A DNA stretch of 64,000 bases, taken from Nitrosopumilaceae archaeon. GTDB lineage: Archaea > Thermoproteota > Nitrososphaeria > Nitrososphaerales > Nitrosopumilaceae. The stretch spans positions 1-64,000 of the forward strand of contig JANQNN010000044.1 in NCBI GenBank assembly GCA_028279545.1. The letters run 5' to 3'. This document shows, piece by piece, positions 1 through 64,000 of this stretch (its first letter is position 1; each line of letters starts with the position of its first letter). The position numbers and the translations under genes are program-made. The notes beneath the pieces were generated by a model that saw only the letters and a list, made by a program, of their open reading frames with translations, was not told the DNA's origin and made no database searches.

Positions 1-57
1 GTAACCAATTTCCCCAAGACCAATTACTAGTATTTTTCCATCAAATAGTTTTTCCAT
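1..57 (-). CDS. NAD(P)-binding Rossmann protein, N-terminus only (runs off the window)
   Basis: Only the first 19 codons lie in the window. They start at an ATG at 57 and contain a short beta strand followed by GLGEIG, the glycine-rich turn of a Rossmann dinucleotide-binding fold. This start is typical of nucleotide-sugar dehydrogenases, prephenate dehydrogenases and related NAD(P) enzymes, which cannot be told apart here. An AT-rich TATA-like stretch lies about 30-45 nt upstream (around 86-102), consistent with a promoter facing out of the window and divergent from citrate synthase. Confidence 0.6.
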   Translation of the reverse strand, partial: MEKLFDGKILVIGLGEIGY

Positions 58-356
58 TCATCTATCGCCTAATGTAACAGATCAAATTTATTTATTAAAA
101 GCTAGCTATGTGTAATATTTTTTTTTATTTGGGAAAAGAGTTATATCATAATTTGTCTTTTTCATCAATTCTTCATGTTTTGTAATAATTTTTATGTTAC
201 ATTTTTTTAAAATGGTCAGGCACTAAAATTTAATAAAAAATTTTCAAGAGTTTGTAAAAAAGGAAAAAAAATTAGATTTTTCTTAACTTCAAAATTTTCA
301 GTATTTAATTCAAAATTCTTTCAATTTATTGGATAAAACGCGTGATTTTCTGGCGA
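58..356. other. Intergenic region between divergent promoters
   Basis: This roughly 300-base AT-rich stretch separates the leftward Rossmann gene from rightward gltA. It holds TATA-like sequence for the leftward gene near 86-102. I see no convincing small gene, hairpin or repeat; a 25-codon ORF from 108 has low-complexity content and no supporting signal. Confidence 0.6.
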
Positions 357-366
357 AAATATAATA
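357..366 (+). promoter_or_regulatory. TATA box of gltA
   Basis: The sequence AAATATAATA lies about 26 nt before the ATG at 389, the spacing expected if transcription starts at or just before the start codon (leaderless mRNA). No Shine-Dalgarno sequence precedes the ATG. Confidence 0.6.
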
Positions 367-388
367 AAAGATTTTTTCAGGTTATTGT

Positions 389-1552
389 ATGGAGACTAAA
401 AATATTGGATTAAGGGGTATTGAGGTCGCAGATACCAAAGTATCCAATATTGATGGGGAGAAAGGCAAGTTAATCTATAGAGGTTATGACATTCTTGATT
501 TAACGAAAAATTCTACATTTGAAGAAACCTCATATCTGTTATTACATGATGATTTACCAACCAAGGCACAATTAGATGAATTTAGGTCCAAACTAAAAGA
601 AGCCAGGTTTATTCCAAAACAAATGCAAATCAATATGGGCAACTGGAGAAAAGATGCAGACCCCATGGATATGTTGCAGGCTTTTGTTTCTGCACTTGCA
701 GGATATTATGACGAAGAATTCTCATCAAAAGAATCAAGTTATGATAGAGCCATCAATCTAATTTCAAAGACTGCAACCATCATTGCAAGTTGGTATAGAA
801 TTAGAAATGACCTACCAATTATTGATCCAGATCCATCTTTGGATCATGCTGCAAATTTTATCTATATGATGTTTGGAGAAAAACCAGATCCAAAAATAGA
901 AAAGACATTCGATACTTGTTTAATATTGCATGCTGAACACACATTTAATGCATCTACATTTATTGCAAGACAAGTAGCATCAACAAGGGCTCATATGTAT
1001 TCGGCTGCAAGCGCTGCAATTGGTGCTTTAAGTGGAGAGTTACATGGTGGAGCAAATTACGAAGTAATGAGAATGCTCTTAGATATTGAGGACATCAACA
1101 ATGTAGAGTCTTGGATAACCCAAAGAATGGATAAAGGTGAAAAAATAATGGGAATGGGTCATGCAGTTTACAAAACTTATGACCCAAGAGCTCAAGTACT
1201 CAAAGAACTTTCAAGAACAGTTGCAGAAAAAACAGGTGACCCTTGGTATAAAATCACTGAAAAAGTAGAGAAAACTACTATTGAAGAAATGAAAAAACGA
1301 AAAGGAATGGACATTTATCCTAACGTTGATCTCTATAGTGCCTCTTTGTATTACATGCTAAAGTTCCCAATGGATCTTAATACACCAATTTTTGCACTTT
1401 CTCGTGTTGTTGGTTGGGCAGCTCATATAATAGAAGAGAAATTTGCAGAAGCTGCACCAAAAACTGCATTATACAGACCTAAGGCCGTTTACGTTGGAAA
1501 ATATTGCGGTCCTGAAGGCTGTGAATACAAAACTCTTGACTTGAGAAAATAG
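389..1552 (+). CDS. gltA: Citrate synthase
   Basis: Condenses oxaloacetate and acetyl-CoA to citrate, the entry to the oxidative branch of the TCA cycle, in the cytoplasm. The 387-residue length is normal for archaeal and bacterial type II short citrate synthases. The catalytic histidines are in GELHGGAN (His219) and MGMGHAVYK (His258), and the catalytic aspartate is in PNVDLYS (Asp314). In an autotroph using the 3-hydroxypropionate/4-hydroxybutyrate cycle, this enzyme would serve 2-oxoglutarate and glutamate synthesis. The gene is alone, has a TATA box placed for leaderless transcription, and ends 3 nt before a convergent small gene. A 2-methylcitrate synthase activity cannot be excluded by sequence alone. 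Confidence 0.93.
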   Translation: METKNIGLRGIEVADTKVSNIDGEKGKLIYRGYDILDLTKNSTFEETSYLLLHDDLPTKAQLDEFRSKLKEARFIPKQMQINMGNWRKDADPMDMLQAFVSALAGYYDEEFSSKESSYDRAINLISKTATIIASWYRIRNDLPIIDPDPSLDHAANFIYMMFGEKPDPKIEKTFDTCLILHAEHTFNASTFIARQVASTRAHMYSAASAAIGALSGELHGGANYEVMRMLLDIEDINNVESWITQRMDKGEKIMGMGHAVYKTYDPRAQVLKELSRTVAEKTGDPWYKITEKVEKTTIEEMKKRKGMDIYPNVDLYSASLYYMLKFPMDLNTPIFALSRVVGWAAHIIEEKFAEAAPKTALYRPKAVYVGKYCGPEGCEYKTLDLRK

Positions 1553-1555
1553 ATT

Positions 1556-1762
1556 TTAATTTCTTGTCTTAAGCCAATCCTTAGCTTTGGAGTTTACATC
1601 GTGTTTGTAAAGAACTTCAAAGACCATATCATAAAATGTGATTCCCTTTTTTTGTGCTTGGCTATCAATCCATTTAATTCCATCAGCTAATTCAGGATCA
1701 TGCTCTGAAAATTCTACCAACTCATCTACCATCTTTGTAAAAAAGGCCTGTGAATCAAACAT
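1556..1762 (-). CDS. Conserved small acidic protein, unknown function
   Basis: A 68-residue acidic protein, mostly predicted helix, with no recognised domain or membrane segment. The reading frame continues upstream to a TTG at 1816, but that codon lies inside a strong TATA-like sequence (TCTATATATTTT on this strand, about 1805-1818). The ATG at 1762 lies about 50 nt after that box and is the better start. It converges on gltA with a 3-nt gap. I do not recognise the family. Confidence 0.6.
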   Translation of the reverse strand: MFDSQAFFTKMVDELVEFSEHDPELADGIKWIDSQAQKKGITFYDMVFEVLYKHDVNSKAKDWLKTRN

Positions 1763-1992
1763 GGTATTGCCTTTCAAATTGGGATCATAAGCAGAATATT
1801 CAAAATATATAGACAAAAGACCCCGTTTCGGTTGACAATTTGAATGCCGATTGATTATTCAGTAGCGAATAAGGATTCCAATAATTTCCCTAATATCCTA
1901 TAGGTTCAAGACTAAATTAGAAGAATAAAACAAAAAAACCAATCCCAATAAGATTAGATTTATTTAGCATGGAGTGAGCCGATCGATCAATT

Positions 1993-2577
1993 ATGGCAGG
2001 CATAGACAAAGCAGCAATTGGATTCACTATTGCAATTGTAGCAATAGGAGTTGGATTTGCTGCCTTCGGAAGTATGGCTCAAGATAATCCTCCACCTGTT
2101 TCAGCTCCGGTAGCGCCATCTGCTTCAATAGAAACTGAAGCCGAAAAGATGGCAGCTGAAGCTGAGAAGATGGCAGCTGAAGCTGAGAAGATGGCAGCTG
2201 AGAAAGCAGAAGCCGAAAAGATGGCAGCTGAAGCAGAAGCTGAAAAGATGGCAGCTGAAGCAGAATCTTCAGGACCACAAACCGTAATGGTTGACATGCC
2301 AGCAGGAACTGCTGTTCCAGGATGTGAGGAAACTGATGAATGTTATGTACCTTCACACGTTACAATTAATGCAGGAGATACAGTTGAATGGATCAACTCA
2401 GACACTGCAGCACACACTGTAACTGGTGGAAGTCCCGCTGATGGCCCCTCAGGTGTATTTGATAGCAGTCTTGTACTAGGTGGTGCAACATATGCATTTA
2501 CGTTTGAAGAACCAGGAAGCTATGATTACTTCTGCATGGTACATCCATGGATGGTTGGTAGTGTACAAGTAAACTAA
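1993..2577 (+). CDS. Membrane-anchored blue-copper (plastocyanin-like) protein with Ala/Glu-rich stalk
   Basis: An electron-carrier cupredoxin predicted to face outward. Residues 8-28 form an N-terminal hydrophobic segment (anchor or uncleaved signal). Residues 49-91 form a stalk of EAEKMAA-like repeats. Residues 95-194 are the copper domain with type I ligands His141 (AHTVTGG), Cys181, His184 and Met187 (YFCMVHPWM). Cys111 and Cys117 could form a disulfide. Ammonia-oxidising archaea use many such copper proteins in place of cytochrome c. Its copper domain closely resembles the one at 28044-28895, which has a C-terminal anchor instead. A T-rich stretch after the stop (2583-2607) could terminate transcription, convergent with uvrC. 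Confidence 0.88.
   Translation: MAGIDKAAIGFTIAIVAIGVGFAAFGSMAQDNPPPVSAPVAPSASIETEAEKMAAEAEKMAAEAEKMAAEKAEAEKMAAEAEAEKMAAEAESSGPQTVMVDMPAGTAVPGCEETDECYVPSHVTINAGDTVEWINSDTAAHTVTGGSPADGPSGVFDSSLVLGGATYAFTFEEPGSYDYFCMVHPWMVGSVQVN
2137..2265 (+). repeat. In-gene repeats encoding the EAEKMAA stalk
   Basis: Five near-copies of a 21-nt unit (GCTGAAGCTGAGAAGATGGC and variants), some joined by shorter AEAE/KAEAE linkers, encode the helical stalk of the cupredoxin. Copy number is likely to vary between strains by slippage or recombination. The heptad-like spacing suggests a long helix or coiled coil that lifts the copper domain off the membrane. Confidence 0.8.
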
Positions 2578-2598
2578 CCAAAATTTTTTCCTTTTTTA

Positions 2599-4185
2599 TT
2601 ATTTTATTAGATTTTTCCTAATGGCTCTATTGTAAGCTACGCCAAACCTATGTGTTTCATCTCTTGCATGTTGAAGGATTTTCAATGAAGGTTTATTTTT
2701 TGAAATCAAAATTGGTGTTTTTTGGTTGGGAACAAAAATCTCTTCATTTTCTTTTGCCAAAGAAACACAAGGAGTTTTTATTCCAAGGGATTGTAAGGAT
2801 TTGATAGCTGCATTTAGTTGTCCCTTTCCACCATCGATTACAATCAAATCAGGTAATTGAGAGTCTTCTTCAAGCAATCTGAAATATCTTCGTTTTATTA
2901 TTTCACCAATCATAGCAAAATCATCTCTTCCAGAAATTGATTTTATTTTGAATTTTCTATATCCAGATTTGTTTGGGCTTCCATCGACAAATCTGGCCAT
3001 TGAACCTACTGCAAAATCTTCCCCGTGGTTAGAAATATCAAAGCATTCTATGATTTTTGGAACGGTAGGTAAATTCAAAAATTCTTTTAATTCCACCAAG
3101 CCGGGATGTCCTCCTTTGGTTTGAATCAATTCAATATTTTTTAAAATTAAATCAACGATTTCTTTGCGTTTTCCTCTTTTTGGACACTGTATTTGAACAG
3201 AAAATCCTGCCTGATTTGATAGCAAAACCTCTAAAAGCGATTTTTTTTCTGGCAGTTCACTTACGAGGATAAATTTGGGAATTTTATGTGTGGTATAATA
3301 TTGGAACAGAAAATTTGAAAAAGAATTATCCCCTACAAGATCAAAAAAGAATTTGTCGCTGTCCCTGATTACACCATTAATCATCCTAAAGTTCATTACA
3401 GTAACGGTTTGATCTTGCTCACCTATTCCAAAATATTCCTCGTCAGAATTATCAATATACTCCATTTTTTGTTTGGTTTGGAGACTATCCAATCGGATTA
3501 GAGTATCACGAATTTCTTTGGCTCTTTCAAATTGCTGCAAATCAGCTGCTTGTTTCATCTCCTCTTTGAGTTTTTGAGCAAAAACTTTGGTTTGATTTTT
3601 TCCTTTTAGTACTTCTTCTAATGCTGCAACATGTTTTGGATATTGTTGTTGAGCACCTTTAAATTCACATGGACCCTCACAATTACCTAAATGATATTCA
3701 AGACATACTTTTTTTGGCAATTGTGTACAAATTCTAATTTGAAATGCTTTTCTCAAAGTTCCAATTGTAAGTAATTTTGAACTACCTTGAGTAAAGGGGC
3801 CAAAAATTTTTCCTTTTCCTAAAAATTTTCCTTCTCTTGTACGTCTTGCAACAAGCAGCCTAGGATATTTTTCATCAGAAAGTTTAAGGTAAGTATATCT
3901 CTGCTGGTCTTTAAGTTCGATGTTGAATATTGGTCTATATTTTTTAATCATGTTTGACTCTAAAAGAAAAGCTTCGCTTTCATTATCAGTTAAAACAAAT
4001 TCAATATCAGAAATATTTTCAACAAGCTTTTGTGTTTTATAATTTTGATTTTTCAAAAAATATGACTTTACTCTGTTTTTCAAATTTTTTGCCTTGCCAA
4101 TATAGATAATTTTTTGATCAGAATCTTTCATCAAGTAAATTCCTGGGTTTGAAGGAATACGAATTTTGGATATATCAAAAGTCAT
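2599..4185 (-). CDS. uvrC: UvrC excinuclease subunit, lacking the usual C-terminal helix-hairpin-helix domain
   Basis: Makes the dual incisions of nucleotide excision repair with UvrA and UvrB. The order is GIY-YIG nuclease (PGIYLMK and YIGKAKNLKNRV, residues about 14-40), a Cys-containing segment (CLEYHLGNCEGPC), a UVR domain (about 205-240) and the RNase H-like 3' nuclease (FDISNHG, VIDGGKGQL). The protein stops at 528 residues just after the DETHRF motif, where bacterial UvrC normally continues with a tandem helix-hairpin-helix DNA-binding domain. Either that domain is missing in this lineage or its role is met by another protein. The ATG overlaps the uvrA stop by 4 nt (ATGA). Last gene of the uvrB-uvrA-uvrC operon. 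Confidence 0.92.
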   Translation of the reverse strand: MTFDISKIRIPSNPGIYLMKDSDQKIIYIGKAKNLKNRVKSYFLKNQNYKTQKLVENISDIEFVLTDNESEAFLLESNMIKKYRPIFNIELKDQQRYTYLKLSDEKYPRLLVARRTREGKFLGKGKIFGPFTQGSSKLLTIGTLRKAFQIRICTQLPKKVCLEYHLGNCEGPCEFKGAQQQYPKHVAALEEVLKGKNQTKVFAQKLKEEMKQAADLQQFERAKEIRDTLIRLDSLQTKQKMEYIDNSDEEYFGIGEQDQTVTVMNFRMINGVIRDSDKFFFDLVGDNSFSNFLFQYYTTHKIPKFILVSELPEKKSLLEVLLSNQAGFSVQIQCPKRGKRKEIVDLILKNIELIQTKGGHPGLVELKEFLNLPTVPKIIECFDISNHGEDFAVGSMARFVDGSPNKSGYRKFKIKSISGRDDFAMIGEIIKRRYFRLLEEDSQLPDLIVIDGGKGQLNAAIKSLQSLGIKTPCVSLAKENEEIFVPNQKTPILISKNKPSLKILQHARDETHRFGVAYNRAIRKNLIK

Positions 4186-7001
4186 TTTTTTAATATTTTT
4201 TTGAGATATTTTCCAGTATAACTTCCAGGAGATTTTGCTATTTTTTCTGGAGTACCTGTGGCTACTACTGTTCCTCCCTCATCACCGCCTTCAGGTCCAA
4301 GGTCAATAATCCAATCTGAGTTTTTTATAATATCCATATTATGCTCAATTACCACTACGGTATTTCCCAAGTTAACTAATCTATTTAGCACATCTAAGAG
4401 CTTTTGGACATCGGCAAAGTGTAAACCTGTTGTGGGTTCATCTAAAATATAGAAAGTTTTTCCTGTCCCACGTTTGGATAGTTCTGCAGCTAACTTTACT
4501 CTCTGAGCTTCTCCCCCAGATAGAGTAGTAGAGGATTGTCCAAGTTTGATGTAACCTAATCCAACATCATAAATTGTTTGTAATTTTCTTTTAATGACTG
4601 GAATGTTTTCAAAAAATTGTAACGCCTCATAAACTGTCATTCCCAAAACATCAGAAATATTTTTTCCTTTATACAAAACTGAAAGGGTTTCAGAATTGTA
4701 TCGTTTTCCTTTGCATTCATCACATTTTACATAAACATCTGATAAAAATTGCATTTCAATTTTTTTTACTCCATCTCCATCACAGGCAAAACACCTACCA
4801 TCAGCTACATTAAAAGAAAATTGTCCTGGTGCATAACCTCGTTCCTTTGAGAGTTCGGTGTTTGCGTAAAGTTCTCTAATTGGTGTAAATGCACCAATAT
4901 ATGTAGCAGGGTTTGAGCGAGGAGTCCTTCCTATTGGGGATTGGTCAATTGAGATTACCTTATCGATGTGTTCTAATCCTTTTACTTCAGTGTGACTAAT
5001 TGGTTTAAGCGATGATTTTGAAAAATGATTCTCTAATGAATTTAGCAAGATATCATTAATCAACGTAGATTTTCCTGAACCTGAAACACCAGTAATTGAA
5101 ATAAAAAAACCAAGGGGAAATTCCACGGTAATATTTTTTAAATTATTTTTTGATGCTCCTTTGACAATTAATGAACCATAATTATTACGATTTTTATTTT
5201 CTAATTTTATTAGGGAATTATTTTTAAGATAATCTCCAGTTATTGATTTGTGTCCATTAAGAATCTTATCTACTGTACCTTCAAAAACCACACTTCCACC
5301 ATGGATTCCTGCTCCTGGACCCAAGTCTACTATCCAATCTGATTTTCGGATTACCTCTTCGTCATGCTCCACAACAATTACGGTATTTCCTAGATTTCGT
5401 AGCTTTGTTAGCGTTTTTATGAGTCTTTCATTGTCTCGTTGATGCAAACCAATTGTTGGTTCATCTAAGACATACAAAACTCCAGTAAGATTGGAACCAA
5501 TTTGAGTTGCTAATCTTATTCTTTGTGATTCACCACCAGATAATGTGGCACTTGACCTGTTTAATGTCAAATAGTTTAATCCTACATTCATTAAAAATTC
5601 CAATCGTTCTTTAATTTCTTTTAGTACATCTCTTGCAATGTACGCTTCGTTTTCTGTTAAATTCAAGGTTGAAAAAAAATCATAGCAATGATCAATTGAC
5701 AAATTACAAATATCCATTATTCCTTTGCCGTTAATCTTAACTGCAAGCGATTCAGGTTTTAGTTTTTTTCCATTACATACATTACATGGGGTATCACGCA
5801 TAAACTGCTTTAGCCATTCACGTTTGGATTCAGAATCAGTTTCCATGAAAACGCGTTTAAGATTCTCTAATACTCCTTCAAATGCATCCGTGTATTGCCA
5901 TGAAGAATCTCCAGATTTTGAACGGTATTGAAAATCAATTAAATCATCAGTACCATTTAGAATTATTTTGAGATGTTTTGGTTTAATTTTTTGAATTGGA
6001 GTCATTAAATCAAAACCAAATTTCTTTCCTACTGCTCTTAATGCTTGTCTTCTAAATGAGGAAAAACGACCACTCCAAGGAACAATCGCGCCATCTAAAA
6101 TAGATTTGGTTTTATCAGGAATTACCAAATCTGCATCAAATTCCATTTTTACACCAAGTCCATTACATTCCTTGCACATTCCAAATGGAGAGTTAAATGA
6201 AAAAGTTCTTGGTTCTAATTCACCAATTGTTAATCCACAGTAAGGACATGCATTGTTTTGAGAAAAAATTTTCTCTTCTTTTTCTGATGAAATCATAACA
6301 TCTCCTTTTGAGGCTTTAATTGCAGTTTGAATTGCCTCAAAAAGTCTTGAACGTTCTGATTTTTCAGTTACTAATCTATCAACGACAATCTCAATATTGT
6401 GCCATTTTTGTCTGTCAAGTGCAGGAATCTCCTCATCTAGGCTCAAAATATCGCCATTAAGGCGTATTCTAGAGTATCCGTCTTTTTTTATCTGCTCAAA
6501 TAATTTCTCATAAGTTCCTTTTTTCCTTTGAATTAATGGAGAAAGGATTAGAATTTTTTTTCCATTAAAATCCTTGAGAACAGAATCACATATTGTCTCT
6601 ATTGATTGGCTAGAAATTTTTCTGTTACAATTTATACAATAAGGGATTCCTATTCTTGCAAAAAGTAATCGCATGTAATCATAGATTTCAGTGGTCGTGC
6701 CAACAGTAGAACGAGGATTTTTACTAGTTGTTTTTTGCTGAATAGAAATTGCAGGAGATAATCCCTCGATTGAATCTACATCTGGTTTATCCATCATATC
6801 AAGAAATTGTCTTGCATAGGCAGAAAGAGATTCTACATAGCGCCTTTGTCCTTCAGCATAAATCGTGTCAAATGCTAATGTTGATTTTCCAGAGCCTGAT
6901 AATCCACTAATTATTACTAATTTATTTTTAGGAATGTCAATATCTATATTTTTTAAATTATGATGCCTTGCACCACGAATTTTTAATTTACTTTCTGCCA
7001 T
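4182..7001 (-). CDS. uvrA: UvrA excinuclease ATPase subunit
   Basis: Damage-recognition ATPase of nucleotide excision repair. It is a tandem ABC ATPase with two Walker A motifs (GLSGSGKST near the N-terminus and GVSGSGKST in the second half), LSGGE signatures in both halves, and CxxC zinc-binding pairs. I place the start at the ATG at 7001, giving 939 residues. An in-frame ATG at 7025 would add eight lysine-rich residues absent from the usual N-terminus and would lie deeper in uvrB. With the 7001 start the gene overlaps the 3' end of uvrB by 14 nt and uvrC by 4 nt, consistent with translational coupling. UvrABC is a bacterial-type system found in only some archaea. Confidence 0.95.
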   Translation of the reverse strand: MAESKLKIRGARHHNLKNIDIDIPKNKLVIISGLSGSGKSTLAFDTIYAEGQRRYVESLSAYARQFLDMMDKPDVDSIEGLSPAISIQQKTTSKNPRSTVGTTTEIYDYMRLLFARIGIPYCINCNRKISSQSIETICDSVLKDFNGKKILILSPLIQRKKGTYEKLFEQIKKDGYSRIRLNGDILSLDEEIPALDRQKWHNIEIVVDRLVTEKSERSRLFEAIQTAIKASKGDVMISSEKEEKIFSQNNACPYCGLTIGELEPRTFSFNSPFGMCKECNGLGVKMEFDADLVIPDKTKSILDGAIVPWSGRFSSFRRQALRAVGKKFGFDLMTPIQKIKPKHLKIILNGTDDLIDFQYRSKSGDSSWQYTDAFEGVLENLKRVFMETDSESKREWLKQFMRDTPCNVCNGKKLKPESLAVKINGKGIMDICNLSIDHCYDFFSTLNLTENEAYIARDVLKEIKERLEFLMNVGLNYLTLNRSSATLSGGESQRIRLATQIGSNLTGVLYVLDEPTIGLHQRDNERLIKTLTKLRNLGNTVIVVEHDEEVIRKSDWIVDLGPGAGIHGGSVVFEGTVDKILNGHKSITGDYLKNNSLIKLENKNRNNYGSLIVKGASKNNLKNITVEFPLGFFISITGVSGSGKSTLINDILLNSLENHFSKSSLKPISHTEVKGLEHIDKVISIDQSPIGRTPRSNPATYIGAFTPIRELYANTELSKERGYAPGQFSFNVADGRCFACDGDGVKKIEMQFLSDVYVKCDECKGKRYNSETLSVLYKGKNISDVLGMTVYEALQFFENIPVIKRKLQTIYDVGLGYIKLGQSSTTLSGGEAQRVKLAAELSKRGTGKTFYILDEPTTGLHFADVQKLLDVLNRLVNLGNTVVVIEHNMDIIKNSDWIIDLGPEGGDEGGTVVATGTPEKIAKSPGSYTGKYLKKILKK

Positions 7002-8940
7002 CTTTAATTTTAATTTCCTGTTCAAGTCTTTTTATTCTATCCCTACATTCAATTGCTCGCTCAAAGTCTAGTTCGTCTGAATATTTTTTCATTTGAGCTT
7101 CTAAATCAATCATATCTGTTTTCAAATCAAAAGTAGATTTTAGTTTAGACTCATCTAAGGTTGTAACTTGTTGCGGAACCGATTTTATAATTGTTTGAGG
7201 AGTAATGTTGTGTTGTTTGTTGTATAAAATCTGTTTTTTTTGACGACGTTTTGTTTCAGCTATTGCTCGTTTCATAGATTCTGTTGGATGGTCTGCATAC
7301 ATAATTACAGCACCATTTGCATTTCTTGCTGCCCTCCCAAATGTTTGAATTAAACTCGTAAAATTTCTCAAAAAGCCTTCCTTATCTGCATCTAATATTG
7401 CAACAAGTGAAACCTCGGGAATATCAAGACCCTCTCTTAACAAATTAATTCCTACTAGAACATCAAATTCACCTAATCGGAGTTGACGGATTATCTCAGT
7501 TCTTTGTAATCCATCAATTTCTGAGTGCATGTAACGAACCCTTACTTGTTTTTTGGATAGGTATTCAGCCAAATCTTCTGCCATTCGTTTTGTCAAAGTT
7601 GTGACTAAAACACGCTCATTTTGAGAAGACCTGAGATTGATTTCATCTATCAAGTCATCCATTTGGTTTTTTGTAGGCCTTATCTCAACTGAAGGGTCAA
7701 CCAAGCCAGTAGGGCGGACAAGCTGTTCTGCAATTTGATGAGATATTTTTTTCTCATAATCCCCAGGAGTTGCTGAAACAAACATTGTATTTTGCAAGTA
7801 TTCTTCAAATTCTTCAAATCTTAATGGTCGATTATCATATGCGCTTGGTAGTCTAAATCCATATGTAACTAGTTGTTCTTTTCTTGAATGATCACCTTTG
7901 TACATTCCATGAAGTTGAGGAAGGGTAACATGGGATTCATCAATTACAAGTAAGAAATCATCGCCAAAAAAATCTAAAAGACAAAACGCTTTTTCTCCAG
8001 GTTTTCTTCCATCAAAATGTCTTGAATAGTTTTCAATACCAGAGCAGTATCCAAGTTCTTCTATCATCTCTAAATCATATTTAGTTCTCATTTCAAGTCT
8101 TTGTTTTTCTAGTTCATTTAATTCTGGTAGTCTTTTTTGTAGCTCATCTTTTATGGAATTAACAGCCGTTTGTCGAACATCTTTAGAAATTAAGTAATGC
8201 TTTGCAGGAAAAATTTTCATTTTTGATACTTTTCTTTTTTCTTTTAAGGATACGTGATCTAGTAGGGAAATTTTTTCAATTTCATCTCCAAACATAGAGA
8301 CTCTAACAATATCTTCTGAATATGCAGGAATGATATCTATCGTATCACCTTTTACTCTAAAGTTTCCTGGAGCAACCTCAACATCATTTCTTTCATATCT
8401 TGCGTCAATAAATTTTTTAATTAGTTCATTTCGTTTAATGGGAATTTCTGAATTTATTTCAATGGAAAGATCTTCCCAGTCTTTTGGATTTCCCAAAGAA
8501 TAGATGCAAGATACTGTTGAGACAATAATTGTTGGCTCACCTGACAAAAGCATTGCTGTTGCCTCTAGCCTTAATTTTTCAATTTTTTCATTTACTTGTG
8601 TGTCTTTTTCAATGTAGGTATCTGTTTGTGGCAGATAGCTTTCTGGTTGATAATAGTCATAATATGAAACAAAATACCCTACATTGTTTTTGGGGAAAAA
8701 TTGCTTTAACTCAGAATAGAGCTGAGCTGCCAAGGTCTTGTTGTGTGAAATTACTAGAGTATTCTTGCCAGTTTTTGCAATAACATTAGCCACAGAGAAG
8801 GTTTTTCCGCTGCCTGTAACCCCAATTAACGTCTGAATCTTGCCCTTTTTTACCCCTTTAACCAAAGTATCAATTGCCTGGGGCTGGTCACCAGTTGGAC
8901 CAAACTCTGATTGGAGTTCAAATTTTTGTAATTGCTGCAA
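6988..8940 (-). CDS. uvrB: UvrB excinuclease helicase subunit
   Basis: Loads onto damaged DNA delivered by UvrA and recruits UvrC. Features seen are Walker A GVTGSGKTF, the beta-hairpin region YYDYYQPESYLP, the DESHV helicase motif, the conserved QTFGRAARN motif near residue 550, and a C-terminal UVR domain that matches the one in UvrC. The 650-residue length is normal. The start is a TTG at 8940; there is no nearby in-frame ATG, and a TATA-like sequence (TTAGCTATAAG on this strand, around 8965) lies upstream. First gene of the operon. Confidence 0.95.
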   Translation of the reverse strand: MQQLQKFELQSEFGPTGDQPQAIDTLVKGVKKGKIQTLIGVTGSGKTFSVANVIAKTGKNTLVISHNKTLAAQLYSELKQFFPKNNVGYFVSYYDYYQPESYLPQTDTYIEKDTQVNEKIEKLRLEATAMLLSGEPTIIVSTVSCIYSLGNPKDWEDLSIEINSEIPIKRNELIKKFIDARYERNDVEVAPGNFRVKGDTIDIIPAYSEDIVRVSMFGDEIEKISLLDHVSLKEKRKVSKMKIFPAKHYLISKDVRQTAVNSIKDELQKRLPELNELEKQRLEMRTKYDLEMIEELGYCSGIENYSRHFDGRKPGEKAFCLLDFFGDDFLLVIDESHVTLPQLHGMYKGDHSRKEQLVTYGFRLPSAYDNRPLRFEEFEEYLQNTMFVSATPGDYEKKISHQIAEQLVRPTGLVDPSVEIRPTKNQMDDLIDEINLRSSQNERVLVTTLTKRMAEDLAEYLSKKQVRVRYMHSEIDGLQRTEIIRQLRLGEFDVLVGINLLREGLDIPEVSLVAILDADKEGFLRNFTSLIQTFGRAARNANGAVIMYADHPTESMKRAIAETKRRQKKQILYNKQHNITPQTIIKSVPQQVTTLDESKLKSTFDLKTDMIDLEAQMKKYSDELDFERAIECRDRIKRLEQEIKIKDGRK

Positions 8941-9079
8941 TATTTACAATCACTTGAAACTGAACTTATAGCTAACGAACCTAAATTAAATACCCCAAGT
9001 CAATGTAGAGTTATTCTTGTTTTTTTATCTACAGTGAGAACAAAAAGATGAACTGTGTTTTTTACCGATCTTTTTTAAA

Positions 9080-9712
9080 TTACCAAACAGGTTCATCAAC
9101 CATTTTTAATCCGTCTTCAGTAATTTCAAATCCCATGACCTTAAGGGTCTGCTGAGCAGTACTTGAATTCCTTTTGAAAATTTTTTCAGCCAAATCCCTT
9201 CGGTCTAATTGTTTCAAGTGTTGTCCAATCTTATATTTTCCAGTTAGAATTTTTGGGATTATTTTAATCACTGCAACTGCATCTAAGACCCGCAATTCAG
9301 AATTAATTGGGTCATAACCTCCTTCTGGTTGATATTTCTCCATTAGACCATTAAGGGCAAGGGTTTTTTCCCCTCTGTTTTCCACAAGAGAAATATTTCC
9401 TTTCATAACAATGCTGATATACAAAGTATCAGCAAGTGAGGCATCTTTGGGGTCTGAAAAATAAGAAGGAAGAAATTCTAGTTCCCTATCAACTTCAAAA
9501 CCTGCTTTTTCATTTCTTTTGATATTCTCTAACTTTTCTCCTCGAGTATGAGAATGCATGTATACTGCATCATTAAGAAAAACAAAATTCATCGGGATTA
9601 TTTGTGGAAATCCATTTTCGTCAATCGTAGACATTCGGCCAACATGTTCAGAATGGAGAAATTCTTTGATTTTATCAAAGGATTGAATTTTTAAAATTCC
9701 TACTAGTTGCAT
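9080..9712 (-). CDS. FMN-binding pyridoxamine 5'-phosphate oxidase-like protein
   Basis: The N-terminal 140 residues match the split-barrel FMN/F420-binding fold. The motif GRMSTIDENGFPQIIPMNFVF begins strands 1-3, followed by HSHTRGEKLENIKRN and an AGFEVD strand. Members include putative nitroimidazole reductases, heme-degrading proteins and F420 oxidoreductases, so the substrate is unknown. The C-terminal 70 residues are charged and unassigned. I chose the ATG at 9712; the frame runs back to 9763, but those residues are not part of the fold and would overlap the divergent gene at 9766. Confidence 0.7.
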   Translation of the reverse strand: MQLVGILKIQSFDKIKEFLHSEHVGRMSTIDENGFPQIIPMNFVFLNDAVYMHSHTRGEKLENIKRNEKAGFEVDRELEFLPSYFSDPKDASLADTLYISIVMKGNISLVENRGEKTLALNGLMEKYQPEGGYDPINSELRVLDAVAVIKIIPKILTGKYKIGQHLKQLDRRDLAEKIFKRNSSTAQQTLKVMGFEITEDGLKMVDEPVW

Positions 9713-9765
9713 TAATTTCTCTTTTTCAAATAATATTATAAATCCAAAGCTTGAATCTCTCAATA

Positions 9766-10017
9766 ATGAAGTACAAAAAAAGAGAAGTCGATGATCCTTA
9801 CTTGAATGACCTTAAAATGGAATTCAACCATTTCTCATCAGATTTAAGGAAACTAAAACAGATGCTTCTAAAATCGACCTCAGCTGAGGAGCAATCGCAA
9901 ATCATAAAAAAAATGGATACTCTTTCCACAAAAATGGAAAATAATCAAAAACAAGCAACCAAAGTAACAAAATCAAGATTAGAAAATAAGAAAAAATTGA
10001 ATAAAAAACGAACCTAA
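9766..10017 (+). CDS. Small basic coiled-coil protein, unknown
   Basis: An 83-residue Lys-rich, helix-forming protein. Residues 18-75 show regular hydrophobic spacing typical of a coiled coil. No catalytic motif or membrane segment. The ATG at 9766 avoids overlap with the divergent FMN protein; an upstream ATG at 9751 is also in frame. Function unknown. Confidence 0.6.
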   Translation: MKYKKREVDDPYLNDLKMEFNHFSSDLRKLKQMLLKSTSAEEQSQIIKKMDTLSTKMENNQKQATKVTKSRLENKKKLNKKRT

Positions 10018-10103
10018 TTTTTCTTTTGATTTGATTTTGATAATTTTTTAAGATTCAAAACTTTGCAGTTTGAGTCGGTGCAATCTTTCATTTCTTCGGC
10101 CAT
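10014..10103 (-). CDS. Possible 29-residue peptide
   Basis: A short ORF opposite the intergenic region, with Cys in KDCTDSNCKV and a Lys/Ser-rich tail. It overlaps the end of the preceding gene by 4 nt. A pyrimidine-rich stretch with a sequence near-identical to one upstream of purD and ileS lies 24-40 nt before its ATG. Support is weak: one small ORF without homology evidence. Confidence 0.25.
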   Translation of the reverse strand: MAEEMKDCTDSNCKVLNLKKLSKSNQKKN

Positions 10104-10219
10104 GACAACTTTTTGTAAAAAAGATGAAAAAACACAAACGTTCTAAAATTTGACTTGAATCTTTACAATTTTGAGTTAAAAATAATTTCTAAAATATGGG
10201 ATAAAATGCAAAAAAAGCA

Positions 10220-10639
10220 TTGGATGATAAAAATATAGAAAAAGAAGAAGCCACAAGAAAGGTTCTCGAAATTTTAGAAGAGTGGGGAGGAGATTCCAAA
10301 TTTATCTGGTTTAGAGAGTTGCATAGGATTACTGATATCGATAAGGGGATGTTACGAAATATTTTAAATGATTTAAAAAAATCAAGAGATTTAGCTTTTG
10401 CACAAAAAGATACACAAAGAATCTTTTTTTGTTTAAAAAAACACTATAAAAGATGTCAAGACTTTGAGAAAAGATTCAAGAAAAACTCTAGTCGAAAAGC
10501 TGGAGTATCTCAAACAAATGCAAAAAATAGAACCAAAAAGCGATTAGAAAAACAAAAAATTAAGCGTCAAGTAAAAGCATATACTAAATCAAAAAGTAGG
10601 GCAAAGCTCAAAAACAGAACAAGGCCCCATAAATCCTAA
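10220..10639 (+). CDS. Predicted small DNA- or RNA-binding protein (winged-helix-like N-terminus, basic tail)
   Basis: A 139-residue protein with a TTG start (no in-frame ATG nearby). Residues 8-70 have the helix pattern of a winged helix: EATRKVLEILEEWGG, then FRELHRITDIDKGMLRNILNDLKK, then a short hairpin. Residues 80-139 are strongly basic (Lys/Arg repeats), suggesting nucleic-acid binding. No enzyme motif. The family is not recognised; the DNA-binding role is inferred from composition and helix pattern. Confidence 0.55.
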   Translation: MDDKNIEKEEATRKVLEILEEWGGDSKFIWFRELHRITDIDKGMLRNILNDLKKSRDLAFAQKDTQRIFFCLKKHYKRCQDFEKRFKKNSSRKAGVSQTNAKNRTKKRLEKQKIKRQVKAYTKSKSRAKLKNRTRPHKS

Positions 10640-10642
10640 AAG

Positions 10643-10873
10643 TTAGAATTTTTCTTCTGCGTGTCTTTTGATAAGGTTGGATTCGGCTCTTTTAATTTTG
10701 GAAAATTCTGCAACATCTTGAGTCATATCAATTAAGTTATGAAGTTCCATGTTTGGAACAAGCTCATCTTCTTTTTCTTCTTCTAAATTCATCTCCAACT
10801 GGGCCAAAACATCTACATTTTCTTCTAAAATTTTAAAACATTCATCAAGGGTTTTAGAAAAATCCTCATCCAT
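10643..10873 (-). CDS. Small acidic protein, unknown
   Basis: A 76-residue acidic, all-helical protein (EEEKEDEL stretch in the middle). It starts at the ATG at 10873, with a TATA-like box (ATAATCTTATA on this strand, about 10909-10920) upstream at a spacing compatible with a short leader. It converges on the preceding gene. Not recognised. Confidence 0.5.
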   Translation of the reverse strand: MDEDFSKTLDECFKILEENVDVLAQLEMNLEEEKEDELVPNMELHNLIDMTQDVAEFSKIKRAESNLIKRHAEEKF

Positions 10874-10931
10874 AATTAACTAAAGGAGGAAGTAAGGTAA
10901 ATGATTTTCTATAAGATTATTTAAAAAATGC

Positions 10932-12032
10932 TTATTGTTTTGCTCTTTCTCTTAGATGAGGCATTACATGAGATGCAAATTTGTCAATAGAGCCAAAGTA
11001 ATTTTTGCCCCAGAATCTAATTACAAAGTGGTTAACACCTGCGTCCATAAACCTCTCAAATGTTGGAATGATATCGTCAGGAGTTCCAACTGCAGTTGAT
11101 GAACGTGCAACCTTGTCAGGAATCTTTGTTGCAGCTTCTCTCATTTTTACAATCCAAGTTTGGTCTGACATCGAATATTCTGTAAAGTATTTTACAAAAT
11201 CAAATCCTTCAATTTCTTTTAAGCTATGAACTCGGAGCACTTCGGGTTTGAACAGACTTACTTTGACTGCTTCTTTCATTTTTGCCCAAGATGCTTCTGC
11301 ATCTTCAGAAAAGTATACATCAATATCAAGTGCCATCTGGAAGTTGTCTTTTTCCTCCTGAGTTCGGTTATGTTTATCCATTGAAGCTTCAATTTGCTTT
11401 CTGTGGTCTTCAAATAATTCTGGAGTATAACCAATTGGTAACCATCCATCACCTAATTTTCCTGTAAGTTCTAGTGTGCGCTTTCCACCTGCTGCCATGT
11501 AAGTTGGTGGGTGTGGTTTTCTAATTGGTGGTGCCTGCAAACAAGCACCTTCTAATTTGTAATACTTTCCTTCATAGTCAACAGTGTTGTCTGGAGTTGA
11601 TTTGTACAAAGTTCTGATTACTTCAATTTGTTCAGACCATTTTGAAACGGGTTTTTCAAATGGAATACAAAATTCTTTAAGGTTCTGGGCTTCACCAGCT
11701 CCTATTCCTAAAATTGCTCGTCCTTTAGATACTCTATCTAAGGTAATTGCAGCTAGTGCAATGTTAGATGGATGACGTCTAATTGCATCAGTAACACAGG
11801 TTCCTAATTCAACGTTATTTGTGACTGCAGCAATTGCAGAGAGCATTACCCATGGATCAAGTACAATTGCATTTGTCCATTGAGGGACGTTTGTGTGGTC
11901 CATATAGAAAATAGAGTCATATCCTGTTTTATCGGCAAGCATGCAAGCAGTTAGAATTTGGTCTTCGGTATATCCTGCTCTTGCTACATTTAGTCCATTT
12001 TGAATGCCGAATTTGAGTTTATTTTCTGTCAC
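10932..12032 (-). CDS. LLM-class F420/flavin-dependent oxidoreductase (Mer-like)
   Basis: A luciferase-like TIM-barrel oxidoreductase of the F420-dependent methylene-tetrahydromethanopterin reductase family. Seen: N-terminal strand KFGIQNGL, the YMDHTN motif, the LGTCVTDAIRRHPSNIALAAITLD region, LGIGAGEA and PTYMAAGGKRTLELTGKLGDGW. The 366-residue length fits. Thaumarchaea encode several such proteins and make F420; the natural substrate is not certain, and a folate/pterin or a small organic substrate are both possible. The neighbour at 12127-13071 runs in the same direction but has a 94-nt gap, so a separate promoter is likely. Confidence 0.82.
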   Translation of the reverse strand: MTENKLKFGIQNGLNVARAGYTEDQILTACMLADKTGYDSIFYMDHTNVPQWTNAIVLDPWVMLSAIAAVTNNVELGTCVTDAIRRHPSNIALAAITLDRVSKGRAILGIGAGEAQNLKEFCIPFEKPVSKWSEQIEVIRTLYKSTPDNTVDYEGKYYKLEGACLQAPPIRKPHPPTYMAAGGKRTLELTGKLGDGWLPIGYTPELFEDHRKQIEASMDKHNRTQEEKDNFQMALDIDVYFSEDAEASWAKMKEAVKVSLFKPEVLRVHSLKEIEGFDFVKYFTEYSMSDQTWIVKMREAATKIPDKVARSSTAVGTPDDIIPTFERFMDAGVNHFVIRFWGKNYFGSIDKFASHVMPHLRERAKQ

Positions 12033-12126
12033 GTAATATTAGGTCAGAGAGTTAGGATAAATAAGTATGATGGCGGTTCTAGATTTTTTCAATAAAATAG
12101 AAAAAATGTAAAAAAAATTGAATTTT

Positions 12127-13071
12127 TTACAGATTACCTGATTTGATGTCTTCGAGACATTTAATGACGTCTTCTTTGGATATTGGGATTGGATTTGGGT
12201 CCAAATGTCCTTTATCAGTCATTACTACATCTGCAGCTTCTGAAACGTCTGCTTTTAGGTCCAATTTATCAAAACCTAACTTTTCCATTGCTTCTTTGAA
12301 TCTATCATAGAAGATGGATTTGTTGTGTTTGTGGGCCACTGTAGTACATGAGGATAGAGAATATCCGTGAGGTACTCCTTCATTTGAAAATACATATGAT
12401 AATGCATGACCGAGTGTTGTTGAGCAGTTACCAAAGCCCATTCCAGATAACATAGAACCATATGGATAGTTTTCTGGTTTGTCATTCATTATTGCATCAT
12501 ATAGAATATCAAATGCTTGCTTACACAGAGTTCTTGTAAGGTCATTTCCTAACTTGCTGTCATAACCTTCAGTAGCTTGAGCACATGCATCACAAACTGA
12601 ATTTTTTATGATTTGCTCAGGTGTTCCGTTCATGAAATATGAATCAACTACTGCCATATCAGCAAGAAACCTATCTTCTCGAAGAAGTTTCTTTTTTCCG
12701 TCAAATTTTAAAACGCAGTATGTTGTCATCTCAGCTCCTGTTCCAAATGTGGTTGGAATTAGAATTTTATCTACACCAAATTCTTCGGCTGAATATTTTA
12801 CAACATCCATAGAACTTCCTCCACCTAAACCAATTAGGGCAGAAGGATTCTTGGGTTTAAACTCTGAAACCAAAGTTTTGACATCATCAATTGAGGGTTC
12901 TGGTTGAACTTTGTCATACAACATATAGTCCTGAATTCCCATCTTGTCAAGCCATTTTTCAGATAGTTCTGGTGGAACAGTTGTTACCACAAGTGCATTT
13001 TTTGGGTATTCTGTCTCACCTAGTGCGTTTTCTCCAAATTTGATTACTTTTGGAATACGTACTGTGTACAT
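12127..13071 (-). CDS. Iron-containing alcohol dehydrogenase, probable (malonic/succinic) semialdehyde reductase
   Basis: NAD(P)-dependent group III alcohol dehydrogenase fold. Seen: ALIGLGGGSSMDVVKY (dinucleotide binding), IPTTFGTGAEMT, and metal-ligand regions around CDACAQATEGYDS, GHALSYVF and VPHGYSLS. At 314 residues it is shorter than the common 380-residue members, with a short C-terminal domain. Established knowledge: in Nitrosopumilus a protein of this family reduces malonic (and succinic) semialdehyde in the 3-hydroxypropionate/4-hydroxybutyrate carbon-fixation cycle. I infer that role here from organism type; sequence alone does not prove the substrate. Confidence 0.8.
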   Translation of the reverse strand: MYTVRIPKVIKFGENALGETEYPKNALVVTTVPPELSEKWLDKMGIQDYMLYDKVQPEPSIDDVKTLVSEFKPKNPSALIGLGGGSSMDVVKYSAEEFGVDKILIPTTFGTGAEMTTYCVLKFDGKKKLLREDRFLADMAVVDSYFMNGTPEQIIKNSVCDACAQATEGYDSKLGNDLTRTLCKQAFDILYDAIMNDKPENYPYGSMLSGMGFGNCSTTLGHALSYVFSNEGVPHGYSLSSCTTVAHKHNKSIFYDRFKEAMEKLGFDKLDLKADVSEAADVVMTDKGHLDPNPIPISKEDVIKCLEDIKSGNL

Positions 13072-13151
13072 GACTCAGAAATTCCTTGATTATTATTATA
13101 TGTTACAAAAAGGATGAGAGATATTAATTCCAATTTATCTAATTTCTAGAT

Positions 13152-13244
13152 ATGGATGAAGGCCAAATTCTTGTTCCACTGCTGATAGCTGCTGCGGTAG
13201 GGATTTTTATAGGAACTAGAATATGGATAATGTTTAAAAAATAA
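13152..13244 (+). CDS. Single-pass 30-residue membrane peptide
   Basis: Short ORF with an acidic N-terminus (MDEGQ), one hydrophobic helix (ILVPLLIAAAVGIFIGTRI) and a basic tail (KK). The TATA-like TTTATCTAA about 20 nt upstream would allow leaderless translation. Topology by the positive-inside rule is N-out, C-in. Possibly a small subunit of a membrane complex; no family recognised. Confidence 0.5.
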   Translation: MDEGQILVPLLIAAAVGIFIGTRIWIMFKK

Positions 13245-13313
13245 ATTTTAATTTTAAAGCCCCAAAACCTTATGAAATTAATTATATCTTAGAGTTTCAA
13301 ACCAATTTGTAAA

Positions 13314-14588
13314 TTGATTCAAAATATCAATGAACTTGCAACATCACAAAAGAAAAAAAATACTTTAGAAATTCTAGAGGCCGGTTTAGAAGCTTCAAGA
13401 CCAGAAAATATTTTACCTAAATTTGTCTCAAAAAACAAAATAACAATAGGTAAAGAGAGTCAAGATATCAAAAAATTTTCAAGTATTTACACTGTGGCAT
13501 TTGGAAAAGCAGCAGACTCGATGACAAGATCAATTAACTCCATTATTTCTATAAAGAGTGGAATAGTAGTAATTCCAAAGGGTTCAAAATCAACAATTCT
13601 TGGAAAAAAATTTCAAATTTTTAATGCAGGTCACCCAAAGCCAAACAAAAAAAGTGTAAAGGCAGCAAAAGAAGTAATAAAATTCCTCAAAAATAGAAGA
13701 GAAAATGAACTTGTAATTTTTCTTGTATCAGGTGGAGCTTCTGCATTAATGGCTTTACCTGAAAAAATAACTTTGGATGACAAAATCTACGTAACTGACC
13801 TTTTATTGAATTCAGGTGCCACCATTCAAGAAATTAATTGTATTAGAAAACACTTGTCAAAAATTAAGGGAGGAAAGCTAGTTGAATTTCTAAAATGTAA
13901 GGCCATTTCTCTTGTAATGTCAGATGTAGAAGGAGATGACTTATCATCTATTGCCTCTGGCACCACATATAGAGACAATACCACCTATTCTGATGCACTA
14001 GATATTGTTAAAAAATACAAATTAAAAAACAAAATTCCAATTGAGGTTCTAAAGGTCTTAAAAGATGGGGAAAACAAAATAATTCCAGAGACTCCAAAAA
14101 AAGAAAAAATAAAAAATTTCCTTGTTGCAAATAATTACAATTGCATTTTAGCTATGGAGAAAAAAGCAAAAGAGCTAGGATACAAAGTAAAAAAATTCCA
14201 AGTATTTGGAAATATCAAAGATGCAGTCAGATTAATTGTAAAAAATATTCCAGAAAAACAAAAAAGCTGTTTAATTTTTGGTGGGGAAACAACAGTTGAA
14301 GTTTTAGGAAAAGGAATTGGAGGTAGAAATCAAGAGATTGTTTTGCGGATTTTAAAAAATACTCAAAATGAAAAAAACCTATGTATTGCATCCATGGGAA
14401 CAGATGGAATTGATGGAAATAGTCTTTTTGCAGGAGCCATAACTGAAAATATTAAAATCGAGTCTACCATCCTAAAGGAATTTTTAAAGAATAGTGATTC
14501 TGCAAGATTTTTTCAAAAACAAAACTGCAACATAATTACAGGCTATACTCATTCAAATCTTATGGATATTGGTCTTGTGTTAAAATAA
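13314..14588 (+). CDS. Glycerate 2-kinase (MOFRL/GckA family)
   Basis: Phosphorylates glycerate to 2-phosphoglycerate. The N-terminal DUF4147 domain is visible (AFGKAADSMT, NAGHPKPNKKSV, FLVSGGASALMALP, INCIRKHLSKIKGG, SDVEGDD). The C-terminal MOFRL domain is also present (LIFGGETTVEV, GGRNQEIVL, SMGTDGIDG, AGAI). The 424 residues are normal. The start is a TTG at 13314; ATG codons nearby are out of frame. Archaeal members make 2-phosphoglycerate in non-phosphorylative sugar pathways and in glycerate salvage. It stands alone and ends directly against a convergent 36-codon ORF. Confidence 0.88.
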   Translation: MIQNINELATSQKKKNTLEILEAGLEASRPENILPKFVSKNKITIGKESQDIKKFSSIYTVAFGKAADSMTRSINSIISIKSGIVVIPKGSKSTILGKKFQIFNAGHPKPNKKSVKAAKEVIKFLKNRRENELVIFLVSGGASALMALPEKITLDDKIYVTDLLLNSGATIQEINCIRKHLSKIKGGKLVEFLKCKAISLVMSDVEGDDLSSIASGTTYRDNTTYSDALDIVKKYKLKNKIPIEVLKVLKDGENKIIPETPKKEKIKNFLVANNYNCILAMEKKAKELGYKVKKFQVFGNIKDAVRLIVKNIPEKQKSCLIFGGETTVEVLGKGIGGRNQEIVLRILKNTQNEKNLCIASMGTDGIDGNSLFAGAITENIKIESTILKEFLKNSDSARFFQKQNCNIITGYTHSNLMDIGLVLK

Positions 14589-14699
14589 TTATTGTGAAAT
14601 AACTTCAATTGGTTTTTCTGTTTTTTCTTTTTCTTTTCTCATTTTTGCAATTACTGCAGCTAATTGAGCTTCTTGAATTTCATCAAGGGTTTCACACAT
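14589..14699 (-). CDS. Small helical protein, 36 residues, unknown
   Basis: A short ORF with a coherent amphipathic, Lys/Glu-rich sequence beginning MCETLDEIQEAQ. The stop codon abuts the glycerate kinase stop with no gap, a layout common for real compact genes here. The TATA-like region upstream is AT-rich. No recognised domain. Confidence 0.45.
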   Translation of the reverse strand: MCETLDEIQEAQLAAVIAKMRKEKEKTEKPIEVISQ

Positions 14700-14827
14700 G
14701 AATACTATGAGATAATTTCTGCTAATTAAACTATAACTAAAATCAAAAAAAATCTATTTATTTTGAAAAATTGGAAATTTCCATGATCCTTTAATACAAT
14801 AATGCCGTATATAGGGCAGAAAATCCA

Positions 14828-15064
14828 ATGCTAGAAAAAAAATTCAATCCTGACTTGTTATACAACGGAATAGTTCATTTCTATATGGATAAAAAAGGAT
14901 ATTCTAAAGATAAGGCAAACCAAATTGCCCAGGCAGTTGTAAAAAGAGAAGCCCAGAGGAGAATTTGTAAAAACGATGATTGTAAGCATTTTTCACATGA
15001 TCATATCAGAAACGCTGAAACCTGCCTTGTTGAGGATTGTAACTGCGATAAATTTTGTCGCTAG
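14828..15064 (+). CDS. Small Cys/His-rich probable zinc-binding protein
   Basis: A 78-residue protein. The first half is helical (KKGYSKDKANQIAQAVVKRE). The second half has two metal-ligand clusters: CKNDDCKHFSHDH and CLVEDCNCDKFC (six cysteines plus several histidines). Likely binds zinc. It overlaps the convergent nuclease gene by 4 nt. The family is not named, but the pattern resembles small thaumarchaeal metal-binding proteins. Confidence 0.65.
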   Translation: MLEKKFNPDLLYNGIVHFYMDKKGYSKDKANQIAQAVVKREAQRRICKNDDCKHFSHDHIRNAETCLVEDCNCDKFCR

Positions 15065-16044
15065 ATGAAGTCATCTAGTGAATTTTCACGTAAAACTTGA
15101 GCCTGAATTCCCATTTTTCTTAGATGTGTGGCAAATTCTTCAACAAATCCATGAACAGTATAGACCTGTTCAGCCCCTGACTGGATTACTAAATCAACGA
15201 GCTCATTAAAATCGCAATGATCACTCATTGCAAATGAATAGTCTGTCCTTCTTCCAAATGAGAATTTGTTTGATTGAGCCCATCCACTAAATCCAATGGT
15301 TACAGCCCCATACTTTGATTTCATCTCTTGGACAAACTTGTTTCTTTCAGACATCATGGGAGCCACCATTATCCAAGGTTTTTTTTCTAGTAATCCTTGT
15401 TTTTTTGCCTCTGAAAGACCCATACCCTCAACAAGAGGAACTCCAAGTTCCTGATGTAGTTCATTCATTTGCTTTACAGAATCATGAAAATAAAGTGGAC
15501 TCCAATGACCAAATAGTTGAGTGATGGTTTGAGCTTTTCCTAGTTGATATCCCATTAAAATGACAGGTATTCCTTTTGAATAAAGCTCAGAGATTAATTC
15601 ATTTACTTGTTTTACTATTTCCTCTAATTTTGGAAATACAAATTCTGGGAGTCCAAAGGTGCATTCTGTGATTAATGTTTTGCATTTTGGAATTTTTTCA
15701 CAAGAAAGAAAGCCACGATTTCTTGTACAAATATCACCAGTGTAAAAAACGTCATTAAAAATAAGCCCCTTTGATCCCAAGATGTGTCCATTATCCATTA
15801 GTGAAAAATTATCAATTTCTTCTACATGATTTTGCATCTTAAAACCTCTAAGGTTTGCAATATGGTTAGTCTCAATAGATGCTAGTATTGTGCCTCCATT
15901 TTTTGAAGGCAGATGATCCATATGAGCATGAGATACAAAATTGACTCCAGTCTGATCTGGAATTTTGGGATCCAAGAAAATCTTGTTATCATCTATCTCA
16001 CATAATATTCCATTTTTAGTCATTCTAATTTTTTGAGACAACAT
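15061..16044 (-). CDS. Metallo-beta-lactamase/beta-CASP exonuclease
   Basis: A zinc-dependent nuclease of the mRNA 3'-end-processing-factor / DNA-ligase-associated exonuclease group. Seen: the metal motif SHAHMDHLPSK, a second metal region FYTGDI, the beta-CASP motif GYQLGKAQTI and the C-terminal RMMBL-type motif SDHCDFNELVDLV followed by VYTVHGF. The 327 residues match the short ligase-associated exonuclease type. Whether it acts on DNA or RNA is open. No ligase gene is adjacent here. Confidence 0.8.
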   Translation of the reverse strand: MLSQKIRMTKNGILCEIDDNKIFLDPKIPDQTGVNFVSHAHMDHLPSKNGGTILASIETNHIANLRGFKMQNHVEEIDNFSLMDNGHILGSKGLIFNDVFYTGDICTRNRGFLSCEKIPKCKTLITECTFGLPEFVFPKLEEIVKQVNELISELYSKGIPVILMGYQLGKAQTITQLFGHWSPLYFHDSVKQMNELHQELGVPLVEGMGLSEAKKQGLLEKKPWIMVAPMMSERNKFVQEMKSKYGAVTIGFSGWAQSNKFSFGRRTDYSFAMSDHCDFNELVDLVIQSGAEQVYTVHGFVEEFATHLRKMGIQAQVLRENSLDDFI

Positions 16045-16117
16045 TGATGAAAATAGATAGATTTGATATAAACTAAAAGTTCTTTTGATGTAAACCTATC
16101 ATCAATTTTTTTTAAAT

Positions 16118-16399
16118 TTAAAGTTCTAAACCAAAGGATTCTGCGATATGAGAAAATTGCTTATACGTCTCCAAATATTGTCGTCCCTTTTGGGTAATTA
16201 CAAATGTGTGTTTTCCATCAAACTCAATCTTGTTTATCAAACCAGCTCCTGTCAAGTTTGTCATAAATTTGGATAATCGAGAATGGTGTAAATTGGCTTT
16301 TGTCAATAGTGTGGTGGGCTTTATTCCATTCATTCCGGATTGCTCAGTGGCAGTCAAAAGATCACCAACAATCTGCATGCTTGTTCTGTAAGGGGCCAT
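16118..16399 (-). CDS. Archaeal winged-helix transcription regulator
   Basis: A 93-residue single winged-helix domain: helices in RTSMQIVGDLLTATEQSG and IKPTTLLTKANLHHSRLSKFMTNLTGAGLI, then the wing IEFDGKHTFVITQKGRQYLETY. Similar single-domain regulators (HTH_45 type) abound in thaumarchaea. Its start at 16399 faces the promoter of the phasin-like gene at 16501, so it may control that gene or itself; the target is inference. Confidence 0.75.
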   Translation of the reverse strand: MAPYRTSMQIVGDLLTATEQSGMNGIKPTTLLTKANLHHSRLSKFMTNLTGAGLINKIEFDGKHTFVITQKGRQYLETYKQFSHIAESFGLEL

Positions 16400-16471
16400 A
16401 ACCCATGAATTGGGAGTTATTTTATTAATTTTTGGTTTTTACAACCTGTGATTACCAATCACTACCAATAG

Positions 16472-16479
16472 TATATATA
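16472..16479 (+). promoter_or_regulatory. Strong TATA box of the phasin-like gene
   Basis: TATATATA, the clearest TATA box in the window, centred about 25 nt before the ATG at 16501. It implies leaderless transcription and argues against translation from an upstream in-frame ATG at 16432. Confidence 0.7.
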
Positions 16480-16500
16480 CTAGTATCCCACAGAAGGGCC

Positions 16501-16914
16501 ATGAGTACAGAAACTCAATCAAGCGATGTATATTCAGTCTACAAGCAAAATGTTCAGAAATACTTTGAAAATATCTCAAAGGTAACTCCACAGTATTTCC
16601 AATCAATTACACATTTGCAAGAAGAATGCTTGAAGGCTTGTGAAAAATCAATTAATGCTTCAGTTTCAATGAACCAAGAAATTGCAAAAAAATCTGGCCT
16701 CACAACTGAGATTCCAAGTTCTGCAAAATCTGCCTTTGTTGATGCAAACAAGCAATTTGTCCAAGCAAGCACTGTAAACAATCAAATTGTAAAGACCACA
16801 ATTGATGCTGCAGTTCAAAACATCAAGACATTTAACGACAACGTTAATGCATTTGCTGATTTAAATAAAAACATAATCCAGTCATGGATTGCCCCATTCA
16901 CACAAAAAAACTAG
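16501..16914 (+). CDS. Phasin-like helical protein
   Basis: A 137-residue, almost entirely helical, amphipathic protein (VYSVYKQNVQKYFENISK, then repeated AxxNxQxV segments, ending NIIQSWIAPF). The pattern resembles phasins, which coat polyhydroxyalkanoate granules, and similar helical proteins. No polyester synthase gene is in the window, so granule binding is only suggested. The strong TATA box implies high expression. Start chosen from TATA spacing. Confidence 0.55.
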   Translation: MSTETQSSDVYSVYKQNVQKYFENISKVTPQYFQSITHLQEECLKACEKSINASVSMNQEIAKKSGLTTEIPSSAKSAFVDANKQFVQASTVNNQIVKTTIDAAVQNIKTFNDNVNAFADLNKNIIQSWIAPFTQKN

Positions 16915-16981
16915 TGTGATGGAATCTTTTCTTTTTTTAAAACAACAGAATTTTATTCTAGTTAAATCCTAAACCAATTAG

Positions 16982-17599
16982 TTGCTTAATTTAGGAATTT
17001 TAATTTCTGGTAGGGGAAGCAACATGGAAGCTATACTAAAAACAATCAAAAGAAAAAAAATTCCAATAAATGCTGCAATTGTAATTTCAAATAATCCTGA
17101 TGCAAGAGGTCTTGGTGTTGCTAGAAAATTTGGGGTAAATACAGCTGTAATTGATAGTAAAAATTTCAAAGGATCAAGAAAAGAGTTTGATGAGAAAATT
17201 ATTTCAATTTTGAAAAAAAATAAAGTTACTCCAAAAAATGGTCTAGTATGTCTTGCCGGATTTATGAGAATCCTAAGTCCTGAGTTTGTAAAAAAATACA
17301 AAAATAAAATTGTCAATATTCATCCAGCTTTACTTCCAGCATTTCCTGGTCTTGATGCACAAAAACAAGCAATAGAATATGGAGCAAAATATTCAGGATG
17401 TACTGTACATTTTGTAGATTCAGGTGTAGACACTGGACCAATAATTTTACAAAAAACAGTTAAGATTTTAGATGATGATACAGAAGAAACTCTTGCAAAA
17501 CGTATTCTTGTAAAAGAACATCAAGCTTACTCTGAAGCAGTACAATTGTTTGCAGAAAATAAAATTAAAATGATTGGAAGAAATGTTAAAATTTCCTAA
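16982..17599 (+). CDS. purN: Phosphoribosylglycinamide formyltransferase
   Basis: Transfers a formyl group from 10-formyltetrahydrofolate to GAR in step 3 of purine synthesis. Seen: LISGRGSNM (phosphate binding), CLAGFMRILS, the catalytic Asn/His motif NIHPALLPAFPG and SGVDTGPII with the catalytic aspartate. The 205 residues are normal. The start is a TTG at 16982. It lies near folD, the cyclo-ligase and purD, forming a folate/purine neighbourhood. Overlaps the convergent cupin gene by 4 nt. Confidence 0.93.
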   Translation: MLNLGILISGRGSNMEAILKTIKRKKIPINAAIVISNNPDARGLGVARKFGVNTAVIDSKNFKGSRKEFDEKIISILKKNKVTPKNGLVCLAGFMRILSPEFVKKYKNKIVNIHPALLPAFPGLDAQKQAIEYGAKYSGCTVHFVDSGVDTGPIILQKTVKILDDDTEETLAKRILVKEHQAYSEAVQLFAENKIKMIGRNVKIS

Positions 17600-17916
17600 G
17601 AGTCAGGTCCGCCAAAAAAATACAAAACAACTAGTTCTCTTTTATTTCCATGAAAAAAATGCTCTACTTTTTTTTCTACATAATACATTTTGTTTTTCTC
17701 AATTAAGTAATCTTTGTTTTTTATTCGCAAAAAACCATCACCCTTTAGGATAAAGTAAACCTCATCACTATCATGTGGCTCTTGGGTATCTTCTTCTCCA
17801 GGCTGTAAAACTAGGACGCCTGCTGCAAGATTTTTTGTGTTTAAAAATGTATGAAAATAAGAGCTACTTTTTTGTATTTTTTCAATATAATTTGAAATGT
17901 CGAAATCTAATTTCAT
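17596..17916 (-). CDS. Small cupin-domain protein
   Basis: A single beta-barrel cupin of 106 residues. Motif 1 is around PGEEDTQEPHDSDEVYFILKG, and motif 2 is around VEKKVEHFFHGN with the second metal histidine. Metal ligands are probably one Glu and two or three His. Substrate unknown. Its ATG overlaps the stop of the upstream ABM gene (TAATG), so the two are likely one transcript. Confidence 0.7.
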   Translation of the reverse strand: MKLDFDISNYIEKIQKSSSYFHTFLNTKNLAAGVLVLQPGEEDTQEPHDSDEVYFILKGDGFLRIKNKDYLIEKNKMYYVEKKVEHFFHGNKRELVVLYFFGGPDS

Positions 17917-18200
17917 TAGGAGACTACAACATTGTAAAACTTGGGCGAGGGAGGAGTATCCATAAACGATGATGCCTTTGAGTGTAGTTGTTCGTGCTCT
18001 GGGCTTTGATGCATTTTGCCAAATTTTTCTAGGCTCTCAAATTCTACCAAAACTCTATGCTGGCCATCTTTTGTCTCCAACAGCCTCCTTGATACAAACC
18101 CATCAAACTTTGATACGACTTGGTTTGCCTCAGAGAACCACTTTTTAAAATCCTCAACTAATTCAGGTTTAATTTTGATATCAGATACTACCACAAACAT
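17916..18200 (-). CDS. Antibiotic-biosynthesis-monooxygenase (ABM) fold protein
   Basis: A 94-residue ferredoxin-like alpha-beta barrel: MFVVVSDIKIKPELVEDFKKWF, FDGFVSRRLLETKDGQHRVLVEFES and HQSPEHEQLH are typical. Members include quinol monooxygenases and heme-degrading enzymes; the substrate is unknown here. Start at the ATG at 18200, five residues inside the longest frame, because the family begins at this strand. Translationally coupled to the cupin. Confidence 0.7.
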   Translation of the reverse strand: MFVVVSDIKIKPELVEDFKKWFSEANQVVSKFDGFVSRRLLETKDGQHRVLVEFESLEKFGKMHQSPEHEQLHSKASSFMDTPPSPKFYNVVVS

Positions 18201-18301
18201 TAAGAAATTTTCCAAATCCTCACATAATTTCTTTTCTTAAATTACCAATCAAGAATATCAAATTTCCAAGTATTAAATATCAAAACCTCAAAAATACCTC
18301 A

Positions 18302-19171
18302 ATGGCTGGCATCAAAATTGACGGAAAAGAGATTGCCCAATCTGTCAAAGACCGAGTAAAAGAGGCAGTCAAAGTTCTAAATGAGCAAAACATCAATCCT
18401 TGCTTGGCAACAATTTTGGTTGGAGACAATCCAGCTTCTGCAACCTATGTTAGAAATAAGCACAAGGCATGTGAGGAGGTAGGAATTGTTACAAAGGATC
18501 ACAAACTTTCATCAAATATTACCCAGACTGAACTCAACGCACTAGTTGATAGTTTGAATAAGGATAGTTCAGTTCATGGAATTTTAGTCCAATTACCTTT
18601 GCCTGATCAACTAAATGAGTTTGTCACAACATCTAGAATCTCACCACTAAAAGATGTAGATGGACTAACTCCCTACAACATTGGTCTTTTATCAATGAAA
18701 AAATCAGCCCTTATTGCCTGCACACCCTCTGGAATAATGGAAATGTTTGATTTTCATAATATTGATTTGAAAGGAAAAAATGTTGTTTTAATTAATAGAA
18801 GTAATTTGGTTGGAAAACCACTTTACCATTTATTGCTAGAAAGAGATGCAACTGTAATTAATTGTCACTCTAAAACTAAAAATCTCCAAGAATTGTGTCA
18901 GATGGCAGATATTATCATAACTGCTGTTGGAGATAGAAACAAGTTTACCTTAACTCCAGATATGATTAAAGAAGGTTCAATTGTTATTGATGTTGCAATC
19001 TTGCGTCATGAAGACAAACTTGTAGGGGATTCAGATTATGATAAAATTATCCAAAAGGCATCTTATGCAACGCCGGTTCCAGGTGGGGTAGGGCCAATGA
19101 CTGTTGCAATGCTGCTAAAAAATACAATTACTGCTGCCTCACTTAACACTCAAATTGGAAAACAATACTGA
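18302..19171 (+). CDS. folD: Bifunctional methylenetetrahydrofolate dehydrogenase/cyclohydrolase
   Basis: Interconverts methylene-, methenyl- and 10-formyl-tetrahydrofolate. Seen: the YVRNKHKACEEVG catalytic region with the cyclohydrolase lysine, VQLPLPDQL, PLKDVDGLTP, CTPSGIMEM, INRSNLVGKPL, and PVPGGVGPMTVAML near the C-terminus. The 289 residues are normal. The stop overlaps the start of the cyclo-ligase by 17 nt. It supplies the formyl donor used by PurN upstream. Confidence 0.95.
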   Translation: MAGIKIDGKEIAQSVKDRVKEAVKVLNEQNINPCLATILVGDNPASATYVRNKHKACEEVGIVTKDHKLSSNITQTELNALVDSLNKDSSVHGILVQLPLPDQLNEFVTTSRISPLKDVDGLTPYNIGLLSMKKSALIACTPSGIMEMFDFHNIDLKGKNVVLINRSNLVGKPLYHLLLERDATVINCHSKTKNLQELCQMADIIITAVGDRNKFTLTPDMIKEGSIVIDVAILRHEDKLVGDSDYDKIIQKASYATPVPGGVGPMTVAMLLKNTITAASLNTQIGKQY

Positions 19172-19715
19172 AAAAAATTCATTACGAAGACTTCTTCTTG
19201 AGAGAAGGGATGCTACGTCGTTTGATATGATAAAGATTGCAAGTGAGCAAATTCATAAAAAATTAAGAAAAAACAATCTCTTCAGGAATGCAAAAAAAAT
19301 TGGTTCCTATTATCCAATTGGAAGTGAGATTTTAACACAAGATATCATGCAAGAAATTCTTAGCTCTGGAAAAGAGCTGTTTTTACCCAAGGTTGTAGAT
19401 GATGAAATGGAATTTAGAAAAATAACTGATTTTTCATGCCTAGAAAAAGGCTTTTTTGATATTATGGAGCCAAAAGACGACTGTCCTGTTGACAACAAAC
19501 TAGACCTTATCTTGGTTCCAACCGTTGGAGTCTCACAAGAAGGAATAAGGTTGGGTTATGGTCTTGGATTTTTTGATAAATTTCTAGCAAAAAACCCAAC
19601 TGAGACGATTTCATTAGTTTACGACAAACAAATCATAAAAAAAATTCCCAAATCAGATCATGATATCAAAATGAATTGGATATTATCTGAAGATCAATTC
19701 ACCAAAGTGTTATAG
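19155..19715 (+). CDS. 5-formyltetrahydrofolate cyclo-ligase
   Basis: ATP-dependent conversion of 5-formyl-THF to methenyl-THF, feeding FolD. Seen: RRLLLERRDA at the N-terminus, IGSYYPIGSEILT, the ATP/folate motif LILVPTVGVSQEGIRLGYGLGFFDKFL. The 186 residues are normal. The start is a TTG overlapping folD by 17 nt, so the two are co-translated. Overlaps purD tail-to-tail by 6 nt. Confidence 0.88.
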   Translation: MENNTEKNSLRRLLLERRDATSFDMIKIASEQIHKKLRKNNLFRNAKKIGSYYPIGSEILTQDIMQEILSSGKELFLPKVVDDEMEFRKITDFSCLEKGFFDIMEPKDDCPVDNKLDLILVPTVGVSQEGIRLGYGLGFFDKFLAKNPTETISLVYDKQIIKKIPKSDHDIKMNWILSEDQFTKVL

Positions 19716-20972
19716 ATAAGACAATCCCTTTTTTCCAATATCGTTTCGAAAAACCTTGTGTGGCCAAGAAATTTTTTTTGCCTCTGAATATGCATTTGAA
19801 ATCGCAAGATCTAGTGTATCTCCAAGTGCAGTAACACCCAAAACTCTTCCGCCATTTGTTAGAATTTTACCCTCTTTACTTTTTGTTCCTGCATGAAAAG
19901 CTTGGCAGTTCTCTGATACAGAATCCAGATTAGAGATTTCTTCATTTTTGGGGTAAGAAATAGGATAGCCTTTTGATGCTAATACAACACATACAGCACT
20001 TTGTTTTTTCCAGGAAGGTTTGGGTAATTCAGATAACTTCTGCTCCGAGCTTGCCAAAAGATAGTCATACAAATCAAAATCCATTCTCATGGTTATTGGT
20101 TGGCATTCAGGGTCTCCCATTCTAACATTAAATTCCAAGACATAGGGTTCATCGTCTTTAAGCATAATTCCTGCATAAATGAATCCTTGAAAAGGTATCC
20201 CTTCATTTTTCATCGATTGGATAGTTTTCTCAATAATTTCTTTTTGAATTTTCTTGGCTTTAATCTCGTCAACAATTGGAGTTGGAGAATAAGCACCCAT
20301 TCCTCCAGTGTTGGGGCCTTTATCATCATCATAGATACGTTTATGGTCTTGTGATGATGCCATGGGAATTGCAACATTTCCATCTGATAAGGCAATAAAG
20401 GAGGCTTCTAGTCCATCAATTCTTTCTTCGATTATGATTTTGTTTCCTGCATCACCAAAGGTTTTTTCTACCAAAATGGTCTGAATTGCAGAAACTGCTT
20501 CTTCTTTGCTATTGCAAACAATTACACCCTTTCCTTCCGCAAGTCCATCTGCTTTTACTACTACATTATAATCCAAAGATTCTACATAGTTTTCAGCTTT
20601 TTTTGAGTCATCAAATATTTCGAATCTAGCAGTAGGTATCTGATTTCTCTTCATGAACTCTTTAGCCCAAATTTTGCTTGATTCAAGCTGAGCTGCTTTT
20701 TTAGAGGGACCAAAAATCTTGAGTCCCAATTGATTAAATTTATCCACGATTCCTGCAGCCAAAGGAGCCTCAGGACCAACTACGGTAAAACAGTTATTTT
20801 TTGCAGCAAAATTAGCCAATTCATCTAAATCATCAACAGAAATTTCGACATTATTTTCAGTGCCGCCATTTCCGGGCGCTGTGAAAACCTTGTCAACTTT
20901 TGGGCTTTGAGATAATTTCCATGATATTGCATGTTCACGACCACCAGAACCCACAACAAGAACATTGGTCAA
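19710..20972 (-). CDS. purD: Phosphoribosylamine-glycine ligase (GAR synthetase)
   Basis: Second step of purine synthesis, making the GAR that PurN formylates. Seen: NVLVVGSGGREHAI, FTAPGNGGTE, VGPEAPLAAGI, FGPSKKAAQLE, SSQDHKRIYDDDKGPNTGGMGAYSP, and the metal-binding FNVRMGDPECQ. ATP-grasp fold, 420 residues, normal. The start is a TTG at 20972; the nearby ATG is out of frame. Divergent from ileS. Confidence 0.95.
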   Translation of the reverse strand: MTNVLVVGSGGREHAISWKLSQSPKVDKVFTAPGNGGTENNVEISVDDLDELANFAAKNNCFTVVGPEAPLAAGIVDKFNQLGLKIFGPSKKAAQLESSKIWAKEFMKRNQIPTARFEIFDDSKKAENYVESLDYNVVVKADGLAEGKGVIVCNSKEEAVSAIQTILVEKTFGDAGNKIIIEERIDGLEASFIALSDGNVAIPMASSQDHKRIYDDDKGPNTGGMGAYSPTPIVDEIKAKKIQKEIIEKTIQSMKNEGIPFQGFIYAGIMLKDDEPYVLEFNVRMGDPECQPITMRMDFDLYDYLLASSEQKLSELPKPSWKKQSAVCVVLASKGYPISYPKNEEISNLDSVSENCQAFHAGTKSKEGKILTNGGRVLGVTALGDTLDLAISNAYSEAKKISWPHKVFRNDIGKKGLSYL

Positions 20973-21166
20973 TTACTTTCAGTACTTTTGGCTCGTATAT
21001 AATCCAAAGTAGAGGATTCAAAACTTTCTAACGATTTAAGAAATTTGTAGAGCTAAAAAATTGATTTTTGTTTTCAAAAAAAAATCAGAGGTTCATCAAA
21101 GTTCAAAAAACACATACGTTCCTTATACCTAAATTATGTCTTGAATTCACTTTATTTCATTTTAGC

Positions 21167-21175
21167 TTTATAATA
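21167..21175 (+). promoter_or_regulatory. TATA box of ileS
   Basis: TTTATAATA is centred 27 nt before the ATG at 21198, fitting leaderless transcription and favouring that ATG over the TTG directly before it. Confidence 0.55.
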
Positions 21176-21197
21176 CAATACATGTTTCGGACCTTTG

Positions 21198-24100
21198 ATG
21201 GAACTTTCATCAAAATTTGATGCAAAATTAATTGAATCTCAAGTTAAAGAATTTACCAAATCTTTAGACCTTGAAAAGTTGATTTTTGAATCAGCCAAAC
21301 CAGAAAATATTCGATTCATTGAGGGCCCTCCAACCATGAATGGAATCCCACATGCGGGCCATCTAAGGGGACGTGTAATCAAAGATCTTTGGTATCGATT
21401 CAATACATTGAAGGGTAAAAAAATTGAATTTAATGGCGGTTGGGATACCCAAGGTCTTCCAGTAGAGTTGCAAGTTGAAAAAGAATTAGGTGTAACTGGT
21501 GGAAAAACTGAAGCCATCAAAAAATTTGGAATAGAAAAAATTGTTTCTGAATGCAAAAATATTGTTAAAAAATATAATGAAAAATGGCTCGAAGTTGACG
21601 AACTTTTAGGTATGTCATTTAATCATGAAAAGGCCTACTGGACATACAGAGATGAATTTATTGAAAGAGAATGGCAAGTTCTCAAAAAAGCCTATGAAAA
21701 TAATATTTTAGAAGAAGATTTTACTGTAATTGCGTATTGTCCTAGCTGTCAAACATCTCTTAGTCATGCTGAAGTAAATCAAGGGTATGAAGAAGTAAAA
21801 GACCCATCGCTTTACTACAAAGTAAAACTTGCAGAAGAAGATGCTTTTTTGATTGTTTGGACAACAATGCCATTTACTTTAGTTACTGATGCAATGGTTG
21901 GTTTGAATCCTGAAGAGGATTATGCTTATGTCAAAGTAGAAAATGATACTTGGGTTATTGGAAAAACAAGACTAGAAGATTTTATGGCTGAAGTAAAAAT
22001 TGAAGATTATAAAATTGAAAAAACAGTAAAGGGAGAAACTTTTGAGGGTAAAAAATACATTCATCCTCTTTTAGATAAAATTCCTGAACTTGCAGAGTAT
22101 GCCAAAAAAGAAAATTATCATATCGCAGTTTCTGAAAGCTTTGTTGATGTAACAGCAGGAAGCGGACTTGTTCATTTGTCACCAGCAAATGGTGAAGAAG
22201 ATATCAAAATTGCAAATAAAAGAAAAGTCAAAGTTTTCAATCCAATTGATGATGAAGTAAAATTTACACAATCTGCTGGAAAATATCAAGGACTTTTTGT
22301 AAGAGATGCTGATAGAACAATTGTTGAAGATGTAAGAGATTGTAATGCCCTAGTAAAGATTGGGAAAATTAAACACAAGTATCCTCTTTGTTGGAGATCT
22401 CATCATCCAATAGTTTGGCTTGCAAGAAAGGGTTGGTTTTACAAACTTGAAAGACTAGATAACAAAGCAATAGAGGCTGCAGAAAGTGTAGAGTATTTTT
22501 TTGATCAACCCAAAAATCGATTCCTAGGAATAATCAAAGAAAAACACCCATGGTGTATTTCAAGAGAAAGAGTTTGGGGGTGTCCTCTTCCTGTTTGGGA
22601 TTGTAATGATTGTGGAGAAAAGAATTGGTTTTTTTCAAGAAAAGAGATTATTGATTCGGCAGAAAAGTTACCTGATGGTCCAAATTTTGAATTGCACAGA
22701 CCATGGATTGACAACATCACAATAAAGTGCAAAAAATGCAGTTCTACAAACGCCAAAAGAGAAGAATATGTTTTAGATACATGGCACAATAGTGGGTCTG
22801 CTCCCTACTCGTCGCTTTCTGATGAAGAGTATGAAAATGAGATTCCTGCACCCTTTTTTACAGAAGGAATTGACCAGACTCGAGGCTGGGCTTATACTCT
22901 TTTAATTGAAAACGTAATTCTAAACTACGCCCCCATTCCTCCCTACAAGTCATTTTTGTTTCAGGGTCATGTCTTAGATGAGAAAGGAGGCAAGATGAGC
23001 AAAAGTACTGGTAATGTAATTGAAGGTGCTGATTTGCTTGAAAAATATCCAGTTGATTTGGTTAGATTTTACTTTATTTGGAAGGCAAGTCCAATTGAAC
23101 CGCTAAGCTTTAGCACAGATGAGTTAATGTCAAGACCCTACCAAGTAATCAATACACTATTTAATCTTCATCTATACTTTAAGCAAAATAGTGAATTTGA
23201 TAATTTTGATTCTTCAAAAACAATTGCTTGGGCAAAAGAAAACCAATTGTTATCATCACCTGATATTTGGTTGCTATCAAAGCTTCAAAAATTAATAAAA
23301 AAAATTACAGAAAAAAATGAAATTTGCAGATATCATGAATCAGCAAAAGCAATTGATGATTTTATTATTAACAATCTAAGTCAAATTTACATTCCAATTA
23401 CAAGAGGAGAGTTATGGCAAGAAGAAGAGTCAAAAAAGAACAGACGACTTGCAATTTACTCTGTTTTAAAACAAGTACTTCAAACATTAGATGTCGTAAT
23501 TCATCCCTTGTGTCCATTTACAAGTGAGTATCTGTATCAAACTGTTTTTGAAGGAAAAAAAAGTATCTTACTTGATAGTTGGCCGCAATACCAAGAAGAC
23601 TTAGTTAATGAAGAAATTGAAGAATCATTTGATATTATGAAAGATGTGGTTTCAATTTCATCAGCTGCCCGCATGAAAGGAAAACTAAAGAGAAGATGGC
23701 CACTAAATGAAGCAATGATTTGTGTCAGCAAAGGTCAAAAACAAAAGCTTGAATCATTATCAGAATTACTTAAGAGTCAGCTAAATGTTGAAAAATATTT
23801 AATACTTGAAATTGAAAACAATTCAGAGTATGAACAAATCTTAGAATTAAAACAAAACAACCTCCCAATAAAACCAGTTATTGAATTAGAAAGAAAGAGA
23901 ATTGGTCCTAAAGCAAAACAAAACATGGGCGCACTTGTAAAAAACTTTGGAGATACTGATGCCGAAGAAATTTTTTCATCCTTACAGAAAACAAACTCTC
24001 ATACTTTTGAAATCAATGATTCAAAAATTGAGCTAGAAAGAGAGGATTTTATTATTGATTTTGATGCAAAAGAAAATTTTGCATTAGCTAAACGTGATGA

Positions 24101-24395
24101 TTATATCGTGATTATCTCAACAGCAAGAAACAAAGAGATGATGTCAAGAGGCCTGGTAAAAGATGTTGCAAGAAGAATTCAAACACTAAGAAAAGAAAAA
24201 GGGTACAATCCAACAGATATCCTAAATGTTGCCTCAATCTTGGATTTAGATTCTGAATCTCAGGAGATGATTAGTGAAAAATCAGAAGATTTGGCCTTTT
24301 TAGTTAGAGTAAAGCAAATCAATTTTGAGCAGACCTGCAAAGAGTACAAAGATGAGGATATTGATGGGCAAAAGCTCAGAATTTCTGTAGAATAG
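21198..24395 (+). CDS. ileS: Isoleucyl-tRNA synthetase
   Basis: Class I synthetase charging tRNA-Ile. The HIGH-type signature is PHAGHLRGR and the KMSKS loop is GGKMSKSTGNV. Between them is the CP1 editing domain. Zinc-binding CxxC pairs are seen in CPLPVWDCNDCGEKN and IKCKKCSS. The 1065 residues match the archaeal/eukaryotic-type IleRS. The anticodon-binding domain (AAARMKGKLKRRWPLNEA) and a C-terminal extension are present. Start chosen by TATA spacing. Confidence 0.95.
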   Translation: MELSSKFDAKLIESQVKEFTKSLDLEKLIFESAKPENIRFIEGPPTMNGIPHAGHLRGRVIKDLWYRFNTLKGKKIEFNGGWDTQGLPVELQVEKELGVTGGKTEAIKKFGIEKIVSECKNIVKKYNEKWLEVDELLGMSFNHEKAYWTYRDEFIEREWQVLKKAYENNILEEDFTVIAYCPSCQTSLSHAEVNQGYEEVKDPSLYYKVKLAEEDAFLIVWTTMPFTLVTDAMVGLNPEEDYAYVKVENDTWVIGKTRLEDFMAEVKIEDYKIEKTVKGETFEGKKYIHPLLDKIPELAEYAKKENYHIAVSESFVDVTAGSGLVHLSPANGEEDIKIANKRKVKVFNPIDDEVKFTQSAGKYQGLFVRDADRTIVEDVRDCNALVKIGKIKHKYPLCWRSHHPIVWLARKGWFYKLERLDNKAIEAAESVEYFFDQPKNRFLGIIKEKHPWCISRERVWGCPLPVWDCNDCGEKNWFFSRKEIIDSAEKLPDGPNFELHRPWIDNITIKCKKCSSTNAKREEYVLDTWHNSGSAPYSSLSDEEYENEIPAPFFTEGIDQTRGWAYTLLIENVILNYAPIPPYKSFLFQGHVLDEKGGKMSKSTGNVIEGADLLEKYPVDLVRFYFIWKASPIEPLSFSTDELMSRPYQVINTLFNLHLYFKQNSEFDNFDSSKTIAWAKENQLLSSPDIWLLSKLQKLIKKITEKNEICRYHESAKAIDDFIINNLSQIYIPITRGELWQEEESKKNRRLAIYSVLKQVLQTLDVVIHPLCPFTSEYLYQTVFEGKKSILLDSWPQYQEDLVNEEIEESFDIMKDVVSISSAARMKGKLKRRWPLNEAMICVSKGQKQKLESLSELLKSQLNVEKYLILEIENNSEYEQILELKQNNLPIKPVIELERKRIGPKAKQNMGALVKNFGDTDAEEIFSSLQKTNSHTFEINDSKIELEREDFIIDFDAKENFALAKRDDYIVIISTARNKEMMSRGLVKDVARRIQTLRKEKGYNPTDILNVASILDLDSESQEMISEKSEDLAFLVRVKQINFEQTCKEYKDEDIDGQKLRISVE

Positions 24396-24487
24396 TAATA
24401 ATTTTTCATTTTTCATAGTTTGACCTTTTCTGTTCAAAAAGTCAAATCAATGTAATCTTTTTATGTTCAAAAATTATTCCACTCAAC

Positions 24488-25072
24488 ATGTCAGATTCTA
24501 AACCCCATCATGTAGTAGGTGTAGAGTTTCTAAAGCAAAATGGTCTTGATGTAGACGAATTAATCAAGGAACTAGTGGTGAATGCCTCAGTAGAATTTGT
24601 TGCGTATTACTATTTTACAAATCTAAGGTCCTTTTGTACAGGAATGGAAGGAGAGGGAATCAAAGGCGTAATTGAAGATGCAAGATTAGAAGACCTTAGC
24701 CACTTTGAGTCATGCATTGATAGAATATTTCAGCTAGGTGGAGAATTTCCAAAAGATATTGTAGACTTTTGTAACAAAGCAGGTGCAGACTTTTTGCAAT
24801 CAGATAAAAGCACTACACTAAAAGAAATTCTTGAAAAATGTCTTAAAGCAGAACAAGGGGCAATAATTAACTGGAATAAAATCTGTAAAATGACTCATGG
24901 AAAAGACCCAATGACATATGAAATTGCGGCAAACATTTTGGCCGAAGAGATTGAACATGAATCATGGTTCTTAGAATTGTTAGATGGTAGACCTTCAGGA
25001 CATATGAGAAGAAGATATTCTGGTGAGCGACCACATACTAGCAAACATTCAAGATCCCTCGATAGTTTGTGA
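24488..25072 (+). CDS. Dps-like ferritin-family protein
   Basis: A four-helix-bundle iron-storage/peroxide-detoxifying protein. Ferroxidase-type ligands are spread over ASVEFVAYYYF, EDLSHFE, KAEQGAIINW and EEIEHESWF. Conserved cysteines (DFCNKAG and EKCLKAEQG) resemble those of archaeal Dps-like proteins. The C-terminal tail (RRRYSGERPHTSKHSR) is basic and could bind DNA. Cytoplasmic, 194 residues. Likely role: iron storage and protection against hydrogen peroxide. Confidence 0.75.
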   Translation: MSDSKPHHVVGVEFLKQNGLDVDELIKELVVNASVEFVAYYYFTNLRSFCTGMEGEGIKGVIEDARLEDLSHFESCIDRIFQLGGEFPKDIVDFCNKAGADFLQSDKSTTLKEILEKCLKAEQGAIINWNKICKMTHGKDPMTYEIAANILAEEIEHESWFLELLDGRPSGHMRRRYSGERPHTSKHSRSLDSL

Positions 25073-25155
25073 TTACGTAAATCTAGTCAGTTTTTTTAAT
25101 CAAAAGTCAACAAACTAGCTAGCTTTTAGCTAAACTGGCATAATAAATAGAAAAA

Positions 25156-25500
25156 ATGTGCACTCAAGTTATGGTAAAGCAGATTAGCCTTGATGGGTGG
25201 CAAATAGAGCAAATGATCCTTTTGCTAAAAAAAGGCTCAGAAATTGTTACAAAAACAAATGTGCCCATTGTATTGTACCGACAGACCCTAGAAGAGGAAG
25301 ATGACTCTTATGAAGAAATTGTATGTACCCTTACCAAAGATTATGTGATTGAACAGATAGTAACATCAGGGGGAATACTAGTTCCCAGTTTTTACCAGCA
25401 ATCAGTCTTTACAATTGATGAATTTGCCCAAGAATTAATTTCGAAAAGCAGGGATAGATTCTTGCAGATAATGGAACTTTTAGAAGAGCAAACCAGGTAG
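25156..25500 (+). CDS. Conserved hypothetical protein, 114 residues
   Basis: Soluble alpha/beta protein with no recognised motif. The TATA-like GCATAATAAAT about 15-20 nt before the ATG and an overlapping AT-rich region suggest its own promoter. The sequence TAGCTAGCTTTTAGCTA upstream (around 25117-25133) is a weak inverted repeat. Function unknown. Confidence 0.55.
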   Translation: MCTQVMVKQISLDGWQIEQMILLLKKGSEIVTKTNVPIVLYRQTLEEEDDSYEEIVCTLTKDYVIEQIVTSGGILVPSFYQQSVFTIDEFAQELISKSRDRFLQIMELLEEQTR

Positions 25501-25539
25501 GCTAATAATTAATTAAACCGTAATTTTCATCAATTTTGC

Positions 25540-26646
25540 ATGCAATTACTAGAATACCAAGCTAAAGAGTTATTTCGAGAATATGGGATTAATCTTCTCC
25601 CATCAATATCTTCAAAAACAATTGATGAAGGACGAGAAAATGCCAAAAAGCTAGGTTTTCCATTTGTAATTAAAATTCAGGTTCCAGTGGGAGGCAGAGG
25701 TAAGGCTGGAGGCATTCAAAAATGCCAAAATGAAGACGAATTTGAGTTAAAGTATCCTCAGGTAGAAAACCTGACAGTCAAAGGAGAAAAGGCCCGAGCC
25801 ATCCTTTTGGAAAAGATGGCAGATATCAAAAAGGAGTTGTACTTGTCGATTTTTTTGAATCGCTCAAAAAGAGAATATACCATAATTGCCTCAGCTGAGG
25901 GAGGTGTAGAAATAGAGTCTGTGAAAAATCAAATTATCAAAGAGATTGGAATGGGTAATGTCTCTGATGAGACTGCAAGAGACGTGGCAAAAGAGATGGG
26001 GCTTGAAGGAAAGACTGCAGATGGCCTTGTTGATACGTTAAAAAAATTATCAAAATTAACAATTGAAAAAGAAGCAGAACTTGTAGAAATTAATCCACTT
26101 GCCATAATGCAAGATGATACAGTTATGGCACTAGATGGTAAATTTGTAACAGATGATAATAGTAATTTTAGACACCCTGAAATGGAAAAGTATCAGGAAA
26201 AATCTGAAATTGAAGAGCGAGCTGAAAAAAGTGGATTCTCACTTGTCGAGCTTGATGGTGACATTGCAGTTGTTGGAAACGGAGCAGGTCTTGTAATGTC
26301 AACCTTGGATATGTTATCTGATAATGGTGGAAAGCCTGCATGCTTTTTAGATGTAGGTGGAGGTGCAACTACTGAATCAGTTTATGAAGCTCTGACTTTG
26401 ATTAGCAAAATGAGTAGAGTAAAAGGAATTTTAGTAAATCTTTATGGAGGTATTGTAAAGACTACAGTAGTAGCTGAGGCCTTTATCAAAGCTTATCAAG
26501 ATAATGTAATTGACTTGCCTGTATTTTCAAGATTAAAGGGAACAGAATCAGATAAAGCAAAAGAAATGCTAAAGGATTCTCGAACAAAAATTTATGATTC
26601 AGTTGAAGATGCAATAAACGCTGCAGTAATGGGAGTAAAAAATTGA
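25540..26646 (+). CDS. sucC: Succinyl-CoA synthetase beta subunit (ADP-forming type)
   Basis: ATP-grasp subunit making or using succinyl-CoA. Seen: LLEYQAKELFREYGI, FVIKIQVPVGGRGKAGGI (nucleotide binding), VEINPLAIM, LDGKFVTDDN and the C-terminal CoA-ligase domain LDVGGGATTESVYEAL with NLYGGIVKTTVVAEAF. The 368 residues are normal. Overlaps sucD by 4 nt (TTGA). Role in the TCA cycle, linking succinate and succinyl-CoA, also an intermediate of the 3HP/4HB cycle. Confidence 0.92.
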   Translation: MQLLEYQAKELFREYGINLLPSISSKTIDEGRENAKKLGFPFVIKIQVPVGGRGKAGGIQKCQNEDEFELKYPQVENLTVKGEKARAILLEKMADIKKELYLSIFLNRSKREYTIIASAEGGVEIESVKNQIIKEIGMGNVSDETARDVAKEMGLEGKTADGLVDTLKKLSKLTIEKEAELVEINPLAIMQDDTVMALDGKFVTDDNSNFRHPEMEKYQEKSEIEERAEKSGFSLVELDGDIAVVGNGAGLVMSTLDMLSDNGGKPACFLDVGGGATTESVYEALTLISKMSRVKGILVNLYGGIVKTTVVAEAFIKAYQDNVIDLPVFSRLKGTESDKAKEMLKDSRTKIYDSVEDAINAAVMGVKN

Positions 26647-27560
26647 GTCAAATTTTTGATATTCTAAAAGGAAATCCTGATGAATCAGATTACAAGAAAA
26701 AAGGTGTAATCGTTCAAGGAATTACTGGTGCATATGGTTCTTTGCATGCAAGAAACATGTTAGCATATGGAACAAACATTGTTGCAGGAGTTACACCAGG
26801 AAAAGGCGGACAAAAATTTGAAGACAAGATTCCAATTTACAATTCTGTAAAAGAAGCAGTAGATGCAACTGGTGCTAAAATTTCTATAGTCTATGTTCCT
26901 GCAAAATTCTTTTTAGGTGCTGCAAAAGATGCACTTGAATCTGGAATTAAACTACTTGTTGCAATTCCTGAACACGTTCCAGTAAGAGATACTTTGGAGG
27001 TTATTAATTTGGCAAAAGAAAAAGGCGCCACAATTATTGGACCAAACACTCCTGGAATAATGATTCCAGAATTAATCAAAGTAGGAATCATGCCACCAAT
27101 GCCATTTAAGGAAGGAAACATTGCAGTCCTATCAAAAAGTGGAACTTTGCTTTATGAAATTTCAGATTCCCTTACAAATGCAGGATTTGGTCAGTGCATT
27201 ACCATTGGAATCGGTGGAGACCCAGTAAATGGTACAAGACTGGTTGATGCCTTTGATATGGTAAAAGACGTTCCAAATATGGATGGACTAGTAATTGTGG
27301 GTGAGATTGGAGGAGATTCTGAAGAAATCTTGGCTCAGAGAATCATTGATAGTGGATTCAAAAAGCCAACTGTAGCCTACATTGCAGGCCGTGCTGCCCC
27401 AAAAGAGAAGAGAATGGGACACGCTGGAGCAATCGTAATGGGAACCTATGGTTCTGCTGAGTCCAAAGTATCTATGTTTAACAAGGCAAATATTCCTGTT
27501 GCAAAAAGGCCTGCAGAAGTTCCAGTACTGCTTGCAGGAAAGATGGGCCAATCCGATTAA
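26643..27560 (+). CDS. sucD: Succinyl-CoA synthetase alpha subunit
   Basis: CoA-binding and phosphohistidine subunit. Seen: VIVQGITGAYGSLHARNM (CoA/Rossmann), GVTPGKGG, IGPNTPGIM, LSKSGTLLYEI, IGIGGDPVNGT and the active-site histidine in MGHAGAIVMG. The 305 residues are slightly longer than usual at the N-terminus. The start is a TTG overlapping sucC by 4 nt. Confidence 0.93.
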   Translation: MSQIFDILKGNPDESDYKKKGVIVQGITGAYGSLHARNMLAYGTNIVAGVTPGKGGQKFEDKIPIYNSVKEAVDATGAKISIVYVPAKFFLGAAKDALESGIKLLVAIPEHVPVRDTLEVINLAKEKGATIIGPNTPGIMIPELIKVGIMPPMPFKEGNIAVLSKSGTLLYEISDSLTNAGFGQCITIGIGGDPVNGTRLVDAFDMVKDVPNMDGLVIVGEIGGDSEEILAQRIIDSGFKKPTVAYIAGRAAPKEKRMGHAGAIVMGTYGSAESKVSMFNKANIPVAKRPAEVPVLLAGKMGQSD

Positions 27561-27592
27561 ATTAAAAGTAAGGCCTAGAGGATAAAATCAAA

Positions 27593-27760
27593 ATGCCAAT
27601 AACTGATCCAGAAAAAAAACGAATCGCTCAAAATGCGCGCCTTGTAATGAAAATTTGTTTTAATTGCAATGCTCGAAATGACATCCAGGCAACAAGATGC
27701 AGAAAATGCAGAAATCCATATTTGAGACTTAAAAACAGAAACCTAGGCATTAAAAAGTAG
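27593..27760 (+). CDS. rpl40e: Ribosomal protein L40e
   Basis: A 55-residue zinc-ribbon ribosomal protein of the large subunit, typical of archaea and eukaryotes. Two CxxC pairs are seen (CFNC and CRKC) with basic flanks ([11 protein letters not shown]). Begins with an ATG 10 nt after an AGAGGAT Shine-Dalgarno-like sequence. Follows sucD by 32 nt and may share its transcript. Confidence 0.92.
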
Positions 27761-27878
27761 ATTTTAGAATTATTGTAATTCTGTTATTGTTTTTCGAATT
27801 TTTCATAAATTATCAACTAGAAAGTTTTTCTTCTAACCCAGTCTAAAGACAAAAAAATACCCAATATGGAAAAGAATT

Positions 27879-27971
27879 GGACCGGTCGTCTAGTTTGGTT
27901 TGGATGACGCACTCACACTGCGTAAGGAAAATTTCCCGCAAAGGTCGTGGGTTCAAATCCCATCCGGTCCA
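27879..27971 (+). tRNA. tRNA-Val(CAC) with an 18-nt intron in the variable loop
   Basis: Acceptor GGACCGG pairs with CCGGTCC, discriminator A at 27971, no encoded CCA. D-stem GTCT/GGAT with the GG of the D-loop. Anticodon stem ACGCA (27907-27911) pairs with TGCGT (27919-27923); loop CTCACAC gives anticodon CAC at 27914-27916 after U33. T-stem GTGGG/CCCAT with TTCAAAT. Between the anticodon and T-stems there are 23 nt instead of five. Removing 27925-27942 leaves AGGTC, a standard five-base variable loop. TGCG (27919-27922) pairs with CGCA (27937-27940), flanked by 3-nt bulges TAA and AAG, the bulge-helix-bulge arrangement of the archaeal splicing endonuclease. Intron between positions 44 and 45. 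Confidence 0.88.
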
Positions 27972-28043
27972 CTTCCACTTTGCATTCAAATTCGTTAAAT
28001 CTAGCTGTGTGGATTTTTAAAATAAAAAAAGGGCGTAATTAGA

Positions 28044-28895
28044 CTATATTCTTGGCATAATGCTGAGTTTTGATTTTGCAGAAATACCAATAATCGAGAT
28101 TATTGCAATTGCTAAAATCATTACAGCAATTGTTCCAAACTCTGGCACAACTTGTTTTGTTGCAATTTCACCAGGAGCCTCAACGTATAACTCATCATGA
28201 CCAAATCCAACTGATTCTATTGTAATTACAACTGGCATTGAATCTGAGGCATCAACAGACAATGCTGTTGTTGAGTGGGTGTTTGTCAAAGTCCCTTGGT
28301 GCATATGTCCTTCTTCATCAAGTACCACATCAGAACCTTGCGTTGCTTTGATGTTGTAGGTGATGTGTTCTATGCCATTTCCATCAAGGTCAGTCAGTGT
28401 TAGGTCAATTGTCATGGCTTCATTTGCCATTCCCTCACTGGTTTGAATTTCTGCCATGATCTCATTCGGATCCATGACAACTGTTGGTGTTGGTGTTGGT
28501 CCTGCACCTCCAGCTTGAACTTTTACAATTCCTTCCATCCATGGGTGAACCATACAAAAGTATGGAAATTCTCCTTCTTCGTTAAACTGGAATGAGAAGG
28601 TTGTTCCAGCCATAAACAAGCTGCTGTCAAAGACACCAGATGGTCCATCTGTTGCACTTCCTCCAGTTACAGTGTGAGCTGCTGTGTCGTCATTTGACCA
28701 TACTACTTCATCACCAACATTTACTGTAATTTCATATGGAATGTAGCACTCATTAGTTTCCTCACATCCTGGAACAGATGTTCCCTCAGGAGTACTAACA
28801 GTCACGGTTTCAGCAAATGCTGGTTGCATGCCTATAGTCATGACAATTGCAAATATTGCCATTAATGGAAATACGGTTTTGTTTTGTATTTTCAT
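28044..28895 (-). CDS. Secreted plastocyanin-like protein with PEFG-CTERM sorting signal
   Basis: Numbered from the ATG at 28895. Residues 1-28 are a cleavable signal peptide (ends PAFA). Residues 30-127 are a blue-copper domain with ligands His74, Cys114, His117 and Met120. A TPTPT linker follows, then a beta-rich domain (about 140-245). The C-terminus is VVPEFGTIA plus a transmembrane helix and basic tail, which matches the PEFG-CTERM signal known from Nitrosopumilus surface proteins; it probably anchors or processes the protein at the cell surface. The frame extends seven codons upstream, but the signal peptide starts best at 28895. A 32-nt palindrome lies 73 nt upstream. Confidence 0.88.
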   Translation of the reverse strand: MKIQNKTVFPLMAIFAIVMTIGMQPAFAETVTVSTPEGTSVPGCEETNECYIPYEITVNVGDEVVWSNDDTAAHTVTGGSATDGPSGVFDSSLFMAGTTFSFQFNEEGEFPYFCMVHPWMEGIVKVQAGGAGPTPTPTVVMDPNEIMAEIQTSEGMANEAMTIDLTLTDLDGNGIEHITYNIKATQGSDVVLDEEGHMHQGTLTNTHSTTALSVDASDSMPVVITIESVGFGHDELYVEAPGEIATKQVVPEFGTIAVMILAIAIISIIGISAKSKLSIMPRI

Positions 28896-28967
28896 TAGAT
28901 CAAGCCCTTTCCACAAAGATAAAAAACTTGTCCTTGAAAAAAGAAAGTAGCTATAGCAAATTCTTCA

Positions 28968-28999
28968 TTACGACAGTGACAGAACTGTCACTGTCGTAA
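28968..28999. promoter_or_regulatory. Perfect 15-bp inverted repeat, probable operator
   Basis: TTACGACAGTGACAG and its exact complement are separated by AA. It lies 73 nt upstream of the cupredoxin start and 52 nt upstream of a divergent small gene (29051). It contains a nested GTGACAG/CTGTCAC repeat. It is GC-richer than its surroundings and lacks a T-tract, so an operator is more likely than a terminator. Confidence 0.65.
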
Positions 29000-29050
29000 A
29001 TTGTTAAACAAAAGAAATAAACTAAAATTAATTAATACAACTATTACAAG

Positions 29051-29164
29051 ATGGACAAAAAAGATTTGCTGGTTTTATCTGGAATTATTGGCGGAGCAGG
29101 CATTTTTTTAACTTTAATTAATTTAATGGCAAATGGAACTATAGAAAATCCCTTCATTAGATGA
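29051..29164 (+). CDS. Single-pass 37-residue membrane peptide
   Basis: MDKKDLLV starts a hydrophobic helix (LVLSGIIGGAGIFLTLINLM) followed by a short polar tail. The predicted topology is N-in. It is divergent from the copper protein and shares the palindrome-bearing region. Function unknown; possibly a small membrane-complex subunit. Confidence 0.5.
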   Translation: MDKKDLLVLSGIIGGAGIFLTLINLMANGTIENPFIR

Positions 29165-29232
29165 AAGAATAATTACTTTAATCTGAATTTTTACAAAAAA
29201 ATGCACAATTAAAGAGAATTTGTGATTTAATC

Positions 29233-29352
29233 CAATGAATTTTTTCCGGTATCAACCTCGAGAATGCAAAATTAATTGATATATCATGATAGTTCTATTG
29301 TATATTGGTAGGTAAGAAAAACACGTCAGCAAAAAAGGTGATTAATCAAATC
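29233..29352 (+). repeat. Diverged duplicate of the glnA promoter and 5' coding end
   Basis: These 120 bases align without gaps to 47441-47560, the promoter and first 16 codons of glnA, with about 16 differences by eye. Identity is highest from the TATA region through the start codon. It stops abruptly inside the codon that starts the Lys-Lys run of GlnA (after AATCAAATC). Confidence 0.85.
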
Positions 29353-29382
29353 CGATTCTTCTATATTAAAAAAGAAAAGTAG
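29305..29382 (+). pseudogene. Truncated glnA fragment (first 16 codons, then unrelated sequence)
   Basis: Starts with TTG like the intact glnA, reads MVGKKNTSAKKVINQI, then departs into nine unrelated codons and stops at 29382. Of three differences from intact glnA in the coding part, one changes an amino acid (Ala2 to Val) and two are synonymous, so the fragment probably came from a functional second copy. Its TATA region is also preserved, so a 25-residue peptide could still be expressed. Confidence 0.7.
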
Positions 29383-29384
29383 GG

Positions 29385-29465
29385 TTATTCACATGAGCAT
29401 TTACAACTATTATCATTGTTGCAAGAACTACCACACGTGCAAGTACATTTACATTCGCTTGTCAT
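29385..29465 (-). CDS. Metallothionein-like 26-residue Cys-rich peptide
   Basis: Eight cysteines in 26 residues, arranged CKCTCTC then GSSC, then CKCSC near the C-terminus; no aromatic residues. This spacing (C-x-C repeats) is what metallothioneins use to bind Cu(I), Zn or Cd. Translation signals are strong: GGAGGTG (complement of 29471-29477) lies 5 nt before the ATG, one of the best Shine-Dalgarno sequences in the window. A TATA-like TATAATAATATG is just upstream. It faces an HxlR regulator across 105 nt and a TATAGT-A-ACTATA palindrome. Named metallothionein families usually are longer, so this is by pattern only. Confidence 0.65.
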   Translation of the reverse strand: MTSECKCTCTCGSSCNNDNSCKCSCE

Positions 29466-29488
29466 GACATCACCTCCAATCATATTAT

Positions 29489-29501
29489 TATAGTAACTAT
29501 A
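29489..29501. promoter_or_regulatory. TATAGT-A-ACTATA palindrome between the Cys-rich peptide and HxlR gene
   Basis: A 6-bp-arm inverted repeat overlapping the presumed promoter of the Cys-rich peptide. Plausible operator for the adjacent HxlR regulator, but it also overlaps TATA-like sequence, so part of the symmetry may be incidental. Confidence 0.35.
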
Positions 29502-29570
29502 GAAAGTTAAGTTAATAAACAGTCAAGTGTCAAAAAGTATAGCAGGTTAGGTTTTGTTAAGTTGTCACGA

Positions 29571-29969
29571 ATGATAGATTTTCTACCAGAAACATGCAAA
29601 AATGAACCAATTGATAATACTTTTAGAATTATAGGAAAAAAATTCACCATTCACATTCTGAGAAATATGGTTTTACTTGATCAAAACAGGTTTAACGAAT
29701 TTCTAAATTCCATTGAAGGAATCAACCCTAACACATTATCTGCTAGATTGCGTGAAATGGAAGAAGAGCAAATAATTAAAAAAAATGTTACTAAAGGCAA
29801 TCCTGTTAAAATAGAATATGTGTTAACCAATAAAGGAAGAGCCCTTCAACCAATCTTAGAGGAAATGGCAAAATTTTCAATGAAATTTTGTTGTAATGAA
29901 ATTTTCAAAGATGCAAAGCCTCGTACTTTCAAACAAGTCTATGGAAGTACTCTGCCAATCATTGATTGA
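29571..29969 (+). CDS. HxlR-family winged-helix regulator
   Basis: A 132-residue regulator. Seen: CKNEPIDNTFRIIGKKFTIHILRNM, then RFNEFLNSIEGINPNTLSARLREMEEEQII (the typical HxlR recognition helix), then the wing KIEYVLTNKGRALQPILEEM. Cysteines in the N-terminus (ETCKN) and in FCCNE may sense redox or metal. Start at the ATG at 29571; a TTG nine bases upstream is in frame. Likely controls the divergent Cys-rich peptide or itself. Confidence 0.8.
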   Translation: MIDFLPETCKNEPIDNTFRIIGKKFTIHILRNMVLLDQNRFNEFLNSIEGINPNTLSARLREMEEEQIIKKNVTKGNPVKIEYVLTNKGRALQPILEEMAKFSMKFCCNEIFKDAKPRTFKQVYGSTLPIID

Positions 29970-30058
29970 AAAAAAGTATTCAAAGAATTGTGGATATCAA
30001 ATCAAAAATTGCAGCATTTGGTTGAGCCTTAATTCATAGTCTCAATAAAGATAATTTT

Positions 30059-31150
30059 TTAGCATGTGCATTTGTCTTTGATGTTTTTCAAATTTTCAAG
30101 ATACATTCCTTCTTTTTTATATTCTTCAATTATTGATACATCTTTGCTTAATTTTATCCCAATATGATTTGCAACTATGGCAAATCTTTGTTGAAATTTG
30201 TAAATAAAACAAAAAATCATATCATGTTGTTGTAGTAATGGTCCTGTTACATATAGGCCCGATGTTTTTGTAGATTCATCAAAGGAATTTAATAACGCTT
30301 TTCCCTCCTTCCAATAAAATAATCTCTTGATTAATGAGAGACTTCCAGTAAAACCCGTAGCAAGAATTGGCTTTGTCTTTGATTGAATTTTCTTTTTTTC
30401 CGTATAAATTACAAATTCGTTTTGATTCTTTTCTACCCTAATTACTCTTCCAGTATGAAATTCTATCGTGTTATTAGAGTTTACTCTTCTTAGTCTATCT
30501 TTTGTGTATGGAGATATTGTTCTGCTGGGATCTATTTCCTTACTGTTTAACAAGTTCTCCTTGTCAATTATTATGACTCGTTTATTTCGTTCTGCTAAAT
30601 TAATTGCAGTATCCATACCACTTTCATAACCACCAATTACAAAAAATTCATCACCTTGAATCTCATCCCAATTGGTAATCAAGCTGTTGTGAATGCAATG
30701 CTGTGAACCTGGAAATGAATTGTCTTTTGGATATTGGAATTCACCTGCAGCCCAAACTAAAAATTTAGTATTTATTTTTCCTTTGTTAGTGTTTATGACA
30801 AACCCATCTTTTGTTTTTAAAACCGAATCCACATTGGTGTTATTCTGGATTGGCAGCTTAAAATGGGCAGAGAGTTTTCTCAGATAGTCCGCATATTCGT
30901 GTCCACTTGGATGTTCTGTCTGCAATGTCAATGCAGGTGAAGTATCAAAGGAAATTGCATTGAGATCTATCATTCTAAATGAATTGCTAAAAAACGACGG
31001 AGTTAGTAATTTCATCTGTTTTGGCCATTTAAGAAAGGAACTGCCAATATCATTACGTTCTAAAACTGTAAAATTGATTCCCATCTTTTGTAGTATTATT
31101 GATATACCAATTCCTGATGGTCCAGCGCCAACCACAACTACTTCAAACAT
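30059..31150 (-). CDS. FAD/NAD(P)-dependent oxidoreductase (CzcO/flavin monooxygenase-like)
   Basis: Two-dinucleotide-binding flavoprotein. FAD motif VVVGAGPSGIGISIIL at the N-terminus, then KWPKQMKLLTPSFFSN, the substrate-side HPSGHEYADYLRKLSAHF region, and the second Rossmann motif FFVIGGYESGMDTAINLA. LATGFTGSL closes the FAD site. The C-terminus ends CTC. Members range from Baeyer-Villiger monooxygenases to YpdA-type thiol reductases; the fingerprint of true flavin monooxygenases is not clear here. Substrate unknown. Confidence 0.75.
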   Translation of the reverse strand: MFEVVVVGAGPSGIGISIILQKMGINFTVLERNDIGSSFLKWPKQMKLLTPSFFSNSFRMIDLNAISFDTSPALTLQTEHPSGHEYADYLRKLSAHFKLPIQNNTNVDSVLKTKDGFVINTNKGKINTKFLVWAAGEFQYPKDNSFPGSQHCIHNSLITNWDEIQGDEFFVIGGYESGMDTAINLAERNKRVIIIDKENLLNSKEIDPSRTISPYTKDRLRRVNSNNTIEFHTGRVIRVEKNQNEFVIYTEKKKIQSKTKPILATGFTGSLSLIKRLFYWKEGKALLNSFDESTKTSGLYVTGPLLQQHDMIFCFIYKFQQRFAIVANHIGIKLSKDVSIIEEYKKEGMYLENLKNIKDKCTC

Positions 31151-31253
31151 TAGGTCAGTTTCATGCAGTGGCCTATTAAAGTTTTAAATGTTTTTAATAA
31201 GAATTAATAATATTGACGAAATTCTTAATATACAAAAATACCTTAGAATTCCT

Positions 31254-31427
31254 ATGAAAGAATACGAAGCATATGACGTTAAGGCAAGAAAAAAAGTCAA
31301 AATTCTTGATCCCAAAGTAGTTCAGCTCAAAAACAAACGTTGGGCGCTAAAAGGCAAAAGTTCTGCAACTGGTTTGACAGTATTTCGCATACTGGGAAAA
31401 GCTGAAGCAGAAGAGCTAAAAAAATAA
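31254..31427 (+). CDS. Cys-less DUF5679-like protein, paralogue 1
   Basis: A 57-residue protein (EAYDVKARKKVKILDP, VVQLKNKRWALKGKS, TGLTVFRIL). It follows the DUF5679 zinc-ribbon pattern as I recall it (YCxxC, then DPxxVTLKNGRxALKG, then CPxCGTxxFRI), but the four cysteines are Asp, Ala, Ser and Thr. Paralogues at 54142-54321 and 59774-59953 share the same substitutions. ATG chosen because TATA-like CTTAATATA is centred about 26 nt upstream; an earlier ATG at 31188 is in frame but would place the TATA box inside the gene. Confidence 0.65.
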   Translation: MKEYEAYDVKARKKVKILDPKVVQLKNKRWALKGKSSATGLTVFRILGKAEAEELKK

Positions 31428-31444
31428 CTATTGGTTTTTGAAAA

Positions 31445-32248
31445 ATGGTAAATCAACCTTATAGTTTAACAGGAAAGTATGTTGAAAATCTAAAAACGAC
31501 ACAAAATTCCACAAAAGAAGAAGATAGTCAGATTTATTCAAAATACGTCCCAAAAAATATTCAAAATAGCTGGAAAAAATTATTTTCAAAACAATTGTAT
31601 GGGATTGGCAAGGATATAATGTACAACAAAAATCTCTTACTACAGTATGGCTTTACTAAACTGAGACCTCCAAATCCTGAAAAGGGAAGTAGTCAGTATA
31701 CATTAACTGGTAAAAATGATCAAATAATTCTATGGGGTTTTGGAATGGTATTTGCTACAAAAAACAAAGGGCTTTTTTTGTGGCGTCATGAATTTGTGCC
31801 AAAGTTATTAGATGTTAATACACTCTCATCTCAGGTATGGGCACCTGAACAACTTCCACAATGTACAATACCAAAAACTCCCGATGAAATGCTTCTAACG
31901 TTACAACTACTTTTTAAATCCATGAAGTGGTTAGAAGGTTATGAAAAATGGATAATAGCAACATGTGGACAATCATATCGTGATAAATCGCTCCAAGCTG
32001 CAAACTCATCCAATGTAACTTCTTTTTACTTAGATCAAAAATGGTCAGAATTAAATAAAAAATTTGAAAAAATTCTAACAAATTCTGAACCAGAGCAAAA
32101 CTATGATGTTATTGAATCAGAGCCAGTACAACCCAATTTTGAACATCCTATTGTAATACCAGAAAAAATTTGTGGTCCATGTGGGGATATGTATCCAGAA
32201 AATGGGGAATTTTGTCCATCATGTGGATGGGAGGACTTGCCATGTTAA
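31445..32248 (+). CDS. Uncharacterised protein with C-terminal zinc ribbon
   Basis: A 267-residue soluble protein. Residues 1-230 show no recognised motif. The end has two CxxC pairs (CGPCGDMYPENGEFCPSCGW), a zinc ribbon resembling those of rubrerythrin-like or RNA-polymerase-associated proteins. It follows paralogue 1 by 17 nt in the same direction and may share its transcript. Function unknown. Confidence 0.6.
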   Translation: MVNQPYSLTGKYVENLKTTQNSTKEEDSQIYSKYVPKNIQNSWKKLFSKQLYGIGKDIMYNKNLLLQYGFTKLRPPNPEKGSSQYTLTGKNDQIILWGFGMVFATKNKGLFLWRHEFVPKLLDVNTLSSQVWAPEQLPQCTIPKTPDEMLLTLQLLFKSMKWLEGYEKWIIATCGQSYRDKSLQAANSSNVTSFYLDQKWSELNKKFEKILTNSEPEQNYDVIESEPVQPNFEHPIVIPEKICGPCGDMYPENGEFCPSCGWEDLPC

Positions 32249-32294
32249 CGATTACCTCTGTTACAAAAAATAATCCTGTTGGTAAAACTTTTGA

Positions 32295-33935
32295 TCAAAT
32301 TTGAAGAAAAATATTCAAAAGTTTATCAAAATGTGCCAACAATAATGTAAACGCAATAACTGCAATTATTTGCTTTGCTACTGTTTTGGTTGCAAATGCC
32401 CATGACATCTCACGTACTATAGTCAAGAAAGTCACAATACATGGAAGCAATGTTCCTGCAAGATAAACTCCTGTCAATATCTGAATTGCTGAAAGCGAGT
32501 TCACCAGATTGGGTTCAGCAAGCAGTAACAGCCCATCTTTTCGGATAGAGCCAAATATTATTGCAAGCGATGAATCTTCAGGTAGATTGAAAAATCTCAT
32601 TATGAAACCAAGTTCGTTTGCAAAATAATCAATAATTCCCGTCCAATGTAAAATGGATGCAACAAATGTGATTGCAAAAAAGATTGGTAATGCCATCTTA
32701 AAGAATTGGGTTACGTTTTGCTTTGACTCTCTCCAAATTGACCGGAATGTAGGTCTTTCAAAAAATATCTGCCCCTCAATTACTGGCATGTTTAGCCTGA
32801 CACGGTTTTTCTTTGCGCTAACTAGTCGGGTATAAAGGATGGTCGTTCCAGTTAAATAAAGCAAAAATGGGGTCACCAACCATGGCATACCTGCTGCAGC
32901 GAAGACAGCAATAGATGCACCAAATTGATACGAACATGCAGAACCAAAACTTATTGCAGAAATAGTTGTACCTCTTGAGCAACTTGAGCAGGATCTACTA
33001 CTAATGACGGCAGGAACATTACAACCAAATCCCATTACTATTCGAGTTACATCCCTTCCACTTACTCCGATTCGCTTTACTAGTGGATGAATTGCCAATG
33101 ATGTTCTGTCCAGTAATCCAGTTGACTTGTAAATCCCAAGTAATAATGCATATATTGTAACTACAGGGGCTGCCCAAACAAAAAGAAAAGGTCCCATAGA
33201 AATGAATCCATAGTCTCCAGCAAGAATGTCCATCAATGGCGATGGAAGGGTTCTTAGATTTTCTATTGGTTCTCTTAGAAGTTCTGCTATTATTGGATGA
33301 ACAAAGTCTGCAAAATAATTTGCTCCAATAACTGATAATATCGAAGGAGATAGTAATAAAACTAGTCCAATTAAAATTCCCATGTGTTCTTTTTCAAGAA
33401 TTGTTGGTTTTGGTCTAATTGAAATTCCTGTATGAAATGTTTTGTTTGAAAATATGCGGGGGTTTTCTAATGCATAAAAAATCCTACTTTTTTGAGATTC
33501 GGTAATTCTTCGCGCATCAACAGCTATTATAGGCATCTTTAGATCTTGTTCTAGATTTTCAAGTGTATTGGCAGCATTTTTGGAATTTACTCTGTCCCAA
33601 TTTGTTATTATTATTGCTCCTTTCTTGTTTTTAATCAATGGGAAAAAATACTCAAGATCCTCATCTATGCTTGTGGCACGAGCAACAAGCAATATGGTAT
33701 CGTCTCCCTTCATTGATGAAATCGCAATCTTTGTTGTTTCACTGTCAGAATCAAAAATGATTCCAGGAGTATCGACAAACGTAAATCTTCCGTTGTTGTA
33801 AGATTCCCTTGAAACAGTAGATCCTTTTAGATTACTACTCTCTGCATCTTTTCCAGTAAGCGATGAGATTAATTCTGATTTTCCAACTCCTTCTTTGCCA
33901 ATTACTACAAATTGGCGATATTCAGTATATGTCAT
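32295..33935 (-). CDS. feoB: FeoB-like ferrous iron transporter
   Basis: G domain in the first 160 residues: G1 GKEGVGKS, G3 DTPG, and a G4 that reads NWDR where FeoB usually has NxxD/NKxD. Then a long membrane part with the gate signatures GFGCNVPAV and SCSSCSRGTTISAISFGS, and a second gate region (GSIRKDGLLLL). At 546 residues it lacks the usual helical GDI domain length. Imports Fe(II) driven by or regulated by GTP. The altered G4 suggests weak or altered guanine specificity. No feoA nearby. Confidence 0.85.
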   Translation of the reverse strand: MTYTEYRQFVVIGKEGVGKSELISSLTGKDAESSNLKGSTVSRESYNNGRFTFVDTPGIIFDSDSETTKIAISSMKGDDTILLVARATSIDEDLEYFFPLIKNKKGAIIITNWDRVNSKNAANTLENLEQDLKMPIIAVDARRITESQKSRIFYALENPRIFSNKTFHTGISIRPKPTILEKEHMGILIGLVLLLSPSILSVIGANYFADFVHPIIAELLREPIENLRTLPSPLMDILAGDYGFISMGPFLFVWAAPVVTIYALLLGIYKSTGLLDRTSLAIHPLVKRIGVSGRDVTRIVMGFGCNVPAVISSRSCSSCSRGTTISAISFGSACSYQFGASIAVFAAAGMPWLVTPFLLYLTGTTILYTRLVSAKKNRVRLNMPVIEGQIFFERPTFRSIWRESKQNVTQFFKMALPIFFAITFVASILHWTGIIDYFANELGFIMRFFNLPEDSSLAIIFGSIRKDGLLLLAEPNLVNSLSAIQILTGVYLAGTLLPCIVTFLTIVREMSWAFATKTVAKQIIAVIAFTLLLAHFDKLLNIFLQI

Positions 33936-34217
33936 AATAAAAGAGAAAAATGGGGTTTAACACCTTCAGTCCCAAGATTTACTTGAATCCGTCTTGTCAT
34001 ATCCCAAGCATCAGGCTCGCATTATTTATTTATTATTAAATATATCATATTTTTTCATAATTCTTATTAAATTTATAAAATTTATTAATACCACGCATAA
34101 TGTGAAGTTAGCATCCAAAGGTTACACAATATTGACGAGTTATTCCTGCAAGATTGTGTATAGAAGAAAGAATAAAACAAGAAGAGCGCAATACAAATGA
34201 AAAGGTGAAAAAAAATT

Positions 34218-34385
34218 ATGGAATGTCCAGAATGTGGAGCAAATCTAACCATCCCAGATGACGCGTCTGTAGGGGAAATTATCTCCTGTCCTGATTGTGG
34301 AGCTGATTATGAAATATCAAAAAAAGATGGATCTAATGTTGAGCTAAAGCAAGCAGAAAGTGTAGGCGAAGACTGGGGAGAATAG
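34218..34385 (+). CDS. lysW: LysW alpha-aminoadipate/amino-group carrier protein
   Basis: A 55-residue protein: zinc-finger pairs CPEC and CPDC, and the conserved acidic C-terminus EDWGE, whose final glutamate is the attachment point for alpha-aminoadipate (or glutamate) in archaeal lysine/arginine synthesis. Shine-Dalgarno AGGTGA lies 9 nt upstream. Usually clustered with lysX/lysZ/lysY/lysJ/lysK; here it stands alone in a run of small proteins, so its partner genes must be elsewhere. Confidence 0.88.
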   Translation: MECPECGANLTIPDDASVGEIISCPDCGADYEISKKDGSNVELKQAESVGEDWGE

Positions 34386-34572
34386 TGTTAAAAATTTGTG
34401 CAGTGTTTTACAAACTATGGTCTGAAGAGCAACACAATGTGCTCTCAGTTGTATATACAATGTTGGACTGTAAAAATACAACAGTATAAAACGAATCTTT
34501 ACAATTTCATACGATATTTCTCTCTGTTCTCATCTGCAAGTATTTTTGTAATTAGTAATAATTTTGTAATTT

Positions 34573-34752
34573 TTATGGTCCTACAAAACCACACGATGGG
34601 CAAGTATATTTTTTAGCAAACTCTCTGCATCTTTGGCATCTCCAAATTAAATCAAATCCGCATTCAGGACAATTGAATTTAACAGATTTATCCTTAGGCA
34701 TAATAGGTCTGTTACAACCATTACAGGTTGGTAAAACAATAGTAGACGACAT
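34573..34752 (-). CDS. Zinc-ribbon RNA-binding protein (COG2888 type)
   Basis: A 59-residue protein with four CxxC pairs: CNGC, CPEC, CQRC and CPSC, with FNCPECGFDLIWRCQRCR and a C-terminal CGFVGP. This pattern matches the small archaeal zinc-ribbon family annotated as RNA-binding and involved in translation. It lies opposite lysW and near S27Ae, in a cluster of small translation-related zinc proteins. Confidence 0.8.
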   Translation of the reverse strand: MSSTIVLPTCNGCNRPIMPKDKSVKFNCPECGFDLIWRCQRCREFAKKYTCPSCGFVGP

Positions 34753-34854
34753 AAAGCAAATTTTTTGTAAACATCATTTATAGTTTGCTTAGAAATTGAG
34801 TCGATTCATTTTAAAATTATTTTAAATTGTCCTTAAATCAAGGTATGAAAAGTT

Positions 34855-34971
34855 TTACCTGAACCTTTTACCCCTAAGCCATTTCAAAATACCACTAGTG
34901 TGAAAATCAAAATCTTCATTTTTTGGAATTGCTTCAAAGATTTGCAGAGTAATTGATTCTGTGCTTTTCAT
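34855..34971 (-). CDS. Small basic protein, 38 residues, unknown
   Basis: A short ORF with coherent composition (ITLQIFEAIPKNEDF then ILKWLRGKRFR). Lies between the zinc-ribbon gene and S27Ae on the minus strand. No recognised motif; the end is basic. Low support. Confidence 0.4.
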   Translation of the reverse strand: MKSTESITLQIFEAIPKNEDFDFHTSGILKWLRGKRFR

Positions 34972-35089
34972 TTTACTATTAAATGGACTTTTCGGGTTGC
35001 AATAATGTTCAGAAAGAATTGATTAAATATTCCTAGGTTTTAATTTCTAAGTGATGGTTGTAACAAACCTATTAGGAGAAATATGAATA

Positions 35090-35263
35090 ATGGCAGGAAA
35101 GAAAGGCTTTAGTCCAAAAGTTCATACATATTATAAAGTCGAGGGAGACAAAGTTTCGCGAATTAGAAAGATTTGTGTCAGATGTGGCAAAGGGGTTTTC
35201 ATGTCAGAACACAAAGACAGACGCTCCTGTGGCAAATGTAAAGATACAGAATTTATACAATAA
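35090..35263 (+). CDS. rps27ae: Ribosomal protein S27Ae
   Basis: A 57-residue zinc-ribbon small-subunit ribosomal protein. Seen: [20 protein letters not shown], the [12 protein letters not shown] motif, and a C-terminal TEFIQ. Typical of archaea and, as the ubiquitin-fusion S31/S27a, of eukaryotes. GGAG lies 11 nt before the ATG. Confidence 0.92.
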
Positions 35264-35348
35264 ATTTTGAAATAATGAATAAAAATAAGGCAGTACGTTT
35301 TACGAATGCTCCACCAATGTTATAATTTGTGCCAACTCAATTTACTTT

Positions 35349-35858
35349 ATGAGAGGATTAAGTCCGTTACTAGCAGTTTTAATATTGATAGGAATTGCAA
35401 TTACAGCAGGGGCCTCTTCATTTGGAATAATAAATCAATATTCTTCTGGTCTTGATTCTGGAATCAAAATTCGCGCAACAGAATCTACGATAACTCAAGT
35501 TGATGTGGAAGAGGATGTGTGCTTTTTAAACATAGGACTGATGAATTTTGGCAGTAAGGTAATTGAAGAGTATGAAATCAAAACCATTGATGATAATGGA
35601 AAACCAATCACAATATTATCAAATGACATGTCAAGCGACCTGAGAACAATTGAACCTAGAGAAACATTACCTATCTTGACAAACCCTGATTTTCGCAACC
35701 AAACAGACCACCTAATAGAATATGAATCATCAGACAAGTATTGCGAAGCCTGGAGCGAATGCAAAAACTATCCTATAACAATAGTTGCATACAGTGAGGG
35801 CTCTTCTTCCAGTGCATTAACACATTTGACATGCAACCAGGCAGGCAGGTTATCTTGA
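35349..35858 (+). CDS. Type IV pilin-like protein
   Basis: Class III signal: MRGLSPLLAVLILIGIAITAG. The short basic leader (MRG) precedes the hydrophobic helix that packs in the pilus core. The remaining 140 residues are beta-rich with cysteines (VCFLNIG, KYCEAWSEC) that may form disulfides. First of a tight rightward set; its stop overlaps the next pilin (TGATG). Substrate of the prepilin peptidase at 44139. Confidence 0.8.
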   Translation: MRGLSPLLAVLILIGIAITAGASSFGIINQYSSGLDSGIKIRATESTITQVDVEEDVCFLNIGLMNFGSKVIEEYEIKTIDDNGKPITILSNDMSSDLRTIEPRETLPILTNPDFRNQTDHLIEYESSDKYCEAWSECKNYPITIVAYSEGSSSSALTHLTCNQAGRLS

Positions 35859-36307
35859 TGGGTCGTAGAAGGGCAATCAGTGAAATACTCTCCGTGATAA
35901 TTTTGATTGCAGTAGTAGTAGCTGGCTCTGCAATCTTTGTTGGTCTATCCCAAGAAAGAATTTTGGCTGACACTATCAGCATCAGTGAAGCTCTTGACAG
36001 AACAAACGCTCAAAGCTCAGAGCTTTTAAAAAAAATTCACATGACAAAAACAACTACCAACAGCACCATCATATTGCAAAATTATGGATTTGTAAATGTA
36101 GAGATTTCCCAAATATTTCTTGACAACGAAAAAAATCCAACCTCTGACTATAAGATTTTCAGCCTTGATAAAACATTTGAATACGAAGACAATACCATAT
36201 CTTTTCAATCTCCAAATTCCACGGTTAACCTTTTTATCAACCAGACCTATAATGACAGAGTAATTCTAGTCACTTCTAACCAGAACATATTTGAATTGCT
36301 TTTTTGA
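35858..36307 (+). CDS. Type IV pilin-like protein
   Basis: Numbered from the ATG at 35858. MGRRRAISEILSVIILIAVVVAG is a class III signal with a basic leader before ISEILS and a hydrophobic helix. The rest is a beta-rich domain with several Asn-x-Thr/Ser sites that could be glycosylated. Overlaps the preceding pilin by 1 nt and precedes the ATPase by 13 nt. Confidence 0.8.
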   Translation: MGRRRAISEILSVIILIAVVVAGSAIFVGLSQERILADTISISEALDRTNAQSSELLKKIHMTKTTTNSTIILQNYGFVNVEISQIFLDNEKNPTSDYKIFSLDKTFEYEDNTISFQSPNSTVNLFINQTYNDRVILVTSNQNIFELLF

Positions 36308-36320
36308 TAGGTGAATAATT

Positions 36321-37865
36321 TTGGAAATTTTTGAATCAAAACCCAAAGAGAAAAAAAAGGATTTATCTTTTCAGCTACATTCTCTGCATTCCACAAGGGA
36401 AAATTTTGATGACACGGAGTTGCTATCAAAGTACAATGTAGGCCCTGCAGCGGTCTCTATTGTAAAAAATCGGTATGGTAAGGCCATGTATTTTATTGAT
36501 GAACCAATAATGTCAGAAGAAGAGTCATTACTTTATTCCAAAATAATGAAACAGATGTACTTGACAACACAACCACTTAAGGATCTTACAAATGACAAGG
36601 CTCACTATAATTTAAAAAAACAAATTCTTTCATTGACTGAAAGTTACGGAATATCAAAATCTACTCGTTCAATTATTGATAAACTCATGTACTATGTAAT
36701 GCGGGATACAATAGAATACGGAATAATTTCTACATTGATGAATGATTCTGACATTGAAGATATTCTTTCTGAAAATTATAATTTTCCAGTAGGAATTATT
36801 CACAGGAAATTCCAAGAATTTGGTGTAATTGACACTAACATACATTTTGGCAATGTAACTGCAATGAACTCGTTTGTACAGAGGCTGGTTCAAAGATGTG
36901 AAAAAACAATTACAGCTGCTGTTCCTTTCATCGATGCTATTACAGACGAGGGACACAGGGTTTCAGCAACTTTTGGAAGAGAGATATCCTTGCCTGGACC
37001 AAATTTTGCCATAAGAAAATTTTCTTCGGATCCTTACACAATAATCAATCTAATCAAGTTCAACACATTGAGTCCTTTGATGGCAGCATATCTCTGGCTA
37101 CTAATTGATGTAAAGGGTCTGATTTTGGTTGTAGGACCAACAGCTTCGGGGAAAACCACAACCCTTGCATCTCTTCTTGCAATGATAGACCCTCGATTAA
37201 AAATTACAACAATTGAGGATACTCCTGAAATAAGAATTCCACACGAGCACTGGCAGAGACTGATTACAAGAAAAAGCTACAGCATTGTAGAAACAAAATA
37301 CGACGTTGACATGGGTCATCTAATCAAGCTGGCCCTTAGATCAAGACCAGACTATATTGTAGTCGGAGAGGTTCGTGGAGACGAAGCATTGAATCTTACA
37401 CAGGCAGCTGCAACAGGACACGGTGGACTAACTAGCTTTCATGCAACAGATGCACAATCTGCGCTAGTCAGGCTTGGGAGTCCTCCATTGAATGTGCAGC
37501 TTGCCGGACAAATGCTCATATGGTGTATGGTACGACAAAGCAGGGTAAATATTTCTGGAAAGTCTGAAAGACGTGTAACTAACATAACAGAGATAGTTCC
37601 AGTAAAAAACTCAATAGAGTTGCGTGATATCTTTACTTGGAATCCAAACTCAGACAAACACGAGCCACAAAAGGTAGAGGATCTTATCAAAAAATCATTC
37701 CGCCTCAAGGAAATTATGAAGCTCAAAGGTAGCTCTGAGGATGAACTTAAAAATGACCTCCTAAAACGATACACCTTTTTGACCAAACTGAAGTCAGAGG
37801 GAAAAACAAAGTACTCTGAGGTAGCAAAGGAACTTTCAAAGTTTGATTTTGAGGCCAGCTCCTAA
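36321..37865 (+). CDS. Type II/IV secretion ATPase (pilus assembly motor)
   Basis: A GspE/FlaI-type hexameric ATPase of 514 residues. Walker A GPTASGKTT at 272-280, the Asp box TIEDTPEIRIP, Walker B region DYIVVGEVRGDEALNL and HGGLTSFHATDAQSA follow. Powers assembly of the pilus from the pilins encoded around it. TTG start. No archaellum-specific genes (fla/arl accessory) are adjacent, so an adhesion pilus is more likely than an archaellum. Confidence 0.9.
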   Translation: MEIFESKPKEKKKDLSFQLHSLHSTRENFDDTELLSKYNVGPAAVSIVKNRYGKAMYFIDEPIMSEEESLLYSKIMKQMYLTTQPLKDLTNDKAHYNLKKQILSLTESYGISKSTRSIIDKLMYYVMRDTIEYGIISTLMNDSDIEDILSENYNFPVGIIHRKFQEFGVIDTNIHFGNVTAMNSFVQRLVQRCEKTITAAVPFIDAITDEGHRVSATFGREISLPGPNFAIRKFSSDPYTIINLIKFNTLSPLMAAYLWLLIDVKGLILVVGPTASGKTTTLASLLAMIDPRLKITTIEDTPEIRIPHEHWQRLITRKSYSIVETKYDVDMGHLIKLALRSRPDYIVVGEVRGDEALNLTQAAATGHGGLTSFHATDAQSALVRLGSPPLNVQLAGQMLIWCMVRQSRVNISGKSERRVTNITEIVPVKNSIELRDIFTWNPNSDKHEPQKVEDLIKKSFRLKEIMKLKGSSEDELKNDLLKRYTFLTKLKSEGKTKYSEVAKELSKFDFEASS

Positions 37866-37926
37866 AGCTTGAAAATACAACAAAATTAATTTTAAAAAAA
37901 AATAAAAAAATGGATTGGACTTGTTC

Positions 37927-38628
37927 CTAAATTGTTCTTATAGGAAGGCCAAGTATTTTTTCAGAGACTGCTCCCTGATCACCAACTACGGAAACTATCA
38001 TCATTACTGTTTCCCCAGGTTTTGCGTACCATTTGTTTGTACCAAAGGAACCATCTAGTTGAGCATTACATGAGTCATCAAAGTTGTCTTGAATTGTCAT
38101 GTGCATGCGCATTGAGATCTGTTCTCCGGGTCCAACTGGGTCAATATCTTTAGAATATTGTGTAACGCCAGCTGCTGCTCCCTCAGTGGCATCAACTGTT
38201 CCACAGTCATTTACATCATTGGTCACATCAACTGTTAAAGCTTCTGTTGATGCAACTAAATCAGTTCCCAAATAAAGCACTACATCTTCTTGGACATCAT
38301 CTGCTGCAAGTTTTGGTAGCAAACCCTCTCCAATTTCCTCACCATGTATGTAAAGAAGTGGTGGATGTTCACCAAGACCTGTATGCAAAGCTATTGAAAC
38401 CTCGGACCATGCTTGTGTACCGGTGTTTGTAATAGTTGCGGTAAAGTCTCCGTGTTCGGTTGTTACTACTCCCTGTGCGTTGTCGACTCGAAGTGACATG
38501 TTTGAGTCAAGTCCTTTTGCTTGTTGGTTATATACAGAGAAGACTGCTCCACCTGCTGCTACTGTAACTCCCAAAAGAACTACGGTAGCAAGTAGTGGGC
38601 TAAGAGCCCTCTTAGTTTTTGCGTTCAT
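37927..38628 (-). CDS. Type IV pilin-like protein, divergently transcribed
   Basis: Numbered from the ATG at 38628. AKTKRALSPLLATVVLLGVTVAAGGAVFSVYNQQ is a class III signal with the same SPLLA core as the pilin at 35349. The 234-residue protein is longer, with a beta-rich extracellular part including NDCGTVD and DDSCNAQ cysteines. Its length and its own repeat-bearing promoter suggest it is the major pilin. The frame continues upstream to 38709, but those residues run into the promoter repeats. Confidence 0.8.
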   Translation of the reverse strand: MNAKTKRALSPLLATVVLLGVTVAAGGAVFSVYNQQAKGLDSNMSLRVDNAQGVVTTEHGDFTATITNTGTQAWSEVSIALHTGLGEHPPLLYIHGEEIGEGLLPKLAADDVQEDVVLYLGTDLVASTEALTVDVTNDVNDCGTVDATEGAAAGVTQYSKDIDPVGPGEQISMRMHMTIQDNFDDSCNAQLDGSFGTNKWYAKPGETVMMIVSVVGDQGAVSEKILGLPIRTI

Positions 38629-38660
38629 TGCAAAATTTTTTTTTACAAGAATTAAAGAAT

Positions 38661-38820
38661 TTAGGTATGTTCGTAAACTATACCGAAAAAAATTTGGTAC
38701 GTTCGTCAATTGTACTAAAAAAAAATTTGTGTATTTTTTATTTGTACCAAAAAAAAATTTGTGTATTTTTTAATTGTACTAAAAAAATTCGGTATGTTCG
38801 TCAATTGTACCGCACGAAAT
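38661..38820. repeat. Five degenerate 30-33 nt tandem repeats in the pilin promoter region
   Basis: Units begin at about 38661, 38694, 38727, 38759 and 38789. Each has GGTAYGTTCGTCAATTGTACY (or a T-rich variant) followed by an A-tract. Units 1, 2 and 5 share the GGTA...TACC flanks; units 3 and 4 have GTGTATTTTTT in the middle. They fill the region between the divergent pilin and platform genes. Probably repeated binding sites or a phase-variable tract. Confidence 0.8.
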
Positions 38821-38946
38821 AAATTAAAAAGTTTTACAAATATTGCAATGATAAAACCACATAGACATTTTATTTTCAATAATTTAAAAACGCCGAGAAT
38901 AAATTCGCCAACTCAAAATCTGCTTTTCTAATAGGTTTATTCGAAA

Positions 38947-40773
38947 ATGTCTCAACGTCTAAAAACAATAAAGAAAAAATCATTTTTTGGAAGACTAAGT
39001 GTTTACCTTGCACAAAATATTGAAAACGATGTAATCAGATCAGGTAAACCAGAAAATTTAATTTTATTTGTAAAACGATATGTCAAGTTAGCAATTATTT
39101 GTGGCGTGATTGTTTATCCGCTAATCGTTGTTCTTTTTCTTGCTGCTCAGGCAGAGTTAGATTTTATTGAAAAAGAAACACCAAGAATCCAAGAACTCAA
39201 TAGGGAATTACGAAATCAAGCTCGGAGCGATCCAAATTCTAGTTTTGGCCCTGAGCAAAGTATTCCTTTCCCAACGCCATTCATCTCAACTATGAGTATT
39301 CCGACCAGCATAGCTCTTGGAATAACCCCGCCTATTTTGCTTGCATATCCAAAACTTCTTCACAAAAATTTGGCAAAAAATAGGAAAAAAAGTGTTGAAG
39401 AAGAATTGCCGTTTTTTAGTATTTTTGCATCTGTAATGCAAAGCGTAAACAAAGATCTCTATACAAGCTTTACAGCAGTTATCGATAAGGACATTTTTGG
39501 AGGTTTGGAAAAAGAGGCTCTTCTCATGAAGAGAAATGTGGAATTGTTTGGAAGATCACCTCTTGAGGCTTTGGAGGAGATTGGAAGATCCCATGAAAGC
39601 CAAATCTTTAAGGATTTTCTGTTGGGATATTCTAGCATAGCTCGAAGCGGAGGTGACCTGAGCAAATACCTCGAAACAGGTGCAAAGGAGCATTTTGCTA
39701 ATCTAAAGCTAAAATATCAATCATATGCGAGAAATGTTGGTTATGTAGTTGAAACCGTAGTCATCATTCTTGTAATTGTTCCTATGTTGTTTGTTGTATC
39801 AGCATTTGTTGTGCCTTCAGAATCAATAAACCAAATTCTTATTCTAAGTGGAGTTGTTTTGCCCGTAATTACGATAATGTTCTCTATTGTCTTGGTTAAC
39901 ATACAGCCAAAAATGTACAATATTGTTGGAGTAAATGATCATACTGCTTTGATGTTTTTGCCAATTTCCATGATGATATTTCTAGTAGGGTTGGTTTTTG
40001 GTATAGAAACTTGGCTTGCCCTTGCCATAGCTGCTATAATTCCTAGTTTGGCATTAGAGTACTTAATGATTCGCCATAGAAAGCAAATCAGTTCCATGGA
40101 AAAATCCTTGCCTGATTTCTTGAGGGATATAACAGAATATCGCAAAATTGGAATACAAGATACAGCAGCAGTCATAAAAATTTCTGAAACAAACTCATAC
40201 AACAAGCAATTTGACAGACTTTTGAATCTCTTGGCAAGGTCCTACAGACAAGGATATACACCTACCGAAGTAATGGGAATGATTACAATACGTTCTTGGT
40301 TTTCTAGAATCTCATTTTTTATTTTATCACAAATTACCGTAACAGGGGGGGGTTCACCAGAAATATTAGAAAACATTACAACCTTTGTTAGAAATCTTCG
40401 AAATTTGCTCAAAGACGCAAGATCCCAGATAGCAATTTATGATGCGCTAGGATATATGGCACCTCTTCTTTTGGTGTTTACCGTAGTTACCATCACCGAA
40501 TTAGTTACTACAATTCATGTGCCAGATAGCTATTCCCAAACTGTTGGTTTTAATTTTCAGGCCTTTCAGGAGCTGACACAAAAATCGTCAATATTCATAA
40601 ACGCAATTAAGACATTCATCATTACAAGTGCAATCTCGATTGGACTTTTACTTGGAAAATCTCTTGATTCAACATTCAAAAGCACCGGCAGAATAGCATA
40701 TCTTTGCATACTGAGTGTAATTGCAATACTAGTAACTGAACACGTTTCTGTTTTGAAGGTGATAGGATTTTGA
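38947..40773 (+). CDS. Type II secretion F-domain (TadC/FlaJ-like) pilus platform protein
   Basis: A 608-residue inner-membrane platform protein that docks with the ATPase. Two T2SSF domains are visible: the first has EELPFFSIFASVMQS, RSHESQIFKDFLLGYSSIARSGGDLSKYLE; the second has SLPDFLRDITEYRKIGIQDTAAVI. About nine membrane helices cluster in three groups (residues about 45-70, 250-345 and the C-terminal 140). Separated from its ATPase by the divergent pilin. Its stop overlaps the next gene. Confidence 0.88.
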   Translation: MSQRLKTIKKKSFFGRLSVYLAQNIENDVIRSGKPENLILFVKRYVKLAIICGVIVYPLIVVLFLAAQAELDFIEKETPRIQELNRELRNQARSDPNSSFGPEQSIPFPTPFISTMSIPTSIALGITPPILLAYPKLLHKNLAKNRKKSVEEELPFFSIFASVMQSVNKDLYTSFTAVIDKDIFGGLEKEALLMKRNVELFGRSPLEALEEIGRSHESQIFKDFLLGYSSIARSGGDLSKYLETGAKEHFANLKLKYQSYARNVGYVVETVVIILVIVPMLFVVSAFVVPSESINQILILSGVVLPVITIMFSIVLVNIQPKMYNIVGVNDHTALMFLPISMMIFLVGLVFGIETWLALAIAAIIPSLALEYLMIRHRKQISSMEKSLPDFLRDITEYRKIGIQDTAAVIKISETNSYNKQFDRLLNLLARSYRQGYTPTEVMGMITIRSWFSRISFFILSQITVTGGGSPEILENITTFVRNLRNLLKDARSQIAIYDALGYMAPLLLVFTVVTITELVTTIHVPDSYSQTVGFNFQAFQELTQKSSIFINAIKTFIITSAISIGLLLGKSLDSTFKSTGRIAYLCILSVIAILVTEHVSVLKVIGF

Positions 40774-41339
40774 AGTTAAATAATAAAAATTCTAAAAATA
40801 ATCTAAAAGCCAGAAGAGGCGTTTCTGGCCTTATCTCAATTATAGCAATAATGTTGATTTTTGGACTTGCCACTCTGTCTCTTTTGCAACTAGAGTCACG
40901 ACAAGCGGCTTTGTTTTCTTCACTGTCAGAAAACTTGAAAATTCAAACGGACCATGCATTGGAAAAAATTAATGCAGCACTCATCGAGGGGTGCTTTATT
41001 TCAGAGGGTACCGTTTCAAAATACAACTTTACTGTACAAGTAGACAACGATTGGGAAAAAGGCTCAACACTAGATTCTATTTTGTTCTTTAACGATAGTG
41101 ATGCAATTACCGCCTCAGGATACCTCTACAATCCAACAGAAGAACCTGTTCGCATGTATTTTGTATCTTCAGGAAAGACAATAGAAAAATGGGTAGCGGT
41201 AGACAACTCTTCTAGCACATACTCTCACGGATTTTCAATTAAAGATACAACTGACGGCAAGATTACTACAAAATTGGGAAGGACATACAATGTAGACTTT
41301 GGCAGCGTTGATTTTAATAGTTTGGGTGTTTGCACTTGA
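40770..41339 (+). CDS. Membrane-anchored pilin-like protein
   Basis: A 189-residue protein with a TTG start overlapping the platform gene by 4 nt. A basic leader (KNNLKARRGVSG) precedes a hydrophobic helix LISIIAIMLIFGLATLSLLQLE, followed by a 140-residue external domain. Resembles minor pilins or pseudopilins rather than the major ones. Co-transcribed with the platform protein. Confidence 0.65.
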   Translation: MKLNNKNSKNNLKARRGVSGLISIIAIMLIFGLATLSLLQLESRQAALFSSLSENLKIQTDHALEKINAALIEGCFISEGTVSKYNFTVQVDNDWEKGSTLDSILFFNDSDAITASGYLYNPTEEPVRMYFVSSGKTIEKWVAVDNSSSTYSHGFSIKDTTDGKITTKLGRTYNVDFGSVDFNSLGVCT

Positions 41340-41419
41340 TTTGTAAAACTATCATTGATTCATTTTGTTTGGAATATTTCTTGAATGCTAGAATCTTTCA
41401 TACATGGAGGAGGATGTAG

Positions 41420-44101
41420 TTGAACTCAAAACATATAATGAAAAAAACAACTGTAAATCCTTTTGTGATTTTCTTGCTTGTATCAATAGTGATGCTGAGC
41501 TCTATTGGATATGTACAAGCACAGCTTTCCCAAGAATCTTTTTCCATCTACTCTCCAAATGTTATGTTGGAGGGCGAGACATATTCTCTAATGGTAACTT
41601 ATGACGGAATCAACCAACAAAGCCTGGAATTAAATATTTTTAGCGAGGATCCATTGATGGTACAAATTATTGACGATCATGCTACAATCAAACCAACAGA
41701 AGGACAAGCATTGTTCAAGGTTTTTGCAAAAAAAGAGGGAGAGACAAAAATTTTTGCAATTGTTAATGAAGTAATGTTTGAAAAAACAATCAAGATTCAA
41801 AAACCAGCACTGTTGCCTCAACAGTTGGAACTTATTGTTCCTGCTAATACAGTTAAGGTAAGGGAAATTCCAGCATATGTGGTTTTAAAGGACTCCTTTG
41901 ACAACCCTGTGTCTGCTGCTCAAGATATTGAGATGACTGTTACAACATTTGGTAATGTTAAAAGCGAAACACAAAACATTGTAATCCCAAAGAACTCACA
42001 TTATGTTTCGTTTAAGGCAGAAGTTTTTGGTGATGGGGGAATTAACATAGCTGCTCAAGAATTCAATACAGATACCGAATACATACAAACTGAAAAGGAA
42101 AAATCAGAAGTTGAGTTAAGGGTAAGAGTTGCTCCAAACCCAATTGGAGCAAGCTCATTTTCTGAGGTTTATGTCTGGCTGGAAAAAGATGATGCTCCTT
42201 ATGTTCCCGGAAACGATATGGAGATTACCTTAGCATCCCAGAACGAGGATTTTCTCACCTTTCAAAAAGATGCAAGATATAACTCACTACCTACTACCCA
42301 GTCACTAACTTCTACAACAAAGATTATCCTTGAGAAGGGTTCTTCATTTACAAAAACTAGAGTTTATGCGACCGATTTTATCTCAGAGTTTAATCCAGGA
42401 TTTGGCTCTGATCTTCGTCATGTCGAATTGACAAAGGGACAGGCAGCTGAAGTTTTCATTACTGCAATAGCATCTGGAGTGGGTGGTGACGAGGCCAAGG
42501 TTCTTGTGACCCCATCTGTTGGACTAACTTCTGCACAGTTCTCTACTCAAAGCAACCAAAATTTTGTCGTAGATCCTTCCGTGACAAAAGTTTGGGCATA
42601 TCCGGATCCAGCCATGGATAATTTTGAAATTGTAATGGCTCCATTTATCCAGCTTGTAAATGCAACAACAAAAAACCAAGCTGCAGAAGAGGAACTTGAG
42701 AAAAAAGGTTTGGATCTTGAAGAGTTAGATGAAAGAGAAAGTGATGATGACAACAATAATGATGACAACAATAATGATGACAACAATAATGATGACAACA
42801 ATAATGATGACACCGATGGTGGCATAGAAGGTGTTTCAGGAGAAGAGCAGGATGAGTATTGTGACAAATGCATTCCAATAATAATTGTGGAAGAAAATCT
42901 AATGGCGCATGTGACAACAAATGACTTGGGGAAAACCTTGTCTTCTTCGGAGGAAATTTTGTCAAGCTCATTTAGAACCAATCAAAATTATGCCGTGTTT
43001 GACGCCACGACCACAGGCAAACTTGGTGAGATGCAAATTAACGGAGTAGTGGATGGAACAGAAGGAGACAAGATAAACATCGATGTAGACCAACCATTTT
43101 CATCTGAAACAAAATTACAGATCACCCCGATACCTTCAATTGATTTTTCAAGCCCCGTTGCACAGGATCTCTTCATGGTATATCCAACTGTAGGTGATTC
43201 CATTTCAGATTTTAAAATAGATGACCTGTTTATCAGCTCTAAACCACAAATAAAAATCAACGAAATCCGTGATGTTGGATTTGTAAAGATAGTCAATGGA
43301 GTAATCCAGTCAACAAGTTCTGAGACAATAGAAATTGCTGCATTAGCAGAAGGAATAGAGGGGGTAGAAGGGAATCTTTCGATTTTCAATCCTGAAATCA
43401 AGGATATTTTGGTAAATCATCCAGATCAAGTTCGTACAGAATTGCCATTTCCATTTGTAGTTTATGCAACAGACCACATGGGCAATCCAGTCAAAAGAAT
43501 TTATGACTCACAAGTTTCTCCAAGTGAAGCGTTTGTTGACAGTCAATCAATGTCAGAGCAGGGACTTGCAATGCTTCCTGCAAATATGGCCCCCAAAATT
43601 GTAATCTTCAAAGAAGGTCTGAACCCAACAACAACTTCGTTTAAGGTGCTTGACAGGACAGTTTCACTCTCAATTGACACGCAACCACCCAAGAACACTA
43701 AGGTAGGAGCCCCCTTTCAAATCAGTTACTCAGTTATTCCAGAGGATTCTATTGTAAAATTAAAAACAAAATTAAATTACGAAAAAACCGAAAACGGATT
43801 CAAAGTAGTTCCCCTAATTGGTGGCATGTCAGATATCCAAATAACTGCCTCACGTCAGGGATTTGTAGATGATGTGCAATCCTTTCAGGTAAATGTCATA
43901 GATGATAACGTTCAACCTGTCGAGGTTGTCCAGCAGGGTTTTGATCCTATGATACTATACTCTTTAATAGCAATCAGCATAGGGTTAGGGGGATTCGTAT
44001 TTTACAAGCGTTTTGTTAAGGGGAAAATGGCCGAATCTTCGAAGTCCAAGATAAAGAAAAAGGGTCTTGATGATGACAATGAAGAAGATCTTACATTCTA
44101 A
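41420..44101 (+). CDS. Large secreted, membrane-anchored protein with Asp/Asn-rich linker
   Basis: 893 residues. Signal peptide (residues 1-35, ending YVQAQ), tandem beta-rich extracellular domains (Ig- or invasin-like in pattern), a linker of DDNNN repeats at residues 443-464, and a C-terminal membrane helix (ILYSLIAISIGLGGFVFY) with a basic tail. GGAGGAGG lies 6 nt before the TTG at 41420, which favours it over the ATG at 41438. It sits inside the pilus locus between the minor pilin and prepilin peptidase and is probably a pilus-associated surface or adhesion component. Family not recognised. Confidence 0.7.
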   Translation: MNSKHIMKKTTVNPFVIFLLVSIVMLSSIGYVQAQLSQESFSIYSPNVMLEGETYSLMVTYDGINQQSLELNIFSEDPLMVQIIDDHATIKPTEGQALFKVFAKKEGETKIFAIVNEVMFEKTIKIQKPALLPQQLELIVPANTVKVREIPAYVVLKDSFDNPVSAAQDIEMTVTTFGNVKSETQNIVIPKNSHYVSFKAEVFGDGGINIAAQEFNTDTEYIQTEKEKSEVELRVRVAPNPIGASSFSEVYVWLEKDDAPYVPGNDMEITLASQNEDFLTFQKDARYNSLPTTQSLTSTTKIILEKGSSFTKTRVYATDFISEFNPGFGSDLRHVELTKGQAAEVFITAIASGVGGDEAKVLVTPSVGLTSAQFSTQSNQNFVVDPSVTKVWAYPDPAMDNFEIVMAPFIQLVNATTKNQAAEEELEKKGLDLEELDERESDDDNNNDDNNNDDNNNDDNNNDDTDGGIEGVSGEEQDEYCDKCIPIIIVEENLMAHVTTNDLGKTLSSSEEILSSSFRTNQNYAVFDATTTGKLGEMQINGVVDGTEGDKINIDVDQPFSSETKLQITPIPSIDFSSPVAQDLFMVYPTVGDSISDFKIDDLFISSKPQIKINEIRDVGFVKIVNGVIQSTSSETIEIAALAEGIEGVEGNLSIFNPEIKDILVNHPDQVRTELPFPFVVYATDHMGNPVKRIYDSQVSPSEAFVDSQSMSEQGLAMLPANMAPKIVIFKEGLNPTTTSFKVLDRTVSLSIDTQPPKNTKVGAPFQISYSVIPEDSIVKLKTKLNYEKTENGFKVVPLIGGMSDIQITASRQGFVDDVQSFQVNVIDDNVQPVEVVQQGFDPMILYSLIAISIGLGGFVFYKRFVKGKMAESSKSKIKKKGLDDDNEEDLTF
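42746..42805 (+). repeat. Four perfect 15-nt tandem repeats encoding DDNNN
   Basis: GATGACAACAATAAT repeated four times without change inside the large secreted protein. Perfect identity suggests recent expansion and likely length variation between strains. The Asp-rich run could bind calcium or act as a flexible spacer. Confidence 0.9.
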
Positions 44102-44138
44102 AACAAATGATTAGCAGTTACACACCATTGAACAAACC

Positions 44139-44828
44139 ATGTTAGAACAATTTACAGATTTGATTGCAGTTAGGATAATTCTTGCTGGTTGTATGATGGG
44201 CATTGGTACAATTCTTGATGTAAGAAAAAGAGAAGTAAACGATGCTCTTTGGCTCATCTTCGGAGGAATTTCTGTAATTTTGATATTCTTTGAACCAGAC
44301 CTAATCCAAGCCCTTCAAGTAATCGGAATTTCAATGATAATTGCACCAATTGTATTGATTTTCTGGAGACTCGGGTTTTTTGGTGGTGCAGATGCGTTTG
44401 CCTTGATCGTTTTGGCAGCTCTTACTCCCCAAATCACTTTATCTGAAGGATTAATTACACCATTGACAACCCTTACTAACGCTGCAATTTTTTCCATAAT
44501 ACCATTTTGTTGGAATGCCACATCCAACTCAATTCGTTTATTACAAAAAAAGAAAATATTTGAAGGGTTTGATGAACCTATGTATCGTAAATTTATTGCG
44601 ATTTTTTTCGGCTACAGGGCAAGACGACCCAAGCATAGTTTTGCAATTGAAAAGAAGGTTGGAAAATCTAAAAAATTTCATTTTGTTTTACATCATGCAG
44701 AAAATGCTCAGTACTGTTCATATGATGATACTTGGGTAACGCCAGGCATCCCATTTTTGATTTATATCGCTGGCGGATTTTTAATGCAAATATTCTTTGG
44801 TGACATATTGTTTAAATTATTTTTTTAA
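44139..44828 (+). CDS. Archaeal prepilin peptidase (A24 family)
   Basis: Membrane aspartyl protease that cleaves the class III signals of the pilins here. Catalytic aspartates are Asp27 (GTILDVRKREV) and Asp85 (FFGGADAFAL, the GxGD-type motif). Several membrane helices; a cytoplasmic loop around 130-190; 229 residues. Last gene of the pilus locus. No separate archaellum cluster is in the window, so it may serve both. Confidence 0.85.
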   Translation: MLEQFTDLIAVRIILAGCMMGIGTILDVRKREVNDALWLIFGGISVILIFFEPDLIQALQVIGISMIIAPIVLIFWRLGFFGGADAFALIVLAALTPQITLSEGLITPLTTLTNAAIFSIIPFCWNATSNSIRLLQKKKIFEGFDEPMYRKFIAIFFGYRARRPKHSFAIEKKVGKSKKFHFVLHHAENAQYCSYDDTWVTPGIPFLIYIAGGFLMQIFFGDILFKLFF

Positions 44829-44883
44829 TACAATTAGTCATTTTCAATCTATAATTAAAAAAAACCAATCAAGCTATCTATTG

Positions 44884-45150
44884 TTATTTTAAAACATTTG
44901 GAATACTTTCAACCAAAACTTGAGGTTCTTTAACTTCTGCTTTATTGTTAATCGAATAAAGAGTTTTTATCATTGCCTGTAGATCTTCTACAGCGTCCTG
45001 CATCATATTAAAGCAGAAGGAGGCTCTTTCATCTGTTTCATTTTGAAATCTCAGTTTCAAGAAATTGTTCATTCCAAGAATAATTGTAGCTGAATTGTTA
45101 ATTTTATTAAAAATTTCATTTTGTGAATCTTCTTGCAATATAGCTGACAT
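44884..45150 (-). CDS. Small helical protein, unknown
   Basis: 88 residues, all-helical: IFNKINNSATIILGMNNFLKLRF and FCFNMMQDAVEDLQAMIKTLYSI form a likely two-helix hairpin, reminiscent of histidine-kinase dimerisation domains but without an obvious phospho-acceptor histidine. Not recognised. Confidence 0.5.
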   Translation of the reverse strand: MSAILQEDSQNEIFNKINNSATIILGMNNFLKLRFQNETDERASFCFNMMQDAVEDLQAMIKTLYSINNKAEVKEPQVLVESIPNVLK

Positions 45151-45378
45151 AATTTTTTTGGATACAAACTCCTCATAACTTCTTGTATGTAATGCTAGAA
45201 TACAGTAAAACCAAAATGCAAAATTTTCAAAAGCAGATAAAATTTATTCAATTCATGAAAGCTGGATAGGGAAAAAATCCAAGAAAGTCTGTAGGAATGG
45301 AAAAATCCAATGTTTTAAGCAAATGTTGTTCGAATCAGACAAGCTAGAGGAAAATAATTTCCAAGCATTCCCTGATAA

Positions 45379-45729
45379 ATGAGCAAACTAAAAACAATTC
45401 TTCTAGCAGAGCTTTCTCCAAGAAAATACTACCAACAAATCAAGAGCAAATGGGAACACATTATTCTTGGAGGCGTGCTTGATGCCCTATCAACATTACT
45501 TGCTTTGTCGGTCTTTTCCTTAAGCGAGATCAATCCGCTGATTAATCACCTAATCCCCGACTATGTCATTTTGGTGCCTATTGTTTTAGTAGAAATGGCA
45601 TTTCTTAGGTATGTTGTGGTTACTTCGGTGTTTAGCAATTCCAAATACCTCACCTTTGCACAATACTTTACGCTCTATTCGCTTCCCATATGGAATTTTG
45701 CTAACATTATTTTTGTCTCTTTGATTTAG
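45379..45729 (+). CDS. Small membrane protein (DUF5658-like)
   Basis: A 116-residue protein with three hydrophobic segments: GGVLDALSTLLALSVF followed by SEINPLINHL, then YVILVPIVLVEMAFLRYVVV, then LYSLPIWNFANIIFVSLI. The D-x3-T then E-x-NP pattern resembles DUF5658. Function unknown. Confidence 0.55.
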   Translation: MSKLKTILLAELSPRKYYQQIKSKWEHIILGGVLDALSTLLALSVFSLSEINPLINHLIPDYVILVPIVLVEMAFLRYVVVTSVFSNSKYLTFAQYFTLYSLPIWNFANIIFVSLI

Positions 45730-45778
45730 ACTGGATGTAAATGGTGCGAAGTGTAAGTGATGAGTTTTAAAGTATTTT

Positions 45779-46522
45779 TCAGGTCAGTCGTAGGAACAAA
45801 CCTGAATTTTTCTTAAGACTGGTAAAAACCAGAAATGACATGAATGTGATGCCAAAAATCAACATAACATGGAGAAATTCTGGAACCTCTGCATAGCTTA
45901 GATTATGCCAGGTATCTGGATTCCCTTGTTTACCAAACTCTGCTAGTGTGAGGTTGCAGGCCTCACATTCTGCATCGCCATAAACAAATCGTATATTTTG
46001 ATTATCGGGGAGTTTAGTAAAGTTCAGTCCTACCTCTAGGGAATGGTTTTCGGGGGATGAATGGAGTCCTTGTTTATACCCAAAGGGAAGCATACCATCA
46101 ATTGGATCTACAAAAGCCGGTTGCCCTTCATCATCATAATGCCAAATCATCGTGTAAAACCTGGTAATGGTAATTTGATAATCATTTGAATTAATCTTGC
46201 CATCATTGTCTCCTGCAAAATCTATGTCAATGGCAAAGGTATCATCTGCCACAGGTGTATCATCAGGTGAAGACATGGCAATGTAAAGTACATTCAAATT
46301 TACATCATATTTGTAAAGAACCACAAAGTCTCCCTTCCCATTTGGTGAACCCTGTTTGATAATTTCAGCATCAGACCATTCATCTTCATTTATTATTCCA
46401 TCAAGTGTCACATTATTTACTAGAGGAGGTAAAACCAAAGGTGGACTTTCTGCAAAGCTAATGGTGTTAAGGTATGCAGATGCTATTAACAATAATACTA
46501 GAAAATAAAAAAAGAACTTCAA
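45779..46522 (-). CDS. Secreted protein with PEF-type C-terminal anchor and carbohydrate-binding-like domain
   Basis: Signal peptide (residues 1-24, ending SFA), then VTLDGIINEDEWSDA, the opening of a family 9 carbohydrate-binding or ligand-binding DOMON-like domain, with AIDIDFAGDNDGKINSNDYQ. The C-terminus is AEVPEFLHVM plus a membrane helix and basic tail, a variant of PEFG-CTERM with Leu in place of Gly. TTG start directly after the stop of the regulator gene upstream, so they are co-transcribed. Confidence 0.65.
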   Translation of the reverse strand: MKFFFYFLVLLLIASAYLNTISFAESPPLVLPPLVNNVTLDGIINEDEWSDAEIIKQGSPNGKGDFVVLYKYDVNLNVLYIAMSSPDDTPVADDTFAIDIDFAGDNDGKINSNDYQITITRFYTMIWHYDDEGQPAFVDPIDGMLPFGYKQGLHSSPENHSLEVGLNFTKLPDNQNIRFVYGDAECEACNLTLAEFGKQGNPDTWHNLSYAEVPEFLHVMLIFGITFMSFLVFTSLKKNSGLFLRLT

Positions 46523-47035
46523 TCAAACCACTTGTGGATATTGCAACTTGCCGTCAATGAAACTGTTCTTATAACTATGAAGTAATTTTTCTAACTTTTC
46601 TTTTGAGGCAAGGGTGAAATTATGGCTGGATGATTTTTTTAAAATTCCTGATTCTTGCAGTCTTTTTAGATGTGCCGATAAAGTTGAAGGTGACTTGTCA
46701 ATCAATGACACAAGTTTCTGAAAAGAAATACTGTTGTTAGATGAAAACTTTTCTAAAATGTCCCTAGTTGTTTTTTGCCTTAATGCGCTAATCATCATAA
46801 TTTCGGGAAAATTAATTTCAATTGGGTAATATCGTGTCTTTCCTCCATCCTTGACCTTTCTTATCTTGCCTTTTTGTTCCAAGTTTGATAGTTTTCTACT
46901 CATAGTGCCATTTGCCATGCTTAACATTCTTCTTAGATCATTGTATCTAATTCCAGGGCACTTTTCAACGAATTCATTAATTTGTATCTCCATTTCATCA
47001 TATAGTTGATCATATCGTTCTTGATTCCTAATCAT
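46523..47035 (-). CDS. Double winged-helix transcription regulator
   Basis: About 170 residues with two winged helices. First: QINEFVEKCPGIRYNDLRRMLSMANGTMSRKLSNLEQKGKI then KTRYYPIE. Second: FQKLVSLIDKSPSTLSAHLKRLQESGIL. ArsR/MarR-like, as common in archaea. The ATG at 47035 overlaps the upstream stop by 4 nt (ATGA). Three-gene leftward operon with 47032-47223 and 45779-46522. A 25-nt palindrome (47272-47296) upstream is a candidate operator. Confidence 0.75.
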   Translation of the reverse strand: MIRNQERYDQLYDEMEIQINEFVEKCPGIRYNDLRRMLSMANGTMSRKLSNLEQKGKIRKVKDGGKTRYYPIEINFPEIMMISALRQKTTRDILEKFSSNNSISFQKLVSLIDKSPSTLSAHLKRLQESGILKKSSSHNFTLASKEKLEKLLHSYKNSFIDGKLQYPQVV

Positions 47036-47223
47036 TTCAAAATCCTCCCACCTGTGAACGAAATGATATTTGTATGGTTGAAGCACGGCATTATGGTTTC
47101 AATAGGAATTTCTAACCCCAATAGGGATGACTCAAATTGATTAAGACTTTCAATTGGTATTCCTTTATCAAGTTCGGCAAATAAAGAGAGATTGTCAGTA
47201 TGTACTTGGAACATTTTTGCCAT
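47032..47223 (-). CDS. Small protein, 63 residues, first gene of the regulator operon
   Basis: MAKMFQVHTDNLSLFAELDKG then helical, ending FTGGRILK. The ATGA overlap with the regulator gene supports it as a real gene. Not recognised. Confidence 0.5.
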   Translation of the reverse strand: MAKMFQVHTDNLSLFAELDKGIPIESLNQFESSLLGLEIPIETIMPCFNHTNIISFTGGRILK

Positions 47224-47271
47224 GATGTTAAAGTTTTTAAACACTATTTAGGTATTATGAAGATATTCTAA

Positions 47272-47296
47272 TTTCTTAATAATGATTATTAAGAAA
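47272..47296. promoter_or_regulatory. 25-nt palindrome TTTCTTAATAA-TGA-TTATTAAGAAA
   Basis: Perfect 11-bp arms about 50 nt upstream of the regulator operon start. It contains the half-site TTCTTAATAAT, which recurs upstream of both structured RNA elements (54393, 60026). Probable operator for the regulator or a shared metal regulator. Confidence 0.6.
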
Positions 47297-47349
47297 ATAA
47301 AATTTATTAATAGGACATAAATTCATGCGTAAGCATTCACATCAGACCA

Positions 47350-47418
47350 GGAACCATAAAATGGTTTAACCGAACCAAAAGTTTTGGATTCATTGAAAGA
47401 GAATACGGTTATCATTAA
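47350..47418 (+). pseudogene. Relic of a cold-shock-domain gene
   Basis: Reads GTIKWFNRTKSFGFIEREYG, the N-terminus of the cold-shock protein family (GxVKWFNxxKGFGFI, RNP1 motif with the invariant FGFI). It stops at a TAA at 47418 after 22 codons and has no start codon upstream in frame (a stop lies 50 nt before). Only the first third of the roughly 65-residue domain remains. Lies between the regulator palindrome and glnA promoter. Confidence 0.7.
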
Positions 47419-47440
47419 AACCAAAAAATAGTTAGGCAGT

Positions 47441-47512
47441 CAATGGTTTTTTTCCAGTATCAATAGCGAGAATGCAAATTTAATTGATATACCTTGAATC
47501 CTCTATTGTATA
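47441..47512 (+). promoter_or_regulatory. glnA promoter
   Basis: TTAATTGATATACC, centred about 27 nt before the TTG start at 47513, implies a leaderless or near-leaderless mRNA. This stretch is the part duplicated at 29233-29304, where the TATA region is also preserved. Confidence 0.55.
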
Positions 47513-48907
47513 TTGGCAGGTAAGAAAAATACGTCAGCAAAAAAAGTGATTAATCAAATCAAAAAATCAGGAGTAAAGTGGGTTAGGCTTCAATTTTGTA
47601 ATCCCTTTGGTTTATTGCATCAGCTAAATGTTCCATCAACAGAAATAACAAAGCAGTCTTTTTCTGACGGCTTTCCATTAGATGGCAGCTCAATTTTGGG
47701 CTATACTACAATTGATAAATCAGATATTTTGCTTGTTCCAGACCCTTCAACTTTTACAATACTTCCAGAGTATTTTGATAAAAATTACACAGATTCTAAA
47801 AATTATTCATCAAAATCTGCTCGAATGTTTGTAGACGTATACAAAGGATTTGGGCAAGGAAGATTCTCAAGGGATCCCAGATTTATTGCACAAAAAGCAG
47901 AACAGTATTCAAAAAAGAATGGATTTGATAAAACATACTGGGCAGCAGAGCTTGAATTTTTTGTATTTGAAAAAATGCAAACCTCCTCACCTGAAATTTT
48001 CTCAAAAGAAGCTCCTTGGGTTACAAAAAACAATGAAGAAGCAATTCAGCTAAAAAGAGGTTATTATAGAGACTCACCATCAGACACTCTTACAAATTTC
48101 CGCGACGAGGTGTGTGATACATTAATGAAATTTGGAGTAAATCCTATTGCTCATCACCACGAGGTTGCAACTGCAGGACAAAGTGAAATTGTTTTAGCTT
48201 ATCAAGAACTTGTAAAAATGGCAGATAGTTTTTTAACTGGAGTAAAAACAATCCGTGAAGTAGCATCAAGACGGAATTTAATTGCAAGCTTTAAACCAAA
48301 ACCAATACCAAATGATAATGGTTCTGCTGTTCACATCAATCAAAGCTTGTGGAAAACCAAAAACAAAAAACAAGTCAATGCATTTTATGATTCATCAGAT
48401 AAATATGCAGAACTAAGCCAATCAGGTCACTATTACATTGGCGGTCTGCTAGAACATGCAAAGGCTCTTTGTGCAATTACCAATCCAACAAAACAATCCT
48501 ACAAGAGACTAGTTCCAGGATACGAAGCACCAACAAATATTGCGTGGGGAAAAATGAATCGCTCAGTAAGTGTTAGAATCCCAGCACATCACAAGAAAAA
48601 ACCCAATAACAAGAGAATTGAATACAGACCTCCAGATCCTACATCAAACATTTACCTCGTAGAATCTGCGCTCTTGTTAGCTGGCCTTGATGGAATAAAA
48701 AAGAAGCTTCAGCCTCCCCCACCTGTAGATGTTGATACCTACAAACTATCAGATAGAGAAATGAAGAAGATGTCAATAAAGAAGCTTCCAACCTCCTTGA
48801 CGGAATCAATTAATGCAATAAAATCAGATAAAGAGTTTTTAAAATCCCTATTTGATGATGATTTTTTGGAAATGTATATCGAAAACTTGATTCAGATTTC
48901 AAAATAA
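47513..48907 (+). CDS. glnA: Glutamine synthetase type I
   Basis: Assimilates ammonium into glutamine. Seen: PLDGSSILGYTTIDKSDILLVPD, the AAELEFFVF metal-binding strand, HHEVATAGQSEI, SAVHINQSLWK, HYYIGGLLEHA, RLVPGYEAPTNIAWG, and NKRIEYRPPDPTSN. The 464 residues are normal for the archaeal/alpha type. The usual adenylylation tyrosine motif of the GSI-beta type is not obvious near the C-terminus. A TTG start follows its TATA box at leaderless spacing. Ammonium is both energy source and nitrogen source for this organism. Confidence 0.93.
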   Translation: MAGKKNTSAKKVINQIKKSGVKWVRLQFCNPFGLLHQLNVPSTEITKQSFSDGFPLDGSSILGYTTIDKSDILLVPDPSTFTILPEYFDKNYTDSKNYSSKSARMFVDVYKGFGQGRFSRDPRFIAQKAEQYSKKNGFDKTYWAAELEFFVFEKMQTSSPEIFSKEAPWVTKNNEEAIQLKRGYYRDSPSDTLTNFRDEVCDTLMKFGVNPIAHHHEVATAGQSEIVLAYQELVKMADSFLTGVKTIREVASRRNLIASFKPKPIPNDNGSAVHINQSLWKTKNKKQVNAFYDSSDKYAELSQSGHYYIGGLLEHAKALCAITNPTKQSYKRLVPGYEAPTNIAWGKMNRSVSVRIPAHHKKKPNNKRIEYRPPDPTSNIYLVESALLLAGLDGIKKKLQPPPPVDVDTYKLSDREMKKMSIKKLPTSLTESINAIKSDKEFLKSLFDDDFLEMYIENLIQISK

Positions 48908-48965
48908 TTGGGCTTTTTTGCATCCATATGCACAAGAAATTAGCTAAAAAAAATAAAAACAGAGT

Positions 48966-49283
48966 TTATGGTTGAACCATTTCAACTCTGTCTTGAAGCC
49001 TATCAAAGTATCCATTCACTTCCCATGAAGGAATAAAAAATGTGGCAGATACTACATCTCCAACTTGGGCATCACAACCTGGTACCACAACACTTTCACC
49101 ATACTGGGATTCTCCAACACAACCATGTTCGATAACTGCAATAACTAAAACATCTTCAGTAATTTGTGTTGGAATAAAATTCCAAGGCGTTAAAGTAAAT
49201 ACCAGAATAACTGCAGTCCCAGCAGCCATCAATGATATTATTGCCAGTCTTGGAGGCTTTTTTTCGATTTGTTGAGTTTTCAT
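48966..49283 (-). CDS. Membrane-anchored protein, 105 residues, unknown
   Basis: One N-terminal membrane helix (LAIISLMAAGTAVILVFTL) followed by an external domain of 75 residues with two cysteines (GCVGES and VPGCDAQ) that may form a disulfide. No recognised motif. Confidence 0.55.
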   Translation of the reverse strand: MKTQQIEKKPPRLAIISLMAAGTAVILVFTLTPWNFIPTQITEDVLVIAVIEHGCVGESQYGESVVVPGCDAQVGDVVSATFFIPSWEVNGYFDRLQDRVEMVQP

Positions 49284-49537
49284 CTTCTTTCAATTATTAT
49301 TACTTCGATTTCATAAATAAAGAGAATAGATACTTCGACGAATGTACTATGAAATTTACCAAGAATAATTTCAAAACCAATTGCGTCATCAAATAATTGA
49401 TTTGTTATCTCTACAAATCCTGAAAAAACATAATTTTACATTAAAAGAGAAATTAGCTAAAAAAATCCTTTATTAAAATTGAATATTAGTTTAAAAAGAA
49501 AAACTAAATCCATTAAGGCTGTGGGGATATATCTAAA

Positions 49538-49936
49538 TTGGTTTTGTCACCTGTTTTAAAAAAAGGATTAAGTTTTACTACATTTTCCTTAATTCTTTTA
49601 TTTTTATTTGGTCTTGTTAATATTGAGCATAAAGTCTTAGGAATAGAAAATCCCTTATTCAATATTACAGGTGGGATAATTGTTTTCTTTGATGTTATCT
49701 TTTGGATCGTGGTAGGTCTGTTATTACTAGAATTAATTGTGGCCTATATTGAAATACGGAATGCAAAATTATTTTTTAAGAAATATTGGCTTGAAATAAT
49801 TTTACTTGTATTTATGCCAGTCTTTGTAGGTTTTAAGGCCTTAAAGATTACCTTTAAAATTGTAAAGCAAATAAAAATTTCAAAAACCGCCTTTAAAATA
49901 TTTCAAAAATTGATGAAAAAATCTAAATCAAAGTGA
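49538..49936 (+). CDS. Small membrane protein, unknown
   Basis: 132 residues, TTG start. Three hydrophobic segments (FSLILLFLFGLVNI, IIVFFDVIFWIVVGLLLLELIVAYI, YWLEIILLVFMPVFVGF) and a basic, Lys-rich tail. Layout resembles the N-terminus of voltage-gated channel-like proteins but no pore motif is present. Function unknown. Confidence 0.5.
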   Translation: MVLSPVLKKGLSFTTFSLILLFLFGLVNIEHKVLGIENPLFNITGGIIVFFDVIFWIVVGLLLLELIVAYIEIRNAKLFFKKYWLEIILLVFMPVFVGFKALKITFKIVKQIKISKTAFKIFQKLMKKSKSK

Positions 49937-50073
49937 TTTTGATTTTCAAACCCTGTGTAAGAATTTGGGGAATTTTTTGATAATGTTTCCTACTGAAATT
50001 CTTGAGGTGTCTCAAAAAAAAATAACTTATGGGCAGGAGATAAATAATTTTAATTTACAAAAAAGATAGTGAA

Positions 50074-51555
50074 ATGAATTTTTCCAAAGGAATCTATTGT
50101 GTTTTGCTAATTAGTATAATAGCGGTTCTTCCTCCAATTGCTTTGGCTCAAAATCCACCAATTTTTGAAAATCAACAAAACGTAGAATGGTTAACTTTTG
50201 ATTATCAAGATTATGGTATTAAAATAAACTATCCTGATGACTGGCACATGGAAGATTTAGCAAGGGAGCACATTCATCTTCAAATTCATCCAGGACACTT
50301 GCCTGGACTTCCTATTCAGGTTTTTAAACCTACCCAACTTGATATGCGTCCCTTTGACAAAGATATTTTTGTAATTGGTTTATGGGCTCCAATTGCAGAG
50401 GGTGAACAAGGTACCGATGCAAACATGAGAGTAATTATTAAAAAAATTGGATTTGGTCAAGACCTTTCATATCATATAGATTCATTCTTGTTAGAAAAAA
50501 GAGAAAAAATCGGTTTGGTTAATGATGATGAAAATGAAAATAAGAGTTTCAAAGTAGTAGAAAGAACTCAAACCAGTTTATCTGGAAACCCCGCAACAGT
50601 AATTGTTGTTGAACAAAAAGAAACTTGGACAAATCTAAACCAAGTTCGTGAAAACGATTTTAGAACAATGAGGGCATACACTATTGAAGATGACAAAATT
50701 TACATCATTGAGTTTGAAGGATCATTTAATGCATATGACAAGCATGTTGAAACAGGAAAAGAAATCATCTCATCTTTTGAGATAACATCAACTGGGTTTT
50801 ATAAAACTGTGTGGGTACTCATAGTAATTGGATTAGCAATTGGAGCTATATTATTTCTAATAATAAAAGCCAAAAGAAATAGAAATTCTTTTACATCTTT
50901 TTTTATGAAAAATTTAAGAAAATTTTTGCCAGCTGCTTTAGGTATAGAAATTTTATGTATTTCTGCTGTAGAAATTGGAGGAAATGGTGGATTGTATATG
51001 TTTGGTTACAATCTACAAGGAATTGTACTGTCATACCTTCTGGTATATGCACTAGCCGGATTTGCTACATTTGCAACAATTCTTGGAAGACTAGAATCCA
51101 TACAAATGGTAAAGATAAATGGAACTTCGGAGAAATTAACTAAAATTAATGAGGGTATATCTTGTGATTGCTGTTCTATCTTAGAGTTGGGAGCAAACTT
51201 GTCATTTCTAATGGGACTCAAGTTAACACTTGCAAGTTTTGTAAAAGGATTACGAAGAATGAGTAAATTCTATCTTGAGCCAAATAAAATCCAAATTCTA
51301 AAATCAAGTATTATTTTGTTATTCACAGCAGAAAGTGGGTGTATTCTAACAGCTGCTACAATAGATTTTATACTTTATCAATATTCAATATTTTTATCAG
51401 TACCAATTTCTATGGCAGCTGGAACATTTGTTGTTGCTGCTCCTCATGCGTTTAGACAGGCAAAAAAAGACAAAAAAATAAATCAAAATGCACAAAAATT
51501 CAAAAAATCCGAAAAAAAAGATTTACTCCTTGGTGATTCGGCTGATTCATTCTAG
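50074..51555 (+). CDS. Secreted PsbP-like domain fused to a multi-helix membrane domain
   Basis: 493 residues. Signal peptide (1-25, ending ALAQ), then a PsbP/MOG1-like domain in residues 35-235 (FDYQDYGIKINYPDDWHMED is the usual start of that fold). Then six or so membrane helices: one at about 243-264, the others from 285 to 460. A CDCC motif (GISCDCC) lies on a loop between helices, and a GCILTA segment lies in a helix. I do not know a family with this combination. The cysteines could bind a metal or heme. Confidence 0.6.
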   Translation: MNFSKGIYCVLLISIIAVLPPIALAQNPPIFENQQNVEWLTFDYQDYGIKINYPDDWHMEDLAREHIHLQIHPGHLPGLPIQVFKPTQLDMRPFDKDIFVIGLWAPIAEGEQGTDANMRVIIKKIGFGQDLSYHIDSFLLEKREKIGLVNDDENENKSFKVVERTQTSLSGNPATVIVVEQKETWTNLNQVRENDFRTMRAYTIEDDKIYIIEFEGSFNAYDKHVETGKEIISSFEITSTGFYKTVWVLIVIGLAIGAILFLIIKAKRNRNSFTSFFMKNLRKFLPAALGIEILCISAVEIGGNGGLYMFGYNLQGIVLSYLLVYALAGFATFATILGRLESIQMVKINGTSEKLTKINEGISCDCCSILELGANLSFLMGLKLTLASFVKGLRRMSKFYLEPNKIQILKSSIILLFTAESGCILTAATIDFILYQYSIFLSVPISMAAGTFVVAAPHAFRQAKKDKKINQNAQKFKKSEKKDLLLGDSADSF

Positions 51556-51739
51556 TGTAATGTTTTTTAATCATGTACCGAAGATGAAACTCTAAATGAA
51601 ATTATACCATTTTGCATTTGAATTTCTCAAATAGCAAAAACATCTTTTCTAAATACTGTTTTTTTATCAAATGAACGTTGTAATCAAATCTGTTTTTGAC
51701 TTAGATAAATCCATGCGATTTTTCTGAAAAAATCTTGAT

Positions 51740-51973
51740 TCAGACACCTTGCCAGGTCTTTTGTTTGTGTTCTAAAACCCACTGTTTTGCCATTGGAAGT
51801 AACTGGTCAACATCTACTTTTTTTGACTTTATCGTTATTGCAAAATTATTGTTATGGGTTGAAGATGAATCATTTACCTCAATTCTAATTTCATTTACAT
51901 TATTTTCATTGCTTTCTTTCATTCTTTTTCCCCTGTATGGCAGAACGTTGGCAAGATAGTTTCCTGCCAACAT
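51740..51973 (-). CDS. Small protein, unknown
   Basis: 77 residues, starting at the ATG at 51973. A TATTAATAA-containing AT-rich stretch (52010-52020) lies 37-47 nt upstream and would be its promoter. The middle has a strand-rich segment (NEIRIEVNDSS and NFAITIKSKKVDVDQ). Divergent from the gene at 52099. Not recognised. Confidence 0.5.
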   Translation of the reverse strand: MLAGNYLANVLPYRGKRMKESNENNVNEIRIEVNDSSSTHNNNFAITIKSKKVDVDQLLPMAKQWVLEHKQKTWQGV

Positions 51974-52098
51974 TCGATATTGCGTGTGGTTATTTTTTCT
52001 AAAAAGGGATTATTAATAAATATTTGGTAGTTAATAATTTCTAATAATAATCAAATTTTTGTTATTAAAAATTAAATATAACCTGTTCAATCTTAATA

Positions 52099-52362
52099 AT
52101 GAAGATTATGACAAAAATGATCAAAGTCAACATTAATGTTGGAAGCATCGATCCAAAAGACGGTGAGGAATGGGCAAACGAGATTGTAAATGTCTATGCC
52201 GACATGGAGGTATCAGACGTTAAGACAACAGGAAATTCCATCTCATTTATGGCCGGTCTTTCTGGAATGGATGACACAACACCTGATGACATCAAGCAGA
52301 AAATCGATGAGTACTTGACCATGAATGAGGCCTTTACAGTACAAAACATTTCCTGCAACTAA
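52099..52362 (+). CDS. Small protein, unknown (metal island)
   Basis: 87 residues, alpha/beta (MIKVNINVGSIDPKDGEEWANEIVNVY). The ATG lies 25 nt downstream of a TATA-like TTAAATATAACC, so leaderless. The sequence TCTTAATAAT overlaps the start codon. The end overlaps the non-coding lead of the TPR gene. Not recognised. Confidence 0.5.
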   Translation: MKIMTKMIKVNINVGSIDPKDGEEWANEIVNVYADMEVSDVKTTGNSISFMAGLSGMDDTTPDDIKQKIDEYLTMNEAFTVQNISCN

Positions 52363-52384
52363 TCTCTTTTTTCTAACAATACAT

Positions 52385-53446
52385 ATGGCCAATCAAAAAA
52401 AACAAAAAACACAAATTCTTTTCAATAAAATTCAGAATCTTATTTTTAAAAAAAAATTCAAACAGGCAAACAAACTGTGTGATTATCTTCTCAAAACAAA
52501 TAAGAGGGAATTTCATGCAAATGCAAACAAGGCAAACATTTTAGCAGAGCTTGGGTTACATAAAAAATCTATAAAATACTATTACAAGGCACTGAAAATA
52601 TCACCTGATGATCAAGCTGTTTTGTTTAATCTTGGAACAACGCTTTATGACCTGGACAAATATGATGAGTCAATAAAAATTTTTGATAAATTAATAAAAA
52701 TGCAGCCAAAAAATGTTGATGCGATATGCAACAAAGCAAATGCACTTGTAGCTCTTGGCAAGCACACTCAAGCCATTTTAAGTTACAACAGGGCATTGAA
52801 AATTCTCCCAACAGACATTATAGTACTAAACAACAAAGGAATCGTCTTTGCAGGAAAATCAAGACATAAAGATGCAATAAAATGTTTTGATGTTGCACTG
52901 AAAGTTAACCCATCAGACGTAGACACTTTATGCAACAAAGGAAACTCTTTGTTAGAGATTGAGAATTTTAAAGATGCTGCAGAATGTTTTGAATCTGCTC
53001 TGGAAATAAACCCTCAAGACTATGATGCACGTTTTCGATTAGGTGTGGTATATAACCATACAAATAGACCAAAAGAGGCAATACTTTGCTTTAATCGAGT
53101 TCTAAACAAAGATAATTCCAATTCTGATGCATTGTTAAACAAGGGAATTGCCTATATGGCCTTAGGAAAATACAAGTATTCTATTGTCAATTTTGATAAG
53201 GCTTTGCAAAATGACCGGGATAACTTTGAGGCCATGTATCAAAAGTCACGAAGTTTGGTACAGATTGGCAAACACAAGCAGGCATTATTACTGCTTAAAA
53301 AAACTGCAAAAAAGGACCACTCTCACCATCACCATGAACACGAAAATATGCACCATTCCTTAAAGGAAAAAATTCTCAAAGATGAATATTTTAGAAAACT
53401 ACAAAATGAAAAAGGCTTTTTGTCTTTTTTAAAACGTCTTTCTTAA
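52385..53446 (+). CDS. TPR-repeat protein with His-rich tail
   Basis: About eight tetratricopeptide repeats (units such as AVLFNLGTTLYDLDKYDESIKIFDKLI) in residues 10-310, forming a protein-binding superhelix. The tail contains HSHHHHEHENMHH, a likely metal-binding run next to the TPRs. Cytoplasmic. The start is the ATG at 52385; the frame extends upstream into the preceding gene. Its position in the metal island suggests a metallochaperone or regulator-binding scaffold. Confidence 0.75.
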   Translation: MANQKKQKTQILFNKIQNLIFKKKFKQANKLCDYLLKTNKREFHANANKANILAELGLHKKSIKYYYKALKISPDDQAVLFNLGTTLYDLDKYDESIKIFDKLIKMQPKNVDAICNKANALVALGKHTQAILSYNRALKILPTDIIVLNNKGIVFAGKSRHKDAIKCFDVALKVNPSDVDTLCNKGNSLLEIENFKDAAECFESALEINPQDYDARFRLGVVYNHTNRPKEAILCFNRVLNKDNSNSDALLNKGIAYMALGKYKYSIVNFDKALQNDRDNFEAMYQKSRSLVQIGKHKQALLLLKKTAKKDHSHHHHEHENMHHSLKEKILKDEYFRKLQNEKGFLSFLKRLS

Positions 53447-53459
53447 TCCTTTGATTAAA

Positions 53460-53879
53460 TTAGGGAATTGTCTTTCCATTTGGCGACATTTTAGGATTGC
53501 CAAGGATTGACGAAAGTGAATTTGTAAACTCGTCACTCATGTGATGTTCCATTCCACAAACAATCTCCTCGTCAGGATTGATCTTAAGATAGTTGACCAT
53601 CAACACTTCTAGCAACCTGCTCTTTCTAACAATGTTTGCTCCTAGTTTTTCACCTTTTTCTGTCAATGTTATATCCATTTTGTTGTATTTTACATAATCC
53701 ATATCATCTAGCTTTTTCATCATCTGTACAACACTAGGCTGTCGTATTCTAAGCAGATTGGCAACAGTACTGACCCTGATTGGTTTGTTATTCTCTGTAA
53801 TCAACCACATTGCTTTTAGATACATCTCAACATGCTCCTCTGAAGCTGTCCCAACAAAGAGTCTTTCATTAATTGTCAT
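53460..53879 (-). CDS. DtxR/MntR-family metal-dependent repressor
   Basis: Winged-helix N-terminus (EMYLKAMWLITENNKPIRVSTVANLLRIRQPSVVQMMKKLDDMDYV, then YNKMDITLTEKGEKLG) and a dimerisation/metal domain with CGMEHHMSDEF, which holds the usual Cys/Glu/His/His ligands. 139 residues; the SH3-like third domain is absent, as in short MntR-like members. Start at the ATG at 53879, which overlaps the stop of the upstream Lrp-like gene by 11 nt. Confidence 0.88.
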   Translation of the reverse strand: MTINERLFVGTASEEHVEMYLKAMWLITENNKPIRVSTVANLLRIRQPSVVQMMKKLDDMDYVKYNKMDITLTEKGEKLGANIVRKSRLLEVLMVNYLKINPDEEIVCGMEHHMSDEFTNSLSSILGNPKMSPNGKTIP

Positions 53880-54126
53880 CTTTGCAGTTTGTTGCCTCCT
53901 CATTTATCTTAAGAGTGTAAGTAGACCTGATGTTTTTTAGCTTGCGTATCTTCCATGTAACTGTCTCATGCAATTCATCTGTTGTATTGGCTTGAATCTT
54001 TACAAGAATATCATATGGTCCGCTAACACATTGCATCTCTTTTACTTCAGGTATTTTTTTAAGATGTTTAATTACATCTTTTTCCTCGTTTTTCTTGCAA
54101 TTTAGTAAAACAAAACAACCTGCCAA
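53869..54126 (-). CDS. Stand-alone Lrp/AsnC ligand-binding (RAM) domain
   Basis: 85 residues with the RAM pattern: FVLLNCKKNEEKDVIKHLKKIPEVKEMQCVSGPYDILVKIQANTTDELHETV. No DNA-binding helix-turn-helix, so it acts as a small-molecule sensor partner for other regulators. The start is a TTG at 54126. Co-transcribed with the DtxR gene. Confidence 0.75.
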   Translation of the reverse strand: MAGCFVLLNCKKNEEKDVIKHLKKIPEVKEMQCVSGPYDILVKIQANTTDELHETVTWKIRKLKNIRSTYTLKINEEATNCKDDN

Positions 54127-54141
54127 ATTTCATCATGCCTC

Positions 54142-54321
54142 TTATTTTTGAAAATGCACTCTTGCCTCTTCTGAACTGATTATTCTATGTAATAACTTGC
54201 CAGTAATCTCACTTTCTCCCATGATTGCTTTTTGGCCATCTGCAAATCTAACAAACTCTGGATCTACTAGATTAACAAATTCTCCTACATCTTCATCATA
54301 TGCTTTCCAAACTTTTTCCAT
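54142..54321 (-). CDS. Cys-less DUF5679-like protein, paralogue 2 (most divergent)
   Basis: 59 residues: KVWKAYDEDVGEFVNLVDP, VRFADGQKAIMGES, TGKLLHRII. Same spacing as the paralogues at 31254 and 59774; the Cys positions are Asp, Val, Ser and Thr. TATA-like TTATTTAATATAGG lies about 25-30 nt upstream on this strand (around 54340-54352). Confidence 0.65.
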   Translation of the reverse strand: MEKVWKAYDEDVGEFVNLVDPEFVRFADGQKAIMGESEITGKLLHRIISSEEARVHFQK

Positions 54322-54392
54322 AAATTAGTCTGTCTTTACCTATATTAAATAATTATGTCAGTTTTATTAAAATTTGTTAAGAAAAATAATAT

Positions 54393-54412
54393 TCTTAATA
54401 ATCCTTAAATAG
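54393..54412 (+). promoter_or_regulatory. Promoter box of structured RNA 1
   Basis: TCTTAATAATCCTTAAATAG (20 nt). The last eight bases are a TATA box 28 nt before the RNA element's closing stem (54433). The matching box at 60026-60045 differs by three bases. The TCTTAATAAT part may bind a regulator. Confidence 0.6.
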
Positions 54413-54432
54413 CTATAGTTATGGGAATAATG

Positions 54433-54499
54433 ATGTCATGTTTCAACGATAAAATACCCGTACCCCGAAACAGGTAAATTCCTAAAGCATGACATTTTT
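54433..54499 (+). ncRNA. Structured RNA element 1 (candidate)
   Basis: Closing stem ATGTCATG (54433-54440) pairs with CATGACAT (54488-54495), 8 bp, followed by a T-run. Inside, TTTC (54441-54444) can pair with GAAA (54467-54470), and AGG/CCT (54472-54474/54481-54483) closes a small loop. A TATA box sits 28 nt before the stem. The 3' strand matches element 2 at 60068-60125 (see findings). No gene follows on this strand before znuA; it overlaps nothing coding but points into the 3' end of nikR, antisense. So it is a leader with early termination, or a free small RNA. Confidence 0.55.
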
Positions 54500-54507
54500 A
54501 AAAATAA

Positions 54508-54891
54508 CTACAAAGCTACAAGCTTTACAGTATCCATTTTCCTGTCAGTAAGAAAGCCCTTGGTTATTGATTGTATCTTTTTAGAATCTCCGTCCAAAAA
54601 AAACATCTCCATACATCTTTCTCCATCTAGCTTATTGTGTAAATGAGTTTTAATCAAGTCCTCAAAGGAATGTTTTATTTTTGCGACTTGGGCGTCAAAC
54701 TCGTCTGCGTGAACCACAATTAATACAGCATTTTGTTTTCCCTTCATTTCCATCTTTTGCTTTTCTTCTGCCACAAATGTCCTGATTCCTGCACGAATTA
54801 TCTCAGATCTTCCCGTGAACCCCATTGAGTCCTGAAGTTTGTCAAGTGAGTTTATCATATCATTGTTCAAGGATATTGAAACGATTGGCAT
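54508..54891 (-). CDS. nikR: NikR-type ribbon-helix-helix nickel-responsive regulator
   Basis: Ribbon-helix-helix DNA-binding domain (IVSISLNNDMINSLDKLQDSMGFTGRSEIIRAGIRTFV) and the C-terminal ACT-like metal domain (NAVLIVVHADEF, then HSFEDLIKTHLHNKLDGERCMEMFFLDGD with the His/Cys nickel ligands). 127 residues, normal. In this island it more likely controls zinc or nickel transport genes. Its 3' end faces structured RNA 1. Confidence 0.9.
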   Translation of the reverse strand: MPIVSISLNNDMINSLDKLQDSMGFTGRSEIIRAGIRTFVAEEKQKMEMKGKQNAVLIVVHADEFDAQVAKIKHSFEDLIKTHLHNKLDGERCMEMFFLDGDSKKIQSITKGFLTDRKMDTVKLVAL

Positions 54892-55018
54892 TGAATGTTA
54901 GATTAATAATTGTTATTTAAATTTAGTCTTGATTTTTAATAATATTAAATAAAACCTAGTGCTGTTAGTTATTAATTTTGACTAAAGTCATATAATTTCT
55001 TATTAAGTTTATATTGTA

Positions 55019-55029
55019 TTATTAATAAT
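55019..55029 (+). promoter_or_regulatory. TTATTAATAAT box upstream of znuA
   Basis: A palindromic TTATTAATAAT 24 nt before the znuA start (TTG at 55053), adjacent to AAGTGAT (55041-55047), a Shine-Dalgarno-like sequence. A candidate operator for NikR, DtxR or another metal regulator. Confidence 0.5.
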
Positions 55030-55052
55030 CATTTAAAGAAAAGTGATCCGAA

Positions 55053-56369
55053 TTGAATAAGACATCATCAGCTGCTATAATAGGTGGAGGAGTTGCTGCA
55101 GTTATTGCTATTGTTTTTGCAGTTGTAATGTTCTCTGGAATGTCCGAGAGCCAAGAACCTATTGACAATTTAGTTGAGGAGAATAATGAAAATAATGTTG
55201 TAACGCAAGAAAGTAAGATACGTGTACTAGCTACATTTTATCCATATTATGAATTTGCAAGAAATGTAGCTGGGGATTCGGCAACAGTAGAGCAATACAT
55301 GCCATCAGGAGTAGAAGCACATGATTGGGAGCCAAGACCTCAAGAAATCCAATCGTTGAAGGATGCGGATGTTTTAGTGTATAACGGATTAGGAATGGAA
55401 CCTTATATTGATAACATGATTGATTCAGGTGAGTTTGACAATGTTTTGTTCCTAAAAGCAGCTGAAGGAGTTGAACTGATAAAACCTGAGGAAGAACACG
55501 ATGATCATGGAGATGAAGAGCACGGTGATTCCCATGCAGAAGAATTTGCAAAAGAAATTGAACACGTCATAGAAGAGTTTGAGCATGGTCACATTGATTC
55601 AGCTAAAGCACAAACCGAAATAGAAGAGATTCTACATGAGCATGAAGGAGACGGACATGATCATGGAAATGAAACTATTGAAAAAATTGAAGCAGTATTA
55701 CATGAGATAGAAGATGGACACATGAGTGCTGAAGAAGGATTCGAAGAGATTCATCATATTGTTTTAGAAATTAAAGAAGAAGAACACGATGATCATGGAG
55801 ATGAAGAAGGGGGGCATCATGGGCATCATCATCACAACTTTGAATTTGATCCTCATATTTGGTTAGATCCAGCATTGGTAAAACAGCAAGTAAACAACAT
55901 CCGAGATGGATTAATTGAAGTAGATCCACAAAACAAAGAAAATTATGAACAAAATGCCTTATCATACAATGAAAAACTAGATGCGCTGGATATGAAAATA
56001 AAGTCATCATTGGCATCATGTGAAAAAGACACCTTTGTTCCATTTCATAATGCATTCACATATCTTGCAGAAAGATATGGCCTCCAAGTAATGTCTCTTG
56101 GCGGTCTAGCTCCTGAAGCGGAGGCTTCTGCTGCCGAGATTGCAGAGTTTGTTGATTTTGTAGAAGAAAATGACATCAAAGTTATCTTTGCAGAAGAACT
56201 GGTTGACCCAAGACTTGCTGAAGTCATTGCAGATGAGGCAGGTGCAGAAGTCATGATATTCAGCCCTCTAGAAGCATTGGCTCCTGAAGAAGTAGGAAAA
56301 AACATAACATACATCGATAAGATGGAACAAAACCTTGATGCCCTAAAGGTTGCCCTTGAATGTCAATGA
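55053..56369 (+). CDS. znuA: Zinc ABC transporter substrate-binding protein with expanded metal-binding loop
   Basis: Extracytoplasmic zinc-binding lipoprotein-like anchor (residues 7-30 hydrophobic) of the ZnuABC importer. The ZnuA fold has IRVLATFYPYYEFARNV, GVEAHDWEP (ligand His90) and later FDPHIWLDPALV, VPFHNAF and IFAEELVDP. Between residues about 146 and 280 is a His/Asp/Glu-rich insertion far longer than in typical ZnuA, containing two EEHDDHGDEE blocks and a repeated helical unit. TTG start. Forms an operon with znuC and znuB. Confidence 0.9.
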   Translation: MNKTSSAAIIGGGVAAVIAIVFAVVMFSGMSESQEPIDNLVEENNENNVVTQESKIRVLATFYPYYEFARNVAGDSATVEQYMPSGVEAHDWEPRPQEIQSLKDADVLVYNGLGMEPYIDNMIDSGEFDNVLFLKAAEGVELIKPEEEHDDHGDEEHGDSHAEEFAKEIEHVIEEFEHGHIDSAKAQTEIEEILHEHEGDGHDHGNETIEKIEAVLHEIEDGHMSAEEGFEEIHHIVLEIKEEEHDDHGDEEGGHHGHHHHNFEFDPHIWLDPALVKQQVNNIRDGLIEVDPQNKENYEQNALSYNEKLDALDMKIKSSLASCEKDTFVPFHNAFTYLAERYGLQVMSLGGLAPEAEASAAEIAEFVDFVEENDIKVIFAEELVDPRLAEVIADEAGAEVMIFSPLEALAPEEVGKNITYIDKMEQNLDALKVALECQ

Positions 56370-57172
56370 CATGTGTCCTTGAAGTAGAAGATCTTAGTGT
56401 TAGTTTTAATGGCCATCTTGCAGTAGATAATATCAGCCTTAAAGTAAATGAAGGAGATATACTTGGACTTATTGGACCAAACGGTTCTGGCAAGACCACA
56501 TTGTTCAGAGCAATTTTGGGACTGCAGCCACATTCTGGAAAAGTAAGGATGTTTGGATATGAGGGTTCAAAGCTCCGTACGTTAATACCACTAATCGGAT
56601 ACGTCCCACAAAGGGTATCTTTTGAGCCAAACTTTCCTGCAACCGTGTATGACATTGTTTCAATGGGAATTATATCAAACAAAAAGATAGTCAAGGGAGA
56701 CAAACTAATTCAACAATGTGGATGTTGCTGGAACATGATATACAAGAACATCGAAAACAAAGATGATAAAATTACTGAAGCTCTAAAAACCGTAGGACTA
56801 GAACATCTAAGAAACAGAAGAATTGGCCAACTTTCCGGAGGAGAATTGCGCCGAGTCTTTATTGCAAGATGCCTTGTAAAGGATCCTTTGCTTTTAATTT
56901 TAGATGAGCCGGCAACCAGTGTTGATGTTGAATCATCAAACAAATTTTATCAAGCAATAAAAAAGATAAACGAAGAAAACAAAATCACGATAATGTGGTC
57001 ATCACACGACATTGAGGCAGTATCAAAATATGCAACCAAAGTTGCATGTATAAACAAAAAATTATTCTACCATGGTGAAAAAGACAAATTCTTCTCTGAC
57101 AAGGAACTTTTAAAAACATACACAGAATCTTCAATGCAGATGCATATGCATGATCATCACCATACTCATTGA
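56360..57172 (+). CDS. znuC: Zinc ABC transporter ATP-binding protein
   Basis: ATPase: Walker A GPNGSGKTT at 39-47, Q-loop VPQRVSFEP, LSGGELRRV at 158-166, Walker B LLLILDEPATS and H-loop WSSHD. Odd features: a Cys cluster CGCC around residues 120-123 in the helical domain, and a His-rich tail (MQMHMHDHHHTH) that may sense or buffer zinc. An ATG at 56366 would overlap znuA by ATGA and is an equally good start. Confidence 0.92.
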   Translation: MSMTCVLEVEDLSVSFNGHLAVDNISLKVNEGDILGLIGPNGSGKTTLFRAILGLQPHSGKVRMFGYEGSKLRTLIPLIGYVPQRVSFEPNFPATVYDIVSMGIISNKKIVKGDKLIQQCGCCWNMIYKNIENKDDKITEALKTVGLEHLRNRRIGQLSGGELRRVFIARCLVKDPLLLILDEPATSVDVESSNKFYQAIKKINEENKITIMWSSHDIEAVSKYATKVACINKKLFYHGEKDKFFSDKELLKTYTESSMQMHMHDHHHTH

Positions 57173-57187
57173 ATTAGGAAATACACA

Positions 57188-58039
57188 ATGGTTCTTGAAG
57201 CTCTAACTTATGGATTTGTACAAAAGGCATTAATTTCAGGAATTGCAGTTGCCATAATCTGCTCGTTTATGGGAACCTTTCTTGTTTTGAGACGGTACGC
57301 TTTGTTTGGTGACGGAATAGCTCATGTAGCATTTGGAGGCGTAGCAGTTGGTTTGTTTTTTGGAGTGTTTCCACTATGGAGTGCATTTGTTGTTTCTATA
57401 GGTGGAGCGCTAGGATTACAAAAACTAAGACAGAGCACCAAAATATCTGGAGATGCGGCTGTTGCAGTTGTTCTGGTTTCAGGTTTGGCAGTAGGGGTTA
57501 TTTTGGTTAGTTCTTCAGGAGGTTTTTCAGTGGACCTGTTTAGCTTTTTGTTTGGAAGCATTTTGCTGATTAGTAACGAAGACATGATAATGATTCTTGG
57601 AATCAGCGCAGGTATTATTGCCACACTTGTTTTGTTACAAAAACAATTTTTTCAGCTTACATTTGATGAGGAACAAGCCAAACTTGCAGGACTGCCAGTT
57701 ACTATGTTAAACTATGCCTTTGTAGTACTTGCTTCAATAACTGTAGTAACGTCAATGAGACTGGTTGGAATCTTGCTAATCTCTGCCCTCATTGTTTTGC
57801 CAAACATTACTGCGATGATGTTTGGAGTAGGATTCAAAAAAACACTTGGAATTTCCATGTTAATTTCAGCTTCATCTGTCGTATGTGGTATCCTTTTGTC
57901 TTATTATTACAATATCGCACCATCAGGTACCATAGTGGTAGTTGCAGTTTTCATTCTCCTAGGAGTGCTTGCGGCCAAATCTGCAGGATTGATTTCAAAA
58001 ATAGAAATGAAGAAACATTCTCAATTATCACACAGTTAA
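57188..58039 (+). CDS. znuB: Zinc ABC transporter membrane protein
   Basis: 283-residue permease with eight or so membrane helices. Family motifs include MGTFLVLRRYALFGDGIAHVAFGGVAVG (the conserved Asp-Gly/His cluster), VDLFSFLFGSIL, DEEQAKLAGLP (EAA-like loop) and MRLVGILLISALIVLP. Follows znuC by 15 nt. Completes the zinc importer. Confidence 0.92.
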   Translation: MVLEALTYGFVQKALISGIAVAIICSFMGTFLVLRRYALFGDGIAHVAFGGVAVGLFFGVFPLWSAFVVSIGGALGLQKLRQSTKISGDAAVAVVLVSGLAVGVILVSSSGGFSVDLFSFLFGSILLISNEDMIMILGISAGIIATLVLLQKQFFQLTFDEEQAKLAGLPVTMLNYAFVVLASITVVTSMRLVGILLISALIVLPNITAMMFGVGFKKTLGISMLISASSVVCGILLSYYYNIAPSGTIVVVAVFILLGVLAAKSAGLISKIEMKKHSQLSHS

Positions 58040-58154
58040 ACCAGACTAAACTATTTTAAAAATATTTTTCGCTTTTATTTTTGCAGTGGTTGAATCATTA
58101 CTAGGAATTCATCAACAAGTAATATCGCCGTACATCAAGTTGTTCCAGAAAAAA

Positions 58155-58997
58155 CTATCGCGCATGAACTAAAGATTCTCTAATTACTGAAATTGAAAAA
58201 TAAATTACTAGTGTTGCTATCCCTAAACCGATAATAACATCAGGCCACATAGAATTGAAAAATCCAACTAGAATTCCTGCTCCAATGACACCAAAATTTC
58301 CAAATAAATCGTTTCTAGAACATGTCCAGGCGGATTTTAAATTAATATTTTCACCTTTATGTCTTGATAATAATATGAAGCATATGATGTTTGCAATTAA
58401 TGCCAAGACTCCAATAAAAGAAATGGTTTCTGCATCTGGGACTGTTGGGTGAGTTACTTTGTTGAATACTTCCCAAAAAACAAATGCCCCAAAGAGGAGC
58501 ATGATTATGCCTTTCATTACAGATGCTTTTGCTTGAATTTTATGGTTTTTAGTGAGAACAAACAAAGTTAATCCGTATACAAATGCATCTCCAAACATAT
58601 CAAAAGAATCAGCAATTAATGCGCTGGAATTGGCAATTAATCCGCTTATTAATTCCACAACAAACATTCCAGCATTGATAAAAAATACTGCATAAAGTAC
58701 CGGTTTTAATTTTTTAATAACATTTTTTGAAAGGTAAGGTACAGTGTTACAACAATCAAAGCTGATTTTTTTATCAGATTGTTTGTTATCCTCACAAGTT
58801 CCTTCCTCACAACATTTATCGTCTTTGATTGTCAACTCTGAATTTGTCTTGACTTGGTTTTGGTTTTTGTAAGATTCTTTGTGAACTGAGGGGCAGCAAC
58901 ATTCAGTATTCTTGGTACAAATTGTGCAAAGTGTATAATCTCTAATTGTATTACAATGCTGTGGAATACATAAACACTCAAAACATTTTGAATTCAC
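58155..58997 (-). CDS. Cation diffusion facilitator with Cys-rich N-terminal domain
   Basis: Residues 85-280 are a CDF-type exporter with six membrane helices and metal-site segments ALIADSFDMFGDAFVYG and SRNDLFGNFGVIGAGILVGF. In place of the usual short N-terminus, the first 83 residues hold 14 cysteines (KCFECLCIPQHC, TLCTIC, ECCCPS, DKCCEEGTC, FDCCN), as in a metallothionein or zinc-finger domain. It may load metal onto the transporter or act as a sensor. GTG start at 58997. Opposite the zinc importer, so it balances zinc. Confidence 0.85.
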   Translation of the reverse strand: MNSKCFECLCIPQHCNTIRDYTLCTICTKNTECCCPSVHKESYKNQNQVKTNSELTIKDDKCCEEGTCEDNKQSDKKISFDCCNTVPYLSKNVIKKLKPVLYAVFFINAGMFVVELISGLIANSSALIADSFDMFGDAFVYGLTLFVLTKNHKIQAKASVMKGIIMLLFGAFVFWEVFNKVTHPTVPDAETISFIGVLALIANIICFILLSRHKGENINLKSAWTCSRNDLFGNFGVIGAGILVGFFNSMWPDVIIGLGIATLVIYFSISVIRESLVHAR

Positions 58998-59148
58998 AAT
59001 GCAAAAAAATGGTAATCTTGATATAAAAAATTTAGAATTTAGTTAAAAAAAAATTAAAATTATTACAATAAACATTAGATATTTAAAAAATTTCATATAG
59101 GTTATTAATAATTTAAAATTTATTAATAAATAATTAAAAATTGTATAC

Positions 59149-59304
59149 ATGGAAAACTTGCTTGAAAAAATTTTAGACTATGAAGGTACTTTGTCATTTT
59201 CAATAATAGAATTTTCTAAAAAACACAATAATGAAAATACAACATTAAACTTTGAGAAAAAAACTCCTGGTATCGATAAAAAATTTTTGAGGTTATTTTT
59301 TTGA
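59149..59304 (+). CDS. Small protein, 51 residues, unknown
   Basis: MENLLEKILDYEGTLSFSIIEFSK followed by a Lys-rich tail. Its stop overlaps the TTG of the next gene by 4 nt (TTGA), which supports translation. A TTATTAATAAT box (59102-59112) lies 37 nt upstream. Not recognised. Confidence 0.45.
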   Translation: MENLLEKILDYEGTLSFSIIEFSKKHNNENTTLNFEKKTPGIDKKFLRLFF

Positions 59305-59537
59305 CATCTCACATACCACGACCTGGAGATTGGGAGATTCTTGGAATAATCAATAATCATTTAACATGGCTTGCTATTAAACCAGAGGCCCAAGTGTTTG
59401 TATTTGGATGTCACAAGCATCTTGAAACATATCATTTTGAAAAAGGAGCAAGGATTTCAATAAGGTCTGGCGAAAATGGACAAGAACTGCATGTAAAACC
59501 TGAAAAAGCACTTACAAAGAGGACGGCTGCAGCATAA
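59301..59537 (+). CDS. Small conserved protein, 78 residues, unknown
   Basis: TTG start within the TTGA overlap of the preceding gene. RPGDWEILGIINNHLTWLAI then VFVFGCHKHLETYHFEKGARISIRSGENGQELHVKPE is beta-rich with a Cys-x-His-x-His set that could bind metal. Not recognised. Confidence 0.55.
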   Translation: MTSHIPRPGDWEILGIINNHLTWLAIKPEAQVFVFGCHKHLETYHFEKGARISIRSGENGQELHVKPEKALTKRTAAA

Positions 59538-59773
59538 TGCCTTATCCAATATAAGACAGTCAAATGATTGCATTTTTGAATTTATTGATAAACAATAGAG
59601 TTCTCCCAAACAGTTGCAGTTAAGCCATACATTCCCATACCAATAGGATATGTTTCACGTTATTCACTCTTGTCTACGATCATAATTTACTAGCTAAAGT
59701 AAAAATCAGCTTTAATGGACATCTCAAACCCTATAGCAAAATATTGGGTTTAAGTAAGAAGAAAAAAGTGCTT

Positions 59774-59953
59774 TTATTTTGATGAAAATTGTTCTGCATC
59801 TTTAGGACTGATTATCCTAAAAAGAGAAATTCCTGTTTCCATACTCTTACCCTTCAGTGCTTTTTTCCCATTTTTCAGTGTTACAAGTTTAGGATCTACT
59901 AACTTGACTTTTTTTCTTGCCTTTACATCATATGCGATCCATTCTTTTTCCAT
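59774..59953 (-). CDS. Cys-less DUF5679-like protein, paralogue 3 (closest to family consensus)
   Basis: 59 residues: EWIAYDVKARKKVKLVDP, VTLKNGKKALKGKS, TGISLFRII. It keeps the DPxxVTLKNGxxALKG core of the DUF5679 zinc-ribbon family but has Asp, Ala, Ser and Thr where the zinc cysteines should be. Nearly identical in pattern to 31254. ATG at 59953. Confidence 0.7.
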   Translation of the reverse strand: MEKEWIAYDVKARKKVKLVDPKLVTLKNGKKALKGKSMETGISLFRIISPKDAEQFSSK

Positions 59954-60025
59954 AATTGTAATTTGTACCTAAATATATTAAAATATTGCACAATAAATAT
60001 TAACAATTATTAAAAATATATTGAA

Positions 60026-60045
60026 TCTTAATAATAGATAAATAG
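60026..60045 (+). promoter_or_regulatory. Promoter box of structured RNA 2
   Basis: TCTTAATAATAGATAAATAG (20 nt), matching the box before element 1 with three differences. The TAAATAG TATA-like part lies 23-30 nt before the RNA closing stem. Confidence 0.6.
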
Positions 60046-60067
60046 TCCATTGTATTATAGAGATTAT

Positions 60068-60125
60068 AATGCCACGACTCTACGGCGAACAGCCCTGACA
60101 CAGGCAACCTCTAGGGCATGGCATT
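60068..60125 (+). ncRNA. Structured RNA element 2 (candidate leader of the gene at 60146)
   Basis: Closing stem AATGCCA (60068-60074) pairs with TGGCATT (60119-60125), 7 bp. Inside, GCCC (60092-60095) pairs with GGGC (60114-60117), and AGG/CCT (60102-60104/60108-60110) closes a CAA loop. The 3' strand ACAGGCAA...CTAGGGCATGGCAT matches element 1 position by position with a compensatory T-A to C-G change in the closing stem. Followed by GGTGA (60135-60139) and the ATG of the downstream gene at 60146, so it lies in a 5' leader. Confidence 0.65.
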
Positions 60126-60145
60126 AGGTAATTTGGTGAAGCAAC

Positions 60146-60556
60146 ATGGATGAAAAATCAAGATATCACGTCTATAAATTAGAGCGAGAAAAAGACCTCT
60201 TTTTTAGTTCATTAAGCTATTCAGGAACAGGAACTGCAACCATTTATCAAATTGAAAATTCAGACTATTTTTATTCTGTATATTATTTTTCAGATGGGAA
60301 TCTTACAGATGTTAACATCTATTATGTTAGAAGTAAAGCATTACAAGAAATAATAGCACATAAAGGCAATCTTATAAAATTTGAACCAGGTACTGGGCAA
60401 TGGTCACATTATCACGGTGAGCTAAAAGATATCTATGGATGGTTGTTTGTTCTAAGAATTTTATTTGCATCTTCAAAAGAAATTCAAGAGATTTACAAGC
60501 TTGAGCATGATTTTGAGAGAGGTTATAGAATTAAACAAACTGCTATGACGGAATAA
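60146..60556 (+). CDS. Uncharacterised 136-residue protein downstream of structured RNA 2
   Basis: Soluble, mixed alpha/beta protein with no recognised motif (DYFYSVYYFSDGNLTDVNIYY and KFEPGTGQWSHYHGELKDIYGWL are distinctive). GGTGA lies 6 nt before the ATG. Likely co-transcribed with the gene at 60566. As the only gene directly downstream of a candidate riboswitch, it is a key lead to the ligand. Confidence 0.6.
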   Translation: MDEKSRYHVYKLEREKDLFFSSLSYSGTGTATIYQIENSDYFYSVYYFSDGNLTDVNIYYVRSKALQEIIAHKGNLIKFEPGTGQWSHYHGELKDIYGWLFVLRILFASSKEIQEIYKLEHDFERGYRIKQTAMTE

Positions 60557-60565
60557 GGATAAGTC

Positions 60566-60778
60566 ATGTCTGAAAATAAAAATACATTGTATTTTGATCA
60601 TGAAGGGGATTTTGAGATTTCAGTTGACAATGGACTATTATTTGTGGATATGAATTCAATTCAAAAAATAGTATTTACAGATCACACAAATATGATACGA
60701 TACACATTCTCAAAATTTAGAACTGAAATGATAGACGATATTTGTAAGCTTGATCAATCTGAATTACAAAACAACTAG
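60566..60778 (+). CDS. Small protein, 70 residues, unknown
   Basis: Acidic alpha/beta protein (LYFDHEGDFEISVDNGLLFVD). Follows the 60146 gene by 9 nt; probably the same transcript. Followed by two strong hairpins in the intergenic region. Not recognised. Confidence 0.5.
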   Translation: MSENKNTLYFDHEGDFEISVDNGLLFVDMNSIQKIVFTDHTNMIRYTFSKFRTEMIDDICKLDQSELQNN

Positions 60779-60808
60779 TTTTACTGTGTCCATATTGGTG
60801 AATAATGA

Positions 60809-60835
60809 AAGATTGGGCCAAAGATGCCCAATCTT
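60809..60835 (+). terminator. Hairpin, probable transcript end of the 60146-60566 pair
   Basis: AAGATTGGGC and GCCCAATCTT form a perfect 10-bp stem with a 7-nt loop (CAAAGAT), about 30 nt after the stop at 60778. No T-tract follows, so it may be a processing or protecting stem rather than an intrinsic terminator. Confidence 0.55.
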
Positions 60836-60836
60836 C

Positions 60837-60884
60837 TGGACTATGGTAACTATGGCAGACGACTCGCAGTATACCATTATTCCA
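60837..60884 (+). other. Second hairpin, candidate structured RNA
   Basis: An imperfect 16-bp stem: TGGA/TCCA, ATGGTA/TACCAT and ACT/AGT with small internal loops, closing on AGACGACTC. It directly follows the first hairpin. It could be part of a 3' UTR or an independent small RNA. Confidence 0.45.
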
Positions 60885-61266
60885 TTGAAATATTGTACTT
60901 AAAAGAGATTAGTAGAAATCATCCGTTAGATCTAAATACTATTTTTTAAACCAAAAGCTGTTGGAGCTGTCACCAAAAAACTCATCGTATTTGGTCTTAA
61001 GATCCAATTTTTAATTCCAAAAAAATTTTTCAAATCAAACTAGAATCAAATTAGAAATTATATTTACAATGTTGGTTATTGTAACAAATTTAACAAGACA
61101 ATTTTGGTAAAGTAATCAATTTTTAAAAAATAACAAAGATAATTCTTTAAGCATGATGATAATTAGTTATCTTAATTCCAAGAAATCAAATTTTGACTAA
61201 AATTATTATGTAAATTATTGAAAAAACTAACTTGTTTCCATTAATTCTTTTTTAGTCAGAAAAACT
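60885..61266. other. Intergenic stretch without recognisable gene
   Basis: About 380 AT-rich bases before the secreted protein at 61267. I see only a weak AAGATAA/TTATCTT inverted repeat (61136-61142/61167-61173) and no convincing ORF, tRNA or repeat. Confidence 0.6.
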
Positions 61267-62253
61267 GTGCAACAAACAATCCTATTTTCACTTATCTTCA
61301 GCGTATTGCTGGTTTCATTTACGCCTGTAATGGCTGAGTTTATTCAAACCTCAGATAATGAGCCTAATCAAATAGTTCTCCCATTTGGTAAAGGAACAGT
61401 AAATCCTTCTAGTAATTCTGCAAGTACGGTTCTTTCTTTTAGCAGCTCAACTATAGTTAGTAGTAGCAGTACCACAACAACCATTGGAGACTCCGTTACC
61501 TTTGATATTTTTGAAACAAATGATGGCAATGTCCCTCTAACTTTTCCTACTGTAACTTCAGATAGTCCATTATGTAATCCAATTTTTGTAAACGGAGATA
61601 AAAATAATGATGGAATACTTGATCCTTACGAACAATGGTATTTTACTTGTGATGTAAAATCTACAATTGCCGGAATTTTTGAAATAGTTCTTACTGGATT
61701 TGGAATTGCACCTGATGGCACCCTAGTTACATGGCCTGAGGATCCAGATGAGAGAATAATCGGCACAGTTGAAGTTATTCGTGACTTGGATTCTCCAAGA
61801 ATGTTAAAACAAACTGCAGTAGATGAATTATCCACAATCACAATCAATGAAAGAGATGGACAAAATAAAATAAGCAATGCAAAAAAAGCAATTTTGCAGA
61901 GTCTAAACGATAGATTTTGGCATGATGACTATACTTTAACAGAACATGGCGAAAATGTATTTGATTATGAAAAAAAGGCAGTAAGGGAACTATTCAAAGT
62001 AAAATCAGTTGATGTTTCAGATATCATTGAAATTCTAGTCGATGTGGATAAAACACTTGCACAGTTAGTAATTGATTCTGTACCAGTTGATAAAAGTGAT
62101 AAGATAGTTGATAGACTGATAGAAAAAGCCAATAGGGAAATGGAAAAAGCTCAGGAGCATTTAGATGATGGTGAGCCTGATGATGCCATTTATCATTACA
62201 AAAAAGCCTGGATGTATGCCCAAAAAGCACTAGATCTTGTCATGGATTATTAG
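61267..62253 (+). CDS. Secreted protein with calcium-binding (dockerin/EF-hand-like) segment
   Basis: 328 residues, GTG start. Signal peptide (1-23, ending VMA), a Ser/Thr-rich beta domain (probably O-glycosylated), then DKNNDGILDPYEQW, an EF-hand-like calcium loop (DxNxDGxxDxxE). The C-terminal third is helical with an amphipathic repeat (EKANREMEKAQEHLDDGEPDDAIYHYKKAW, TPR-like). Surface or periplasmic. Function unknown. Confidence 0.65.
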   Translation: MQQTILFSLIFSVLLVSFTPVMAEFIQTSDNEPNQIVLPFGKGTVNPSSNSASTVLSFSSSTIVSSSSTTTTIGDSVTFDIFETNDGNVPLTFPTVTSDSPLCNPIFVNGDKNNDGILDPYEQWYFTCDVKSTIAGIFEIVLTGFGIAPDGTLVTWPEDPDERIIGTVEVIRDLDSPRMLKQTAVDELSTITINERDGQNKISNAKKAILQSLNDRFWHDDYTLTEHGENVFDYEKKAVRELFKVKSVDVSDIIEILVDVDKTLAQLVIDSVPVDKSDKIVDRLIEKANREMEKAQEHLDDGEPDDAIYHYKKAWMYAQKALDLVMDY

Positions 62254-62285
62254 AATTGATATAAGATTCAAAATAGATTAAATTT

Positions 62286-62519
62286 ATGACAAAAAAAGGA
62301 GTAATTGAGGAAATTTTTAGCAAAGCAAGGTTTGGAAACGAACCTGAATCTTACACAATTTGCTATAGAGATTTTGAAAAAATCAAGGAGGTAACATTGC
62401 CAGAATTTATCGAAGTATCTGAGAATTTTGAAACCATTCCAATTAGTAGAATTAAAAAGATTACAAAAAATAACAAAATTCTATTTGAAAAGAAAGAGGA
62501 TTTAAAGAGATTCCAATGA
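62286..62519 (+). CDS. MJ1316/DUF504 RNA-end-recognition domain protein
   Basis: 77 residues matching the MJ1316 family (predicted RNA cyclic-group end recognition): MTKKGVIEEIFSKARF, ESYTICYRDFEKIKE, VTLPEFIEVS and the invariant IPISRIKKI. Small basic protein. The family occurs with tRNA ligase and 2'-5' phosphodiesterase-related genes elsewhere. Overlaps the next gene by ATGA. Confidence 0.78.
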   Translation: MTKKGVIEEIFSKARFGNEPESYTICYRDFEKIKEVTLPEFIEVSENFETIPISRIKKITKNNKILFEKKEDLKRFQ

Positions 62520-63190
62520 TAAAAACAATATTTTTTATTTTATTTGTTATGTTTTGTAGCAGTTTTTTATTAGAATCACATCAAACCCATATTTCAAAAC
62601 CCATCCTATCTTTAGAAAAAACTCAATACCAAAGTGGTGAGCTAGTATCACTTAAAGGAGTGGTCATTTACGATGACAATCCAACATCAGATGTGCTATT
62701 ACAAATTCTTGTTTCCGATCCTAATGAAAAAGTAATCGTTGATGCATATACTATAAGCCTAGATGACGGAACAATTTTTGTAGAATTTTTAATTCCAGAA
62801 AATTCCATTTCAGGAGAATATGAAATTGATGTAACAAGTCTTTGTAGAGAAGTACATCGAGAAATATGCACACATCAATATGAAATTGTAAAATTCAATG
62901 TAGCAGATGATTCACTGCAAGATATCTCAATACCAGATTGGATAAAGAATCTTGCAAAATGGTGGTTTGAAGGAAATATAGATGATTCAACTTATGCTTC
63001 AGCATTTGAATTCATGATTAAAGAAGAAATTATCATTGTTCCTTTAACAGATAAACAAGAAAGTGTAGATACAAAAATTCCAGATTGGCTTAAAAAACAA
63101 GCAAAATGGTGGTCTGAAGGAACAATTTCTGATAAAGACTATGTGGCAGGCTTACAATTTCTAATTGCCAACGGAATAATTTCTGTTTAA
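62516..63190 (+). CDS. Secreted protein with two WW-type C-terminal repeats
   Basis: 224 residues. Signal peptide (1-20), a beta-sandwich domain (LSLEKTQYQSGELVSLKGVV; cysteines LCREVHREIC), then two copies of a roughly 38-residue repeat (IPDWIKNLAKWWFEGNIDDSTYASAFEFMI and IPDWLKKQAKWWSEGTISDKDYVAGLQFLI). Such IPxWxKxxAxWW units are common in thaumarchaeal secreted proteins and probably mediate surface attachment. Co-transcribed with the MJ1316 gene by overlap. Confidence 0.7.
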   Translation: MIKTIFFILFVMFCSSFLLESHQTHISKPILSLEKTQYQSGELVSLKGVVIYDDNPTSDVLLQILVSDPNEKVIVDAYTISLDDGTIFVEFLIPENSISGEYEIDVTSLCREVHREICTHQYEIVKFNVADDSLQDISIPDWIKNLAKWWFEGNIDDSTYASAFEFMIKEEIIIVPLTDKQESVDTKIPDWLKKQAKWWSEGTISDKDYVAGLQFLIANGIISV

Positions 63191-63201
63191 TTTTTTGAGC
63201 A

Positions 63202-63294
63202 TTACTTTTCCTGGTTTGGGTCAAAGCCAGTATCTTTTATAATATAATCAAAAATCTTCCCAAAAAGGGAGTTTTTTTGTATTTTTTCAGACAT
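63202..63294 (-). CDS. Small protein, 30 residues
   Basis: MSEKIQKNSLFGKIFDYIIKDTGFDPNQEK; short but with balanced composition and an amphipathic helix. Tail-to-tail with the previous gene. Weak support. Confidence 0.4.
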   Translation of the reverse strand: MSEKIQKNSLFGKIFDYIIKDTGFDPNQEK

Positions 63295-63479
63295 AAAATC
63301 CTCTCTCAAAATAATTATTTAAGCACATTATTTTCTGAATTTTCAAGACTACAGAAAAAATATTCAGGGGCTAAAATACCAGATTCCTCGTTTCAAATTT
63401 GAAAAATATTTCTTTTAGGTAACTGGTAAGAAAAAATTATTCTTAAAATCTAAATTCCGTTTAATGTTTTTTAAAAAAA

Positions 63480-63644
63480 ATGAGTTCCTTACAAATAAGT
63501 GATCATCTAAAAACAGCTGATTCTTTGAAAATTGAAAAGGCCTCAAGAGGAAAGGTAAGTATGAAGATTTGTTATTTTGACGTAAAGGGAAAAAGACATT
63601 TCCAATCTTACTCTTTTAACGAAGGTGAAAAAATAGAGCTTTAG
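63480..63644 (+). CDS. Small protein, 54 residues, unknown
   Basis: SLQISDHLKTADSLKIEKASRGKVSMKI then CYFDVKGKRHFQSYSFNEGEKIEL, an alpha/beta pattern of about two beta strands after a helix. No recognised motif. Starts with an ATG in an A-rich leader. Confidence 0.45.
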   Translation: MSSLQISDHLKTADSLKIEKASRGKVSMKICYFDVKGKRHFQSYSFNEGEKIEL

Positions 63645-63792
63645 CTCTTGATCTTTATTTTTTCTTTAAACCATTTGATTATTTTCAAACAAGAGGAATA
63701 AATTTAATCACCTGTGAAATATTCAAAAAAAAGAGTGCGGAGCATGCCAATGCATTCCTACAAAATTAATACAAAAATAGGTTAATCATGAC

Positions 63793-64000
63793 ATGGCGAA
63801 TAATTGGATGGTATACGCCGGAATAGCCGTAGGTATTGCAGCAATTGCAGGAATTGTAGTTTATGGAACATCTAATCAACAAAATTATGTTCAGGATGAT
63901 GCAATCCTTGCCCCAGCAGCAACTCAGGGTTCAATTACCTCTGAGTCCGGATTAGGCGCAGAATTAAACAAAGAAAGATGGCATGAAGATCCCTTTGGAG
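63793..64000 (+). CDS. Membrane-anchored extracytoplasmic protein (partial, runs off the window)
   Basis: The first 69 codons are present. Hydrophobic N-terminal helix (WMVYAGIAVGIAAIAGIVVYGTS), then an Ala/Gln-rich polar segment ending ELNKERWHEDPFG. It could be a subunit of a respiratory complex or a secreted enzyme. The 3' end is outside the window. Confidence 0.6.
   Translation, partial: MANNWMVYAGIAVGIAAIAGIVVYGTSNQQNYVQDDAILAPAATQGSITSESGLGAELNKERWHEDPFG

Follow-up and report, generated by a model that had tools for sequence, protein, structure and literature searches.

A cysteine-rich microprotein gene and its divergent HxlR-type regulator form a conserved module in Nitrosopumilaceae

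On the reverse strand of the window, the whole 64,000-nucleotide stretch of DNA analysed here, a gene of 26 codons and a stop codon (29385..29465) encodes a cysteine-rich microprotein, MTSECKCTCTCGSSCNNDNSCKCSCE. Eight of its 26 residues are cysteines arranged in CxC runs, with no histidine and no aromatic residue, and the peptide has the composition of the metallothionein class (small size, very high cysteine content, CxC motifs, and few or no aromatics). The CxxC motif is absent, and so are the two C(P)XCG knuckles that mark zinc-finger micro-proteins. A Shine-Dalgarno sequence, GGAGGTGA (29470..29477, reverse strand), is a perfect match and lies 5 nt before the ATG. An earlier sequence-only reading had described the frame with its strand, length, eight cysteines, CxC spacing and lack of aromatics, as well as a GGAGGTG(A) ribosome-binding site at this distance, and re-reading the sequence agrees on every one of these points. 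An in-frame upstream ATG could add six residues to the N-terminus (MIGGDV; 29466..29483, reverse strand); this ATG is not conserved, and the related genome G263 reads ATA at that position. Directly after the stop codon lies a T-rich stretch, CTTTTCTTTTTT (29365..29384, reverse strand), which is likely an archaeal terminator.

Divergent from the peptide gene is a regulator gene with a TTG start (29562..29969, forward strand). Its 135-residue product is a winged-helix protein of the HxlR family (DUF24; Pfam PF01638, E 9e-22, 77.1 bits against a cut-off of 20.8), which bears out the earlier proposal that an HxlR regulator faces the peptide. The solved structures closest to it are YodB, YdzF, YybR, and HxlR, and it does not belong to the ArsR/SmtB family; the nearest NCBIfam models, RrpA/RrpB, match below the cut-off.

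Homologues of the peptide were sought in 250 genomes of the family with a pattern consisting of the ribosome site, an ATG, and CxCxC. Five were found, in G174 (MTDECKCTCTCGSSCNNDNSCNCTCG), G086 (MTNECKCVCTCNCSCDSKSGCDCSNE), G128 (MCEECNCKCTCNCSCCRNGNCECSCE), G263 (MTEKCSCTCSCNCSCNSEDCDCKCE), and G123 (MTDKCVCDCNCDCVDHNNGVCDKECSCNCGCN). The CxCxC near the start is present in these matches by construction; the search placed no requirement on the other cysteines, the partner gene, or the promoter. In the six-member alignment, Met1 and seven cysteines are invariant and the spacers vary. A profile built from the six peptides scores these same sequences at E values of 1e-9 to 8e-7, with the next best match at 0.046. 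When 61 relatives were searched at the protein level with the peptide alone, no credible homologue emerged; the sole match was spurious and lay within a long coding frame. A looser pattern added only chance matches, among them one in G211 (MDENCGCKNKEY...), which was set aside as unrelated after inspection of its sequence. None of the six peptides matches a Pfam or NCBIfam model, no metallothionein family model fits, and the six-peptide profile found no match in the PDB.

The shortness of the frame, together with the conservation of the intergenic DNA around it, would fit a chance ORF in a promoter region that is conserved for another reason. However, the changes between the window and four relatives are silent more often than they are replacements (pN/pS 0.14–0.41; one pair without the window gives 0.86, and estimates are noisy at such a length). 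The cysteine columns are kept while the spacers between them differ, indels come in multiples of three, the stop codon and the T-run after it are retained, and TGT and TGC are silently swapped at cysteine codons in the five members that align without a long insertion. Sequences simulated from the window with a first-order Markov model held on average 0.05 small frames with at least six cysteines and at least 20% cysteine per 64 kb, against one in the real window, which is this gene, and none of 150 such sequences contained one behind GGAGG. We therefore give a chance frame next to no credence. The comparisons indicate that 29385-29465 on the reverse strand is a real, conserved gene. The suggestion that a small gene of metallothionein-like composition had been missed here by gene callers is upheld. 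It has its own promoter, and the cysteine pattern and the partner regulator are kept in five other species.

The intergenic DNA is strongly conserved in the six species, including TTATTAACTTAACTT and the Shine-Dalgarno region TGGAGGTGA, the latter being identical in all six. The promoter, the Shine-Dalgarno sequence, and the T-run after the stop are common to every locus, and the peptide gene is divergent from an HxlR regulator gene at equal spacing in each of them (6/6). Each of the six loci also has a pair of AACTTAAC boxes with a spacing of exactly 50 bp. In the window, box 1 (29506..29513, reverse strand) abuts the putative TATA box of the peptide promoter, TTATTAA (29512-29518), and box 2 (29556..29563, reverse strand) overlaps the TTG start of the regulator gene. 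Because of these positions, the boxes would fit repression of both genes. They are the only two copies of AACTTAAC in the 64 kb, where 3.5 are expected by chance. A 13-bp palindrome in the promoter, pointed out in the sequence-only reading, does exist in the window genome (29489..29501) but is not maintained in the relatives; it was rejected as a conserved operator, the AACTTAAC pair being what is kept instead. A scan of the genome for the promoter sequence gave no second good match, and therefore no wider regulon was found.

The module has a patchy distribution. The peptide is carried by 6 of the 250 family genomes, representing six species and 4 of 22 genera, and this rarity indicates that it is dispensable. 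The expectation that relatives would share the cysteine pattern was borne out in species of three other genera and failed within its own genus, where none of the nine other genomes carries the peptide. Outside the family, the pattern found no case in 168 sampled genomes of the order, and the profile found none in a phylum sample of 398 genomes. In a separate observation from another family of the order, a 15-residue ORF, MECCCCCCPDCCDHH, stands behind a perfect GGAGGTGA in L177 (about 1493-1537, reverse strand) and overlaps the end of a small cysteine-containing ORF.

The six peptide-linked regulators are 70–91% identical, to that of the window or among themselves, and all score above 270 bits in a scan of the family, where the next-best regulator, that of G175 (228 bits), lacks a peptide of this kind. 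Among about 85,000 species genomes, three full-length regulators were found with at least 71% identity, all of them with the peptide, whereas none of the more distant regulators from this search has one; carriers named by the search are Nitrosopumilus sp. IP29b_bin.65, Nitrosopumilus sp. b1, and Marine Group I thaumarchaeote SCGC AAA799-D11. Viral contigs contained no relative of the regulator. The regulators of the window and G174 are 91% identical while their ileS genes are 81% identical; between G174 and G123, ileS reaches 88% and the regulator 74%. This discordance points to horizontal exchange of the module between the window and G174. G174 also holds the flavoprotein and FeoB genes that neighbour the module in the window, some kilobases from its own module, and the exchanged segment may be larger than the two genes.

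The other surroundings of the peptide gene differ among species. The next downstream gene is convergent in G086, G123, and G174, and this bears on whether the frame could be a cysteine-codon leader peptide that senses the supply of cysteine or Cys-tRNA and attenuates a downstream gene. A short ORF enriched in one codon family behind a strong ribosome site is what such a leader would look like. Nevertheless, convergent neighbours in three of six loci, downstream genes that are not the same, and T-runs directly after every stop deny it a same-strand target, so that we regard a leader as highly improbable; the convergent neighbours and the T-runs indicate that the peptide itself is the product. 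A RiPP or bacteriocin-like precursor, processed into a modified or exported peptide, would likewise be small, cysteine-rich, fast-evolving, and patchy. The peptide, however, has neither a signal sequence nor a leader-core division, and the neighbourhood gene lists contain no obvious modification enzyme (family models were run on selected neighbours), making such a precursor similarly improbable.

Five of the six copies have metal genes within a few kilobases. FeoB is near the copy in the window and in G174, which also has CobW; a ZupT-like permease (below the NCBIfam cut-off) and a DtxR-type repressor are near the copy in G123, with matching synteny in G128; and G263 has a CDF efflux protein and TerC. 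The exception is G086, with no metal gene nearby and only a Na/H exchanger. These neighbours are no more than suggestive of a metal role, the six contexts not being independent. Further features were observed in the window. Upstream of a gene with a plastocyanin-type domain (28044-28916) is a near-perfect 32-bp inverted repeat, TTACGACAGTGACAG..CTGTCACTGTCGTAA (28968-28999), possibly a regulator site. A 37-codon ATG ORF, MDKKDLLVLSGIIGGAGIFLTLINLMANGTIENPFIR (29051-29164), is hydrophobic, has no Pfam match, and possibly encodes a small membrane protein. Just downstream of the peptide gene, 120 bp (29233-29352) are 87% identical to 47441-47560; they are a degenerate copy of 5' sequence from a glutamine synthetase-like gene (47513-48907), likely a rearrangement scar. 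A metal cluster at 53460-58997 comprises a DtxR-type repressor, NikR, ZnuA, an ABC-3 permease, and a CDF transporter whose N-terminus is cysteine-rich.

HxlR/DUF24 regulators of known function have been reported to sense electrophiles and oxidants, not metals, typically through an N-terminal cysteine, and the sensor of B. subtilis HxlR is Cys11 (PMC7835342). This background, with RrpA/RrpB as the nearest though sub-threshold NCBIfam models, supports the main rival to a metal-thiolate reading, in which the cysteines of the peptide supply thiols that buffer oxidants or electrophiles or are sacrificed to them, under a redox-sensing HxlR, and metal binding is incidental. The wider regulator group is consistent with it as well: of 57 distinct regulators, 15 face a cysteine-rich protein of 113–117 residues and three a thioredoxin within the distance tested, so that this group as a whole tends to adjoin thiol-rich products. 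On the other side, four of the six peptide-linked regulators have Glu or Asp in place of the canonical sensor cysteine beside the proline, a cysteine that all 51 others compared retain. The regulator of the window has Asn-Glu at the columns of the YodB and HxlR sensor cysteines and thus no cysteine there; its Cys12, two to three residues earlier, is invariant in the six peptide-linked regulators, as are Cys110 and Cys111. It is a reasonable guess that the sensor site of these regulators has changed its ligand, possibly to a metal. Dense CxC spacing also fits metal clusters better than disulfide exchange, and we consider a thiol-redox role rather unlikely. The 113–117-residue proteins (L154 1046-1399 and similar loci) constitute an uncharacterised family with a head that is cysteine-rich and in part SEC-C-like, a tail that is conserved and looks helical, and no Pfam match above the cut-off.

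The reading that we favour, with fair though not firm confidence, is that the peptide is a stand-alone cytosolic metallothionein-like microprotein switched by the adjacent HxlR-type winged-helix regulator. We infer from the sequence that the module is expressed and that its product binds metal, as well as which metals are likely, the direction of regulation, and the site where the regulator binds. The monocistronic gene would yield a short CxC-repeat chain folded around a small metal-thiolate cluster, and the microprotein would buffer or sequester a thiophilic metal, most likely Cu(I) or Zn/Cd. The intergenic pair of AACTTAAC boxes is the probable binding site of the HxlR regulator, which, when bound, would repress its own gene along with the peptide promoter; contact of a metal or an oxidant with the cysteines of the regulator would then lift the repression. 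Copper is attractive given the cupredoxins in the organism, such as the product of 28044-28916 with its plastocyanin-type domain, while Zn/Cd would suit the neighbouring genes equally well. No observation here sets copper, proposed in the sequence-only reading, apart from Zn/Cd or from a thiol-redox role.

Ammonia-oxidising archaea rely on copper enzymes. To our knowledge, how they hold metals inside the cell is poorly known and metallothionein-like products have rarely been described in archaea; a search of the open literature, with partial coverage, found no paper on an archaeal metallothionein. A bolder proposal, which we put forward tentatively and with less than even confidence, is that these peptides are a new archaeal metallothionein family of ammonia-oxidising archaea, spreading together with the regulator gene as one two-gene unit, and that the redox cysteine of this HxlR regulator has become a metal-sensing thiolate site, so that the smtA-smtB switch was independently reinvented. 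If so, the known range of HxlR regulators could widen from oxidants to metals, and a 26-residue gene, under most annotation cut-offs, would exemplify how gene callers miss metal-handling proteins.

Several known systems resemble parts of the module. The best PDB match of the peptide is the yeast Cu-metallothionein CUP1 (PDB 1RJU, 1AOO), which is cysteine-rich along the aligned stretch; the E value of 1.8 is not significant, reflecting composition rather than giving evidence of common descent, and the CUP1 chains are longer (36–40 residues). MymT, a mycobacterial Cu-metallothionein with a predicted capacity of up to six Cu(I), is also a small cysteine-rich protein that annotation overlooked (PMC7558416) but comes from another lineage and has about twice the mass (4.9 kDa). 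The haloarchaeal zinc-finger micro-proteins are archaeal, under 70 residues, and have metal-binding cysteines (PMC10716476); these are in paired C(P)XCG knuckles, whereas the window peptide has CxC runs only. The copper storage protein (Csp) of Nitrososphaera viennensis is a cysteine-rich putative copper protein of an ammonia-oxidising archaeon but is much larger, with 18 cysteines making up 15.3% of its residues (PMC7785015), and Csps fold as four-helix bundles (PMC7558416).

The closest parallel in organisation is smtA-smtB, a cyanobacterial metallothionein and its winged-helix repressor, where the gene for a cysteine-rich peptide of the metal-binding type is likewise divergent from the regulator gene and the two share an intergenic region that contains the operator-promoter (PMC7387436). 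All six loci show this arrangement, with a metallothionein-like gene and a winged-helix regulator gene transcribed divergently from a shared promoter region. The parts are different: the regulator is of the HxlR/DUF24 and not the ArsR/SmtB family; the window peptide is shorter, lacks histidine, and fits no metallothionein model; and the shared region carries AACTTAAC direct repeats in place of 12-2-12 inverted repeats (PMC8790569). In our analysis, the best explanation is that the module would be a convergent counterpart of the cyanobacterial smtA-smtB, assembled from unrelated parts.
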